NCBI GenBank assembly: GCA_013151025.1
Contig: JAADJC010000004.1
Span: 1 to 47,778 of the forward strand
Length of the DNA stretch: 47,778 nt
Reading direction: 5' to 3'
Source of the DNA: Acidobacteriota bacterium
GTDB lineage: Bacteria > Acidobacteriota > Holophagae > Thermotomaculales > Thermotomaculaceae
A program made the position numbers and the translations under genes. Below the pieces are notes generated by a model that saw only the letters and a program-made list of their open reading frames with translations, searched no databases and had not been told where the DNA came from. Below, in pieces: positions 1 to 47,778 of this stretch. Every line of letters begins with the position of its first letter. Position 1 is the stretch's first letter.

Positions 1-897
1 GAGGATTCTAAGAAAAAGTTTCTGGCATCAGCGGAACTCTGCCAACGAATGATTTCTGTGTTTCACGGAAACGGAGTAAAAGACGTTCTGTTTCCCTACG
101 TGCCCACGGAAGCGAGAAACGGGGTGGATGCGATTCCTGAACTGTACGATTCCGCAAAAAGACTGGATGTATTGTTTATGCCCACGGCCTTTTCCCTGAC
201 CCACACCCCGTTTCGCAAAGCCATGACTGCTCATGGTACCCGGATTGCCAGCATGCCGGGATTTACGCTGGAGATGTTTGAGCAGGGCGGCCCCATGGAT
301 ACGGATTATGAAAAGCTGGCGAAAGACACCCATAAAATTCGTGAAAAACTGGCAGCTGGCCGATTTGTCCGGGTTACGGCTCCAGGCACCGACATGCGAA
401 TTGAAATTGTACCGGAAAGCGCCCATGCGTCCACCGGTATGCTGGATAAGCCCGGCGCATTCGGGAATCTCCCCGGTGCGGAAGCATATGCATTGCCGCT
501 GGAAGAGGGAACTTCCGGGGGATACTTTACCGTACCTGCGGGATGGGGCGGTCAGATACCCTTGCCCTTCCCGGTAAAATTTACCGTAAAAAATAACCGT
601 TTTGTCAAAATTGAAGGGCTGGACAGCGAACAACAAACATGGATTGATCAGCACATCAAGCCGTTTATAATGGGCCAGAATAACTTTGACGTCCTTGCAG
701 AACTTGGGATCGGAACCAACCCCAACCTCAATGAGGCGTACATATCAAAGCACGGCTGGGGCATTTTAACGGCAGAAAAAATCTCCGGTTCCGCCCACTT
801 CGCCAACGGAAACAACGCCGGATTCGGCGGAACGAATGACGTTCCGGTGCACATTGACTGGGTCGTTCCCGGCGTCACAATCCGCTACCATACTTGA
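1..897 (+). CDS. Aminopeptidase, M29 (leucyl aminopeptidase-like) family, 5'-truncated by the window edge
   Basis: The reading frame is already open at base 1, so the N-terminus lies outside the window; the ATG at 49 is internal. About 298 residues are visible, most of a family that is usually 320-400 residues. C-terminal landmarks of M29-like metal-dependent aminopeptidases are present: a glycine-rich GTSGGYFTVPAG segment, the ELGIGTNP signature about 60 residues before the end, and a final HIDWVV stretch after a Gly/Asn-rich AHFANGNN loop. In the family the acidic and histidine residues of these segments bind two metal ions and the enzyme removes N-terminal residues from peptides in the cytosol. 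The family call is good; substrate preference cannot be read. The next gene starts 130 nt downstream on the same strand. Confidence 0.75.
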   Translation, partial: EDSKKKFLASAELCQRMISVFHGNGVKDVLFPYVPTEARNGVDAIPELYDSAKRLDVLFMPTAFSLTHTPFRKAMTAHGTRIASMPGFTLEMFEQGGPMDTDYEKLAKDTHKIREKLAAGRFVRVTAPGTDMRIEIVPESAHASTGMLDKPGAFGNLPGAEAYALPLEEGTSGGYFTVPAGWGGQIPLPFPVKFTVKNNRFVKIEGLDSEQQTWIDQHIKPFIMGQNNFDVLAELGIGTNPNLNEAYISKHGWGILTAEKISGSAHFANGNNAGFGGTNDVPVHIDWVVPGVTIRYHT

Positions 898-1027
898 ATC
901 GGGGACAGCTTTTCCTCTGCTTCCGTGTATTTTCCGCTGCGAGTTCCGGCGTCTGAAAGTTGGGACTTTACTTTGGGGGTGTAAACCGATAAGCTTCTCA
1001 ACTGAATAACAGGTTTTCGGGGGGAAT

Positions 1028-1531
1028 ATGAAGATTTGGGAACGGTTTTTTTCGCTAAGCACAAGGGCTACGATTTCTACGCGCTGGCTGGGGTTTACCA
1101 GGATACCCATGCTGCTTTTTGCCCGGCCTTCCATTGTCGAATTGACAGATAAAAAAATTGTTGCAAAAATTCCCCTTCGAAGAAGAACCCGAAATCATCT
1201 CGGCTCCATGTACATAGGTGCTCTGGTGGTTGGGGCGGAAATTTCCGCCGGGTTGATGGCCTGGCGCCGGATTGAAGAATCCGGAACCCCCGTAAATCTG
1301 CTGTTCAAAGATATTCACGGAGAATTTCTCCGGCGCCCGGACGGGGACGTCTTTTTCACCACCAATCAAGGCAAAGAGATTGATGCAGTGGTTCTGAAAG
1401 CGGCTGAAACCGGTGAACGGCAGGAAATGCCAATCCGGATAACCGCAACAGTTCCTGCTGTTTCCAAAGATGAACCGGTGGCCCGGTTTACCATGACTCT
1501 CACCATTAAAAGGAAAAATACAGGCACATGA
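1028..1531 (+). CDS. DUF4442 family protein (hotdog-fold, PaaI-thioesterase-like)
   Basis: This 167-residue protein has the DUF4442 pattern: an N-terminal helical part followed by a RNHLGSMYIGAL segment (residues about 55-66), equivalent to the hotdog-fold 'N-H-x-G-x-x-x-x-g-a' helix of PaaI-type thioesterases, then alternating strands. A GGGGGGAAT Shine-Dalgarno run just before the ATG supports the start. Members are thought to act on acyl thioesters, but DUF4442 proteins lack firm biochemical assignment. It sits alone between the aminopeptidase and the ATP synthase genes, about 100 nt before the latter, and is probably transcribed separately or as the leader of that cluster. I infer a thioesterase fold, not a substrate. 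Confidence 0.7.
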   Translation: MKIWERFFSLSTRATISTRWLGFTRIPMLLFARPSIVELTDKKIVAKIPLRRRTRNHLGSMYIGALVVGAEISAGLMAWRRIEESGTPVNLLFKDIHGEFLRRPDGDVFFTTNQGKEIDAVVLKAAETGERQEMPIRITATVPAVSKDEPVARFTMTLTIKRKNTGT

Positions 1532-1634
1532 GGGAAGGGGAATATCACCTGCTTTTTTTATCTTTCCGGACTCACACCTTCATGCACACTGGCACATTCT
1601 TTACTCCGGTGCCATGTTGGGGTATGCTCAGGGT

Positions 1635-1883
1635 ATGACAGACAGGAAAGACAATCGACGTACAAGAATTCTGGCGGAGCTGGCATCGGTAGGCATCCAG
1701 TTCCCGGTAAGTATCGGGATTGGTTATCTGATGGGGCATTATCTGGATAAATGGCTCGGCCTTTATCCAATTTTAACCATTATTTTCAGCATATTGGGCG
1801 TTGTGGCGGCATTTATAAATGTATTTCGCCTCAATGCCGAGCTGAACCGTATTGAAAAGGAAGAGCGGGAGGAAAAGGAATGA
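1635..1883 (+). CDS. atpZ: AtpZ/AtpI family small membrane protein of the F0F1-ATPase operon
   Basis: The product has about 82 residues from the ATG at 1635; an in-frame ATG at 1614 would add seven residues (MLGYAQG). It carries the AtpZ pattern: a basic N-terminus, a first hydrophobic helix with a GIGYLMGHYLDKWLG motif (G-x-x-x-D/G), a second hydrophobic helix (IIFSILGVVAAFINVF) and a charged C-terminal helix. AtpZ proteins are encoded at the head of F0 operons and are proposed to assist divalent ion uptake or c-ring assembly. The TGA overlaps the ATG of the next gene (ATGA), so translation is probably coupled. Confidence 0.8.
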   Translation: MTDRKDNRRTRILAELASVGIQFPVSIGIGYLMGHYLDKWLGLYPILTIIFSILGVVAAFINVFRLNAELNRIEKEEREEKE

Positions 1884-2284
1884 GGTTTCCGGCAACAACG
1901 GAAGGGAAAATTAAACTGGGCATCGCCGGGTACGGTATTGCCGGATGTGTGGGCTTTGCCATATGGGGCGGCATATACGCAGTGCTGAACTTTGCTGCCA
2001 CTTTCCTTATCGTTGCAATGAATTTCATTTACCTGGAAGCACTGACTCAGAAAGTTGTGCAGAAAAACCCGGGAAAGGGTGCAATGATAATCATTCTTGG
2101 AATGTTGCGCTACCCCTTGATCGGACTTTTGCTCTATGCTATAGTTTCCTGGCGGTATTTTTTAAAAATTCCGGCATTTGTCGGCTTGACGGCGGTTGTT
2201 TTCGCCCTCATTGCCTATCCTTTTTTAGACGGAGGAAACCAGAAGGATGCATCAGGAAGCCTCGATTCTCACACTGTTGATTAA
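1880..2284 (+). CDS. atpI: ATP synthase subunit I (AtpI-like)
   Basis: The product has 134 residues and four predicted hydrophobic segments (about residues 13-33, 35-52, 68-90 and 96-113) with little else, as expected of the ATP synthase I family, which helps assemble the c-ring. It lies between atpZ and atpB, overlapping atpZ by 4 nt and atpB by 38 nt, which fits a tightly coupled F0 operon. Sequence identity in this family is always low, so the call rests on length, topology and position. It is an integral inner-membrane protein. Confidence 0.75.
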   Translation: MRFPATTEGKIKLGIAGYGIAGCVGFAIWGGIYAVLNFAATFLIVAMNFIYLEALTQKVVQKNPGKGAMIIILGMLRYPLIGLLLYAIVSWRYFLKIPAFVGLTAVVFALIAYPFLDGGNQKDASGSLDSHTVD

Positions 2285-2948
2285 TTCAGTCTTTCACGTC
2301 CAGGTCCCGGATCAGGTTGTAATGACATCACTTGTTTTTGTCATTTCAGTAGTGATTTTTGTTCTACTCAGAAAGTCTCCGGAACTGGTGCCGACTCCGG
2401 CGCAACAACTTTACGAAGGGATACTGAAGGCCATAGACAACATGCTGGTGGACAACATCGGCAAGCGGGGACACCAGTTTCTGCCATTTGTAACCGCACT
2501 GGGAATTTTTATCTTCATTTCCAACGTCATCGGGTTAGTCCCTGGATTCACGCCTGCAACCGGCAACCTGAACACCACTGCGGCCTGCGCAGTGGCGGTG
2601 TTTCTATATTACAATTTTCATGGGATCAAGGCACATGGCTTGGGCTACCTGGAACAGTTTATTGCACCCAGAGGGCCATTGGCGCTCCGAATTCCCATGT
2701 CAATCCTCTTTATCCCCATTGAAATTATTTCCCATCTGGCTCGGCCGTTTTCGCTGGCAATTCGTCTCTTTGCCAACATGGTTGGAGACCACCTTGTGTT
2801 GGGCGTTTTTCTCGCCCTGGTTCCGTTTGTGATTGTGATTCCGATTCCGCTCCTGGGGCTGGGCCTGTTCGTCTGTTTTATTCAGACCCTGGTTTTCGTG
2901 TTGCTGGCGACTATTTATCTGTCAGGTGCGGTTGCTGAATCGCACTGA
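2247..2948 (+). CDS. atpB: F0F1 ATP synthase subunit a
   Basis: This 233-residue hydrophobic protein has all the main subunit a signatures: an N-terminal periplasmic part (HVQVPDQV), the FISNVIGLVPG motif around residues 90-101, and the conserved helix SLAIRLFANMVGDH, whose arginine (R173) is the essential residue facing the c-ring in the proton or sodium half-channels. The last helix ends with a LATIYLSGAV motif. It forms the stator channel of the F0 sector in the inner membrane. The start lies inside the end of atpI, and atpE follows after 60 nt with a hairpin between them. No b-subunit gene follows, so the remaining subunits must be encoded elsewhere. Confidence 0.95.
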   Translation: MHQEASILTLLINSVFHVQVPDQVVMTSLVFVISVVIFVLLRKSPELVPTPAQQLYEGILKAIDNMLVDNIGKRGHQFLPFVTALGIFIFISNVIGLVPGFTPATGNLNTTAACAVAVFLYYNFHGIKAHGLGYLEQFIAPRGPLALRIPMSILFIPIEIISHLARPFSLAIRLFANMVGDHLVLGVFLALVPFVIVIPIPLLGLGLFVCFIQTLVFVLLATIYLSGAVAESH

Positions 2949-2962
2949 TGTATAAGGTTCTT

Positions 2963-2981
2963 AACAGCTTCAGAAGCTGTT
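2963..2981 (+). promoter_or_regulatory. Intercistronic hairpin between atpB and atpE
   Basis: AACAGCTT and AAGCTGTT form a perfect 8-bp stem around a 3-nt CAG loop, placed 20 nt before the TGGAGG Shine-Dalgarno of atpE. There is no U-tract, so it is not a terminator. In other bacteria atpE needs far higher expression than atpB, and structures before atpE adjust mRNA stability or translation. That role is inferred here; the inverted repeat is seen directly. Confidence 0.55.
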
Positions 2982-3008
2982 GAGCATAGATCATTTTCTG
3001 GAGGTTCT

Positions 3009-3332
3009 ATGAAGAGATTCTTGTTGTTCTCCGTCACCGTTGCCGCAGTGCTGTTCGCCGTTCAACCGGCGCTAGCTCAGGAAGCGGCAACACACGCTGC
3101 CGAGGCTGCACCCGCCGCCATCCCCTACGGGGCAATTGCCGGTGCGTTGGCCATGGGCTTTGCGGCTGCGTTCGGTGCAATCGGACAGGGCAAGGCTGTT
3201 ATGGCAGCATGCGAAGGCACGGCGCGGAACCCCGGCGCAACCGGTAGTATCCGGACCACATTACTGATTGGTCTGGCTTTTATCGAGTCGCTGGTGCTCT
3301 ATGTACTCGTCATCGTCTTCGTGATCAAATAA
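3009..3332 (+). CDS. atpE: F0F1 ATP synthase subunit c, with an N-terminal signal peptide
   Basis: The product has 107 residues. Residues 1-23 look like a cleavable signal peptide ending ALA|Q, then a short Ala/Glu-rich linker and the two-helix hairpin. Helix 1 holds the Gly-rich GAIGQGKA segment (Q60), the polar loop is ARNPGA, and helix 2 carries the ion-binding carboxylate E93 in FIESLVLY. Glutamate plus the neighbouring S94, Y98 and Q60 gives four of the positions seen in sodium-binding c-rings, but the Thr after the Ser is Leu. The protein forms the rotor ring. A good Shine-Dalgarno (TGGAGG) fixes the start. A strong terminator follows, closing the F0 operon. Confidence 0.95.
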
Positions 3333-3370
3333 TAAGTAAGAACCCTTTTCCATTTCATCATAACTACTTG

Positions 3371-3396
3371 AGCAGGCAGAAATGCCTGCTTTTTTT
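3371..3396 (+). terminator. Rho-independent terminator after atpE
   Basis: AGCAGGCA and TGCCTGCT form a perfect 8-bp stem around a GAAA tetraloop, followed by a run of seven T. It lies 38 nt after the atpE stop and ends the atpZ-I-B-E transcript. Confidence 0.92.
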
Positions 3397-3556
3397 CCAC
3401 CCGCTGGCGGCCTGACACCCCATCATTCCACATTTTTTCCCGTCCCATCATCACTCAAAAAGCAAGATTCATCGTTGCCTCCTTCCCCACTGCCGTGGTA
3501 AAGTAATTGTTAGATAATGGAATGGACTTTTACACAGGCGAAAACAGGAGGGGATC

Positions 3557-3874
3557 TTGTTAAAGAGAATGCTGAAAAGCCCGGCAGGTATTGCCGGCAT
3601 CCTGGTATTGGCATTCGGGCTGCTTCTTGGCCTTCAATATGACCCGAAGCTCTACAAAGAACAGCGTACTTATGGCATAGTGGATCCGTATCAGGCAGGA
3701 GAAATCATGGCAAAAAATGAACAAAAGCGCCAGAACCGGGAGATGGAGCTGGCCATGATATGGGGAAGCATCGCCTTTGGCCTGCTGATGTTGGGAAGCG
3801 CCGCATGGAAAGCCTCCCGCCCTGAATCAGGTGAAGATAGGGCAAATTTGGATCTAGAAGATAAAGAAGGATAA
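3557..3874 (+). CDS. Small two-helix membrane protein, unknown function
   Basis: I do not recognise this 105-residue protein. It has one hydrophobic helix at about residues 10-26 (IAGILVLAFGLLLGL), a polar central part with YDPKLYKEQ and DPYQAGEIMAKNEQKR, a second helix at about 66-83 (MIWGSIAFGLLMLGSAAW) and an acidic tail. The start is a TTG: AGGAGGGG ends about 4 nt before it, whereas the first ATG (3569) is too far from that Shine-Dalgarno. The gene is 26 nt before the tectonin protein gene and is probably co-transcribed with it. Confidence 0.6.
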   Translation: MLKRMLKSPAGIAGILVLAFGLLLGLQYDPKLYKEQRTYGIVDPYQAGEIMAKNEQKRQNREMELAMIWGSIAFGLLMLGSAAWKASRPESGEDRANLDLEDKEG

Positions 3875-3900
3875 CAATTTTAGCAAGAAAGGAGATACAT

Positions 3901-5745
3901 ATGTGGAAAAAGGCGCCCGGAGCATTCATTCAATTTTTTTTCAAGGCAGTTATTACTTTCAGTTTTCTATCAATATTGACTCTTCCGACTCAGGCAAAGG
4001 AGTGGAAAACGGCTGTGATTGTGCCGGGAGCACAGATATTGTCAAGCGGCACTGTAAATTTTACAGGGTGTTTCACCGCGAGTAATTCCGGAGCCGAAGC
4101 GTGGTACAGGTGCAGGGATCAGCGCCGCCGCCACCGGATGGACTGGAACACAGTCTGGTCCCGGGTTCACCGGAATGTGAATTTCCGACTGAATGAGCCG
4201 GGTTTTGTATACCTCATCTTTACAACCCACGTGGATAAAAGCTGGCCCTATAATGGCGGTGGAGCCACAATATCGAAAAAAGAAAAAAATCGGAAATGGA
4301 AGAATGTGTGGCTGGGGCCCGGCCTTCGATACGCTATGTTCCGGGGTAAAAAACTGGTCAGCACCGGGCCATACGCAAACCAGCCCGGCCCTCCCGCCCT
4401 TCGCTACCGGATTAACAGAGACGGAAAGATTCAGTTCTGGGAAGGAATTCCCCGGTACAGCAAAGGCCAGTATCGGCTCACCCTGACCGAAGCCATGTTT
4501 CATAACACAAACACAGCGAACAAAACCTATCATCCTTGCCGGTTAGACTACAAACTGGTATTTGTACCGGATAAACCGATTCAAATCGTGACAACGGTTT
4601 CTCCTTCAACACCGAACCATACCCAGCACGTAACCAATGGACAGTTTTCCTACACGTGGACTGTCAACAAGGCCGGCAACATTTACCGGTTAAACAACAA
4701 AATGGGCTGGACACACATTCCCGGCAAAAAGGCAAAAGATGTTGGCGTAGGAGCCAACGGCTCAGTCTGGATTGTCGGCACCAGCCCGGTTTATGGCGGA
4801 TATGCCATCTATCGCTGGATGGAAACCAAGTTTATACGGGTGGACGGTGGTGCGGTCCGAATTGATGTGGACCCGAACGGTATGCCCTGGGCGGTAAACA
4901 ATATGAACGATATCTATCGCCGGGTGAACGACCATTGGGAACGCATGCCGGGTAAGGCCGTGGACATTGGCATCGGTGCAAACGGTTCCGTGTGGGTGAT
5001 TGGAATCGGCCGGACCCCGGGCGGTCATGGGATATGGCGGTGGAATGGAAGTAACTGGGACAGAGTTCAAGGTGCCGCGGTTCGAATTGACGTGGATGTT
5101 GCCGGAAATCCCTGGGTCGTGAACGACGCCGGCGGTATTTTCAAATGGAACGGCAAGGGATGGAACAAGCTTCCGGGCCTGGGCACGGATATTACTGTTG
5201 GTGGCGGAAGTGAGTGGGTAATTGGAACCGACTCCGTGCCTGGCGGACACGGCATTTATAAGTGGAGCAGCCGGATACGGAACTGGGAACGCATTCCGGG
5301 CGGCGCGGTGGCTGTTTCTGCAGGGGGAACCCCCCGGGGATTTAATGGAGGAAGCCCTATACCGGCAGCCCACATTGTGCATTCCGCACGTCACAACTTA
5401 AAGAGCGGGAAGTACAAAGTGGAAACACGGGTAAACGGTACCCTGTACGACTCTGCCTGGACCCTGCTTGTTCGTAACGGAAAAATTACAGGCACATCCA
5501 CATGGCCATGCTGCCCCGGCCCCCGTACTGATGCGATGAAGGGGAAAGTAACCGGAAATACTGTCGTCATTAAACGGGATTGCTCCGGGCAGGGCTGGAA
5601 CGGTGGCTGCATCCAGACCTACACAGGTAAAATGAACGGAAATCGCATTGAAGGGACAGCCACCGGAACCGGATTGGCCGGGTATAAAACTACATGGACA
5701 TTGTTCCTGGACAGTAGAATCTCTCTCAATTTCCGCAAACGCTGA
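3901..5745 (+). CDS. Secreted protein with a tectonin-type beta-propeller
   Basis: This 614-residue protein starts with a signal peptide (hydrophobic residues about 10-30, probable cleavage after TQA). Residues about 33-230 form an N-terminal domain I do not recognise, with two Cys (FTGCFTAS and WYRCRD). Residues about 240-480 contain at least five tectonin-like repeats of roughly 35-40 residues, each with the pattern W-x-x-x-P-G-x-A-x-D-[IV]-x-[IV]-G-x-x-G-x-x-W-[VI]: for example GANGSVWIVG, GANGSVWVIG and GGGSEWVIG. The C-terminal part (about 495-614) is rich in beta strands with Cys pairs (PCCPGP, GGCIQT). Tectonin propellers in other proteins bind glycans such as lipopolysaccharide; a surface-binding role here is inference. 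A strong AAGGAG Shine-Dalgarno precedes the ATG. Confidence 0.75.
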   Translation: MWKKAPGAFIQFFFKAVITFSFLSILTLPTQAKEWKTAVIVPGAQILSSGTVNFTGCFTASNSGAEAWYRCRDQRRRHRMDWNTVWSRVHRNVNFRLNEPGFVYLIFTTHVDKSWPYNGGGATISKKEKNRKWKNVWLGPGLRYAMFRGKKLVSTGPYANQPGPPALRYRINRDGKIQFWEGIPRYSKGQYRLTLTEAMFHNTNTANKTYHPCRLDYKLVFVPDKPIQIVTTVSPSTPNHTQHVTNGQFSYTWTVNKAGNIYRLNNKMGWTHIPGKKAKDVGVGANGSVWIVGTSPVYGGYAIYRWMETKFIRVDGGAVRIDVDPNGMPWAVNNMNDIYRRVNDHWERMPGKAVDIGIGANGSVWVIGIGRTPGGHGIWRWNGSNWDRVQGAAVRIDVDVAGNPWVVNDAGGIFKWNGKGWNKLPGLGTDITVGGGSEWVIGTDSVPGGHGIYKWSSRIRNWERIPGGAVAVSAGGTPRGFNGGSPIPAAHIVHSARHNLKSGKYKVETRVNGTLYDSAWTLLVRNGKITGTSTWPCCPGPRTDAMKGKVTGNTVVIKRDCSGQGWNGGCIQTYTGKMNGNRIEGTATGTGLAGYKTTWTLFLDSRISLNFRKR

Positions 5746-5873
5746 TACCAGCCCGGGCGGGAATCTGCCAGTGATAATTCACGTAAGGCCTGTGTTTTTT
5801 GTGATAGTGACAGTACTATTGCAATGTGAGTAATCAATCTTAAAGAATTGTATTGATGGGATTGAATAATAAA

Positions 5874-5940
5874 GGGGAAAGGGGGCCAGAATAGCTATCT
5901 GAGTTACTCTTTTTATGGAAAGCTGGCCCCAACCCTTTCC
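5874..5940 (-). terminator. Long inverted repeat, terminator-like on the minus strand
   Basis: GGGGCCAG at 5882-5889 pairs with CTGGCCCC at 5923-5930, and the flanks GGAAAG and CTTTCC extend the pairing with a small bulge. The intervening loop is 33 nt. Read on the minus strand, the right arm is followed by TTTATTATT, so it could end the transcript of the Cys-rich gene whose stop is 19 nt away. CTGGCCCC recurs at 6425-6432 on the other side of that gene. The function is inferred. Confidence 0.4.
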
Positions 5941-5958
5941 GGAAAAAACGTTAATTCT

Positions 5959-6267
5959 CTATTCGTACATTTCGCAGTGCCAGATCCCACCCTCTGGTCG
6001 CTTGACTTTGCAATCGAAACGCCGGGCACAATTAACACAAATGCCCGGTTCAACAGAGGGAAGTGGTGCGGGCGGTGGTGTCGTATGAAAGCGGATACCG
6101 CGAAGGTTTTGGACTTCAAATTCTTCGCAAAAAAATACCGGTGATTTCCTTTCCCTGGCATTCTGGCAAGTATCTCCATGAATACAAGTTACGCAGAGAT
6201 CATTGAAAGGATGCTCAACCTTTGTCTGTCGCACTTTCTTTTGTTTACTGATGGTTGGAATGGCCAT
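5959..6267 (-). CDS. Duplicated four-cysteine (zinc-ribbon-like) small protein under a sigma-54 promoter
   Basis: This 102-residue protein is not a family I can name. It contains two copies of the same module, C-x2-C-x5-C-x(11-12)-C-E-x-[FY]: Cys 25, 28, 34, 47 and Cys 77, 80, 86, 98, joined by a Pro-rich linker. The spacing suggests metal binding or redox activity. The N-terminus is basic (SKQKKVRQTK). The ATG at 6267 is chosen because AGGAGG lies 5 nt upstream; the longer in-frame start at 6330 lacks one and lies near the predicted transcription start. A good -24/-12 promoter lies about 60 nt upstream of the expected transcript start-to-ATG leader, and the adjacent genes encode an NtrC-type activator and its kinase, so this is the likely direct target of that pair. 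Confidence 0.72.
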   Translation of the reverse strand: MAIPTISKQKKVRQTKVEHPFNDLCVTCIHGDTCQNARERKSPVFFCEEFEVQNLRGIRFHTTPPPAPLPSVEPGICVNCARRFDCKVKRPEGGIWHCEMYE

Positions 6268-6338
6268 GAAACCCTCCTTATGGTCTGGGGCGGCATACTT
6301 ATATGGTTGCCGCAATATTCCACTCGCCACTAATATAA

Positions 6339-6354
6339 AGCAAGGTCTATGCCA
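6339..6354 (-). promoter_or_regulatory. Sigma-54 (-24/-12) promoter of the Cys-rich gene
   Basis: On the minus strand the sequence reads TGGCAT-AGACC-TTGCT, matching the consensus TGGCAC-N5-TTGCW at nearly every position, with the invariant GG and GC separated by exactly 10 nt. Transcription should start near 6328, giving a leader of about 60 nt before the ATG at 6267. An NtrC-family activator gene lies directly upstream. Confidence 0.85.
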
Positions 6355-6432
6355 GAATAAGGCAAAGGAGTAAAGGATCGTAATATACAGAAAATAAATA
6401 TACCTAATGTAGAATAGAAAAACTCTGGCCCC

Positions 6433-6475
6433 AAGGGGAAATGGGGCATTTCACCCCTATGGGGTAAAATTACCC
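6433..6475. promoter_or_regulatory. Palindromes upstream of the sigma-54 promoter (possible enhancer sites)
   Basis: Two dyads lie 85-135 nt upstream of the -24/-12 element: AAATG-GGG-CATTT at 6439-6451, inside a longer imperfect G/C-flanked dyad, and GGGTAA-AA-TTACCC at 6462-6475, which spans the stop codon of the regulator gene. This is the usual distance for binding sites of NtrC-type activators. They could instead belong to the regulator's transcript end. Confidence 0.45.
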
Positions 6476-7819
6476 ACTTAATTCCATCTTCTTCAGTTTT
6501 TCACGGAGTGTTTTACGGTCAATTCCCAGGATTTCTGCAGCGTGGGTTTTATTCCCTTCACATATCTCTAACGTGTGTCGGATATGCTCTTGTTCCATCT
6601 CCTGTAAGGTCTTCATGGTACTGTTGTTGTGGGGAATGGCGGTGCGCATAACTGGCGGAAGATGCCGGGTATCAATTTTACCACCCTCCTCCATTACCAC
6701 AATACGGTGAATGATATTCTCAAGTTCCCGAACATTCCCCGGCCAGTGATATCGCAGAAACGCGGAAATTGTTCCGTCTGTAAATTCAGGAATCTGTGTG
6801 CCACTTTCATTGGCATATTTCTCCGCAAAATATCTTGCCAACAGAATGATATCGTCTCCGCGCTCCCGCAAAGGAGGCACTATTATTGAAACAATATTCA
6901 GCCGAAAGAACAGGTCTTCCCGGAATAAGCCCTTCTGGACCAATATTTCCAGATTACGGTTTGTGGCCGCGACAATCCTGAGTTTGACCTTGTGAATTCG
7001 GCTGGAACCCACCATATTGATTTCTTTTTCCTGCAAAAAACGCAGAAGTTTTACCTGCATGGATAAGGGCGTTTCCCCAATTTCATCCAGAAATATAGTT
7101 CCCCCTTCAGCGCTTTGAAAAAAACCGGCCCTCGTCTCCGCCGCACCGGTGAAGGCACCTTTTACGTAACCAAACAGGGAGCTTTCCAACAATCCCTCCG
7201 GGATACCGGAACAATTTACAGGTACAAAGGGCGCTGTTGCACGGCAACTGGCATAGTGAATTGCCCGGGCAACCAGCTCCTTCCCGGTGCCACTCTCTCC
7301 GGAAATAAGAACGGTGGCATCGGCACGGGCCGCCTTTTCAATTCTCCCGAATAATACCCGCATGGAATCGGATTCCCCGACTAACCCTTTGAAGTGAGGA
7401 CGGCTCTTCCCACCGTATCCACTGGCGGTTTTTCTGTTTTTCTGTTTTTTCAAAGCAGTTCTCACCGCATTCAGCAACTCTTCATCAGTGAATGGTTTGG
7501 TCAGGTACTCTTCAGCACCAATTTTAACCGCTGTAACCGCCCCTTCAATTGTCGGATAACCGGTAATCATAATAACTTCGGTTTCAGGTATGTTTTCCTT
7601 AACATAACGAACCAGTTCAAGCCCACTTGGTCCCGGCATTTTCAGGTCAGTAATAATCAGATCCACCTGTTGCTCTCCCAGAAAGGAAATGGCTTCCTCT
7701 ACATTCGATGCGGTCAGAGCTGTAAAGGATGCGGCTATCAGGTTTCTGCTGATAACTTCCCTGGTCAAAGCTGAATCGTCCACTACCAGAACAGTTGCAG
7801 AAGATTTTCTACCACTCAT
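6470..7819 (-). CDS. Sigma-54-dependent response regulator (NtrC/AtoC family)
   Basis: This 449-residue protein has the full three-domain layout. Residues 8-125 are a receiver domain with the acidic pair DD (14-15), phosphoacceptor D58 in ITDLKMPG and K108 in LTKPF. Residues about 145-370 are an AAA+ domain with Walker A GESGTGKE (174-181), the sigma-54-contacting GAFTGA loop (221-226) and Walker B GGTIFLDEIGE (239-249). Residues about 405-447 are a Fis-type helix-turn-helix (HAAEILGIDRKTLREKL). It activates sigma-54 RNA polymerase by ATP hydrolysis when phosphorylated. It overlaps the kinase gene by 11 nt. The best local target is the Cys-rich gene just downstream; a second matching promoter lies at 24528. 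Confidence 0.95.
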   Translation of the reverse strand: MSGRKSSATVLVVDDSALTREVISRNLIAASFTALTASNVEEAISFLGEQQVDLIITDLKMPGPSGLELVRYVKENIPETEVIMITGYPTIEGAVTAVKIGAEEYLTKPFTDEELLNAVRTALKKQKNRKTASGYGGKSRPHFKGLVGESDSMRVLFGRIEKAARADATVLISGESGTGKELVARAIHYASCRATAPFVPVNCSGIPEGLLESSLFGYVKGAFTGAAETRAGFFQSAEGGTIFLDEIGETPLSMQVKLLRFLQEKEINMVGSSRIHKVKLRIVAATNRNLEILVQKGLFREDLFFRLNIVSIIVPPLRERGDDIILLARYFAEKYANESGTQIPEFTDGTISAFLRYHWPGNVRELENIIHRIVVMEEGGKIDTRHLPPVMRTAIPHNNSTMKTLQEMEQEHIRHTLEICEGNKTHAAEILGIDRKTLREKLKKMELSG

Positions 7820-9437
7820 GATTTTCCCTTTCAGAATCCGGATTTCTGATAATCGGCACTCTGACAGTAAAGGTTGTACCCTTGCCGGATTCGCTCTCTA
7901 CGTCTATGGTGCCGTTGTGGGCCAGAATGATGCCATGGACCACAGACAAACCCAGGCCGGTTCCCTTGTCTATATCTTTGGTGGTAAAAAACGGCAAAAA
8001 AACCTGCTGACGGATCATTTCCGTCATCCCTGTCCCTGTATCAACCACCATTAACTCAAGAGTATCTGCGTCACACCCGGTCTTGATAAGCAGTTCTCCC
8101 CCCCGTGGCATTGCTTGAATGGCATTGACCGCAAGGTTGATAATGACCTGGATAAACTGGGAACTGTCCAATACCATTTCCGGGATATTCTCCCCCAGTT
8201 GCAGATCCAATACTATCCCATCTCTGGACAAGCGCGATTCCAGTAAAGAAAGTGCTTGATGTACCACCTTGTTAATATGAGTTGCAGCCTTTTGGGGTTG
8301 TGTTTGCCTGGCAAACAACATCAGTTTTCGCACAATCTCTCTTCCATGAAGGGCGGCAGATTCAATCTTAGTAATATCGTTTATTGCAGTTTCCGGCAGG
8401 GTGGTGTCCTTTGTCAAAAGCTGTGCAAACCCCAACACGTTTCCCAAGGGTTCATTTAATTCATGGGCCACACCTGCCGCCAGTTTCCCGATAGTTGCCA
8501 GCCGATCGGCGTGGAGTAGTTGTTTGTAAAGTTGTTCCTGCTCCTTTTCCAGCTCCCGGTGCTCAATAACAACAACGAGCTGATGGGCAATGGTATTGAT
8601 CAGGTTACGTTCTTCCTTCAGAAACGGGCCTTCATTCATGATTGGCATGTTTTGAAGGTAAACAACCTCAATCCAGCCTCGATTCTGACCGCTTACCACA
8701 ATTTCCGCCTGCAGAGGCCGGGGACGGGATATATAATTGGGGGTCGTAAACACATTGGAATCAAAAACGATCTTTCCAGCCGTAACATCCGGGTATTGCC
8801 AGGCAGGAGGAAGCAATTTTATCACCTCCTGAAAAACCTCGGAGATCGACAGGTTCGGGTCGGCCGACAGTTGTGCGGTTCTGTACAAACAGGTTAACTC
8901 CTTTACCCTTTCTATTAATGCCGATTGATGTTCAAAACTGGCCATAGCAAGAGAAAGAGTATCAGCAATCATGTCGATCAGGGTACAGTCATCGTTGGAA
9001 AACGGAGAAAAAGAGGTGGCCATTACCAGACTGCCGATTTTTTCCATTCCTGACCAGAGGGGGGTGAAATGGGAATAATGCGTTACCTTATGAGACAACG
9101 GCTTCTGTGAAAGTGGACGGTGTACATGGCGCACTTTTCGGAACAGCGGCTCGGCATCTTCGATGGATTCCACCGATGGGGCATTGTAAAGCGAAGAAAA
9201 TTCCGGGCGACCATTGGTCATGTAAAGGCGGTAACAAGTCCGTTTGTCTCCTGGGCCGGTTACAATAATAACCTCATCATTCTTGAACATTTTTTGTAGA
9301 ATTAAGAGAACGCATTCCATAAATTCGCTGAAGACAGTCTGTTTAACCGCTTCCGAAAGAATCTGCTGATTCAGATTGAACAGCCGTTTGGAAGCCACAG
9401 GATTATGTTCCAGAAGTTCCGAAAATCGTGTATCCAT
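7809..9437 (-). CDS. Cytosolic sensor histidine kinase with GAF-like input domains
   Basis: The product has about 542 residues from the ATG at 9437 (MDTRFSEL); an in-frame TTG at 9476 would add 13 residues but has no better ribosome site. The first 300 residues resemble two GAF-type sensory domains without transmembrane segments. Then come a short coiled coil (residues about 290-310), a HisKA domain with phosphoacceptor His near residue 325 in GVAHELNEP, and a HATPase_c domain with an N-box (NLAVNAIQAM), a G1 box (DTGTGM) and a G2 box (GTGLGLSVV). It should phosphorylate the co-encoded NtrC-type regulator. The absence of membrane helices points to an intracellular signal, perhaps redox or a small ligand; the ligand is unknown. 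Confidence 0.92.
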   Translation of the reverse strand: MDTRFSELLEHNPVASKRLFNLNQQILSEAVKQTVFSEFMECVLLILQKMFKNDEVIIVTGPGDKRTCYRLYMTNGRPEFSSLYNAPSVESIEDAEPLFRKVRHVHRPLSQKPLSHKVTHYSHFTPLWSGMEKIGSLVMATSFSPFSNDDCTLIDMIADTLSLAMASFEHQSALIERVKELTCLYRTAQLSADPNLSISEVFQEVIKLLPPAWQYPDVTAGKIVFDSNVFTTPNYISRPRPLQAEIVVSGQNRGWIEVVYLQNMPIMNEGPFLKEERNLINTIAHQLVVVIEHRELEKEQEQLYKQLLHADRLATIGKLAAGVAHELNEPLGNVLGFAQLLTKDTTLPETAINDITKIESAALHGREIVRKLMLFARQTQPQKAATHINKVVHQALSLLESRLSRDGIVLDLQLGENIPEMVLDSSQFIQVIINLAVNAIQAMPRGGELLIKTGCDADTLELMVVDTGTGMTEMIRQQVFLPFFTTKDIDKGTGLGLSVVHGIILAHNGTIDVESESGKGTTFTVRVPIIRNPDSERENHEW

Positions 9438-9500
9438 GACTGGATTGTAGATACAGGGATCACCAGTGTCAAACAAAAAGGTGTTAGAAGAAGCAATTCC

Positions 9501-10451
9501 TCAGTGTTTCCATGGAAAGAGGATACCCGAAAGCGAATAGTGGGGAATAGAATCAAACGATGCTGTGGTGTTGTGAAGAATTGCGTCGGCAGCGAGAAGG
9601 CCGCTTTCGATTGCCGGGCCGATTCCCTCCCCCATGTCCAGTGTCGCCAGGCCGGCGGCATCTCCAACGATGATGGCACAACCATCCTGAACCGGGCCGT
9701 TTTGACGGAGATAATAACTGCACGCACCCGGTGTGGGAGGCGGCGATGCCAACAGTTTCTTTTTCAGCAGGAAACCCACAAACCGCCGCCAGTGTTCCCG
9801 GATATCCGCTCCTTTTTTAACCATAGAAGTCTGTTTTCCGCCGATACCGATATTGAGCCAACCGCCTTTTTTGGGGACATACCAGGCGTAGCCGGGCAAT
9901 CCATGCTGGAAAAACCAGAGGTGGCAATGGGTTGTCGACATCGCCACCTGAAATTCCAGTTCCATGGAAACAATCTGTTTTTCTCCCTCACGGGGACAAA
10001 TTTCTCTGAAAAAAGTGCGATACACCGGGCAACCTGTTCCTCCTGCCCCCACCAACCAGTTGCACCGGAACTTCCCGTCAATGACAAAGCCTTCGCCCTG
10101 TCGCTCAATACGTTGAGCCACATGTTGTTGGACCGGTACCTCTGCACGGTTCAGCAGCCAGTGGTCAAATTCAGTTCTTCGGATGGAAAACTGCCGGGTT
10201 GGAACCGGGAACGGAAGGCCATGAATATGGAAATACAGGGTTCGAAATTTTACAATGCCATGGGGATAAGCTGTTTCTGAAATTTCCAGTCTTTTCAAGG
10301 TTCGGAGAGTAATCCAGCCGGCACAGAGCTTCAACCGGGGAAAATCGGCCTTGTCCAGAATCAGAACGTCTCTGCCCGCTTCTTTCAGTTTCCACGCCGC
10401 AGTTGAACCGGCAGGGCCGCCGCCGACAATAACAACATCTGTGAAAATCAT
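9501..10451 (-). CDS. FAD-dependent oxidoreductase, geranylgeranyl reductase-like
   Basis: This 316-residue protein opens with a Rossmann dinucleotide motif (VVIVGGGPAGS, residues about 6-16), then the KLCAGW segment near residue 41 that in this family contains the conserved Cys, and later the VGDAAGLATLDMGEGIGPA motif (about 262-280) that binds the FAD phosphate. These are the marks of the geranylgeranyl reductase/digeranylgeranylglycerophospholipid reductase group, which saturates isoprenoid or lipid double bonds. It is shorter than the 380-400 residues common in the group, lacking part of the C-terminal substrate domain. It begins 12 nt after cfa and is surely co-transcribed, so a lipid substrate is likely. 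Confidence 0.82.
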   Translation of the reverse strand: MIFTDVVIVGGGPAGSTAAWKLKEAGRDVLILDKADFPRLKLCAGWITLRTLKRLEISETAYPHGIVKFRTLYFHIHGLPFPVPTRQFSIRRTEFDHWLLNRAEVPVQQHVAQRIERQGEGFVIDGKFRCNWLVGAGGTGCPVYRTFFREICPREGEKQIVSMELEFQVAMSTTHCHLWFFQHGLPGYAWYVPKKGGWLNIGIGGKQTSMVKKGADIREHWRRFVGFLLKKKLLASPPPTPGACSYYLRQNGPVQDGCAIIVGDAAGLATLDMGEGIGPAIESGLLAADAILHNTTASFDSIPHYSLSGILFPWKH

Positions 10452-10463
10452 TCCTGAACACCC

Positions 10464-11585
10464 CTACCCGATTCGGCAGTCAGGTTGTTTCCGGCCGGGG
10501 CGGGTCATGACAATCTGCCACAACTGACTGCTCCGGGAGCGGAATCCCCCGGCACAACTCAGCAGGTAAAACCGCCACATTCTGTAAAACCTGCTATCGT
10601 AGCGAACTTTCAATTCTGGCCATGCCTTCTCAAAATTTTCATACCAGGCCATCAGGGTTCGGTCATAATCCGGGCCGAAGTTATGCAGGTCTTCCACAAT
10701 AAAAATTCCTTCCATTGCCTTTGCCAACTGGGCAATGGAAGGCAACATGCCATTTGGGAAAATATACTTTGTGGTCCATGGGTTGGCAGTAGTCGTACTT
10801 ATTTTCCCGCCAATCGTGTGAATAAAGGCGATGCCATCTTGTTTCAATGTATGGTTCACCACTTCCATGTAGGTACGGTAATTCTTGTACCCGATGTGTT
10901 CCATGATACCGATAGAAACCACACGGTCGTACTCACCGGATACACTCCGGTAGTCCTTCAGCAGGAGTTCCACCGGCAAGCCCTTCCACAACTTCCGGCC
11001 CAGTTCTACCTGCCGTTTTGAAACGGTCACACCGGTCACATGGACCCCATATTTTTCCGCCGCATATCCGGCAAAAGAGCCGAAGCCGCATCCCAGTTCC
11101 AACACTTTCATCCCCGGTTCCAGCTCTATTTTACGGCAGACCATGTCAAGTTTGGCTTCCTGTGCTTCATCCAGAGTCTTCGCCTCTTTCCAGTAGCCGC
11201 AGGTATAGTTCATCCGTTTGTCCAGTATGGCCCGGTAGAGGTCATTCCCAGCGTCATAATGCTGTTCCCCCACCTGATAGGCCCGGGAAATCTTCTGCAG
11301 GTTGAAAACCCGGGACTTGAATACATGCATAAGCAGTTTCCAGTTGCCCCTGATCTCCCTATCCAGATTGATGAGCAGAACCTTGCTGATAAGTTCATCC
11401 AATGCCTCACAATCCCACCAGCCGTCCATGTAGGACTCACCCAACCCCAGCGCGCCCTCAGCAAACACCCGCCGATAGAAGTGCGGATTATGAACCTTTA
11501 TGTCAAAGAGCTGATTTCCGTTTATCGTCACCCCAGCCCTTGCCAACATGTCACGCACGAAGGATTCTGACGTATCCGATGTCAT
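10464..11585 (-). CDS. cfa: Cyclopropane-fatty-acyl-phospholipid synthase family methyltransferase
   Basis: This 373-residue protein matches Cfa over its whole length. It has an N-terminal substrate domain (YMDGWWDCEALDE), a SAM-binding motif VLELGCGFGSFAGYAA (about residues 162-177), and residues corresponding to the bicarbonate-binding active site of E. coli Cfa: Cys in NYTCGYW, Glu in GIMEHIG, His-x-Ile in IHTIGG and Tyr in LMAWYENF. The enzyme transfers a methylene group from S-adenosylmethionine to cis double bonds of membrane phospholipids. The start is supported by AGGAGG, and a sigma-70 promoter lies just upstream. Pairing with a flavoprotein raises the possibility of a methyl-branched or otherwise modified product. 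Confidence 0.93.
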   Translation of the reverse strand: MTSDTSESFVRDMLARAGVTINGNQLFDIKVHNPHFYRRVFAEGALGLGESYMDGWWDCEALDELISKVLLINLDREIRGNWKLLMHVFKSRVFNLQKISRAYQVGEQHYDAGNDLYRAILDKRMNYTCGYWKEAKTLDEAQEAKLDMVCRKIELEPGMKVLELGCGFGSFAGYAAEKYGVHVTGVTVSKRQVELGRKLWKGLPVELLLKDYRSVSGEYDRVVSIGIMEHIGYKNYRTYMEVVNHTLKQDGIAFIHTIGGKISTTTANPWTTKYIFPNGMLPSIAQLAKAMEGIFIVEDLHNFGPDYDRTLMAWYENFEKAWPELKVRYDSRFYRMWRFYLLSCAGGFRSRSSQLWQIVMTRPGRKQPDCRIG

Positions 11586-11603
11586 GGCTTGCCTCCTGAA
11601 AAA

Positions 11604-11632
11604 ACTATACCGCCTTTTTTTTCTAAAAACAA
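11604..11632 (-). promoter_or_regulatory. Sigma-70-type promoter of cfa
   Basis: On the minus strand TTGTTT (11632-11627) and TATAGT (11609-11604) are separated by exactly 17 nt, with an A-rich spacer. Transcription would start near 11597, giving a very short leader before the AGGAGG of cfa. Confidence 0.6.
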
Positions 11633-11672
11633 GAAAGACAAAGAAGTGATGGGTGATGGGTAAAATCAGGGA

Positions 11673-11710
11673 ATCAGCCTGCGGCGCGAGGCGCCGAATG
11701 TTAAATTTTG
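11673..11710 (+). repeat. Intergenic palindromic repeat, copy A
   Basis: The core is a perfect 6-bp dyad CGGCGC-GAG-GCGCCG (11682-11696) followed by AATGTTAAATTTTG, and preceded by ATCAGCCTG. It is one of five related copies in this window (see 15029, 18992, 19106 and 28125). Confidence 0.7.
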
Positions 11711-11858
11711 AGTGTTAAGTGTTGAATGAAAGACAAGATAAATCAGGGAATTGGCAATGAATTGTTAATAGCCGTTTCCTTGTCCTTATCCCTGTCTTTT
11801 TCCGGTCAGAACATCTCTTGTCACCTATCACTCCCATTCCCCCATCTGTGACTTGTTT

Positions 11859-12632
11859 TTACGAAGTCATGCCACCGTCACAAACCAAGACTGTGCCTGT
11901 AGTATAGGAGGATAGTTCCGATGCCAGATAGAGAACGGCACCAACAATTTCTTCCGGCTTTCCCCAGCGATGGAGTGGCGTCTGGTCCCGAACCAGTCGC
12001 TGGATCAGCTCACTGGACTTTAACGCTGCCGCAAATTTCGTTTCCACAACGCCGGGCGCCACCGCGTTGAGCCGAATGCCGGCCGGACCCAGTTCCCGGG
12101 CAAGGCCCTTTGTCATGGCAATCACCGCCGCTTTACTCATCCCGTAAATAACCTGATTGGGCACCGGGGACAAACCGGCGATGGAAGCAATATTGACAAT
12201 ATTGCCATTTCCCCGGCCTTTCATCAGTTTTGCCCCATACTGGCACATGAGAAAATAGCCTTTTACATTTACCTCGAAGGTTTTATCTAAAGCCTTTTCC
12301 GGGGCATCAATAGCCGGGCCATAATAAGGGTTAGTTGCCGCATTGTTTACCAGAATATCAAGATACCCATAGTCGTTTTTGATGCGTGCAAACAGGGCCG
12401 CAATTTCTTCCGGGTGTCCGGTGTTGCAAGCAATAGGAATAGCGTTACCCCCATCACTGCCGATGGACGCCGCCACATTGTTCAGCGCTTCCATTTTACG
12501 GGCAACAATAATTACCTTCCCACCCAGCGCCGACAGTGCACGGGCAATGGATTCCCCGATTCCCCGGCTGGCACCGGTAACAAGGGCAATTTTCCCTGTA
12601 AAATCAAACTTAGGTGTCTCGTTTGTCATCAT
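11859..12632 (-). CDS. Short-chain dehydrogenase/reductase (SDR), LvaD-like position
   Basis: The product is a classical SDR of 257 residues (256 from the second ATG at 12629, which is better spaced from AGGAGG). It has the cofactor motif TGASRGIGE near residues 19-27, the NNAA motif near 92, catalytic Ser in NIASIAG near 142 and the Tyr-x3-Lys pair in IYGMSKAA near 163-170. The Arg after the second strand (VARKMEA) suggests NADP(H) or NAD(H) use. It reversibly oxidises an alcohol to a ketone. It follows the kinase gene by 19 nt and belongs to the fatty or keto acid operon 14935-11859, so a hydroxyacyl- or ketoacyl-CoA substrate is likely. Confidence 0.9.
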   Translation of the reverse strand: MMTNETPKFDFTGKIALVTGASRGIGESIARALSALGGKVIIVARKMEALNNVAASIGSDGGNAIPIACNTGHPEEIAALFARIKNDYGYLDILVNNAATNPYYGPAIDAPEKALDKTFEVNVKGYFLMCQYGAKLMKGRGNGNIVNIASIAGLSPVPNQVIYGMSKAAVIAMTKGLARELGPAGIRLNAVAPGVVETKFAAALKSSELIQRLVRDQTPLHRWGKPEEIVGAVLYLASELSSYTTGTVLVCDGGMTS

Positions 12633-12651
12633 GCCCTCCTGTTTTCAGCAT

Positions 12652-13725
12652 TCATACAACATGTTCGGCCATGGACTTACGGGCCGCCGCTTCCAGAACC
12701 TGTACCGCTTTCCCCAGATGGCCGAACCGCGGGTCTGCTACCTGCCCGTGATAAAAACGATAATAGATTTGCTGGGCAATTCCGGCAAGACGGAAAAGGC
12801 CGTATACAAAATAAAAAGTAAAGTCCTCCACTTCAAGGCCGGCACCTCCGAGATATTGGTTCACCACTTCAAGGCGGGTCAACGCGCCGGGACAGGTAGT
12901 GGGAATCAAGCGAATTGCCTGCATTCCCGGGGGATCATTCGCTTCCACCCAGTAAGCCAATGAAGCGCCAAGATCCATCAACGGATCCCCGATGGTGGCC
13001 ATTTCCCAGTCCAGAACACCGATAACTTTCAGTGGATCAGCCGGGTCCAGTACCACGTTGTCAAAACGGTAATCGTTGTGAATGATGGCGGCGCCCTTTT
13101 CCTGGGGCCGGTTCTCTTCCAGCCATGCCATCACACCCTCAAAGCCCGGCACATCGGGGGTTCGGGCGTTCCGAAATCGCCGGCTCCAGCCTGAAATCTG
13201 CCTTTCCACATAGCCTTCCGGGTGGCCCAACGTCTCCATCCCCAGTTTCCGGTAATCCAATTCGTGCAGCTCGCGATGCACATCCACCACACGGCGGCAT
13301 AACTCCCGCATATCGGCCTGGGTGAAATGCAGCTCTTCCGGCAGGTCCCGCCGGAGAATTAATCCCTTTATCCGTCGCATCAGGAAGAAGGGCGCGCCCA
13401 GAACCGATTCATCGCCGCAGTAGGCAATAGGCTCTGGAATATACGGAAAATGATTGCTCAGTGCGGAAAGTACCACCCATTCCCGGTGCATATCATGGCC
13501 GCTTTTCGGCTTTTTGCCGAAGGGAGGCCGGCGAAGCACCAGTTCTTCATCTCCCACACGAACCAGATATGTCAGATTTGAGTGACCGGATGGAAATTGC
13601 GCGATTTCGATTGGCCCATTGAGGTCCGGGCGCTCTTTTTTCAGAAACTCAGTCAGACGGATGACATCCAGCTCTTCACCGGGGCGCGGGGCCCGGGTCG
13701 CATCATCTAAAGACACCGTTCCCAT
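12652..13725 (-). CDS. APH-type phosphotransferase, ACAD10/11 N-terminal or LvaA-like kinase
   Basis: This 357-residue protein has the aminoglycoside phosphotransferase/choline kinase fold. It shows a nucleotide-binding loop region (FPSGHSNLTYLV, residues about 46-57), the Brenner motif AIIHNDYRFDNVVLD (catalytic Asp in HND) near residues 215-229, and the metal-binding GVLDWEMATIGDPLMDLG near 239-256. This form is characteristic of the kinase domain fused to acyl-CoA dehydrogenase in animal ACAD10/11 and of bacterial LvaA, which phosphorylate the hydroxyl of 4-hydroxyacyl-CoA. It overlaps the acyl-CoA dehydrogenase gene by 23 nt, supporting the same joint function. Antibiotic resistance is not suggested. 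Confidence 0.88.
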   Translation of the reverse strand: MGTVSLDDATRAPRPGEELDVIRLTEFLKKERPDLNGPIEIAQFPSGHSNLTYLVRVGDEELVLRRPPFGKKPKSGHDMHREWVVLSALSNHFPYIPEPIAYCGDESVLGAPFFLMRRIKGLILRRDLPEELHFTQADMRELCRRVVDVHRELHELDYRKLGMETLGHPEGYVERQISGWSRRFRNARTPDVPGFEGVMAWLEENRPQEKGAAIIHNDYRFDNVVLDPADPLKVIGVLDWEMATIGDPLMDLGASLAYWVEANDPPGMQAIRLIPTTCPGALTRLEVVNQYLGGAGLEVEDFTFYFVYGLFRLAGIAQQIYYRFYHGQVADPRFGHLGKAVQVLEAAARKSMAEHVV

Positions 13726-14935
13726 CCTTTAATTCCGTTGCCCGTGCCCGGTACGGTTTGAGAATCCGCCGGGCAAGTGACAGCTTGTGCACCTCGTCAG
13801 CGCCGTCGTAAATCCGTGCCGCCCGTTCCTGACGGTAGAAAAACGCGATAATGGTATCGTCTGTCATCCCCAGCCCGCCATACACCTGTAATGCCCGATC
13901 CACCACCCGCTGCATTACATTGGCTACCACAAATTTAATCATGGAAATTTGCTGGCGCACTTCTTTCCACCCGAGATTTTCAATCTTCCACGCTGTTTCA
14001 ATGGTAAGGGCCCTGGCTGCTGCGATATCCGCCGCACTCTCCGCAATCCAGGTCTGAATAATTTCCTTGTCGGCCAAAACCTGTCCCGGTGCGATGGGCC
14101 GTGTCACTGCACGTTTGCACATGAGATCCAGTCCCCGCCGACAGATACCCAGCCACCGCATTGTGTGATGAATCCGGCCCGGCCCCAACCGTTCCTGGGC
14201 GATTCTGAACCCCGCCCCCTCCGGTCCCAGCAGATTTGACCGGGGAACCCGACAGGAATGGTACAGAACCTCTCCGTGACTGAACGCCCCATCCTCCGTG
14301 TGGCCCATCACCGCGATGTTCCGCACCAGATCAAAGCCCGGTGTGCCGGTTGGTACAATTATCATACTGGCCTGTTTGTGGGGATCGGCTTCAGGGTTAG
14401 TAACCGCCATAACAATGGCGAAGGCAGCCCCATCGGCAGCTGTCGTGTACCACTTCTGCCCGTTAATCACATAATCATCCCCGTCTTTTACCGCTGTGGT
14501 ATCCATCATCACCGGGTTGGAGCCGGGAAGTTCCACTTCCGTCATGGAAAAACAGCTTCGAATTTCACCCTGAACAAGGGGCTTCAGCCATTTTTCTTTC
14601 TGTTCCGGTGTGCCGTGTTCAAACAGAATCTCAATATTGCCGGCATCCGGGGCATGGCAGGCGAAAACATAATGCCCCAACGGGGTCTTGCCCAGAACCT
14701 CGGAGACAAGGGCAAAATCCATCAATGAAAGCCCCATCCCACCGTATTCCTTTGGTTGGGCCGGGGCCCAGAGTCCCATTTGCTTTACCTTCCGCCGCAG
14801 CTTCTCGATTTCAGGCTCAATTTCAGCAAAACTCTTGGTCAAAAATGCCGTTTCCATCGGGATAACCTCCCGCTGGATGAACTGTTCCATGAGAACCAGC
14901 ATCTCCCTCGTTTCTTCACTGACTGTGAAATCCAT
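13703..14935 (-). CDS. Acyl-CoA dehydrogenase, ACAD10/11 or LvaC-like
   Basis: The product is a 410-residue acyl-CoA dehydrogenase family flavoprotein. It has the N-terminal helical domain, the middle beta domain with CFSMTEVELPGSNP (about residues 132-145) and WYTTAADGA, and the C-terminal four-helix domain with the FAD-binding QVYGGLGMTDD motif. Where typical dehydrogenases have the catalytic Glu in YEGT, this protein has IYDGADEVH, the 'DG-x-DEVH' form I associate with ACAD10/11 and LvaC-type enzymes, which remove phosphate from 4-phosphoacyl-CoA. Its neighbours, a kinase and an SDR, fit that role. GGAGG lies 6 nt before the ATG. It heads the operon. Confidence 0.9.
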   Translation of the reverse strand: MDFTVSEETREMLVLMEQFIQREVIPMETAFLTKSFAEIEPEIEKLRRKVKQMGLWAPAQPKEYGGMGLSLMDFALVSEVLGKTPLGHYVFACHAPDAGNIEILFEHGTPEQKEKWLKPLVQGEIRSCFSMTEVELPGSNPVMMDTTAVKDGDDYVINGQKWYTTAADGAAFAIVMAVTNPEADPHKQASMIIVPTGTPGFDLVRNIAVMGHTEDGAFSHGEVLYHSCRVPRSNLLGPEGAGFRIAQERLGPGRIHHTMRWLGICRRGLDLMCKRAVTRPIAPGQVLADKEIIQTWIAESAADIAAARALTIETAWKIENLGWKEVRQQISMIKFVVANVMQRVVDRALQVYGGLGMTDDTIIAFFYRQERAARIYDGADEVHKLSLARRILKPYRARATELKDGNGVFR

Positions 14936-15028
14936 TGTGTGCCTCCATATCGTTTCTATTCAGTCGTCCGTCTCCGATGGTAGCACAAGTCACAGTGCCC
15001 AAGGCACCGTGACTTGCAAAATCAGAGG

Positions 15029-15063
15029 ATCAGCCTGCGGCGCTTTGTATCGAATGTTTAATG
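15029..15063 (+). repeat. Intergenic palindromic repeat, copy B
   Basis: The sequence ATCAGCCTGCGGCGC is identical to the left part of copy A, followed by a degraded right arm (TTTGTAT) and then CGAATGTTTAATG. The dyad is therefore broken in this copy, while the flanks are conserved. Confidence 0.6.
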
Positions 15064-15080
15064 ACGGATAAATCAAGGGA

Positions 15081-15490
15081 TCAGTTCCTGTTCCCGGTGA
15101 CGCTCAAGTCTCGGGCCATCTGCACGTGCTCGCTCTGGTCAGGGATCCAGTCCGGGGACTGAATATGATGGCCTGTGCAGACAGACACATTGTCCGCACT
15201 GAAATAACCGGTGTCAGCAAGAATTTCCTTTACCTTACCGAGCCTTTTCGGTAGCGAAACAAGATTGGATACAGCAGGTGTAACCCAGCTCAGGGTATGG
15301 TGTTTTGAAGTATTCACTTTAATCTTGGTTCCATCCAGACTGACTGTGCCGAGTTCAAGATTCCTGCTTCATGCGCAAGGAGAAGAATCTGCGATGAATT
15401 TATCATCATGATACAGCGATAAGATCAATTCAGCCATTTTCTCCACAAGCCTTTCTAACATAAATGAAAAGTCCGACAGACTCCCGGGGA
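15081..15490 (-). pseudogene. Degraded IS1182-like transposase fragment
   Basis: Minus-strand pieces in shifting frames match DDE transposases of the IS1182 type. SLSDF lies near 15482-15468. ILLLAHEAGIL sits one frame away from LELGTVSLDGTKIKVN, where DGTK carries the first catalytic Asp. VKEILADTGYFSADNV carries the second Asp. At least two frameshifts and one TGA interrupt it, and the protein stops about 25 residues after the second motif, so the C-terminal third is lost. No terminal inverted repeats are visible. A 26-nt piece of its end (15098-15123) recurs at 19233-19258. Confidence 0.75.
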
Positions 15491-15624
15491 AACACAGACT
15501 GGTTTCAAGAGTATTTATAAGGATTGGAAAATAGCAAGTAAAAATCCTTTGCAGGCTAAACATTTTTTGACAAAATAGTGTAGATAGCCATGCTTGTCTC
15601 ATCAAATCATGGCAGGGAGAACCC

Positions 15625-16281
15625 ATGAAATTGACTGTACTTTCCGACATTCACGGCGCACTGAACAAGCTTGCCGCTGCAGCCCCGCTCCTCGCCGAAT
15701 CAGACCTGACAGTTGTGTGCGGCGACCTCACCCGCCACGGGGACCTGAATGAGCTGCGACATGTGGTAACAGGACTGAAACAGTCCACACGAAACCTTCT
15801 GGCCATCCCCGGCAATATGGACGGTAAAGACGGTACCCGAATACTGAATGAGATGAATGTCAACCTTCACGGAAAACCCGTAACTATCAAGCATATCCGC
15901 TTTATTGGTTCCGGCGGTGCAACACCGACTCCCTTTGGCACCCCCTACGAAATTCCGGAATCGGAAATTGTGGACCTGCTGAATCGCCAGTATGAAGCGG
16001 ATTTCTCCGGACGATTGGCAGTGATCTGCCACAATCCGCCCTATGGTACAAAACTGGATCGGATTATGCTGGGTCGATACGTAGGAGGAAGGGAAATCCG
16101 CCAGTGGGTGGAAAAAATTCAACCGGATGTCTTTCTTACCGGTCACATCCACGAAGCTGCCGGAATGGACAAAATCGGAAAAACCATATTGTTAAATCCC
16201 GGACCATTCCGCAGAGGTGGAGTTGGAATCGTCACCATTCCTGTCACCGGTGATGTGGAAGCGGAGATTGTTACAGTATGA
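15625..16281 (+). CDS. Calcineurin-like metallophosphoesterase
   Basis: This 218-residue protein carries the metal-binding motifs of the family in order: D8-x-H10 in VLSDIHG, GD in VVCGDLTRHGD (about residues 31-41), GN-x-D in IPGNMDG (about 72-78), His in ICHNPPYG (about 133) and GHIHEA (about 173-178). It is a cytosolic protein of the short YfcE/MJ0936-like type acting on phosphomonoesters or phosphodiesters; the natural substrate is not known. GGGAG lies 7 nt before the ATG. Its TGA overlaps the ATG of the methyltransferase gene (ATGA), so the two are co-translated. Confidence 0.88.
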   Translation: MKLTVLSDIHGALNKLAAAAPLLAESDLTVVCGDLTRHGDLNELRHVVTGLKQSTRNLLAIPGNMDGKDGTRILNEMNVNLHGKPVTIKHIRFIGSGGATPTPFGTPYEIPESEIVDLLNRQYEADFSGRLAVICHNPPYGTKLDRIMLGRYVGGREIRQWVEKIQPDVFLTGHIHEAAGMDKIGKTILLNPGPFRRGGVGIVTIPVTGDVEAEIVTV

Positions 16282-16967
16282 GACATGAACAGGAACCGGC
16301 AAAAATCCAGTCCATGTTTAACAGCATCGCCCGGCGTTATGACTTTCTGAACCATTTTTTCAGCTTCAATATTGACGCGCTCTGGCGACGAAAAACAGTA
16401 AAAGCCGTTTCCTCCAAAGCCCCGAAGCTTATCCTGGATGTGGCGGCCGGTACCATGGACCTCTCCATCGCCTTTGCACTGAAATTCCCCGATGCAGATG
16501 TTATCGCCCTTGATTTTGCCTGTAAAATGCTGAACGGCGGCCTGCACAAACTTAAAACCCACCAGATATTCCCGGTAAACGGCGACGGCCTGGCCCTTCC
16601 CTTTGCAGACAACAGTGTGGACGTGGTCTCCATCGCCTTCGGAATTCGAAATTTTGAGAACCTGGACAGGGGCCTTAGCGGATTTTACCGGGTACTGAAA
16701 CCCGGCGGAACCCTGTTGATACTGGAATTTACCCCCAACTGGAATCCGTTGTTCAACTTCTATTCCGGTGTGTTCATGCCATTTGTCGGAAGAATGATTT
16801 CAAAAGACCCCGATGCCTACCACTACCTCCATCGCTCAGTGAAAGCGTTCCCAACTGCTGAAGCACTGAAAAACCGTATGGAAAATGCCGGTTTTTCAAC
16901 CGTTCAATACAAAAAAATGACTATGGGTATCGCCGCTCTGCATGTGGGAGAGAAGTGTTCTGAATGA
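16278..16967 (+). CDS. ubiE: Demethylmenaquinone/ubiquinone C-methyltransferase (UbiE/MenG)
   Basis: This 229-residue class I SAM-dependent methyltransferase matches UbiE/MenG. It has the family N-terminus SMFNSIARRYDFLNH (residues about 12-26), a SAM motif ILDVAAGTMDLS (about 54-65), the signature segment VVSIAFGIRNFENLDRGL (about 117-134), RVLKPGGTLLILEF (about 139-152), and near the C-terminus YHYLHRSVKAFP. It methylates demethylmenaquinol at the inner face of the membrane in menaquinone synthesis. In an anaerobe with KorABCD menaquinone is the more likely product. It overlaps the preceding phosphoesterase gene by 4 nt. Confidence 0.93.
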   Translation: MRHEQEPAKIQSMFNSIARRYDFLNHFFSFNIDALWRRKTVKAVSSKAPKLILDVAAGTMDLSIAFALKFPDADVIALDFACKMLNGGLHKLKTHQIFPVNGDGLALPFADNSVDVVSIAFGIRNFENLDRGLSGFYRVLKPGGTLLILEFTPNWNPLFNFYSGVFMPFVGRMISKDPDAYHYLHRSVKAFPTAEALKNRMENAGFSTVQYKKMTMGIAALHVGEKCSE

Positions 16968-17183
16968 AAAAGAAACGAATAAACCAGGCGTTGTAAACAC
17001 CGCGTGATGGGTGTTAAACGTGACGGTGTGGGTATCAGACAGGGAATGCCTTTTGGTCAATTTTACTGCCATTTTCCCCCAATAACAGGGAAATTGCTTG
17101 CACCTGCACAAATTTAAGATCAAACTTACTCTTGATGATGCAGTCACACAATAAATCTGTTAACCGAAACGATTGGTAGCCAA

Positions 17184-17459
17184 ATGAATTGGCGGTATCT
17201 CGACGAACAAATACGACTTTTTGCCGCTTGCCTGACTGGTGAGTTAAAACTCTCTCCGAAAGTGGCAGCACAACTTGCGACAAATGTCGCGGCTGACGTT
17301 CGCTTTCTGTCTCCGGAACAAAAAGCTGAGATAAGAACTGCTTCACCTGTACCGCTCGAAGATCGCCTTGCAGAACGAACTTTCGTTTTGGCAGGCACTA
17401 AGCAGGTCCGTCGCATATGCCAGCCTTTTCCAATCTATAGTTCGTATAGCAACTGGTAG
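17184..17459 (+). CDS. Short hypothetical protein, possibly a gene remnant
   Basis: This is a 91-residue open frame without a visible Shine-Dalgarno. Residues about 1-70 look protein-like and helical (RYLDEQIRLFAACLTGEL, KVAAQLATNVAADVRFL, EDRLAERTFVLAG), but the last 20 residues look like read-through into non-coding sequence. I do not recognise the family. It lies in a repeat-rich stretch and may be the front part of a broken gene. Confidence 0.3.
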   Translation: MNWRYLDEQIRLFAACLTGELKLSPKVAAQLATNVAADVRFLSPEQKAEIRTASPVPLEDRLAERTFVLAGTKQVRRICQPFPIYSSYSNW

Positions 17460-17597
17460 TGTTAAGAGTTTTTCGCAGTTTATATTTCAGTCCGTCGGAA
17501 CTGGACCTGCCACTCCTTGATCCAGTAAATAAAATTGATACTGGAAAGTTGTCTGTTCTCTTCTTTTTCCCGTCTTTTCCGGTCAGAACAGAACACG

Positions 17598-17614
17598 CAG
17601 GGCCTATGGCCCTG
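17598..17614 (-). terminator. Hairpin directly after pilD
   Basis: A perfect 7-bp stem CAGGGCC-TAT-GGCCCTG begins 2 nt after the pilD stop codon on the minus strand. No U-tract follows, so termination would need Rho or the hairpin serves as 3'-end protection. Confidence 0.45.
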
Positions 17615-17615
17615 A

Positions 17616-18395
17616 CTAATGGACAATGTAGCGCTGTACGTACCAGGTAAGTATTTGATTCCCGTAGATGTAGGCGACAAGGGTCCCGATGGAAAGAAAA
17701 CAGCCGAAGGGTATTTCATATCGCTTTCCTTTCTTCAGGACGTAGATGAGAAAGAGCCCCACGATTGTGCCGAGGAGCGCTGCTATCAGCAGGGCAAGAA
17801 ACGCTTTGATACCCAGAAATGCCCCCATCAGGGCCAGCATCTTGATGTCTCCCATACCCATACCCTCGATTTTTTTGACCTTGAAGTAAATCCAGGCAAT
17901 TAATGCCAGTCCACCGGCTCCGAGGATGGCAACCAGAATAGACTCCTTGAGATTCCGTTCCATGGAGAAGAAGGCGAAGATAAGCCCCACAGGAATAAAC
18001 CAGAGGGTGATTTTGTCCGGGAGAATCCGCTCATCCAGATCAGTGAAAAAGAGGATGATCATCAGGGACGCCAGTATGATGAACTCCGCTGTTTTTATTG
18101 AGAGTCCATAGTGAAACACGCCAAACCCAAATACCAGGCCGGTGATGAATTCCACAAAAAAGTAACGGAAGGAGATTGTCGTCCCGCAGGTGGAGCATTT
18201 CCCCCGGAGATAAAGATAACTGAACAGGGGGATGTTTTCATACCATGGAATGGTTTTCCCGCAACCGGGGCAGAAAGAACGGGGTTTGACAATGGATTCA
18301 TCCCTTGGCAGGCGATAGATACAGACGTTGTAGAAAGAACCGAAAATCAGCCCAAAACAGAAAGCAATAATGGGAAAAGGGCTGTACCAGACCAT
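17616..18395 (-). CDS. pilD: Prepilin peptidase/N-methyltransferase (type IV leader peptidase)
   Basis: The product has 259 residues. The N-terminal domain has the GSFYNVCIYRLPRDESI segment and two CxxC pairs (FCPGCGKTIPWYENIP and CSTCGTTISF) that bind zinc in the methyltransferase domain. The C-terminal aspartyl protease domain has both catalytic Asp motifs, TDLDERILPD and GMGDIKML, in a bundle of about seven membrane helices. It cleaves prepilin leader peptides and N-methylates the new N-terminus. The ATG at 18395 overlaps the pilin stop (TAATG), so translation is coupled; a TTG at 18404 is a less likely start. Confidence 0.95.
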   Translation of the reverse strand: MVWYSPFPIIAFCFGLIFGSFYNVCIYRLPRDESIVKPRSFCPGCGKTIPWYENIPLFSYLYLRGKCSTCGTTISFRYFFVEFITGLVFGFGVFHYGLSIKTAEFIILASLMIILFFTDLDERILPDKITLWFIPVGLIFAFFSMERNLKESILVAILGAGGLALIAWIYFKVKKIEGMGMGDIKMLALMGAFLGIKAFLALLIAALLGTIVGLFLIYVLKKGKRYEIPFGCFLSIGTLVAYIYGNQILTWYVQRYIVH

Positions 18396-18799
18396 TAGTT
18401 CCAAGCCATCTGGTTGTCATCTGTCAATGTCAAACTCGTTTTGCCATTGGCAAACTGCCGCCCACCTGCCAGTGGTTTGCAGGTGATGGTATAGTTCTGA
18501 CCTGTATTTGCGATTGTGACACTCATGTCAAACTGAATCTGCGAAGAGGGCTGATAGGCCGGATAACGGGCTTTGATTGATGTAATGTCGCTCAACGTCC
18601 CATCGGCTCCATAACTGGCATGTTCCTGGTAGTAAACTTCCATGGCTGAAGCCAGTGTCCGGCACTCTTCCTTTGCCGCTTTCTGGAATGCCCGTGTCTG
18701 GGCCCCCATATAAGCCGGAATGGCAATGGCAGCCAGGATACCTAAAATTGCTACAACAATGAGTAACTCCACCAGTGTAAAACCATGTTCACGACGCAT
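18395..18799 (-). CDS. pilA: Type IV prepilin (PilA-like major or minor pilin)
   Basis: The product is a 134-residue prepilin with a short leader MRREHG, cleavage before F7, and the hydrophobic N-terminal helix FTLVELLIVVAILGILAAIAIPAY with Glu at mature position 5. The C-terminal globular domain has two cysteines (EECRTL and ITCKPL) that could form a disulfide. Mature length would be 128 residues. It is the structural subunit for a type IV pilus or related pseudopilus. GGGAGG lies 6 nt before the ATG. It is followed by pilD in coupled translation. A possible sigma-54 promoter lies about 60 nt upstream, as for pilA in several other bacteria. Confidence 0.93.
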   Translation of the reverse strand: MRREHGFTLVELLIVVAILGILAAIAIPAYMGAQTRAFQKAAKEECRTLASAMEVYYQEHASYGADGTLSDITSIKARYPAYQPSSQIQFDMSVTIANTGQNYTITCKPLAGGRQFANGKTSLTLTDDNQMAWN

Positions 18800-18856
18800 A
18801 TTCGCCTCCCATAACTCTATTTCCTTCTTTATAATATGGCAAATTCAGAGAAATAA

Positions 18857-18872
18857 CGCAACATGTTTCCCT
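18857..18872 (-). promoter_or_regulatory. Possible sigma-54 promoter of pilA
   Basis: On the minus strand AGGGAA-ACATG-TTGCG has GG and GC separated by 10 nt and a perfect TTGC, but the -24 half matches the consensus only in GG and A. It overlaps the dyad TGTTTC-N3-GAAACA. Transcription would start near 18847, about 48 nt before the ATG. This is a weaker match than those at 6339 and 24528. Confidence 0.4.
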
Positions 18873-18991
18873 GAAACAGGGCAAATTCAGTACAAAGAAA
18901 AAATGAGAATTTACCCCGGAACACGTAAAAAGAACAGGGTTTTCCCAACTCAAATCTATCCAAACATATTTGAAATTTGAAGAGGTGGGCG

Positions 18992-19026
18992 TCAGACGGC
19001 GCAATGCGCCGGATGTCAGGTGATAG
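18992..19026 (+). repeat. Intergenic palindromic repeat, copy C
   Basis: A perfect dyad CGGCGC-AAT-GCGCCG at 18997-19011 is followed by GATGTCAGGTGATAG, which aligns with the GAATGTTAAATGATAG flank of copy E. Confidence 0.7.
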
Positions 19027-19105
19027 ATGTCTGGTGTTAGGTGGCAGAAAAGTCAGGGAGTCGGCAAGAGCAGTGCGTGTGTAAGTGGATGAAAATCAAA
19101 GAGTT

Positions 19106-19131
19106 GTCGGCGTGCTGCGCCAAATGTTGAT
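19106..19131 (+). repeat. Intergenic palindromic repeat, copy D (degraded)
   Basis: TCGGCG-TGCT-GCGCCAAATGTTGA keeps both half sites with altered loop and the AATGTT flank. It lies 95 nt from copy C. Confidence 0.5.
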
Positions 19132-19206
19132 TGAAAGAAAAAATAGGGATTTGGCTATGGATGCAAAGCGGGAACAGCTGTTTGCTCTCCCATTTTCCTT
19201 CCCTCT

Positions 19207-19293
19207 CCAGGACGGGGAGGGAGCGAACGCGCGCAGATGGCCCGAGACTTGAGCGTCAACGAAAAAGTGGGAAGGACATTGATTTGTTATTAG
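19207..19293 (+). pseudogene. Second fragment of the transposase-associated sequence
   Basis: The plus-strand frame reads SERAQMARDLSVN and then stops at a TAG (19291-19293). The equivalent in the transposase remnant at 15081 is SEHVQMARDLSVT. The shared 26 nt are identical at 19233-19258 and, inverted, at 15098-15123. The two are thus copies of one mobile or repeated element, both decayed. Confidence 0.6.
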
Positions 19294-19297
19294 CCAG

Positions 19298-19333
19298 CAG
19301 AACCCGCCGCCTGTGGCGGTGCTGCGGGTTCTG
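19298..19333. repeat. Nested 9+5 bp hairpin
   Basis: The outer arms CAGAACCCG and CGGGTTCTG are perfect complements. Inside them CCGCC-TGT-GGCGG forms a second stem, leaving a 5-nt bulge. No U-tract follows on either strand. It could be a structured RNA or the end of a repeat element. Confidence 0.45.
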
Positions 19334-19579
19334 TAACGGAATTTTAAGCGATAATTCCCATTCAAATCTTAATCTGATGATTCTTATGATAGTAACAATG
19401 TTGTGAGAGATAAACTCTCAGAGTTGCCGGGAAAGAATCTAATTTTAATCTTACCTTGTCCCCAATGTTTATTCCATTTCTGTGGTCTCTGCCTCCTGGC
19501 GCGAATCCCCTTCCATCCCTCCCGCACTTGCACTCTCTTTCAACCACTATGGTTTTCCATTCATTCCTTTCTTTGTTTC

Positions 19580-19588
19580 TGGTATGAT
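19580..19588 (+). promoter_or_regulatory. Extended -10 promoter of the OPT operon
   Basis: TGGTATGAT matches the extended -10 form TG-N-TATAAT. The -35 region (TTCATT, 17 nt upstream) is poor, as is usual for extended -10 promoters. The transcript would start near 19595, about 26 nt before the chosen start codon. Confidence 0.5.
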
Positions 19589-19620
19589 AGCGGGGAACAT
19601 TTCGAATGGGGGAGGTAAAT

Positions 19621-21639
19621 TTGAGTTTCAAACCCTTTATTTCCGCAGATCAGAATTTGAAGGAATTCACTGTCCGCGGACTGGTTATCGGTCTTATCCT
19701 TGCCGTAATCCTGGGAGCAGCCAATGCTTACCTGGGATTGAAAGCAGGGATGACTATTGCCGCGACCTATCCGGCCGCCGTGCTGGGGATGGCAATACTG
19801 CGCCTGTTCAAGGACAACAATATCCTGGAAGAAAATGTAATACGGACAGTGGGATCTATCGGTGAGTCCATTGCTGCCGGCGCTATTTTTACCCTGCCGG
19901 CTTTCCTGATTTCCGGCGTCTGGGATCCGGAATTTTTCGGTTCCTTTGCCGGGTACTGGAAATCCACCGTCATTATGCTGGTGGGCGGCATTATCGGTAT
20001 CCTTTTCGTTACCCTGCTTCGCCGGGTGATGGTGGAGGACACCACGCTGCCGTTTCCGGAATCCCTTGCGGCTTCTGAAATCCACAAGGCCGGGCGTTCC
20101 GGTGTAACCGGGGCAAAGTACCTGTTTTATGCTATGTTTACCGGTGGAATGGTGGAGACTCTGAAAAATCTCCATGTATTCAAGGGAAGCTGGGAAGCCT
20201 TCATTGGATTCACTCAGAAGATTGTTCCGGGAACTGCCAAGGCAAAAGCCGGATTCGCCGGTGTCAACACCGGGGGCGGATTTTTGCTGAAATCGCCGGC
20301 ACTGAGTCCGGCATTTTTCGGTGTCGGGTATATTATCGGCCCGGTGCTGGCTGCATTGAACTTTGCCGGGGGTATTCTGGCATGGGGACTGTTTGTGCCG
20401 TTGCTTATGCTGGTACTGGCACCCCAGTATCTGCCCTTCGTCCACAGCGGGTCCATGACCTGGGTGGAAGTCTCAAAGGTTATCTTTGCCACCATTGTGA
20501 AGCCGATTGCCATAGGCGGCATGTTGATGAGTGCCGCCTATACACTTTACGGGATGCGCAAATCCCTCTTCGCCGGCATTAAACGCTCTGTGGATGACGT
20601 AAAGAAGGCTGCAACCGCAGAATCAACTACGATCCGCACCGACAAGGATCTGAATATCAAGTTTGTGTTCGGCGGTCTGGCAGTCCTGTCTGTTGTCACC
20701 TTCATCGTATACTGGTGGTTCATGGGCTGGGGCGCAGCGTCTTTCTGGCCCGCATTCGTGGCCGCACTGGTAATGTTGATAGCCGGTTTCTTCTTTGCTG
20801 CCGTATCCGGTTACCTGGTGGGACTGATCGGCTCCTCGAATAATCCCATTTCCGGCCTGACCATCTCTACCCTGGTTATCGCTGCTATTTTGATGGTCGC
20901 ACTGGGTGCCAAGGGAACGCAGGGTATTATCGTTGTCCTGGCAGTTGCAGGCGTCGTCTGTGTATCTGCAGCCGTAGCAGGGGAAATGCTTCAGGATCTG
21001 AAGGTGGGATATATCCTCGGCGGTACACCATGGAAAATGGAAGCTGCTGATCTCATCGGTGTAGTGGTCGCAGCATCCGTCATGTGGGTTCCCCTCTTCA
21101 TCCTCAATGCCGGTGATTTGAAACAGGCTGCCATCGACGGCCACATCGGCGGGTTCGGCGGCGATGTACTGGCCGCACCCCAGGCCGGGCTCATGGCCCA
21201 GCTTTCCAAGGGCATCGTGGGCGGTAACATGGTCTGGCCCCTGATCATTGTCGGCATTATCATGGCAATCGGATTCGTCCTGCTCAGGGTAAAGAGCCCG
21301 ATGCTGGTTTGCGTGGGAATGTACCTGTCTTTTGAAACCGTTGCCGCCATTTTTGTCGGTGGTATCATCCGCTGGGTTATTGATTCCATTATTGCAAAAC
21401 GCAACGTTTCCGACGAAGAAAAATCTTCGGTGGAAAATAGAGGAGTATTGGTGGCATCCGGTCTCATAGCAGGAGAAGCCCTGATCGGGCTACTGTTTGC
21501 CGCTCTCTTCTTCTTTGATGTAAAAGTTCCAAACCTGTGGCCCAATTCCAACTTTCTTGTCAGCATCCTCGTGATGTTTGCCCTGGGCTACATGTTGGTG
21601 AATATCCCGCTGGGAGTTTTGAAAAAAAAGAATGACTGA
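19621..21639 (+). CDS. OPT family oligopeptide transporter
   Basis: The product has 672 residues from a TTG at 19621. The in-frame ATG at 19606 is possible, but GGGGGAGG lies between the two and is correctly spaced (5 nt) only for the TTG. It is a polytopic membrane protein with about 15 hydrophobic segments. It opens with the bacterial OPT signature (EFTVRGLVIGLILAVILGAANAYLGLKAGMTIAATYP), continues with SIGESIAAGAIFTLPA, and has the GSSNNPISGLTISTLV motif in the middle. Members import oligopeptides or metal-chelate peptides by proton symport. It begins a seven-gene operon; its direct partner, overlapping by 8 nt, is a PqqD-like protein. Confidence 0.93.
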   Translation: MSFKPFISADQNLKEFTVRGLVIGLILAVILGAANAYLGLKAGMTIAATYPAAVLGMAILRLFKDNNILEENVIRTVGSIGESIAAGAIFTLPAFLISGVWDPEFFGSFAGYWKSTVIMLVGGIIGILFVTLLRRVMVEDTTLPFPESLAASEIHKAGRSGVTGAKYLFYAMFTGGMVETLKNLHVFKGSWEAFIGFTQKIVPGTAKAKAGFAGVNTGGGFLLKSPALSPAFFGVGYIIGPVLAALNFAGGILAWGLFVPLLMLVLAPQYLPFVHSGSMTWVEVSKVIFATIVKPIAIGGMLMSAAYTLYGMRKSLFAGIKRSVDDVKKAATAESTTIRTDKDLNIKFVFGGLAVLSVVTFIVYWWFMGWGAASFWPAFVAALVMLIAGFFFAAVSGYLVGLIGSSNNPISGLTISTLVIAAILMVALGAKGTQGIIVVLAVAGVVCVSAAVAGEMLQDLKVGYILGGTPWKMEAADLIGVVVAASVMWVPLFILNAGDLKQAAIDGHIGGFGGDVLAAPQAGLMAQLSKGIVGGNMVWPLIIVGIIMAIGFVLLRVKSPMLVCVGMYLSFETVAAIFVGGIIRWVIDSIIAKRNVSDEEKSSVENRGVLVASGLIAGEALIGLLFAALFFFDVKVPNLWPNSNFLVSILVMFALGYMLVNIPLGVLKKKND

Positions 21640-21985
21640 ACAAAAAGACAAAAATCTGTTAACCCTGGTTCCAGATCGGCTCCGGGACTTTGAAATGGAA
21701 GGGGAGAAGGCGGTGATCCTTCTCCCCCGCTTTGCCTCCGGGTGGTCCTCCCGACACATTCAGCCCCGGTTAAAAAAACCGACAATGAAAGTGAAACTGG
21801 ATGAGATTGGTACCATGGTCTGGCAATTGATTGACGGCCATCGGACTGTCATGGATATCACCGAAAAGGTGGGCGTGCATTTCGGGGAACGGGTAAATCC
21901 GCCCCATGTGCGGGTGGGAATGTTTATCACTATGATGAAAAACGAAGGCATGATTGAATTGAAGGATCCGGAAGATGTTACGTGA
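21632..21985 (+). CDS. PqqD family protein (RiPP-recognition-element fold)
   Basis: This 117-residue protein has the PqqD pattern at residues about 45-110: KVKLDEIGTMVWQLIDGHRTVMDIT (strand, 'N/D-x-x-G/A-x-x-[IV]-W-x-L-[IL]-D-G-x-x-T-[IV]'), followed by winged-helix segments ending NEGMIELKD. PqqD proteins bind precursor peptides of RiPP pathways and hand them to a radical SAM enzyme, but many standalone copies have no known partner. None of the other genes in this operon is a radical SAM enzyme; the neighbour is a peptide transporter. It overlaps the genes on both sides (8 and 11 nt). Confidence 0.85.
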   Translation: MTEQKDKNLLTLVPDRLRDFEMEGEKAVILLPRFASGWSSRHIQPRLKKPTMKVKLDEIGTMVWQLIDGHRTVMDITEKVGVHFGERVNPPHVRVGMFITMMKNEGMIELKDPEDVT

Positions 21986-22427
21986 ACTCTTTTCCATCCT
22001 GGTCTTGACATTGATGGTGGCATTGACCGTGTTTGCTGCCACACCGGCGAAAAAAGCCGGCGAAAAAGAGAGTGTGGGAAAGATATATGGGATTTTTAAT
22101 GAGGGAAACGCCCTCTTTCTTGATGCCCGACCATTTAAACAGTACGCTGAGGGACACATCCCCGGTGCCATCAACCTGCCTGTTCATAAAGAAACCGGCA
22201 TGGATCTTCTCTTCAGGCTGGAAGACATGCTGCGTTCCTCACCGAAACTGGTGGCTTACTGCACCGGCATCGGGTGTGACCTCAGCGACATTCTGGCAAA
22301 GAAACTAGTTGAAATCGGCATCAAAAAAGACAAAATTATTGTATTCAAAGGAGGCATGGAGGCATGGACACAAGCCCGATACCCGGTTTCAACCGATACC
22401 GGATTCCAGAAATCCTTAGAACAATAA
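21975..22427 (+). CDS. Secreted rhodanese-like domain protein
   Basis: This 150-residue protein has a signal peptide (residues 1-21, cleavage near VFA|A) and a single rhodanese domain from about residue 36 to 140. The domain has LFLDARPFKQYAEGHIPGAINLP and the active-site loop with C96 and a second Cys at 101 (AYCTGIGCDLS), and ends FKGGMEAWTQARYPV. It should act outside the inner membrane on sulfane sulfur or disulfide/persulfide exchange. Its 3' end overlaps the next gene by 64 nt. Confidence 0.9.
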   Translation: MLRELFSILVLTLMVALTVFAATPAKKAGEKESVGKIYGIFNEGNALFLDARPFKQYAEGHIPGAINLPVHKETGMDLLFRLEDMLRSSPKLVAYCTGIGCDLSDILAKKLVEIGIKKDKIIVFKGGMEAWTQARYPVSTDTGFQKSLEQ

Positions 22428-22813
22428 GCCGACTGGCCCTTGCCGCCGTGTTTCTGTATGCTGCGGTACCAAAGTTACTGGACTTGCAGGGGTTCTCTGA
22501 AGCTGTTGCCCGCTATCACATGCTGCCCGGTGCCGTTATTCCGTCATTTGCCCTTCTGCTGGCCTCTCTGGAACTGGTCCTTGGCTTTCTGCTTTTAACC
22601 GGCATCTACGTCCGGATGTCCGCATGGCTCACAATCGCCTTGAATGTTATGTTCATGATTGCGATGGGACAGGCAATCATTCGGGGGATTGATGCCAGTT
22701 GCGGTTGTTTCGCCGTATCCAGAGAGCCGTTGGGCTTTGCGGTTATTATGCGGGATATGGCCTTCATTGCAATGGCTGGACTTGTCCTCTGGAGGGAAAA
22801 TAAATTTTCATGA
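22364..22813 (+). CDS. MauE/DoxX-like membrane protein with a CxC motif
   Basis: This 149-residue protein has four membrane helices, a family-typical AAVPKLLDLQGF segment after helix 1 and a C113-G-C115 pair before helix 4, as in MauE-type members that handle disulfides. The ATG at 22364 is supported by AAGGAGG and a second GGAGG just upstream, so the 64-nt overlap with the rhodanese gene is real rather than a wrong start. With the secreted rhodanese it may form a thiol/sulfane-sulfur relay at the inner membrane; this is inference from the pairing. Confidence 0.88.
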   Translation: MDTSPIPGFNRYRIPEILRTISRLALAAVFLYAAVPKLLDLQGFSEAVARYHMLPGAVIPSFALLLASLELVLGFLLLTGIYVRMSAWLTIALNVMFMIAMGQAIIRGIDASCGCFAVSREPLGFAVIMRDMAFIAMAGLVLWRENKFS

Positions 22814-22838
22814 CGCATCAGTAAGGGAGGCATTTACC

Positions 22839-23264
22839 ATGTCAAAACCGGAGAAAACCATTGACGTACCCATCACTGTCCGATTCCGGGATCTGGACGC
22901 CATGGGTCATGTTAACAACGCCACGTATTTCACCTATCTGGAACAGGCCCGAATCGGCTTCCGTGATCAGGTCGTACCGAAGCTCTCTGATACATCCGCT
23001 TTCTTCTCTGTGGTGGCTGAAAATCATCTCACTTACCGAAAAGCTATCACATTTGGTGAAAAAATTGTGATCCGCTGTTTTCTTTCACATGTCCGGGAAA
23101 AAAGCTACCGCTTCAATTGCATTATCCTGAATCCCGAAACCGGCGAGGAAAAGGCCAGGGGATACTCTGTAATGGTAGGATTTGACTACAAAACCGGCCG
23201 GGTTATGCCATTGAACCCGAAATATATGGGGCCCACCCGTCCTTACACCATCCTGAACACTTGA
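22839..23264 (+). CDS. Acyl-CoA thioesterase, 4-hydroxybenzoyl-CoA thioesterase (4HBT) type
   Basis: The product has 141 residues from the ATG at 22839, chosen for the AAGGGAGG 8 nt upstream; the open frame itself extends to 22659 inside the previous gene. It is a hotdog-fold thioesterase with the signature VRFRDLDAMGHVNNATYFTYLEQAR, the Asp in that motif (near residue 20) being catalytic. It hydrolyses acyl-CoA in the cytosol; chain preference is unknown. It is separated from the MauE-like gene by 25 nt and probably co-transcribed. Confidence 0.9.
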   Translation: MSKPEKTIDVPITVRFRDLDAMGHVNNATYFTYLEQARIGFRDQVVPKLSDTSAFFSVVAENHLTYRKAITFGEKIVIRCFLSHVREKSYRFNCIILNPETGEEKARGYSVMVGFDYKTGRVMPLNPKYMGPTRPYTILNT

Positions 23265-23305
23265 AAGACCACTGATATCCGATACAATAACCGGAAGGAG
23301 GTGAC

Positions 23306-23707
23306 ATGGCTGAAAATAGCAAGAAGAAAAACAACCCGCTGAAAGCTTCCCGGGGAATTTGTCACATTGTGGATGCTACTCTTTTCTCCATCAAGGGAAT
23401 TGCCGCCACTGCAAAAACGGAGGCCGCTTTTCGGCAAGAATTATTTTTTGCAGTCATCCTGATTCCCACCGCCTGTTTCCTACCTGTCACAACGACAAAC
23501 CGCATCCTCATGATTGTAAGCCTGCTCCTGATATTGCTTGTGGAACTTCTTAACTCCGCTCTTGAGTCTATCGTGGACATGGTTTCTCCCGACTACCATG
23601 AGCTGGCGGGAAAAGCCAAGGACTGCGGTTCCGCTGCCGTTATGTTCTCCCTTTTCATTGCCGGCGTGATCTGGGCATTCTCCCTCTGGCAATCGTTTTC
23701 TCGCTGA
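23306..23707 (+). CDS. dgkA: Diacylglycerol kinase, prokaryotic DgkA type
   Basis: This 133-residue membrane protein has the DgkA landmarks: an N-terminal amphipathic part, the EAAFRQEL segment with the conserved Glu (near residue 33), a central membrane helix, the ELLNSALESIVDMVSPDYHELAGKAKDCGSAAV motif with the catalytic Glu and metal-binding Glu/Asp residues, and a last helix. It phosphorylates diacylglycerol (or undecaprenol in some Gram-positives) with ATP. AAGGAGGTGAC precedes the ATG. It ends 2 nt before the DUF1643 gene. Confidence 0.93.
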   Translation: MAENSKKKNNPLKASRGICHIVDATLFSIKGIAATAKTEAAFRQELFFAVILIPTACFLPVTTTNRILMIVSLLLILLVELLNSALESIVDMVSPDYHELAGKAKDCGSAAVMFSLFIAGVIWAFSLWQSFSR

Positions 23708-23709
23708 TT

Positions 23710-24438
23710 ATGGCAGAAACCTTCATTCCTGCTGCAAAGCTGAAACAGCAATATCATTGTCTCGGTCACTTTTACCGCCTTCTTTTAAAGGACGGCACAA
23801 TAATTCCCTGTCGCAGCGTCCTGGAAATCCTGAAAACTGACAAGTTCACCGTCACACCCCCAAAGGAAGTTGAAAAGCTGTGTTCTGACGCCCTGGTCAT
23901 CATGATGAATCCGGGATCTTCCCGCCCTTTCCTTTCTTCCCACAATGACGCGCTGGTTCCAGCAGGAACAATCGGAACTATCGGTACACCTCAACCGCTG
24001 GTACCCACCGTCCCGGATACCACCCAATACCAGATCATGAGGCTGATGGCAGTTCAGAACTGGTATCATATACGGATTGTAAACCTCTCCGATCTGCGCA
24101 ATGCGGACAGCAACGGCTTTCTTAAGGAAGTTTTCCGTCTGGAAAAAATTTCCGGCGGAGCCATACATTCCATATTTTCCATTGAACGAAGAAAAGAATG
24201 GAAAAATCGACTCTCCATGAACCTGGGTCCTGTCATTGCAGGATGGGGCCAGAACCCCCGACTGGCCGAACTGGCAAGTCGGTGCGTTCAGTCAATGGAC
24301 AAATATCGGCTTGTCGGCGTCCAGACTCACGGGGCCCCCCTCCGTTTTGCCCATCCCAGTCCCAGGAATCACGCCTTTAAGCTCCGGTGGCTTTCGCAGA
24401 TAATCCTTCTCCTTCGCAGCGAATCCGCCAATATCTGA
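23710..24438 (+). CDS. DUF1643 family protein
   Basis: This 242-residue protein shows the DUF1643 pattern: ALVIMMNPGSS (residues about 57-67) where a product-like loop occurs, DTTQYQIMRLM (about 98-108), VNLSDLRNA (about 122-130), VIAGWGQNP (about 177-185) and a final HPSPR (about 216-220). The family is related in fold to uracil-DNA glycosylase, but no activity is established. There is no Shine-Dalgarno, so it is probably translated by coupling to dgkA, 2 nt upstream. It closes the operon. Confidence 0.72.
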   Translation: MAETFIPAAKLKQQYHCLGHFYRLLLKDGTIIPCRSVLEILKTDKFTVTPPKEVEKLCSDALVIMMNPGSSRPFLSSHNDALVPAGTIGTIGTPQPLVPTVPDTTQYQIMRLMAVQNWYHIRIVNLSDLRNADSNGFLKEVFRLEKISGGAIHSIFSIERRKEWKNRLSMNLGPVIAGWGQNPRLAELASRCVQSMDKYRLVGVQTHGAPLRFAHPSPRNHAFKLRWLSQIILLLRSESANI

Positions 24439-24527
24439 TCAAGACCATCAGATTCTGACTAGTGTTCCAATTCCAGTTCTTCCGATTTCTTTCTTTATCA
24501 AGCATTAATTAGCCTCTTCTTCAAAAT

Positions 24528-24543
24528 TGGCATGGTTATTGCT
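24528..24543 (+). promoter_or_regulatory. Sigma-54 (-24/-12) promoter of the DoxX gene
   Basis: TGGCAT-GGTTA-TTGCT has the same half sites as the promoter at 6339 and the required 10 nt between GG and GC. Transcription should start near 24554, about 33 nt before the ATG. Confidence 0.8.
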
Positions 24544-24586
24544 AATTATTCCTGTGTTCACCGCACCGACAACAACGGAGGAGAAT

Positions 24587-24988
24587 ATGAACAACTTTAA
24601 AAAACTTTCACTAAACGCCCATTGGCTTCTCAGGATTGCAATAGCATCCGTGTTTATCTACCACGGTGTTACAAAATTTCCAATACTGGGACAACTGGCT
24701 GCCATGATGAAGATGCCGGTTCTCATGATCGCCATGCTTGCCACCATGGAAACAGTTGGAGGACTGCTGGTACTGACCGGGGGTTTCCTGAAACCGCTGG
24801 TGACCCGCATCGGTTCCATCCTGCTGGTGCCGGTCATGCTGGGAGCCATCTTCATGATGCACTGGGGCCAATGGAGCTTCATGGCCAGTAAAACCCACCC
24901 CATGGGGGGAATGGAATTTCAGGTCACTCTTCTTCTGGTGATTATCTACCTCTTCATTGTCGGTAATCCTACCAAAGAATCGGCCTGA
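24587..24988 (+). CDS. DoxX family membrane protein, sigma-54 controlled
   Basis: The product has 133 residues from the ATG at 24587, preceded by ACGGAGGAGAAT; an in-frame start at 24527 would overlap the promoter. It has four hydrophobic helices with the DoxX motifs RIAIASVFIYHGVTKF (residues about 16-31), ETVGGLLVLTGGFLKPLVTRIGSILL (about 56-81) and a His/Trp-rich loop MHWGQWSFM. Relatives are inner-membrane proteins linked to thiol or oxidative stress, with uncertain activity. The gene is monocistronic, bounded by its own sigma-54 promoter and a terminator. Confidence 0.85.
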   Translation: MNNFKKLSLNAHWLLRIAIASVFIYHGVTKFPILGQLAAMMKMPVLMIAMLATMETVGGLLVLTGGFLKPLVTRIGSILLVPVMLGAIFMMHWGQWSFMASKTHPMGGMEFQVTLLLVIIYLFIVGNPTKESA

Positions 24989-24994
24989 TAATGT

Positions 24995-25019
24995 GGGGGC
25001 CATCCGGCTCCCCTTTTTT
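24995..25019 (+). terminator. Rho-independent terminator after the DoxX gene
   Basis: GGGGGCC and GGCTCCC pair (7 bp with one G-U) around an ATCC loop, followed by C and six T. It starts 7 nt after the stop codon. Confidence 0.88.
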
Positions 25020-25050
25020 CATTCAATTGTGCCAGGGCGGTATTCTTCAA

Positions 25051-25080
25051 TTGCCTTTTCATTGTATGTGTGGGTATAAT
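25051..25080 (+). promoter_or_regulatory. Sigma-70-type promoter of the propeller-GGDEF gene
   Basis: TTGCCT and a perfect TATAAT are separated by 18 nt. The start would fall near 25087, at the first base of AGGAGG, giving a leader of only about 11 nt. Confidence 0.7.
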
Positions 25081-25097
25081 GAATACAGGAGGATCCT

Positions 25098-28028
25098 TTG
25101 AAAAACCATTGTTGTTGCCTGGGGACATTATCCCTCACCGTGATAGCCCTGTTTTTCATCGCTTCTTTTCCTGCATCCGCCCTGGACCCATCAAAGAAAC
25201 TGGATCAACACACTCTGAATATGTTTACAACCGAGGATGGCCTGCCTCAAAGCTCTGTTATGAACCTTGTTCAGACCGGAGATGGCTATATCTGGATGGG
25301 AACCTTTGAAGGACTGGCCCGCTATGATGGCGAACAATTTACTGTTTTCAATAAGAATAAGGTTCCGGAACTGGAAAACAACACCATTAAGGCACTTTTT
25401 AAAGACAGCCACGGCTGTTTGTGGATTGGCACGCCCAGCGGACTCAGCTGTTATCGGCAGGGAGTTTTCAGACATTTCACCGTAAAAGACGGCCTTGCAG
25501 GCAATTTCATCACCGCAATAAGTGAGGACAGGGACCATCACCTCTGGGTAGGTACCAATAGCGGCGTCAGCACGTATGACAACATGGGCCATTTTACCTC
25601 TTTTACAGTTGAAAACGGATTGATGGCTGGATACATTTCCGCTCTGGCGCCTTCGCCGGATGGGGGAATATGGGTCGGAACGCAACTGGGGCTGGACCGT
25701 ATTCAGAAAGGTAAAATTAGGCACTTTGATGTACCATCCGATTTTCCGAGAATGAACATCCATACCCTCTACCTGGAACAATCCGGCTCCACCCTCTGGA
25801 TTGGAATTCAGGGCTCCGGTTTGATCACATTCCGGGATAACCGTTTTGAAAGAATCGGCGACAAACAGGTTGGCCTGACAGATGTCCGCGCCATTTTTCG
25901 GGACCGGGAAGGCACGCTGTGGATCGGCAGTAACGGCGGAGGACTGCTTACTCTGTCACAAACAGGACAGTTCTCAGTTATTTCCGAAAAGGAAGGACTG
26001 GTAAACACATCGGTTCGGGCACTGCTTGAAGATCGGGAAGGCAGCTTGTGGGTCGGTACCCGTGGTGGCCTGTTCCAGTTGAAAGACGATAAGTTTACCC
26101 TTCTGAATACCAGAAACGGCCTCCCTGTCGACAGTGTCCGCAGCCTCCTGCCGGCAAAAAAAGGTGGGGTCTGGATTGGAACAGTCGGGGGTGGACTGAC
26201 TCTGTATCAAAATGATCGTGTTACCACTTTTAAGCATCTTGAAGCACGTTATATCTGGTCCCTTGCCGAGGACAGTGATAACTCTCTCTGGGTCGGCACG
26301 TATGGGAATGGATTGTACCATCTGAAAAAAGGACGTTTCACAAACTACTCCACTCAAAACGGCTTGTCAAACAATGTCGTTCGGGCCATCTTGGTACTGC
26401 CAAACGGCGAAATCTGGGTTGGAACAAACGGAGGCGGCATCAGTATTATCTCAAAAACCAGTATCCGAACCATCACAAAGAAGGAAGGACTTTCGGAAAA
26501 TTACATCTACTCGCTGGCTCAGGATAGGGAAGGTACCATCTGGGCCGGGACATACAACAGTGGTATCAACCGAATTCAAAATGGAAAAATTACCATATTT
26601 GATTCAAGGACGGGATTTACAAATACCGGAATATGGGCGATACATCCCGACCCGGATGGTTCGATCTGGATCGGCACCGGGAACGACGGACTGTTCCACT
26701 ACAAAAGCGGCCGTTTTCATCAGTTTACGATGCGAAAAGGCCTGTACAGCGACTCCATCTTCTCCATCACAGAAGATGACAGGGGAAATTTCTGGATGAA
26801 CTGCAACCGGGGCATCTTTACGGTCAGCAAAAATCTTCTGAAAGAAATGGAACAAAACATGCGGGATTCCATCACCTGCAGGTCTTTTGGAAAAGCAGAA
26901 GGCTTCAAAGCAACTGAAAGCAATGGACCTGCTCAATTTGCAGCCTGCCGGACAGCGGACGGAGCTCTCTGGTTTTCCAGCATCAAAGGGGCCATTGTTA
27001 TCCATCCGGATAAAATGCCGGTGAACTTAACCCCTCCACCGGTAACGATTGAATCAATTCGTGTAAACGGAGAAAATTATTCCCCCTATGAGTCGATTTG
27101 TGCACTCCCTGGCAGGGGAGAAATAGAAATTCAATACGCCGGCCTCAGTTTTCTCCTGCCGGATAAAGTTGCATTCAAATACCGGCTTGAAGGATTTGAC
27201 TCCGACTGGATAGATGCCGGGCACAGAAAAGCTGCATATTATACCAACTTACCACCTGGACAGTATACTTTCCATGTTATTGCCGCCAACAACGATGGCA
27301 TCTGGAACAAGACCGGCCGAACTCTCAGCATCACACTTCAGCCCCGGTTTACCCAGACCGGCTGGTTCAAGAGCATTGTGGTGGTTTTGATCATCTTCTT
27401 TCTGTTAGTCCTGTATCTGTTACGTGTGAAACAGATCCGCCACCGGGAACGCACACTGCAAGCAGAAGTTCAGGAAAGAACATATCAGCTTAATCAACTG
27501 AATCAGAAACTGGCTGACCTGGCGCGGACCGACGGGCTGACCGGCATTGCGAACCATCGTTATCTCATGCACCAGCTTCAGAGAGACTGGAAAACAGCCT
27601 TTCGGGATTCTGCCCCCATCTCCCTTATTTTCATTGATATTGACAGATTCAAGCAGTACAACGACACTTTTGGCCACCAGGCCGGAGATGCCTGCCTGAA
27701 GACAATTGCCGAAACCCTTCAGAAAGAGCTGAAACGCCCCCGGGATTTTCTGGCCCGCTATGGAGGAGAAGAGTTTGTTGCCATTCTTCCGAACACAGGG
27801 AAAGACGGTGCCCTGAATATGGCGGAAACCCTCCGCGTTGCGGTTGAACACAGTTGTTCGAATTATAAGAAAAAAGTACAGGTTACCATCAGCCTCGGGG
27901 TCAGTACAGCAATGCCGTTGAAGCATAATGACTTTGAAAAACTGATTAGCGCAGCAGACACGGCTCTCTACATGGCCAAGCATAATGGCCGAAATCGCGT
28001 GGAGTTCTCGGAGATCGCCCACAGATAA
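25098..28028 (+). CDS. Two-component-type propeller receptor fused to a GGDEF diguanylate cyclase
   Basis: The start is a TTG with AGGAGG 5 nt upstream. Residues 1-28 form a signal peptide. From about 40 to 640 there are 12-14 reg_prop repeats with the pattern [LIV]-W-[IV]-G-T-x-x-G-[LI]; this is enough for two seven-bladed periplasmic propellers. A Y_Y_Y domain follows (about 655-740, with KYRLEGFDSDW), then one membrane helix (about 758-775), a short coiled coil and a cytosolic GGDEF domain (about 805-970). The active site is GGEEF (889-893) with the inhibitory site R880-x-x-D883 present, so an active, product-inhibited cyclic-di-GMP synthase is expected. It senses an external ligand, unknown here. 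It differs from classical hybrid systems in output. Confidence 0.95.
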   Translation: MKNHCCCLGTLSLTVIALFFIASFPASALDPSKKLDQHTLNMFTTEDGLPQSSVMNLVQTGDGYIWMGTFEGLARYDGEQFTVFNKNKVPELENNTIKALFKDSHGCLWIGTPSGLSCYRQGVFRHFTVKDGLAGNFITAISEDRDHHLWVGTNSGVSTYDNMGHFTSFTVENGLMAGYISALAPSPDGGIWVGTQLGLDRIQKGKIRHFDVPSDFPRMNIHTLYLEQSGSTLWIGIQGSGLITFRDNRFERIGDKQVGLTDVRAIFRDREGTLWIGSNGGGLLTLSQTGQFSVISEKEGLVNTSVRALLEDREGSLWVGTRGGLFQLKDDKFTLLNTRNGLPVDSVRSLLPAKKGGVWIGTVGGGLTLYQNDRVTTFKHLEARYIWSLAEDSDNSLWVGTYGNGLYHLKKGRFTNYSTQNGLSNNVVRAILVLPNGEIWVGTNGGGISIISKTSIRTITKKEGLSENYIYSLAQDREGTIWAGTYNSGINRIQNGKITIFDSRTGFTNTGIWAIHPDPDGSIWIGTGNDGLFHYKSGRFHQFTMRKGLYSDSIFSITEDDRGNFWMNCNRGIFTVSKNLLKEMEQNMRDSITCRSFGKAEGFKATESNGPAQFAACRTADGALWFSSIKGAIVIHPDKMPVNLTPPPVTIESIRVNGENYSPYESICALPGRGEIEIQYAGLSFLLPDKVAFKYRLEGFDSDWIDAGHRKAAYYTNLPPGQYTFHVIAANNDGIWNKTGRTLSITLQPRFTQTGWFKSIVVVLIIFFLLVLYLLRVKQIRHRERTLQAEVQERTYQLNQLNQKLADLARTDGLTGIANHRYLMHQLQRDWKTAFRDSAPISLIFIDIDRFKQYNDTFGHQAGDACLKTIAETLQKELKRPRDFLARYGGEEFVAILPNTGKDGALNMAETLRVAVEHSCSNYKKKVQVTISLGVSTAMPLKHNDFEKLISAADTALYMAKHNGRNRVEFSEIAHR

Positions 28029-28124
28029 AGGCCAGGATAAACAAGTTTAAGCCTGAGTTTAAGTTCAAGAAAAGAAAACCAGCTGCAAACTCTCATTCTC
28101 TATCTGTAATTTAACAATCAAAAT

Positions 28125-28158
28125 CTATCATTTAACATTCGGCGCATTGCACCGACTG
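28125..28158 (-). repeat. Intergenic palindromic repeat, copy E
   Basis: Read on the minus strand: CAGTCGGTGC-AAT-GCGCCG then AATGTTAAATGATAG. The dyad has one mismatch. The right flank equals that of copies A and C most closely. Confidence 0.65.
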
Positions 28159-28203
28159 CCGAATTCGCCCACTCATAACGCCCACATGAACCGGAGAGAG
28201 AGA

Positions 28204-28232
28204 TTGATTATCGGTCGATTGGATGATATGAT
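28204..28232 (+). promoter_or_regulatory. Sigma-70-type promoter of the antiporter operon
   Basis: TTGATT (28204-28209) and TATGAT (28227-28232) are separated by 17 nt. The leader to the GTG start at 28274 would be about 35 nt and includes AAGGGG as ribosome site. Confidence 0.6.
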
Positions 28233-28273
28233 GAAAGTACAAAAAATGCATATCAACATAAGGGGAAAATGCA

Positions 28274-28729
28274 GTGAAACTAGACAAGTTTGTCCGGAAA
28301 ACACACATTCGATTCCAGTTTGACACGGCGGATAAAACCGATTTTTTCAAAAAAATGGTGAAAGACATTACAAAAGTCCATCCTGATTTTGAAGAAGAAC
28401 GATTGCTGGAACTCTTTTACCTTCGGGAAGAAACCATGAGTACCGGGATTGGAAATGGTATTGCCATCCCACACGTCATGTATGAAAAGTGTGAAAACCA
28501 GGAGATTTTTGTCTATCGGCTGACCAAACCCATTGACTTTGCCGCACTGGACAAGAAACCGGTTGAACTGATTTTCGCCATGATCGGGGCTCCTTCGCCC
28601 AGCAATATTATTAACCTTCAGATTCTCGCCAAGCTGGCACTAATGATGAAACACCCGGAATTTCTGGAAAAACTCCTTTCGGCAGAAAATGCGGATGCCT
28701 TCTTTGAGGCATTGATTCACTATGACTGA
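28274..28729 (+). CDS. PTS EIIA-like (fructose/nitrogen-type) regulatory domain protein
   Basis: This 151-residue protein is a standalone PTS_EIIA type 2 domain. Its phosphoacceptor His is H67 in STGIGNGIAIPHVMYEK, the family signature, and the ending LAKLALMMKHPEFLEKLL fits as well. Such proteins receive phosphate from HPr/EI-type phosphotransferases and often regulate rather than transport; the nitrogen PTS form controls potassium transporters. The start is a GTG with AAGGGG about 9 nt upstream. It opens an operon with a PII-like protein and two transporters, overlapping the next gene by 8 nt, so it is best read as the regulator of the transporters. Confidence 0.88.
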   Translation: MKLDKFVRKTHIRFQFDTADKTDFFKKMVKDITKVHPDFEEERLLELFYLREETMSTGIGNGIAIPHVMYEKCENQEIFVYRLTKPIDFAALDKKPVELIFAMIGAPSPSNIINLQILAKLALMMKHPEFLEKLLSAENADAFFEALIHYD

Positions 28730-29063
28730 CGCAAAGCTGCTTGTCTGTATAATCGAAAAAGAAGAACGTCTGGAGGATGTTCTGGAAGCCCTGCTGGAAG
28801 AGGGAATTACCGGAGCCAGCATCCTGGACGCCCGGGGGATGTTTGAATATATGGCAGACGAAATCCCACTCTTTGCCGGATTTCGTGGACTCATCCAGGG
28901 GAATAATCCCACCAACAAAGTAATTCTATCCATCGTACCGGATTCGGTCACCCTGCACCATGCCATGGACACCATCCAGTCAGTCTATGGGGATTTCTCA
29001 CTCCCCAATACCGGAATTATGTTTTCACTGGATATCGGGGACACCCGAGGGCTTAAAACCTGA
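28722..29063 (+). CDS. PII-like signalling protein
   Basis: This 113-residue protein has the ferredoxin-like beta-alpha-beta layout of PII/CutA-type proteins: LLVCIIEKEERLEDVLEALLEEGITGASILDARGM (first half), a middle region with LFAGFRGLIQGN in the place of the T-loop, KVILSIVPDSVTLHHAMDTIQSVYGDFSLPNTGIMFSLDIG in the second half. It lacks the classical PII nucleotide motifs, so it belongs to the broader PII-like group that bind adenine nucleotides, carboxylates or metals and control membrane transporters. It overlaps the EIIA-like gene by 8 nt and stops 1 nt before the next start. Confidence 0.75.
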   Translation: MTDAKLLVCIIEKEERLEDVLEALLEEGITGASILDARGMFEYMADEIPLFAGFRGLIQGNNPTNKVILSIVPDSVTLHHAMDTIQSVYGDFSLPNTGIMFSLDIGDTRGLKT

Positions 29064-29064
29064 T

Positions 29065-30129
29065 ATGCTTGCCCGTCTTTTTGTTATCCTCGCAGTCGCA
29101 GTGGCGTATTTCAGTTTTTCAGTAATTTTTCGAAAGCGAAAACTTTCTACATTCGTAGGGATGGAATACCTGATTCTGGGGTTTCTGCTGTCAAAACTCC
29201 CCATGGAGCAAGCATCACTGAAGCCGTTGCTGTTTCCTTTCCTGGGTTGGATTGGTCTTCTAATCGGCCTGGAGGTGGATTTTCATTACCTGAAAGAACT
29301 GCCGAAACATTTCCTGACAAAAACAGTCGTATGGACAACCGGGTTGACTGCAGGAATCGCACTGGGGATTTTTCTTCTGACCGGTAAACCCGGCCTTTGC
29401 GTATTCGCCCTGGCACTGGCACCTATCAGTTTTCGTACTGTTTCCCATTTTATTCCGGACCGTGGGATTGAAAATCGTACCGCCCTTTTCTTTGTCAGTA
29501 TCCTGCCCTTCTTTATTCTCCTGCTGTTTACCGGTGTCCAGATACTTACCCTCCCACTGATTTCCATTCTGTACCTGCTGTGTTTCAGCACCTTGTTCGC
29601 TATTTTCTCACGGACGCTGCTTTCATTGAATCATAGGCCGGAAGGGCTGCTTCTGGTTCTCATTGGAGTCATTGTATTGGTATCTGAAACCTGTGCTGTT
29701 TTCCACATATCCCCCCTGACAGTCTCCTTCTTTGCCGGCGTATATCTTGCCAACACCTGCAAAAAATGTGACCCGATTTACAGGGACATCGCGGCCGATG
29801 AAAAACCCCTTTACATGCTATTTCTCCTCCTGGTAGGGATGGTATCCGGCATTCCGGATGACCCGGAATTCCTCTTTTCCACCCTCTCCATCGTACTTCT
29901 GGCAGGGCTTCTTCGACGGCTTTTTGCGAAAGCACACTGGTTCAATCTCAACCGGTACTCCTGGGCATATTTCATGGCACCGGGCGGGCTGGCCATTGCC
30001 ATTGGTACGGATATCTGGATGCGGGAGGGGATATCCCTGCCAGGGGTATGGTTTCCGGCTTTTCTGGTCGCCGTCATGGTTCTCCAGGCAATGGGTGTGC
30101 TGTCGGGAAAAATGGAGGAGATGAAGTGA
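29065..30129 (+). CDS. CPA2-like (Kef-type) membrane transport protein A
   Basis: The product has 354 residues from the ATG at 29065, which lies 1 nt after the previous stop. It has ten to eleven hydrophobic segments. GWIGLLIGLEVDFHYLKELPKHF (about residues 61-83) is the typical end of helix 3 of Kef/NhaA-like proteins, and AGVYLANTC (about 225-233) and APGGLAIAIG (about 305-314) correspond to later repeats. It is shorter and more divergent than usual exchangers, and the acidic pair of the ion site is not obvious. It may be an accessory subunit of the exchanger encoded next, whose start it overlaps by 4 nt. Confidence 0.7.
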   Translation: MLARLFVILAVAVAYFSFSVIFRKRKLSTFVGMEYLILGFLLSKLPMEQASLKPLLFPFLGWIGLLIGLEVDFHYLKELPKHFLTKTVVWTTGLTAGIALGIFLLTGKPGLCVFALALAPISFRTVSHFIPDRGIENRTALFFVSILPFFILLLFTGVQILTLPLISILYLLCFSTLFAIFSRTLLSLNHRPEGLLLVLIGVIVLVSETCAVFHISPLTVSFFAGVYLANTCKKCDPIYRDIAADEKPLYMLFLLLVGMVSGIPDDPEFLFSTLSIVLLAGLLRRLFAKAHWFNLNRYSWAYFMAPGGLAIAIGTDIWMREGISLPGVWFPAFLVAVMVLQAMGVLSGKMEEMK

Positions 30130-31424
30130 ACTGGAAAAACATTGGAAGCCTGTTGGTCAACACTATCGCGATTTCTGTTCTGTTTTTTCTGATATTGGCC
30201 GGCAGCAGCACGGTATCTCACAATTCAGTTATCGGCCCCTACCTGGCATTGGGCTTTCTCATTATTGTTGCATATCTCTTCGGCGTTCTGGCAAGAGAAC
30301 TGGGGTTCCCCTCCCTCACCGGGAACCTGCTGGCCGGTATTCTGTTCGGGCCATCAGTACTGGGTCTCATCTCCCATAACGACATCCGTTCCCTTGAGTT
30401 CATCAACACCATCGCCCTGAGCTTTATTGCATTGTCTGCCGGAGGCGAACTTAAACTCAAGAACCTCCGGGAAAATGCCCGTGCTATCGCCGGCATCATC
30501 CTGAGCCATATTTCTCTGCTTTTCGGCGGTATCCTGATAGTTATGGTTCCACTTCTGAGTTTTTCCGGTATCCAGGGAATTTCAGGCACAAAGGTATCGT
30601 GGATGGCCGCCTTTATGCTGGCCATCGTCGCCATTGCAAACTCCCCGGCATCCACCATTGCAGTTATTAATGAATACAAGGCAAAGGGACCATTCACAGA
30701 CGTTGCATTGGGCGTGACCATGGTGAAAGACGTAGTGGTACTCCTGCTGTTTGCCGTTTCCATGGGCATCATCCGGGGTATTGTCGGCACAACACCCCTT
30801 TCCCTTTCTTTCCTGCTTCACACCTTTGGAGATATCTTTCTATCCATTGGAGCGGGACTGGCATACGGTGGGCTGATGATCCTGTTTTACCGGTTTGTGG
30901 CAAAGGAAATTACCGTTTTTATTGTCATTGCCGCTTTTCTCGCCAACGAACTGGCTCACTTTGCCGGGTTGGAACAGATGCTCATGTGCATGATTGCCGG
31001 TTTTGTCGTTCAGAACTTCTCCCGGCAGGGACCCTTGATGATTGAAGGAATCGAAAAAAGCCACCTTCCCATCTACGTTATTTTCTTCTCCATTGCCGGT
31101 GCCGGGTTGGATTTTTCCTATTTGGGATCGGTTTACATTCTGGTTACCCTATTTGTCATTCTCCGGGCCGGCCTTATCTTCGGCTCAACCTTGCTGGGGG
31201 CAAAGTTCACCGGGGCCAGCCCTGCCATAAGAAAATACGCGTGGACTGGGTTCCTCACCAATGCCGGGCTGACACTGAGTATTGCCATCCTTGTGGAAAA
31301 AGCGTTTCCGGACTGGGGCCAGCCACTTAAGGCTATCATCATTTCCGTCATTGCCATCAACCAGATTATCGGCCCGGTATTATTCAAGATTGGCCTGGTA
31401 AAGAGCGGTGAAGTGAAGACATAG
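30126..31424 (+). CDS. Cation:proton antiporter, CPA2 family
   Basis: The product has 432 residues from the GTG at 30126 (GTGA overlap with the previous stop; GGAGGAGATGAA gives the ribosome site). It has about 12 membrane helices. FGVLARELGFPSLTGNLLAGILFGPSVLG (about residues 49-77) is the family's N-terminal motif, with later ANSPASTIAVINEYKAKGPFTDVALGVTMVKDVVVL covering the ion-binding helix and the conserved Asp before helix 6. No TrkA-N or other cytosolic domain follows, so control must come from separate proteins, here the EIIA-like and PII-like products. The ion (Na+ or K+) cannot be told from sequence. Confidence 0.88.
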   Translation: MNWKNIGSLLVNTIAISVLFFLILAGSSTVSHNSVIGPYLALGFLIIVAYLFGVLARELGFPSLTGNLLAGILFGPSVLGLISHNDIRSLEFINTIALSFIALSAGGELKLKNLRENARAIAGIILSHISLLFGGILIVMVPLLSFSGIQGISGTKVSWMAAFMLAIVAIANSPASTIAVINEYKAKGPFTDVALGVTMVKDVVVLLLFAVSMGIIRGIVGTTPLSLSFLLHTFGDIFLSIGAGLAYGGLMILFYRFVAKEITVFIVIAAFLANELAHFAGLEQMLMCMIAGFVVQNFSRQGPLMIEGIEKSHLPIYVIFFSIAGAGLDFSYLGSVYILVTLFVILRAGLIFGSTLLGAKFTGASPAIRKYAWTGFLTNAGLTLSIAILVEKAFPDWGQPLKAIIISVIAINQIIGPVLFKIGLVKSGEVKT

Positions 31425-31446
31425 GAAAGAGAAAGGTGTTCTGTTT

Positions 31447-32211
31447 TCAGCGTTTGGTGTCCTGGCCCGAAAGAGGTGGGAATACATCTGAATAAACAGG
31501 GACAACCCGGCCACTGTCAATGCGATAGAGGGCAGGTTCGTTTGAGAGGCCGAGAAAGGAACGGGTACTGTGATAATCGGGGATTCCGGTCACAATTCCC
31601 TTTTGCCAGGATTGGTGAAAATGGCCAACGAATATCCGGTCACTGCCTGGGAATCGTTTTGTCAGTCTATCGGCTACTTTAATAAGTTCGTCCGGTTGTA
31701 CAGTTTTACTCAACCCCCCTTCCTGAAACTTTCTGTTCAGTTTTCGAGCCAGTCCAAAGAACCGCTTCCACCTGAAAAGTGTACAGACAAGCCGGGACTT
31801 CAACAGCCTCATCAGCAGACGATCCGAAAACAGGTGATCCATATGACCATGAACGAAAACGAGGCGTTCTCCTTCCGATTCAATTACAACGGCGTCTTCA
31901 GACACGCGGTCAAATGCATCAAAATAGGCTTTTTTGATGTAGAAATCCCAGTTCCCCTCCACCATAATGACTCGACAATTGTCAGAAACCGATCGGATTG
32001 TTTCAAGAAGCACGTAGCCGTTTTCATGGTCAAATACCGGTACCGCTGCCCACACCCGGAACACGTCCCCCAGAAGTACAATGGTTTCCGTCTGCTTCGC
32101 TACCTGTTCGAATGTATGGAGAAATGCCTCAAATTCGGGATGACCAAGCGTCACCGGGAGATGACAATCGGCAAAAATGACAACACGAAATAGAGACTCA
32201 GTAGAGGGCAC
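31447..32211 (-). CDS. Metallophosphoesterase, LpxH-like (UDP-2,3-diacylglucosamine hydrolase type)
   Basis: This 254-residue protein has metal motifs in the LpxH order: D15-x-H17 in FADCHLP, GD-x-F in LLGDVFRVW, GN-x-D in VEGNWDFYIKKAY, H-G-H in VFVHGHMDHLFS and GHFHQSW near residue 200. LpxH cleaves UDP-2,3-diacylglucosamine in lipid A synthesis; a middle cap with hydrophobic residues (LLMRLLKSRLVCTLFRWKRF) resembles its acyl-chain binding part. It is slightly longer than E. coli LpxH and could be a related phosphoesterase. It overlaps the CheW gene by 14 nt. Confidence 0.75.
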   Translation of the reverse strand: MPSTESLFRVVIFADCHLPVTLGHPEFEAFLHTFEQVAKQTETIVLLGDVFRVWAAVPVFDHENGYVLLETIRSVSDNCRVIMVEGNWDFYIKKAYFDAFDRVSEDAVVIESEGERLVFVHGHMDHLFSDRLLMRLLKSRLVCTLFRWKRFFGLARKLNRKFQEGGLSKTVQPDELIKVADRLTKRFPGSDRIFVGHFHQSWQKGIVTGIPDYHSTRSFLGLSNEPALYRIDSGRVVPVYSDVFPPLSGQDTKR

Positions 32212-32620
32212 GGAGAAGTTTCCTTTCTTGTTCTGAAAGCACCAGATCCAGATCCAGAACCATTACCGGTTTCCCATTACGGGCAAGCACTCCGGAAACA
32301 GGCATATTTCCGGCATCACCCGTTTTGATCTCATCTTCATTTACTTCAATAACATCCAGAATTTCAGATACACGGAAAGCCACCAATATATCCTCCACTG
32401 CAACCAGAAAAAGACGACCTTCAGAAACTGCATCAAGCTCATATTTGGCGTCAATTTTCACCACTGATACAATGTGTTCTCTGTAGGCAAAAACCCCCTC
32501 CACATAATCCGGAGCGTCCGGGACCGGGGTAATCTCCCTTTCCTTCAACACATGGGAAACGAACCGGACATCCAGCGCCATCAGCGTTTTTCCCACGCGG
32601 AACAACAATGCATACTTCAT
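32198..32620 (-). CDS. cheW: CheW-type coupling protein
   Basis: This 140-residue protein is a single CheW domain: YALLFRVGKTLMALDVRFVSHVLKEREITPVPDAPDYVEGVFAYREHIVSVVKIDAKY covers the first subdomain, with the family's [FY]-x-x-x-[IVLM]-x-x-V-x-E pattern, and LFLVAVEDILVAFRVSEILDVIEV the second. It links chemoreceptors to CheA. No other chemotaxis gene is near, and its partner here is an unrelated phosphoesterase gene, so it may serve a distant array or a type IV pilus Che-like system. Confidence 0.85.
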   Translation of the reverse strand: MKYALLFRVGKTLMALDVRFVSHVLKEREITPVPDAPDYVEGVFAYREHIVSVVKIDAKYELDAVSEGRLFLVAVEDILVAFRVSEILDVIEVNEDEIKTGDAGNMPVSGVLARNGKPVMVLDLDLVLSEQERKLLRALY

Positions 32621-32633
32621 ACAGCCATTTTAC

Positions 32634-32645
32634 CGAAAATTTTCG
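32634..32645. promoter_or_regulatory. 12-bp palindrome just upstream of cheW
   Basis: CGAAAATTTTCG is a perfect palindrome 14 nt before the cheW start codon. It could be an operator; no promoter elements are clear beside it. Confidence 0.3.
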
Positions 32646-32814
32646 AAGAAGGAAAGAAGAGGAAGATTTAGCATTGGGTTGTGGATTGCTGAAACTCGAT
32701 CCCAGCTTGAGTAAAAGACAGGGACAGGGCTAATCCAGACAAAATTCAGACGAGACCGGGAGCGGCTGATTCTCTTTCTACCCCCCACTCACAACGCTCA
32801 CTCCTATCTGTTCA

Positions 32815-32837
32815 TGCTACAATGTCTGTTGAACAGA
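32815..32837 (+). promoter_or_regulatory. Extended -10 promoter and palindrome before the SAM-hydrolase operon
   Basis: TGCTACAAT at 32815-32823 fits TG-N-TATAAT. It is followed at once by the dyad TCTGTT-G-AACAGA (32825-32837), which covers the expected transcription start and so could be an operator. Confidence 0.4.
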
Positions 32838-32850
32838 AAGGAGCACCGCT

Positions 32851-33594
32851 ATGATTGCATTGCTGACAGATTTTGGAATAGAAGATACGTATGTTGCAGA
32901 ATTGAAACTGGTTCTTCTTTCTCATGGAATTGAGCATACACTGGACATCAGCCACCATGTGGAAGCGGGAAATCCCCGCCATGGCCAGTTTCTTCTTCAA
33001 TCCGTGTACCAGCGTTTCCCGGCCGGTACAGTTTTTCTCGGTGTTGTGGACCCCGGCGTGGGAACAAAACGGGTACCGGTAGCGATACGGTTCGGACGGT
33101 ACTGGTTTGTGGGACCGGACAACGGTCTGTTTTCTTTTGCCTCAGCGGGAGATGTTTTTCATATTGACACAAAGGACCCGCTATTTTCACCCCGGATCAG
33201 TGAAACTTTCCATGGCCGGGACATTTTTGCACCGGCAGCGGCCGGGATTCACAATCATACGGATCGCTTCCTGAAAAAAATGGCCGGGCTGTCAGTGGTG
33301 ACACCCATCCGGTTTGTGGAAGAAATTACAAGGCTTTTTCCCGGAGAAGTACTCCACGTGGACGGATTTGGAAACCTGGTAACATCTGTTCGAAATGCCT
33401 TGCTGGGCCGGGTTGCCCTGGTTCTGGCCGGGAAAACGGTTGTCCACAGTCATTCCACTTTTTCAGAAGGGGGAGATGGGATGTTTATGGTACCGGGAAG
33501 TAAGGGATTCATTGAAATTGTCGCCCGGAAAAGGCGGGCATCTGATATGCTGAAGGTAGAAATTGGAACACAAATTGAGGTGAGAATAAAATGA
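32851..33594 (+). CDS. SAM hydroxide adenosyltransferase (DUF62/SAM hydrolase)
   Basis: This 247-residue protein shows the whole DUF62 signature: MIALLTDFGIEDTYVAELKLVLL at the N-terminus, VVDPGVGTKRVPVAI (about residues 65-79), GPDNGLFSFA (about 88-97) and FHGRDIFAPAAAGI (about 124-137), with the Arg-Asp of the last motif and the first Asp involved in water activation. It splits S-adenosylmethionine into adenosine and methionine, related to the fluorinase and chlorinase. GAAAGGAG precedes the ATG. It overlaps the transpeptidase gene by 4 nt. Confidence 0.92.
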   Translation: MIALLTDFGIEDTYVAELKLVLLSHGIEHTLDISHHVEAGNPRHGQFLLQSVYQRFPAGTVFLGVVDPGVGTKRVPVAIRFGRYWFVGPDNGLFSFASAGDVFHIDTKDPLFSPRISETFHGRDIFAPAAAGIHNHTDRFLKKMAGLSVVTPIRFVEEITRLFPGEVLHVDGFGNLVTSVRNALLGRVALVLAGKTVVHSHSTFSEGGDGMFMVPGSKGFIEIVARKRRASDMLKVEIGTQIEVRIK

Positions 33595-35159
33595 GAAGTT
33601 TTTCAGCAAAGCGCCAAAGTCGGGTTCCAGGATGGTTGAAAGGATTAATGATTATCGGGATTGCCTGGTCTCTGGTTGGTGCCGGTATGTACTACCGGGC
33701 AGGAGCCGCATTGAAAAGCCGGAGCAGTACCCCGGCTACCATGCTGCACCATATCCATCAGGCACGGTACACCGGATTTTTCCCATTGAAACACCGATTG
33801 GACGAGATGGAGAACGTTGCGACAATCCTGGCCGGTAGAAAATCGGCCATTGAGGATTCCGTCCACCTTACCCATGAAACCTATCAGGTTGTTCTCAGAA
33901 ATTTACTGGCAGCACATCGTCTGGATACTTTCTCATCGCTGATGAATTACCTGATCCGGCAAAAGGTGTCCATGCCCCGATTCCAGGGCATGTATTACTT
34001 TGATCAGGGAAAGTTTGCAAAAGCCGCCCCTTTTCTGAAACAGGATCCGGCTTTTCAAAGTTATTTTGTTAGCGGATCGGTTCCCGTTGTTGCAGGGGTT
34101 CTGGACGTCGATATGAAATCGGGAAAATTCAGAGCCAAATTGCCCGGCACCGGATTTCTGGAAAATGCAGTCAGCCCCCACAGACATTTTCTCGCCATTT
34201 ATGAAAACTCTCTGGTCCCGGATATTCAGAAAATCCTGTACCAGTCCATGGGAAAGTGGAGCGGGGCGTTTCTCGTCACGGAAAATGACCATCTAATCGG
34301 ACTCTGTGCAAAGAACATGAATCCATTCCGAGACGTTTTTGAAGCCGGATCGGTAATTAAGGTAGTGACCATGGCGGCTGCCATAGAGGAAGGTGTAACT
34401 GTAGATTTCCCATACAATTGCAAAGGCCCGATTCGGGTAGGTGGCCGCATTTTCTACGATTGGAAGAAACATGGAGAACTTAAAAATATGGCAGATAGCC
34501 TGGCATGTTCCTGCAATCTGGTATTTGCGGAAACCGCACTGAAGCTGGGACCGGAGGTGGAAGGACGCTGGCTGGACCGTTTCGGTATCAATAACCGTTC
34601 ATTCTTCCTTGGGGAACTGGAGGCCAGGCTCGGTGAAAAGCGGGCGCCACTTGCGGGAGATTACGCACTGGCGAGGGGGGCCATTGGCCTGGACACAGCT
34701 TACATTACCCCCTACTGGCTGGTTCGCACTGCAGCATCACTGGCATCGGATGGACGGGATATTCTGCCCACACCTTTCACGAACGAAATTGTCCCGGGAA
34801 ATGGGACATTGGCCCTGCAATCCCATTCAGAAACAGAACCTCTTTTTCCCAAAGAAGCGCTTCCTTCTATTAAAGAAGGAATGCTGAATGCGGTCAACTG
34901 GAAAAACGGCACCGGCAAACGGGCGATGGTTCCCGGAATTAAACTGATGCTGAAAACAGGCACAGCCGGAAAATCCCCCTACAATTCAGTACTGATGGGA
35001 ACATTCGAAGTGGGTGGGCACCGGTATGCCTTCGGCCTGTTCCTGGAAAAGGCGGGCAGGGCGGAATTTAATGGCACAGCGGTATTGAAATCGGCACTGG
35101 AAAAATTAAGAATTAAACTGATGATTCATCAGAGACCGGAAACGGCGAGGCGTCCATGA
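33591..35159 (+). CDS. Penicillin-binding transpeptidase-domain protein
   Basis: The product has 522 residues with one N-terminal membrane helix (about residues 15-33) and a C-terminal transpeptidase domain. Active-site motifs are S254-V-I-K257 in FEAGSVIKV, S307-C-N309 in ACSCNLVF and K455-T-G in LKTGTAG. The region between the helix and the enzyme (about 40-230) is shorter than in PBP2 or FtsI and not a typical dimerisation domain. It should crosslink peptidoglycan in the periplasm or be a class B-like PBP with a special task. It overlaps both neighbours by 4 nt (ATGA), including dnaE, an unusual partner. Confidence 0.88.
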   Translation: MRSFSAKRQSRVPGWLKGLMIIGIAWSLVGAGMYYRAGAALKSRSSTPATMLHHIHQARYTGFFPLKHRLDEMENVATILAGRKSAIEDSVHLTHETYQVVLRNLLAAHRLDTFSSLMNYLIRQKVSMPRFQGMYYFDQGKFAKAAPFLKQDPAFQSYFVSGSVPVVAGVLDVDMKSGKFRAKLPGTGFLENAVSPHRHFLAIYENSLVPDIQKILYQSMGKWSGAFLVTENDHLIGLCAKNMNPFRDVFEAGSVIKVVTMAAAIEEGVTVDFPYNCKGPIRVGGRIFYDWKKHGELKNMADSLACSCNLVFAETALKLGPEVEGRWLDRFGINNRSFFLGELEARLGEKRAPLAGDYALARGAIGLDTAYITPYWLVRTAASLASDGRDILPTPFTNEIVPGNGTLALQSHSETEPLFPKEALPSIKEGMLNAVNWKNGTGKRAMVPGIKLMLKTGTAGKSPYNSVLMGTFEVGGHRYAFGLFLEKAGRAEFNGTAVLKSALEKLRIKLMIHQRPETARRP

Positions 35160-38100
35160 CTTTTGTCCATCTCCACAACCATACCGAGTACAGTCTGCTG
35201 GACGGATTGACCAATGTAAAAGAGATGGTTAACCGGGCAAAAGAGTTGGGAATGCCCGCCATTGCCATCACGGATCACGGTACGATGTTCGGTGTTGCGG
35301 AATTTTATCTCGAAGCCAGGAAGGCGGGAATAAAGCCCATATTGGGATGCGAAGTCTATGTGGCTCAAGGCAGCCGACTGGAAAAACAGAAGGGTGCCAG
35401 GATGAATCACCTGGTCCTCCTTGCCCGAAATAATGCCGGCTATCGTAATTTGTGCAAACTGGTTTCCGAAGGGTATCTCAGCGGCTTTTATTACAAACCC
35501 AGAATCGACCTCGAACTTCTGGAGGAGTATAGTGAAGGTCTCATCGGCCTCACTGCCTGTCTCAAGGGTGAGATTCCTGAATTACTCTTGAATGAACGCT
35601 ACGAAGACGCAAAGCAGGCCGCTTTGCGTTTCCAGAAAATTTTCGGAAAGGGTTATTTCTTTCTGGAGATGCAGGACCACGATATTCCGGCAGAAAAGAA
35701 GGTGCTTCCTGAGATTGTAAAGCTGGCGAGGGAAGTGGATATCCCCCTTGTAGCAACCAATGACATCCATTATCTGAAGCGAGAAGACAGTGAGGTACAT
35801 GACATTCTCCTCTGTCTCCAGACCAACCGGCTTTTGAGCGATGAAAACCGCATGAAATACATGCCCTATAAATTCTACCTGAAATCCAGAGATGAGATGG
35901 AGGCGTTGTTTTCTTACTGCCCGGAAGCACTGGACAATACATTAAAAATCGCGGAGATGTGTGACGTAGAGCTGCCGAGCAAGATGATGCTGCCGGAGTT
36001 TAAGGCACCAGAGGGGCAAGCCCTGGATACTTACCTGGAGCAATTGGCACGGGAAGGACTGGACAAGCTGAAAGAAGTGGGAAAATTGGACGAAACAATC
36101 CCCATGACCTCGTATCTGGAACGCCTGCAAACTGAGCTGGATGTATTGAAAATGAAGGGATTTGCCGGTTATTTTCTCATTACCTGGGATTTTATCCGGT
36201 TTGCAAAAGAACATGATATTCCGGTGGGGCCGGGAAGAGGCTCCGCTGCGGGATCGCTGATCGCCTACTGCATGGGCATTACCGATGTGGACCCGTTGCA
36301 CTACAGGCTTCTGTTTGAGCGTTTTCTCAATCCGGAACGAAAGTCCATGCCGGACATTGATATTGATTTCTGCAAAAACCGCAGAGAAGAAGTAATTAAC
36401 TATGTGAAAGAAAAATATGGTGAAGAACGAGTAGCCCAGATTGTTACTTTCAACCGGATGAAAGCAAAACTGGCAATCAAAGATGTAGCCCGGGTAATGG
36501 GGTATCCGGCTGCGGAAGCCAACCGGGTAACCACAAAGCTCTATCCAACCGGGTTGAATATTCCGCTGAAACAGGCCCTGGAGGAAAGCGAGGAACTCCG
36601 CGCCTTCCGGGATGAAAATGATCTCAATCGCCAGCTGTTTGATTATGTGGCAAGGATTGAAAATACTGCCCGTCATGCCGGTGTCCATGCTGCCGGAGTT
36701 ATTATTGCCCCCCGGCCCATCACTGAACTTGCGCCGGTTTTTGTAGAACCCGGGTCCAAATCCCCGGTTCCTGTGGTCCAGTATGACAAGAACCTGGCTG
36801 AGGGTATCGGCCTTTTGAAAATGGACTTTCTCGGTCTGAAAACTCTCTCCGTAATTGACATCGCAATGAACCTGATCACCAGCCGCCATAAAATCACCCG
36901 TAAGAAAATTCGTGAAGCGTTTACAAAAGTGGATGACAAAAAGGTCTTTGAACTTTTTCAGAATAGCGATACCCAGGGGATTTTCCAATTTGAAAGCTCG
37001 GGAATGCGGGGCCTTTTAAAAAGCCTTCACCCGGATAAAATTGAAGATCTTATTGCCTGCAACGCCATGTACCGACCCGGCCCCATCGGCAGCGGGATGC
37101 TGGACAGTTATATTCGCAGACGGAACAAACAGGAAGATGTCAGTTATCCCCTGCCGGAACTGAAGTCCATCCTGGAAGAAACCCATGGAATTATCCTCTA
37201 CCAGGAGCAGGTAATGCTCATCGCGGTGGAAGTGGCCGGTTATTCCCTGGCTCAGGCCGATATTCTTCGAAAGGCTATGGGGAAAAAGAAAAAATCAGTA
37301 ATGGAAGAACAGAAAAAAATCTTCCTGAAAGGTGCAAAGGATAGGGGTGTAGACTCAAAAAAGGCAGAAGAACTGATGGACACCATGGCTCAGTTCGCCG
37401 AATACGGCTTCAACAAGTCCCATTCGGCCGCCTATGCCCTCCTTGCCTACCAGACAGCCTGGTTGAAAGCCCATTACGCGGTAGAATTTGCCACCGCCGT
37501 CCTTCGGATGGAGCAGGCCAGCAGCACCAAGGTGGAAGATATCCTCAAGTTCAAGCCTATGCTGGAACATATGGGAATCCCCCTGCTTCCGCCAAACATC
37601 AACCGAAGTGAAAACAGTTTTACCATCGTGGAAAATGAAATTCTCTTCGGCCTCGGTGCCATCAAGGGCGTGGGTAGCAGTGCAATAGATGTAATCATTG
37701 AAGAACGGAATCAGAACGGACCGTTCAAGAGCTTTGACGACTTCCTCTCCAGGATGGATACTCGAAAGGCCAACAAAAAAGTACTGGAATCCCTGATTAT
37801 GGCTGGAGCCTTCGACTGCCTTGGAGAAAAACGAAAACACCTTTCAGATACACTGGAAGTCGCCATACGATTTGCTGCAAAGAAAAACGAAGAGAGGAGG
37901 ATGGGACAACGCTCCCTCTTTGATACACTGCCGGAACCGGAAGGTGACTCAACCACACCCTCTACAGAGCATGAAGAATGGGACAAGATGGAGCTATTGG
38001 AAAAGGAAATGGATGTGCTGGGATTTTACGCCTCCGGGCATCCCCTGGATGAAGTGGCCGGAGAATTGCGTCGTTTTTCCACCCTTTCCACCGCCGACAT

Positions 38101-38665
38101 TCACAGAATGGCAGCGGATCAGGAGGGATCCGAACCCATCCCCGCTTACCGGAGCGAAAGCGTAGTTGTGGGTGGAATGGTGCGCAACCTCCAGTTCAGG
38201 ACAGACCGGCGGGGACGAAAAATGGCATCATTCACACTGGAAGACCTCACCGGGCGTATCAACGTGGTGGTATTTGCCTCCAAATTTCCAGGAGAAAACC
38301 AGGGAAAGGGCGCTATTTCAAATTTGATGGAATTGCTGGAAAACGGTCAGCGGGTCTTTGTGTCCGGCAAACTGGATCTATCTCGTTCCACTCCGTCCAT
38401 GTTGCTGGACAATATCCGGGGATTTGATTCCTTTGTCAAAGGAGGAGCCGCCACCCTCTCAATTAAAATCACATCCGCTGACCGGCTGGATCAGCTGCGA
38501 ATGGCACTGGAGCCTTACCGGGGAAACGATTTAAAATTATTTTTCAAAGTGGAAATCGGCGAAAAGACCATATGGGTTCGCAGTTCAGACCGATACAATC
38601 TGTCTGCAGATGTGTTGTCTACTTCGGTGTTGAATGACCTGGGTTTTGTTTACGCCATTCGCTGA
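35156..38665 (+). CDS. dnaE: DNA polymerase III subunit alpha
   Basis: The product is 1169 residues, the standard DnaE1 length. It has an N-terminal PHP domain (HLHNHTEYSLLDG, residues 4-16), the palm domain with catalytic PDIDIDF (about 399-405) after GPGRGSAAGSL (about 360-370), the fingers and tau-interacting parts with QEQVMLIA, FNKSHSAAYALLAYQTAWLK (about 749-768), the helix-hairpin-helix region with GAIKGVG and the OB-fold near residues 1000-1080. It is the replicative polymerase. Its ATG overlaps the previous stop by 4 nt, and its last 47 nt overlap the end of the convergent patatin gene. Confidence 0.98.
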   Translation: MTFVHLHNHTEYSLLDGLTNVKEMVNRAKELGMPAIAITDHGTMFGVAEFYLEARKAGIKPILGCEVYVAQGSRLEKQKGARMNHLVLLARNNAGYRNLCKLVSEGYLSGFYYKPRIDLELLEEYSEGLIGLTACLKGEIPELLLNERYEDAKQAALRFQKIFGKGYFFLEMQDHDIPAEKKVLPEIVKLAREVDIPLVATNDIHYLKREDSEVHDILLCLQTNRLLSDENRMKYMPYKFYLKSRDEMEALFSYCPEALDNTLKIAEMCDVELPSKMMLPEFKAPEGQALDTYLEQLAREGLDKLKEVGKLDETIPMTSYLERLQTELDVLKMKGFAGYFLITWDFIRFAKEHDIPVGPGRGSAAGSLIAYCMGITDVDPLHYRLLFERFLNPERKSMPDIDIDFCKNRREEVINYVKEKYGEERVAQIVTFNRMKAKLAIKDVARVMGYPAAEANRVTTKLYPTGLNIPLKQALEESEELRAFRDENDLNRQLFDYVARIENTARHAGVHAAGVIIAPRPITELAPVFVEPGSKSPVPVVQYDKNLAEGIGLLKMDFLGLKTLSVIDIAMNLITSRHKITRKKIREAFTKVDDKKVFELFQNSDTQGIFQFESSGMRGLLKSLHPDKIEDLIACNAMYRPGPIGSGMLDSYIRRRNKQEDVSYPLPELKSILEETHGIILYQEQVMLIAVEVAGYSLAQADILRKAMGKKKKSVMEEQKKIFLKGAKDRGVDSKKAEELMDTMAQFAEYGFNKSHSAAYALLAYQTAWLKAHYAVEFATAVLRMEQASSTKVEDILKFKPMLEHMGIPLLPPNINRSENSFTIVENEILFGLGAIKGVGSSAIDVIIEERNQNGPFKSFDDFLSRMDTRKANKKVLESLIMAGAFDCLGEKRKHLSDTLEVAIRFAAKKNEERRMGQRSLFDTLPEPEGDSTTPSTEHEEWDKMELLEKEMDVLGFYASGHPLDEVAGELRRFSTLSTADIHRMAADQEGSEPIPAYRSESVVVGGMVRNLQFRTDRRGRKMASFTLEDLTGRINVVVFASKFPGENQGKGAISNLMELLENGQRVFVSGKLDLSRSTPSMLLDNIRGFDSFVKGGAATLSIKITSADRLDQLRMALEPYRGNDLKLFFKVEIGEKTIWVRSSDRYNLSADVLSTSVLNDLGFVYAIR

Positions 38666-39545
38666 GGAAGTTCTCCGCCGCATGCTTTCCCTCTGAAATA
38701 GCCTGGTCTGCCTTATGAAAATCGTAAAACAGCAAATCCGGGAGTATGGGGGTGATCACATAATCAGGCTTCGTCATTTCAATGCTCCGCCAGGCAATTT
38801 CATACTGAAAAATGTGAAAGGTTCGATTCAAGGTATAGAGCATCCCTGGTTTTTCTTCTTTGGGGAGTAAAGCAATACCCTTTTTCTCCAGAAAAGCCTT
38901 CATTGCGGGAAAGCGATCCAGAAATACCTTGTCATCCGCCTCTGCTCCAAGGGGCTTGATCCAGCTCCTGTGGTAAGCGGAAGGCGGAAGATTAAGGTTA
39001 ACCGCAACTATCTGACTGCTTCCATGGCGAGATTTCAATACATCCACCGGAACCGGATTTGTCAATCCCCCGTCCACGTACCATTTCTTTTTCAACCGGT
39101 AGGGCTTGAACAGCCCTGGAATAGAAATAGAGGCCCGAATCGCCTCCCAGAGCCGACAATCGGCCAGGACCTCTGTCTCTCCGGTGGTTAATTCCGTGGC
39201 CACAGGGTAAAATGGAATATTGGTTTCCCCAAGACGGATATCGCCCACTATCTCCCGAAAACTGTGAATTATCTTTCGTCCATTGATCAGTCCACCGGAA
39301 GGGAATATCGGGTCAAAGTTGCGAATCACATCACCCCGATCCATGTTCCGATAGTATTCCTCTGCCTCTGCAAGTTTTCCTGCGGCATAAAATCCACCAA
39401 TCACGGCACCGATGGAACAACCGGAAATGGCATCTATTTTCACACCGGCTTTGTCCAGTGTGTTCAATACACCTATGTGAGCCAGGCCACGGGCCGCTCC
39501 GGACCCCAACGCAAGGGACAGGCCGGGAAAATCAGTTAATGACAA
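38619..39545 (-). CDS. Patatin-like phospholipase (RssA type)
   Basis: This 308-residue protein has the anion hole GSGAARGLAHIGVL (residues about 14-27), the nucleophile S44 in GCSIGA and the catalytic Asp D158 in YVDGGLTNPVP, the full dyad of bacterial patatins. It cleaves acyl esters of phospholipids or similar substrates. It lies last in a cluster with rng, overlapping it by 14 nt, and ends antisense to dnaE over 47 nt. No membrane helix or signal peptide is seen. Confidence 0.9.
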   Translation of the reverse strand: MSLTDFPGLSLALGSGAARGLAHIGVLNTLDKAGVKIDAISGCSIGAVIGGFYAAGKLAEAEEYYRNMDRGDVIRNFDPIFPSGGLINGRKIIHSFREIVGDIRLGETNIPFYPVATELTTGETEVLADCRLWEAIRASISIPGLFKPYRLKKKWYVDGGLTNPVPVDVLKSRHGSSQIVAVNLNLPPSAYHRSWIKPLGAEADDKVFLDRFPAMKAFLEKKGIALLPKEEKPGMLYTLNRTFHIFQYEIAWRSIEMTKPDYVITPILPDLLFYDFHKADQAISEGKHAAENFLSEWRKQNPGHSTPK

Positions 39546-41052
39546 TGTTATATTCCTCTATGTGGAGGTTGGGATCATCCGAAACTTTGATTCGGATGTT
39601 GAAAATCCGGGTCAGTTCACCCAGGACATCGTATTCGTCCTGCTTCAGGAATTCCCCGACGTATGGGTTAACCCGGACAGTAATGTTCCGATCAAACTGT
39701 GGGGTGAGGCGGGTCATGATTTCCCGCTGTATCTGCAAGGCCATGGTGGAAATAGATTTAATCCGTCCAGAACCCTGACAATACGGGCACATTTCGGTCA
39801 GAAACCGTTCCAATGACTGCTTGGACCGCTTTCGCGTCAAAGCCACCAGGCCAATTTCATCAATCGTCAGAATATTGGATCGGGAACGGTCGCTTTTCAA
39901 GTGTTCCGTCAATTCAGCCAGTACACTTTTCCGGTGCTCACTTTCTTCCATATCAATAAAATCAATAACAATAATACCACCGAGATTTCTAAGGCGTATC
40001 TGCCGGACAATTTCCTTTACCGCCTCCATGTTGGTTTTGAAAACTGTTTCTTCCAGTGAACGCTTTCCAATATAGCGGCCGGTATTAACGTCAATAGCAA
40101 CCAGCGCCTCTGTCTGGTTGATAACAATGTAACCACCGGATTTCAACCACACTTTAGAATTCAGCGCCGCTTCCAATTGCGACTCCACTTCGTATTCGTC
40201 AAAAATTGGTCTTTTTTTGGTGTAGAGCCTGATTCTCGATGCCCAGCTATGATTAATTTTGTCAATAAACTGCAATGCCTTCTGGAAAGCGGTTTCAGAA
40301 TCCACCAGCATCAGGGAAGTCTCTTCACAGAAGGTATCCCGAACAATTTTATGAATCAATCCCAGTTCTTCGTGGATCAGACAGGGAGCAGAAACGGTTT
40401 CCGTTTTCTGCACAATTTCCTTCCAGAGTTTATGGAGAAAATTGATATCCTGAGTAAATTCCTTTTTTCCCATTCCCTCGCCGGCGGTTCGAACAATATA
40501 GCCTCGGTTCCCGGTTTTCAGGGATGAAATAATGGTTTTCAGCCGTTCTTTTTCTTCCGGATTCTCAATTTTACGGGATATCCCGATATGATTGATGGTG
40601 GGCATAAACACAATATAACGTCCGGGGAGACTGATGTGGGCCGTAATCCGAGGCCCTTTGGTTCCAATGGGTTCCTTTGCGACCTGAACCAGAATCTGCT
40701 GGCTTTCCTGAAGAAGATCTTCAATATGCAGGCTGTCTGTGGGAATGGTGTCGTCTTCGACTTCTTCCGGGATTTCCCCTTCTATTCCTTCCTCTTCCTC
40801 AAGGAAGTCCTCCACTGTCAACAGGTTTTCTGAAATATCTCCAACGTAAAGGAAAGCATCCCGTTCAAACCCGATATCCACAAACGCGGACTGCATACCG
40901 GGCAATACCCGTGTCACCCTTCCCTTGTAAATGTTTCCCACAATACCACGATCAAAGTTCCGTTCCACATATACTTCACTGAGTTGATTGTTCTCCAACA
41001 ATGCAATTCGTGTTTCGTGGCTTGTGGAATTGACAATAATTTCCTGATTCAT
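39532..41052 (-). CDS. rng: Ribonuclease G/E family endoribonuclease
   Basis: This 506-residue protein is RNase G-sized. It begins with the S1-type RNA-binding region (GIVGNIYKGRVTRVLPGMQSAFVDIGFERDAFLYVGDI, residues about 36-73, with an acidic insert after it), contains the catalytic DNase I-like part with the Asp residues in ALVAIDVNTGRYIG and GIIVIDFIDM, and the zinc-link CPYCQGSG (about 427-434) needed for tetramerisation. It cleaves AU-rich single-stranded RNA in rRNA maturation and mRNA decay. It overlaps its upstream neighbour by 4 nt. Confidence 0.96.
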   Translation of the reverse strand: MNQEIIVNSTSHETRIALLENNQLSEVYVERNFDRGIVGNIYKGRVTRVLPGMQSAFVDIGFERDAFLYVGDISENLLTVEDFLEEEEGIEGEIPEEVEDDTIPTDSLHIEDLLQESQQILVQVAKEPIGTKGPRITAHISLPGRYIVFMPTINHIGISRKIENPEEKERLKTIISSLKTGNRGYIVRTAGEGMGKKEFTQDINFLHKLWKEIVQKTETVSAPCLIHEELGLIHKIVRDTFCEETSLMLVDSETAFQKALQFIDKINHSWASRIRLYTKKRPIFDEYEVESQLEAALNSKVWLKSGGYIVINQTEALVAIDVNTGRYIGKRSLEETVFKTNMEAVKEIVRQIRLRNLGGIIVIDFIDMEESEHRKSVLAELTEHLKSDRSRSNILTIDEIGLVALTRKRSKQSLERFLTEMCPYCQGSGRIKSISTMALQIQREIMTRLTPQFDRNITVRVNPYVGEFLKQDEYDVLGELTRIFNIRIKVSDDPNLHIEEYNIVIN

Positions 41053-43544
41053 GCGTCTCCCTCTAAGAAAATCAGCTGTTTCCGTAACATTATAGCATGC
41101 CTGACATCCTCATCCGGGAAAATGTAGGGTAGCGCCTCGGAGAGCTTCAAGCTTCCCCGTTGTTGAGAGTGGCGAATAACCACAGTTGCAGAAGCGCCAT
41201 TTGGCTGCACCCTCTGCACCACATCTCCGAGATAAAAGTGCCGGGTTCCTTTCCGGGTGGTTTTTTCCACTTCCACTTCCCGCCACCCTAAAAACAGACG
41301 AACCGGGGCAGGAAAGGTGACCTCGTAAACAAAATCCACATCACGGGAAAGCCGGTTCCGTTTTGCCATGGTAGACTCTGTTCCCATTGTTATCCGGATC
41401 CCATCCGGCAAAGCAAGGTTCAACTTCCCTACCGCTTCATCAATATTGAATTTACAGACAAACTCCCCGAGAAAGTGCTCATCGTCACCCGAAATTCCCA
41501 GCTCCAATGCCGGGGAAAATTTCAGTATCGGCCTGGGATTGAATCCCCGACTGAACATCACCGGCAACTTCGCAATGCGCAGGGCCCGGGAAAAGATTGT
41601 CACCAGATCCAGATGTGAAACAAAACGGGCCAATCCACCCTTTTTATAGGAAAATTCATAGAAAAGACGCTCTTTTTCGCCATTTTCGGTCAAAACTTTA
41701 CTCTTTTCCTTCATTTCTGCGAGATTTTCAACAATTTTCACTCTTTTTTGAAAACGATATTTGATTTCCTGTGACGTACATGCCCGGCAAAGATTACAAC
41801 TGGAAGAACTGACACACATCGGCGTCAGTTCATTGGATTTTGCACGGGACCATTCCTTCACAAAGAAAGATTTTGGAACAGAAATATCCATAAAATCCCA
41901 GGGCAATGGTGTTTCTACATCCAGTTCCCGGTGCAGGTGTTCGCTTTCATATCTAATGGTGGATATTGCCTTTTCCCAGATTTCAGACTTAAATTTATCG
42001 GTCCACCCATCAAAACAGGCGCCGTTCCGGTAAGCTTCCAACAGTAAATTTCCTGTATGACGGTCTCCACGGGAAAAAATACCCTCCAGTATGGACTGAG
42101 CCGGGTCATGAAGCTTAATCTTGATGTTTCGAGACCGCACACGGGATTTGATCCGGTTCTGCCGACGGCGAACTTCATCAGCTGTTAACTGGGCAGTCCA
42201 TTGGAACGGGGTATGGGGTTTGGGTACAAACGTGGACACACTGAGTACGGTGTATCCCCGTCGGTTCATTGCCGCAATTTTTTCCGTCAACTCGATCATT
42301 TCATCCAGATCTTCCAAGGTCTCTGTGGGAAGACCCATCATGAAATACAGCTTGATATGGCTCCAACCATGGTGATAGGCTGTTTCAGCCGCTTTTAAAA
42401 TGGATTCTTCCGTAAGGTTCTTGTTGATCACATCCCGGAGACGTTGGGAACCGGCCTCCGGCGCGATTGTAAACCCGGTTTTTCGAATCCGTTTAATCTC
42501 TTCGGCGAAGGATTCCTGAAACCGATCTGCCCGGATTGAGGGTAATGCGGTGGAAATCCGGTCTTTTTCAAACGAGTTCACCATAACAGACACCAGATCC
42601 TCAATGCCGGGATAATCGGCCGTACTCAGGGAAGACAGAGAAATTTCATCATGGCCGGTGGCGTCCAGCAGGGTATGAGCCTGGGTCAGCAAATCCTCCG
42701 GAGCCCGTTCCCGTGCCGGGCGATAGATCATACCTGCCTGACAGAAACGGCACCCTTCATCGCAACCCCTGGAGATTTCAAGTGTAATTCGATCATAGAC
42801 AACTGCAACATTGGGCAAAATCAGTCGGTCTGGAAAATCTTCAGGATAAAATTCTCTTGGAATCGTGCGGGTTACCTTTATGGCCGGATCCACTGTCCAG
42901 AAGGGTTCCGCCTCCGACACGGGATGAAAGGCCGGAATGTAAAGAAAGGGATATTTCCCATGAAGGGTTTTTAATTGAACAGTGCGGGAAATTCCCGACT
43001 TCCGCATTTCATGGATATCACCCAGTACCCCTACCAGTTCCCGCTCCGCTTCTCCAACATAAAACACATCTACAAAGTCCGCAATGGGTTCAGGATTATA
43101 AATACAAGGTCCGCCGGCCATGACCAGCGGACCGCTGTCCCGATCTTTTGACAGAATCGGAATCCCCGCAAGTTCCAACATCATCAGGAAGTTGCTGTAA
43201 CTCAATTCGTATTGAAAGGTGAAACCCAGTACATCCATTTTTGAAAGCGGTGTCCGGGTTTCCAGTGTAAACAAAGAGGTGGAGGTGGTACGAAGCAATT
43301 CTGCCATATCCGGCCAGGGTGCGAATACCCGTTCTCCGTAAAACCGGTCTTCCCGGTTGATCAGGTGGTAGAGAATCTGCAGGCCGGTATAGGACATTCC
43401 GATTTCGTAAAGGTCCGGAAAGGCCAGTGCCACCCGGAGACGTCCGGATGGGTCTTTCCGGACAGCATTCAGCTCACCGCCCAGATACTGAGCCGGTTTC
43501 TGAACTCCCAACAGATGGGGGATAAGATGGTCAATTGTGTTCAT
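41049..43544 (-). CDS. B12-binding-like radical SAM protein with C-terminal DUF2344 domain (TIGR03960/TIGR03936 fusion)
   Basis: The product is 831 residues. Residues about 35-200 form a B12-binding-like domain (VALAFPDLYEIGMSYTGLQILYHLIN), followed by a radical SAM core with the cluster cysteines C261, C265 and C268 in RGCDEGCRFCQAGMIYRPAR, and a C-terminal DUF2344 domain from about 615 (RFVSHLDLVTIFSRALRIAKLPV). A second cysteine group (SSSCNLCRACTSQEI) lies near 580-595. Members are widespread, usually next to rng, and their reaction is still not known to me; an RNA-related modification is suggested by the constant link with RNase G. The start fits AAAGGA. Confidence 0.92.
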   Translation of the reverse strand: MNTIDHLIPHLLGVQKPAQYLGGELNAVRKDPSGRLRVALAFPDLYEIGMSYTGLQILYHLINREDRFYGERVFAPWPDMAELLRTTSTSLFTLETRTPLSKMDVLGFTFQYELSYSNFLMMLELAGIPILSKDRDSGPLVMAGGPCIYNPEPIADFVDVFYVGEAERELVGVLGDIHEMRKSGISRTVQLKTLHGKYPFLYIPAFHPVSEAEPFWTVDPAIKVTRTIPREFYPEDFPDRLILPNVAVVYDRITLEISRGCDEGCRFCQAGMIYRPARERAPEDLLTQAHTLLDATGHDEISLSSLSTADYPGIEDLVSVMVNSFEKDRISTALPSIRADRFQESFAEEIKRIRKTGFTIAPEAGSQRLRDVINKNLTEESILKAAETAYHHGWSHIKLYFMMGLPTETLEDLDEMIELTEKIAAMNRRGYTVLSVSTFVPKPHTPFQWTAQLTADEVRRRQNRIKSRVRSRNIKIKLHDPAQSILEGIFSRGDRHTGNLLLEAYRNGACFDGWTDKFKSEIWEKAISTIRYESEHLHRELDVETPLPWDFMDISVPKSFFVKEWSRAKSNELTPMCVSSSSCNLCRACTSQEIKYRFQKRVKIVENLAEMKEKSKVLTENGEKERLFYEFSYKKGGLARFVSHLDLVTIFSRALRIAKLPVMFSRGFNPRPILKFSPALELGISGDDEHFLGEFVCKFNIDEAVGKLNLALPDGIRITMGTESTMAKRNRLSRDVDFVYEVTFPAPVRLFLGWREVEVEKTTRKGTRHFYLGDVVQRVQPNGASATVVIRHSQQRGSLKLSEALPYIFPDEDVRHAIMLRKQLIFLEGDA

Positions 43545-43588
43545 GGATGATTCCTTTCTGATTATGGGACGGGGGCAGAAACCGGGAC

Positions 43589-43621
43589 AGAAGAATAAAG
43601 GGAGCGGGAAGTCCCGCCCCC
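43589..43621 (-). terminator. Terminator of the suc-kor-ndk transcript
   Basis: On the minus strand GGGGGCGGGA pairs with TCCCGCTCCC (10 bp with one G-U) around a two-base loop, followed by TTTATTCTTC. It lies 6 nt after the ndk stop and separates this operon from the radical SAM-rng cluster. Confidence 0.82.
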
Positions 43622-43627
43622 TGATTT

Positions 43628-44044
43628 TCAGACAAGTTCCAATTGGTTAAAGAAATAGGGAATCTCAATTGCCGCAGATTCCGGACTGTCGGAACCATGG
43701 ACCGCATTTCTTTCAATGTTTTCCGCAAAAGCCTTCCGGATGGTTCCCGCATCGGCCTCTGCCGGATTGGTAGCGCCCATCAGTTTGCGCCAGTCCCCAA
43801 TGGCGTTTTCTTTCTCCAGCACCATAACCACAATGGGACCTTCTGACATAAAATTTGTCAGGCTGTTAAAGAAGGGACGCTCCCGATGGACAAAATAGAA
43901 TCCTTGCGCTTTTTCTTTGTTGAGCCGGACCCTCTTGAGGCCGACAATTCTGAATCCATTTTTCTCAATCATGGAAAGTATCTCGCCGGTAAACCCCTTC
44001 TGAACCGCATCCGGCTTGATGATTCCAAATGTAAACTCGCTCAT
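43628..44044 (-). CDS. ndk: Nucleoside diphosphate kinase
   Basis: This 138-residue protein matches Ndk throughout: [18 protein letters not shown] at the start, the phosphohistidine H116 in [12 protein letters not shown] and the segment [18 protein letters not shown] before it. It moves the gamma phosphate between nucleoside triphosphates in the cytosol. Being last in an operon with succinyl-CoA synthetase suggests it balances GTP or ATP made by that enzyme. Confidence 0.97.
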
Positions 44045-44068
44045 TTTTCAATCTCCTTCAAATCTGCT

Positions 44069-44611
44069 CTACTTTAATTCTTCGCCAACGTCCATGCCCA
44101 GTTGAAAGGCCTTCATATTCAATGCCTCTGTTCCCTTGGGAACCCGGCTCAAAATTGCCCTCTGCATGGTATCCGGTGTGACAATCTCTGTCAATGCCAC
44201 CACCAGCCCGGTGGCAATCACCGAAATAGTAACAGCCAGGCCTATTTTCTTTTCCGCAAGTTCAATAATGGGTACCCGGATTATCCGATGGCCGTCATCA
44301 TGGACTTTCTGAACCAGGTTTTCTTCCACAATCACCAGGCTGTTGGGTTTCAACTCTGTATAGTACCGGTCATAGGGTTTCTGGGCCATGGCCAGAAATA
44401 AATCCAGTTTGTTTCCCTTGGGGAAAAGAATTTCCTCATCGCTGATAATGACATCCACTTTTGTGGGGCCCCCACGGACCTGGGATGTGTAAGTGGGACT
44501 CTGGGTTGCGTATTTCCCTTCCAGGGTCGCGGCGGTTGCCAGAAAAGCACCTGCTGTGATGATACCCTGACCGCCAATGGCTGCAAATCTTGCTTCATAA
44601 TGAAATGACAT
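44069..44611 (-). CDS. korC: 2-oxoglutarate:ferredoxin oxidoreductase subunit gamma
   Basis: The product is 180 residues with the gamma-domain motif AAIGGQGIITAGAFLATAA (residues about 11-29) and the QSPTYTSQVRGGPTKVDVIIS segment, typical of the POR/KOR gamma subunit. It completes the KorABCD enzyme, which converts 2-oxoglutarate, CoA and oxidised ferredoxin to succinyl-CoA and CO2, or the reverse in reductive TCA cycles. It follows korB by 9 nt. Confidence 0.92.
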   Translation of the reverse strand: MSFHYEARFAAIGGQGIITAGAFLATAATLEGKYATQSPTYTSQVRGGPTKVDVIISDEEILFPKGNKLDLFLAMAQKPYDRYYTELKPNSLVIVEENLVQKVHDDGHRIIRVPIIELAEKKIGLAVTISVIATGLVVALTEIVTPDTMQRAILSRVPKGTEALNMKAFQLGMDVGEELK

Positions 44612-44620
44612 GGCGTCCCC

Positions 44621-45445
44621 CTACTTCTTCAGGCTTTTCACGAGGTTGTAATACTGCTCGGTAAATTCAGGCTTGTCTTTTTCAACAAACTCACCCACCA
44701 GAACCTTCCCGATCAGTTCTTCTTCGTTCATATTTTTGGCCTTTGCCAATGACACGGTTCTGCCTTTGATCCAGTCCAGTACGGCGTGGGGAGATTTCAT
44801 TTTGTTTCTCCGCCCTAAGTTGATGTGGCAATTGGATACCACTTCAATTACGGAAACACCCTTATGCCGCAGACCCTTTTTGAAAAACCTTGCAAGAGCA
44901 ACCGGCTTCCACACAGACTCCCTTGCTACGTAAGTGGCACCAGCACCGATTGCCAGATTTACCACATCAAACTGGTTATCATAGTTACCATATGGTGTGG
45001 TCTGGGTCTTCATCTCCCGGGGAGTGGTAGGAGAGTACTGGCCCCCTGTCATACCATAGACATTGTTGTTGATGACACAGATGGTCAGGTCAATGTTCCT
45101 GCGGCAGGCATGGATAAAATGATTGCCGCCAATGGCAGTCTGATCCCCATCTCCACCGAAGACCACCACATGCTTGTCCGGACGCGCCAGCTTGATGCCG
45201 GTGGCAAATGAGATTGCCCGGCCGTGGGTGGTATGCATCGTATTGAAATCAATGTAGCCGCTGATCCGGCCGGAACAGCCGATACCGGACACCACCGCCA
45301 TGTCGTCCTGGGAAATTCCCAATTCATGGACGGCCCGGAGAAAAGCCTGTAGAATGGCACCGTCTCCACAACCGGGACACCACTGAAGCCCCCGATAGTC
45401 CTGTCGGAGATACTGCTCAAAATTGATGTGTTTTACGGCAGCCAT
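44621..45445 (-). CDS. korB: 2-oxoglutarate:ferredoxin oxidoreductase subunit beta (thiamine diphosphate-binding)
   Basis: This 274-residue protein has the beta-subunit features: WCPGCGDG near residues 22-28 (cluster-binding C23 and C26), the thiamine diphosphate motif GGDGDQTAIGGNHF and ICVINNNVYGMTGGQ, and a third Cys in VVSNCHINLGRRNK. The pattern is that of the 2-oxoacid group with a separate alpha subunit. Its ATG overlaps the korA stop (TGATG). Confidence 0.95.
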   Translation of the reverse strand: MAAVKHINFEQYLRQDYRGLQWCPGCGDGAILQAFLRAVHELGISQDDMAVVSGIGCSGRISGYIDFNTMHTTHGRAISFATGIKLARPDKHVVVFGGDGDQTAIGGNHFIHACRRNIDLTICVINNNVYGMTGGQYSPTTPREMKTQTTPYGNYDNQFDVVNLAIGAGATYVARESVWKPVALARFFKKGLRHKGVSVIEVVSNCHINLGRRNKMKSPHAVLDWIKGRTVSLAKAKNMNEEELIGKVLVGEFVEKDKPEFTEQYYNLVKSLKK

Positions 45446-46587
45446 CAGAACACCTCCTTGACACGTTCAACAATGTCACCGGGCGTAACCGGGAATCCAT
45501 TGACTTTCTGCAGGGTCTGAATCGGCAAACGCCCTCGGTTGATTCTTTCCACTTCCAAAACCAACTGGCCCAAGTTGGCTTCCGGTACAAACAATCCTTT
45601 GTATTTACCGGAACCAATCAACGCGTCCAGATCTTTTTCCGGGAAGGGCCACAGTGTAATGGGGCGAAACACACCCAGGTTGCCACTGCCCTCCGCTTTC
45701 ATGTCCTTAGATGCCTGTTTCACGGCAGAACCCGTAGATCCCACCGCAACCGTTAGAATGTCGGCATTCTCCAGATTGAAAGTATCATTTTTCAATATTT
45801 CGTCCGTATGATTGGCCACCTTGTTCATCATCCTTTCCTGCTGGGCCTGAATCATGTCCGGATCAATGGTAGGATACCCGTATTCGTTGGAGTTCAATCC
45901 GGTCAGATGGAACCGGTATCCCCTGAAATAAGCACCCATGGGGGGAACATCTCCCTGATCCATGGCAAAGGGACGGTATTTCTCACCTGGTTTCGGCTGT
46001 GCCAGTTTCCGTTCCACCAGATCCAGTGTAGCCGGATCCGGTAGATCCAGCATTGTATTCAAATGGCCCAGCATCTCATCACCGAGGATAATTACCGGCG
46101 TGCGAAATTGCTCCGCCAGATTGAAGGCGCGTATGGTTTCATAGTACATTTCGTGTGCGGTTCCCGGTATCAGTGCGATGGCCGGATGATCTCCGTGGGT
46201 ACCCCACCGCGCCTGCATCAGATCGGACTGGCTGGTGGCAGTGGGAAAACCGGTGGACGGTCCGCCACGCATAATATTTACAATGACCAGTGGCGTTTCG
46301 GTAATGCATGCAAAACCGATATGCTCCGCTTTCAGAGAGATTCCAGGCCCGGAACTGGCTGTCATGGATTTCGCGCCGGTCCAGGCAGCCCCGATGGCCG
46401 CACCGATGGAGGCGATTTCATCTTCCATTTGGATAAAGCCGCCACCGACTTTCGGCATTTCTTTTGACATCACTTCCATGATTTCCGAGCTGGGGGTAAT
46501 GGGATACCCCGCGTAAAAGCGGCACCCCGCATCCAGCGCGGCCAGGGAAATCAGTTCGTTTCCATTGTAAACCCGCTGCCTGCTCAT
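45445..46587 (-). CDS. korA: 2-oxoglutarate:ferredoxin oxidoreductase subunit alpha
   Basis: This 380-residue protein starts with the pyrimidine-binding domain of the family: GNELISLAALDAGCRFYAGYPITPSSEIME (residues about 9-38), EDEIASIGAAIGAAWTGAKSMTASSGPGISLKAEHIG (about 57-93), and later FVPEANLGQLVLEVER. The YPITPSSEI form is typical of KorA rather than pyruvate enzymes. The 5' end overlaps korD by 4 nt. With the beta, gamma and ferredoxin subunits this gives the complete enzyme. Confidence 0.95.
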   Translation of the reverse strand: MSRQRVYNGNELISLAALDAGCRFYAGYPITPSSEIMEVMSKEMPKVGGGFIQMEDEIASIGAAIGAAWTGAKSMTASSGPGISLKAEHIGFACITETPLVIVNIMRGGPSTGFPTATSQSDLMQARWGTHGDHPAIALIPGTAHEMYYETIRAFNLAEQFRTPVIILGDEMLGHLNTMLDLPDPATLDLVERKLAQPKPGEKYRPFAMDQGDVPPMGAYFRGYRFHLTGLNSNEYGYPTIDPDMIQAQQERMMNKVANHTDEILKNDTFNLENADILTVAVGSTGSAVKQASKDMKAEGSGNLGVFRPITLWPFPEKDLDALIGSGKYKGLFVPEANLGQLVLEVERINRGRLPIQTLQKVNGFPVTPGDIVERVKEVF

Positions 46588-46865
46588 GATTCTTCCTCCT
46601 CGTCAATGCGGATGGCAAAGTCCGGACACCGCATTTCACAGGTCTTGCAACCGATGCAGTATTCTTCAGCGTCAACTGAGGACGTGACGCCGAATACCGA
46701 AAACGCGTAATCTTTTAACTGAAGCGTCCCGGTAGGGCAAACCGACACACAGATTCCACAGCCCTTGCACAGATCCGTATACACATGAACCTTGTGCGGG
46801 ACTTTACTGGGTTTCTTTCGCCGTGTCAGCGCCTTTTCATTGACAGCCTTGTCTTCATTTGTCAT
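46584..46865 (-). CDS. korD: 2-oxoglutarate:ferredoxin oxidoreductase subunit delta (two [4Fe-4S] ferredoxin)
   Basis: This 93-residue protein has two [4Fe-4S] motifs, CKGCGICVSVCPTG (residues about 33-46) and CIGCKTCEMRCPDF (about 71-84), and a basic N-terminus (KALTRRKKPSKVPHK). It is the electron-carrying delta subunit of the KorABCD enzyme. It is 30 nt after sucD and overlaps korA. Confidence 0.95.
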   Translation of the reverse strand: MTNEDKAVNEKALTRRKKPSKVPHKVHVYTDLCKGCGICVSVCPTGTLQLKDYAFSVFGVTSSVDAEEYCIGCKTCEMRCPDFAIRIDEEEES

Positions 46866-46895
46866 TGGGTTGGTCCTCCCGTTTTTCGCCTGAGC

Positions 46896-47771
46896 TTATT
46901 TGCCCAGTGCCCGAACCATGGTCTCACCGATGTCGGCAGGGCTCTTGGCCACATGAATTCCGGCCGCAGCCAGTGCTTCCATCTTTTCCTTCGCTGTTCC
47001 CTTTCCGCCTGCAATAATTGCACCGGCATGGCCCATCCGTTTCCCTTTGGGAGCAGTCTGACCGGCAATGAAACTGACCACCGGTTTGGTCACGTTTTCT
47101 TTGACAAAAGCCGCAGCTTCTTCTTCCGCACTACCGCCGATTTCACCAATCATTACAATCCCTTCGGTATCCGGATCTTCCTGAAACAGCTTCAGCAGAT
47201 CAATGAAAGGGGAACCGATAATGGGGTCGCCGCCGATACCGATACAAGTGGACTGGCCCAACCCGCGGCTTGTCAGCTGGCTCACCGCCTCGTAGGTCAG
47301 GGTTCCGCTGCGGGAGATGACGCCGATAGAACCTTTCTTGTGAATGAATCCCGGCATAATGCCCACTTTTGCCACACCCGGTGTAATGACACCGGGGCAG
47401 TTGGGTCCGACCAGCCTTGAATTCTTATCTTTAAGATAATTCATGACATGAATCATGTCAATGGTGGGAATTCCTTCGGTGATACAGATAATGACTTCGA
47501 TACCGGCATCCGCAGCTTCCATAATCGCGTCTGCTGCAAACGCAGGGGGAACGAAAATCAGGGAAACGTTGGCGCCTTGCTTTTTGCAGGCTTCTCTCAC
47601 CGTATTGTATACCGGTACGCCGTTTACATCCTGTCCGCCTTTCCCGGGGGTTACGCCAGCCACAATTTTTGTGCCATAATAATCCATGCACTGTTTTGTG
47701 TGGAAGCTTCCTTCGCCGCCTGTAATTCCCTGAACCACAATTCTGGAATCTTCTTTGACTAAAATTGCCAT
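46896..47771 (-). CDS. sucD: Succinate-CoA ligase (succinyl-CoA synthetase) alpha subunit
   Basis: This 291-residue protein matches SucD along its full length: the CoA-binding start [34 protein letters not shown] (residues about 122-132), IGGDPIIGS and the phosphohistidine H248 in RMGHAGAI. It turns succinyl-CoA into succinate with formation of ATP or GTP. The sucC gene is expected directly upstream, outside the window. Together with korABCD it carries 2-oxoglutarate to succinate via ferredoxin instead of NADH. Confidence 0.97.
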
Positions 47772-47778
47772 GTTATGC

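Follow-up and report, generated by a model that had tools for sequence, protein, structure and literature searches.

What function is served by a phosphotransferase EIIA protein, a PII-like protein and two membrane proteins of the CPA superfamily encoded together at positions 28274-31424 of the window (the full analysed stretch of 47,778 nt, from a host genome of 2.6 Mb in 142 contigs), and do they make up a single, regulated ion-exchange system? The four genes lie on the + strand in the order EIIA, PII-like, CPAb, CPAa, and all of them overlap or abut. The EIIA gene (28274..28729, 151 aa, GTG start, PtsN/fructose-type PTS IIA domain) overlaps the PII-like gene (28722..29063, 113 aa) by 8 nt. 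The latter is separated by a gap of 1 nt from the gene of CPAb, a divergent CPA-superfamily membrane protein (29065..30129, 354 aa), which in turn overlaps by 4 nt that of CPAa, a CPA-type cation/proton exchanger (30126..31424, 432 aa, GTG start). The tight packing described in an earlier note on this DNA is thus borne out by the coordinates. The candidate sigma-70-like promoter that the same note placed at 28204 (28204..28232, + strand, TTGATT-17-TATGAT) is present with a 9/12 consensus match, but nine matches of this kind are found in the region (4.4 +/- 2.1 expected by chance), which makes it weak evidence; the gene overlaps are better evidence for an operon. The upstream gene (25098-28028, + strand) encodes a sensor with two-component-regulator propellers, Y_Y_Y and GGDEF domains, and no link of this gene to the operon is shown. 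The downstream neighbour is a convergent phosphoesterase gene.

The EIIA protein matches PF00359 of Pfam with E=7.8e-30 (104 bits vs the cut-off of 27), and the nearest PDB relatives of its family profile are PtsN (E=1e-32); the score against the PtsN equivalog TIGR01419 of NCBIfam stays below the cut-off (73 vs 138.7 bits). Residues R51, E52, T57, A64, P66 and H67 are invariant in the alignment (27/27 sequences), and H67 is the active-site (phosphoacceptor) histidine, so that both the family and the key residue named in the earlier note are confirmed. HPr and EI are present in all 14 module genomes tested. A search of the host genome for these two proteins, suggested previously, locates both beside HPr kinase in a PTS cluster with the gene order EIIA - HPr kinase - EIIA-Man - HPr - EI (G000:C42, L086, 2024-6015, - strand), and the EIIA of this cluster is the second one of the genome. 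No PTS_EIIC, the one EIIC family searched, is found in six of six module genomes, the host included. With EI, HPr and HPr kinase present and PTS_EIIC not found, the PTS relay looks regulatory, and the operon EIIA is plausibly an output of the EI-HPr relay, with phosphorylation predicted. The assignment of the protein as a component of a sugar PTS was considered and rejected on the PTS_EIIC result, within the scope of that family. In genomes of family f27, a second EIIA gene is convergent to the module (L064 6320-6790 and L066 6694-7164, both on the - strand).

The PII-like protein matches PF00543 of Pfam exactly at the cut-off (E=2.4e-5). Its AF2 model (pLDDT 75, fair confidence) shows the beta-alpha-beta repeat of the PII fold, and the best PDB matches found with this model in Foldseek are all GlnK/GlnB/GlnZ (prob 1.00); taken together, these results uphold the proposed family. 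The canonical B-loop signature (PROSITE pattern [ST]xxxG[DY]G[KR][IV][FW]) and the uridylylation motif (Y[KR]G[AS][AE]Y) are each found in 0 of 28 members of the family, and a canonical nitrogen PII of the GlnB/GlnK type was rejected on this basis. The ligand and the modification of the PII-like protein probably differ from those of GlnB. Another PII of the host genome, on contig C129, carries the canonical B-loop signature. Within the T-loop region of the PII-like family, the segment P-[ILV]-FAG is strongly conserved; in the window's protein it is part of the conserved motif PxFAGxR.

Genes of the same subfamily are also found in other surroundings. One follows the gene of a DUF1538 membrane protein, a possible PII-gated transporter (L069 6221-6664, + strand, G336), and another stands directly after a DcuC-family carrier gene in Acetoanaerobium noterae (L070 6001-6369, + strand, pTPELB2; the record is filed as a plasmid, is 2.6 Mb long and looks like a chromosome). 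The subfamily is therefore not exclusive to the CPAa/CPAb exchanger. On a plasmid of Subdoligranulum variabile, a PII-like gene precedes a single CPA exchanger (L143 5592-7261, + strand), downstream of an ORF resembling 6-phosphofructokinase, so that the PII-like/CPA pairing exists outside Acidobacteriota.

CPAa matches PF00999 (Na_H_Exchanger) of Pfam with E=4.2e-23 (82 bits vs the cut-off of 26.2). The match spans residues 47-420 of 432, leaving 12 residues after the membrane domain, which agrees with the earlier statement that this exchanger has no cytosolic regulatory domain; an ordinary Kef system was rejected, as CPAa has no C-terminal TrkA_N/RCK domain. The family profile is nearest to NapA 5bz2 (E=2.5e-10). 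The best subfamily match is TIGR00932 (CPA2), although with 43 vs 238 bits CPAa falls outside this model. The NapA-equivalent transport-site aspartate, D202, and R347 are invariant (34/34), and the residue preceding the aspartate is Lys, Gln or Met across the family (Lys201-Asp202 in the window). CPAb, in turn, has no match in Pfam or NCBIfam, and its profile gives chance matches only against solved structures. The full-length comparison of the CPAb and CPAa families with hhalign (99.8%, E=4e-29, 389 columns) identifies CPAb, as had been supposed, as a shorter and divergent member of the same superfamily. An AF2 model of CPAb built from four sequences is uninformative (pLDDT 36.6) and was kept out of the conclusions. 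The catalytic Asp motif is replaced by LPF in the window, read as L-P or P-F in this family depending on the alignment, and by N-N, D-G or other residues elsewhere; a D-D motif is retained in few lineages only (L019, L050, L057, L135, L136, L138). Judged by these residues, most lineages, that of the window included, have a CPAb that is a degenerate paralogue.

The genome-wide survey covered Acidobacteriota only (396 sampled genomes, 210 genera), and the PII-like profile is found there in 39 genomes and 26 genera, the weakest matches being marginal. Three genus-level relatives have the four genes in the same order with 75-92% identity, and the order is also kept in four genomes from another genus of this family, with ~48/70/30/53% identity for EIIA/PII-like/CPAb/CPAa. 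Altogether, the four-gene set occurs in six families of the phylum and in two gene orders: EIIA-PII-CPAb-CPAa in f36, f45 and part of f27 and f49, and CPAb-CPAa-EIIA-PII in the remaining members of f27 and f49. In one genus of f3 (G010 and G012), EIIA and the PII-like protein are fused in one ORF, followed by CPAb and CPAa. In a seventh family (f60, G394) the order is PII-like-CPAb-CPAa, with EIIA not adjoining. The earlier note had regarded a lack of conservation of the two small genes beside the transporters as an argument against its proposal; they are conserved there in six families. Since other genomes contain the set as well, with different genes around it, its co-location is not a matter of chance, an explanation ruled out by the six families and the EIIA-PII fusion.

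Over 21 complete modules, the distances of the four proteins are correlated with one another (r 0.83-0.95), which partly reflects shared species history. In all four proteins, the members of f49 and f27 are divided between two lineages in the same way, cutting across the families, from which it follows that the genes travel as a block and do not merely follow the species. A scan of the genome collection for the full module beyond Acidobacteriota gave close relatives only, the nearest named relatives of the host genome being Acidobacteriota metagenome bins; plasmid records from outside the phylum contain isolated PII-like/carrier pairs only (Subdoligranulum, Acetoanaerobium). The recurrence of the set across the phylum argues that the four genes very probably encode one ion-exchange system, and double regulation of the exchanger by EIIA and the PII-like protein is likely.

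Alternatively, the exchanger would only be co-expressed with EIIA and the PII-like protein, and these would act chiefly on one another or elsewhere, for example on a sensor kinase or transcription. In f7 and f52 the EIIA-PII pair stands apart as a free gene pair, the two proteins exist as a fusion, and PtsN is known to control KdpD and TrkA as well (PMC13104625). Nevertheless, the f7 and f52 genomes still encode both exchangers elsewhere (in tandem in f52), and the two genes are linked to the exchanger pair again and again, in six families and in two gene orders, so that we consider this reading improbable.

The two membrane proteins have a history of their own. In a maximum-likelihood tree of 34 pairs, one branch parts all CPAa from all CPAb with a support of 100/100, and both groups stay intact after the addition of eight single CPA proteins. 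Across the 34 pairs, the distances within one group follow those within the other (r=0.92), and CPAb evolves faster than CPAa (mean distance 0.77 vs 0.65). A search with CPAb found tandem CPAb-CPAa genes with no EIIA or PII-like gene in the fetched neighbourhood in f6, f16, f33, f46, f53, f58, f70 and f77 (the CPAb copy of f53 is interrupted by a stop). CPAa and CPAb are an old pair, also found without the two small proteins. CPAb might instead be a non-transporting receptor or scaffold, a pseudo-exchanger which anchors PII and EIIA outside the translocating dimer, as its degenerate motif and faster evolution would allow. This is very unlikely, because some families have the CPAb-CPAa pair but no adjoining PII/EIIA, and the role of CPAb cannot then be anchoring alone.

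Two of the CPAa proteins from these sister pairs run, in one reading frame and beside CPAb, into a trehalose-6-phosphate synthase domain (PF00982, GT20, E about 1e-108), at L136 (G110:C21) 2504-6055 and L139 (G166:C96) 2792-6430, both on the - strand. The fusion suggests a direct coupling of ion exchange to osmolyte synthesis and, for the pair in general, a role in osmotic/K+ homeostasis. Three others carry a C-terminal extension of ~1,000 residues ending in an AAA_16/STAND-like NTPase region (L122, G271, 2721-7241, - strand; L123, G202, 2491-6963, - strand; L127, G299, 6794-11149, + strand).

CPA homologues whose structures are known are usually homodimers, and CPAa and CPAb could each form one. 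There would then be two separate homodimers, CPAb transporting by way of an altered site or carrying a different substrate, and the regulators would act on one or both. The few CPAb lineages that retain the DD motif and the distance between the CPAb and CPAa genes in f7 favour such an arrangement and also count against a heteromer. The loss of the catalytic aspartate in most CPAb lineages, the consistent pairing of the genes, which often overlap, and the parallel trees count against it, and we find it unlikely, though the strongest of the rival readings.

The explanation that we prefer, with a probability of roughly 0.6, is a heteromeric cation/H+ exchanger gated by the state of the phosphorelay and by a PII-like sensor. 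It draws on gene content, conservation, fusion, co-divergence, the pattern of kept and lost residues, and the relay genes; the heteromer, the direct contacts, the ion, the ligand and the direction of gating are inferred within it. In this exchanger two paralogous CPA subunits would form one membrane transport system, with CPAa carrying the conserved transport site and CPAb, its site mostly lost, as an obligate partner, probably both dimer partner and docking or regulatory subunit. Two cytosolic switch proteins would set the activity. The EI-HPr relay would phosphorylate His67 of EIIA, giving a readout of PEP/energy or carbon state, and, if the E. coli precedent applies, the unphosphorylated EIIA would bind and inhibit the exchanger. 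The PII-like protein is probably trimeric and would bind a small ligand and contact the exchanger via its PxFAGxR segment. The likeliest task is efflux of K+ (or Na+) against H+ for osmotic/pH homeostasis, with K+ as the most likely exported ion. Apart from the homodimer arguments, the lack in CPAa of the region through which the E. coli exchanger YcgO contacts PtsN, the occurrence of the PII-like subfamily beside other carriers, and the share of species history in the correlated distances weigh against this explanation. The interpretation in the earlier note is thus partly supported: the family assignments and the functional unit stand, double regulation is likely, and the heteromer is possible. 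More tentatively, and with the balance slightly against it, the pair may be an obligate heterodimer of a catalytic exchanger and a pseudo-exchanger, jointly gated by a PTS protein and a non-canonical, sometimes fused, PII-like protein, and re-used elsewhere with trehalose-phosphate synthase or an NTPase region. We know of no heteromeric CPA architecture with a degenerate partner, and the CPAa/CPAb pair would be new in this respect.

No published description of the four-gene combination was found in the open-access literature, in line with the earlier remark that no characterised system with exactly this make-up is known. Control of transporters by EIIA and by PII is each already known, from separate systems; here the genes of both regulators accompany a single exchanger, and in one genus the two proteins are even fused. 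If the explanation is true, ion and pH homeostasis would respond jointly to carbon/energy state and to a metabolite signal.

The closest precedent is PtsN/YcgO of E. coli, in which an EIIA of the same family, when unphosphorylated, binds and directly inhibits a K+/H+ antiporter of the CPA superfamily (PMC11808508). YcgO differs in being a CPA1 protein with a cytosolic RCK/CorC region as the PtsN site, and neither a paralogous second exchanger subunit nor a PII-like protein is described for it. As CPAa has no CorC/RCK region, the contact of EIIA cannot be as in YcgO, and its docking site may be CPAb or the PII-like protein. In GlnK-AmtB and SbtB-SbtA a PII-superfamily protein directly gates a transporter, GlnK plugging AmtB, through a known T-loop contact, and SbtB locking SbtA (PMC10710835). 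The targets there are an ammonium channel and a bicarbonate symporter, both trimers, where the present system has two CPA proteins; its PII-like protein has no canonical nucleotide-loop signature. The Kef systems (KefFC/KefGB) likewise combine a K+/H+ exchanger of the CPA type and a soluble protein that regulates it, but there is here no RCK/TrkA_N domain and no partner of the quinone-reductase type. By profile, the nearest solved relatives of CPAa are the NapA structures of Thermus thermophilus (5bz2, 4bwz), with which it shares the transport-site aspartate; NapA is a single-gene exchanger with an Asp pair, whereas CPAa has Lys/Gln/Met-Asp at this site and a paralogous partner gene.
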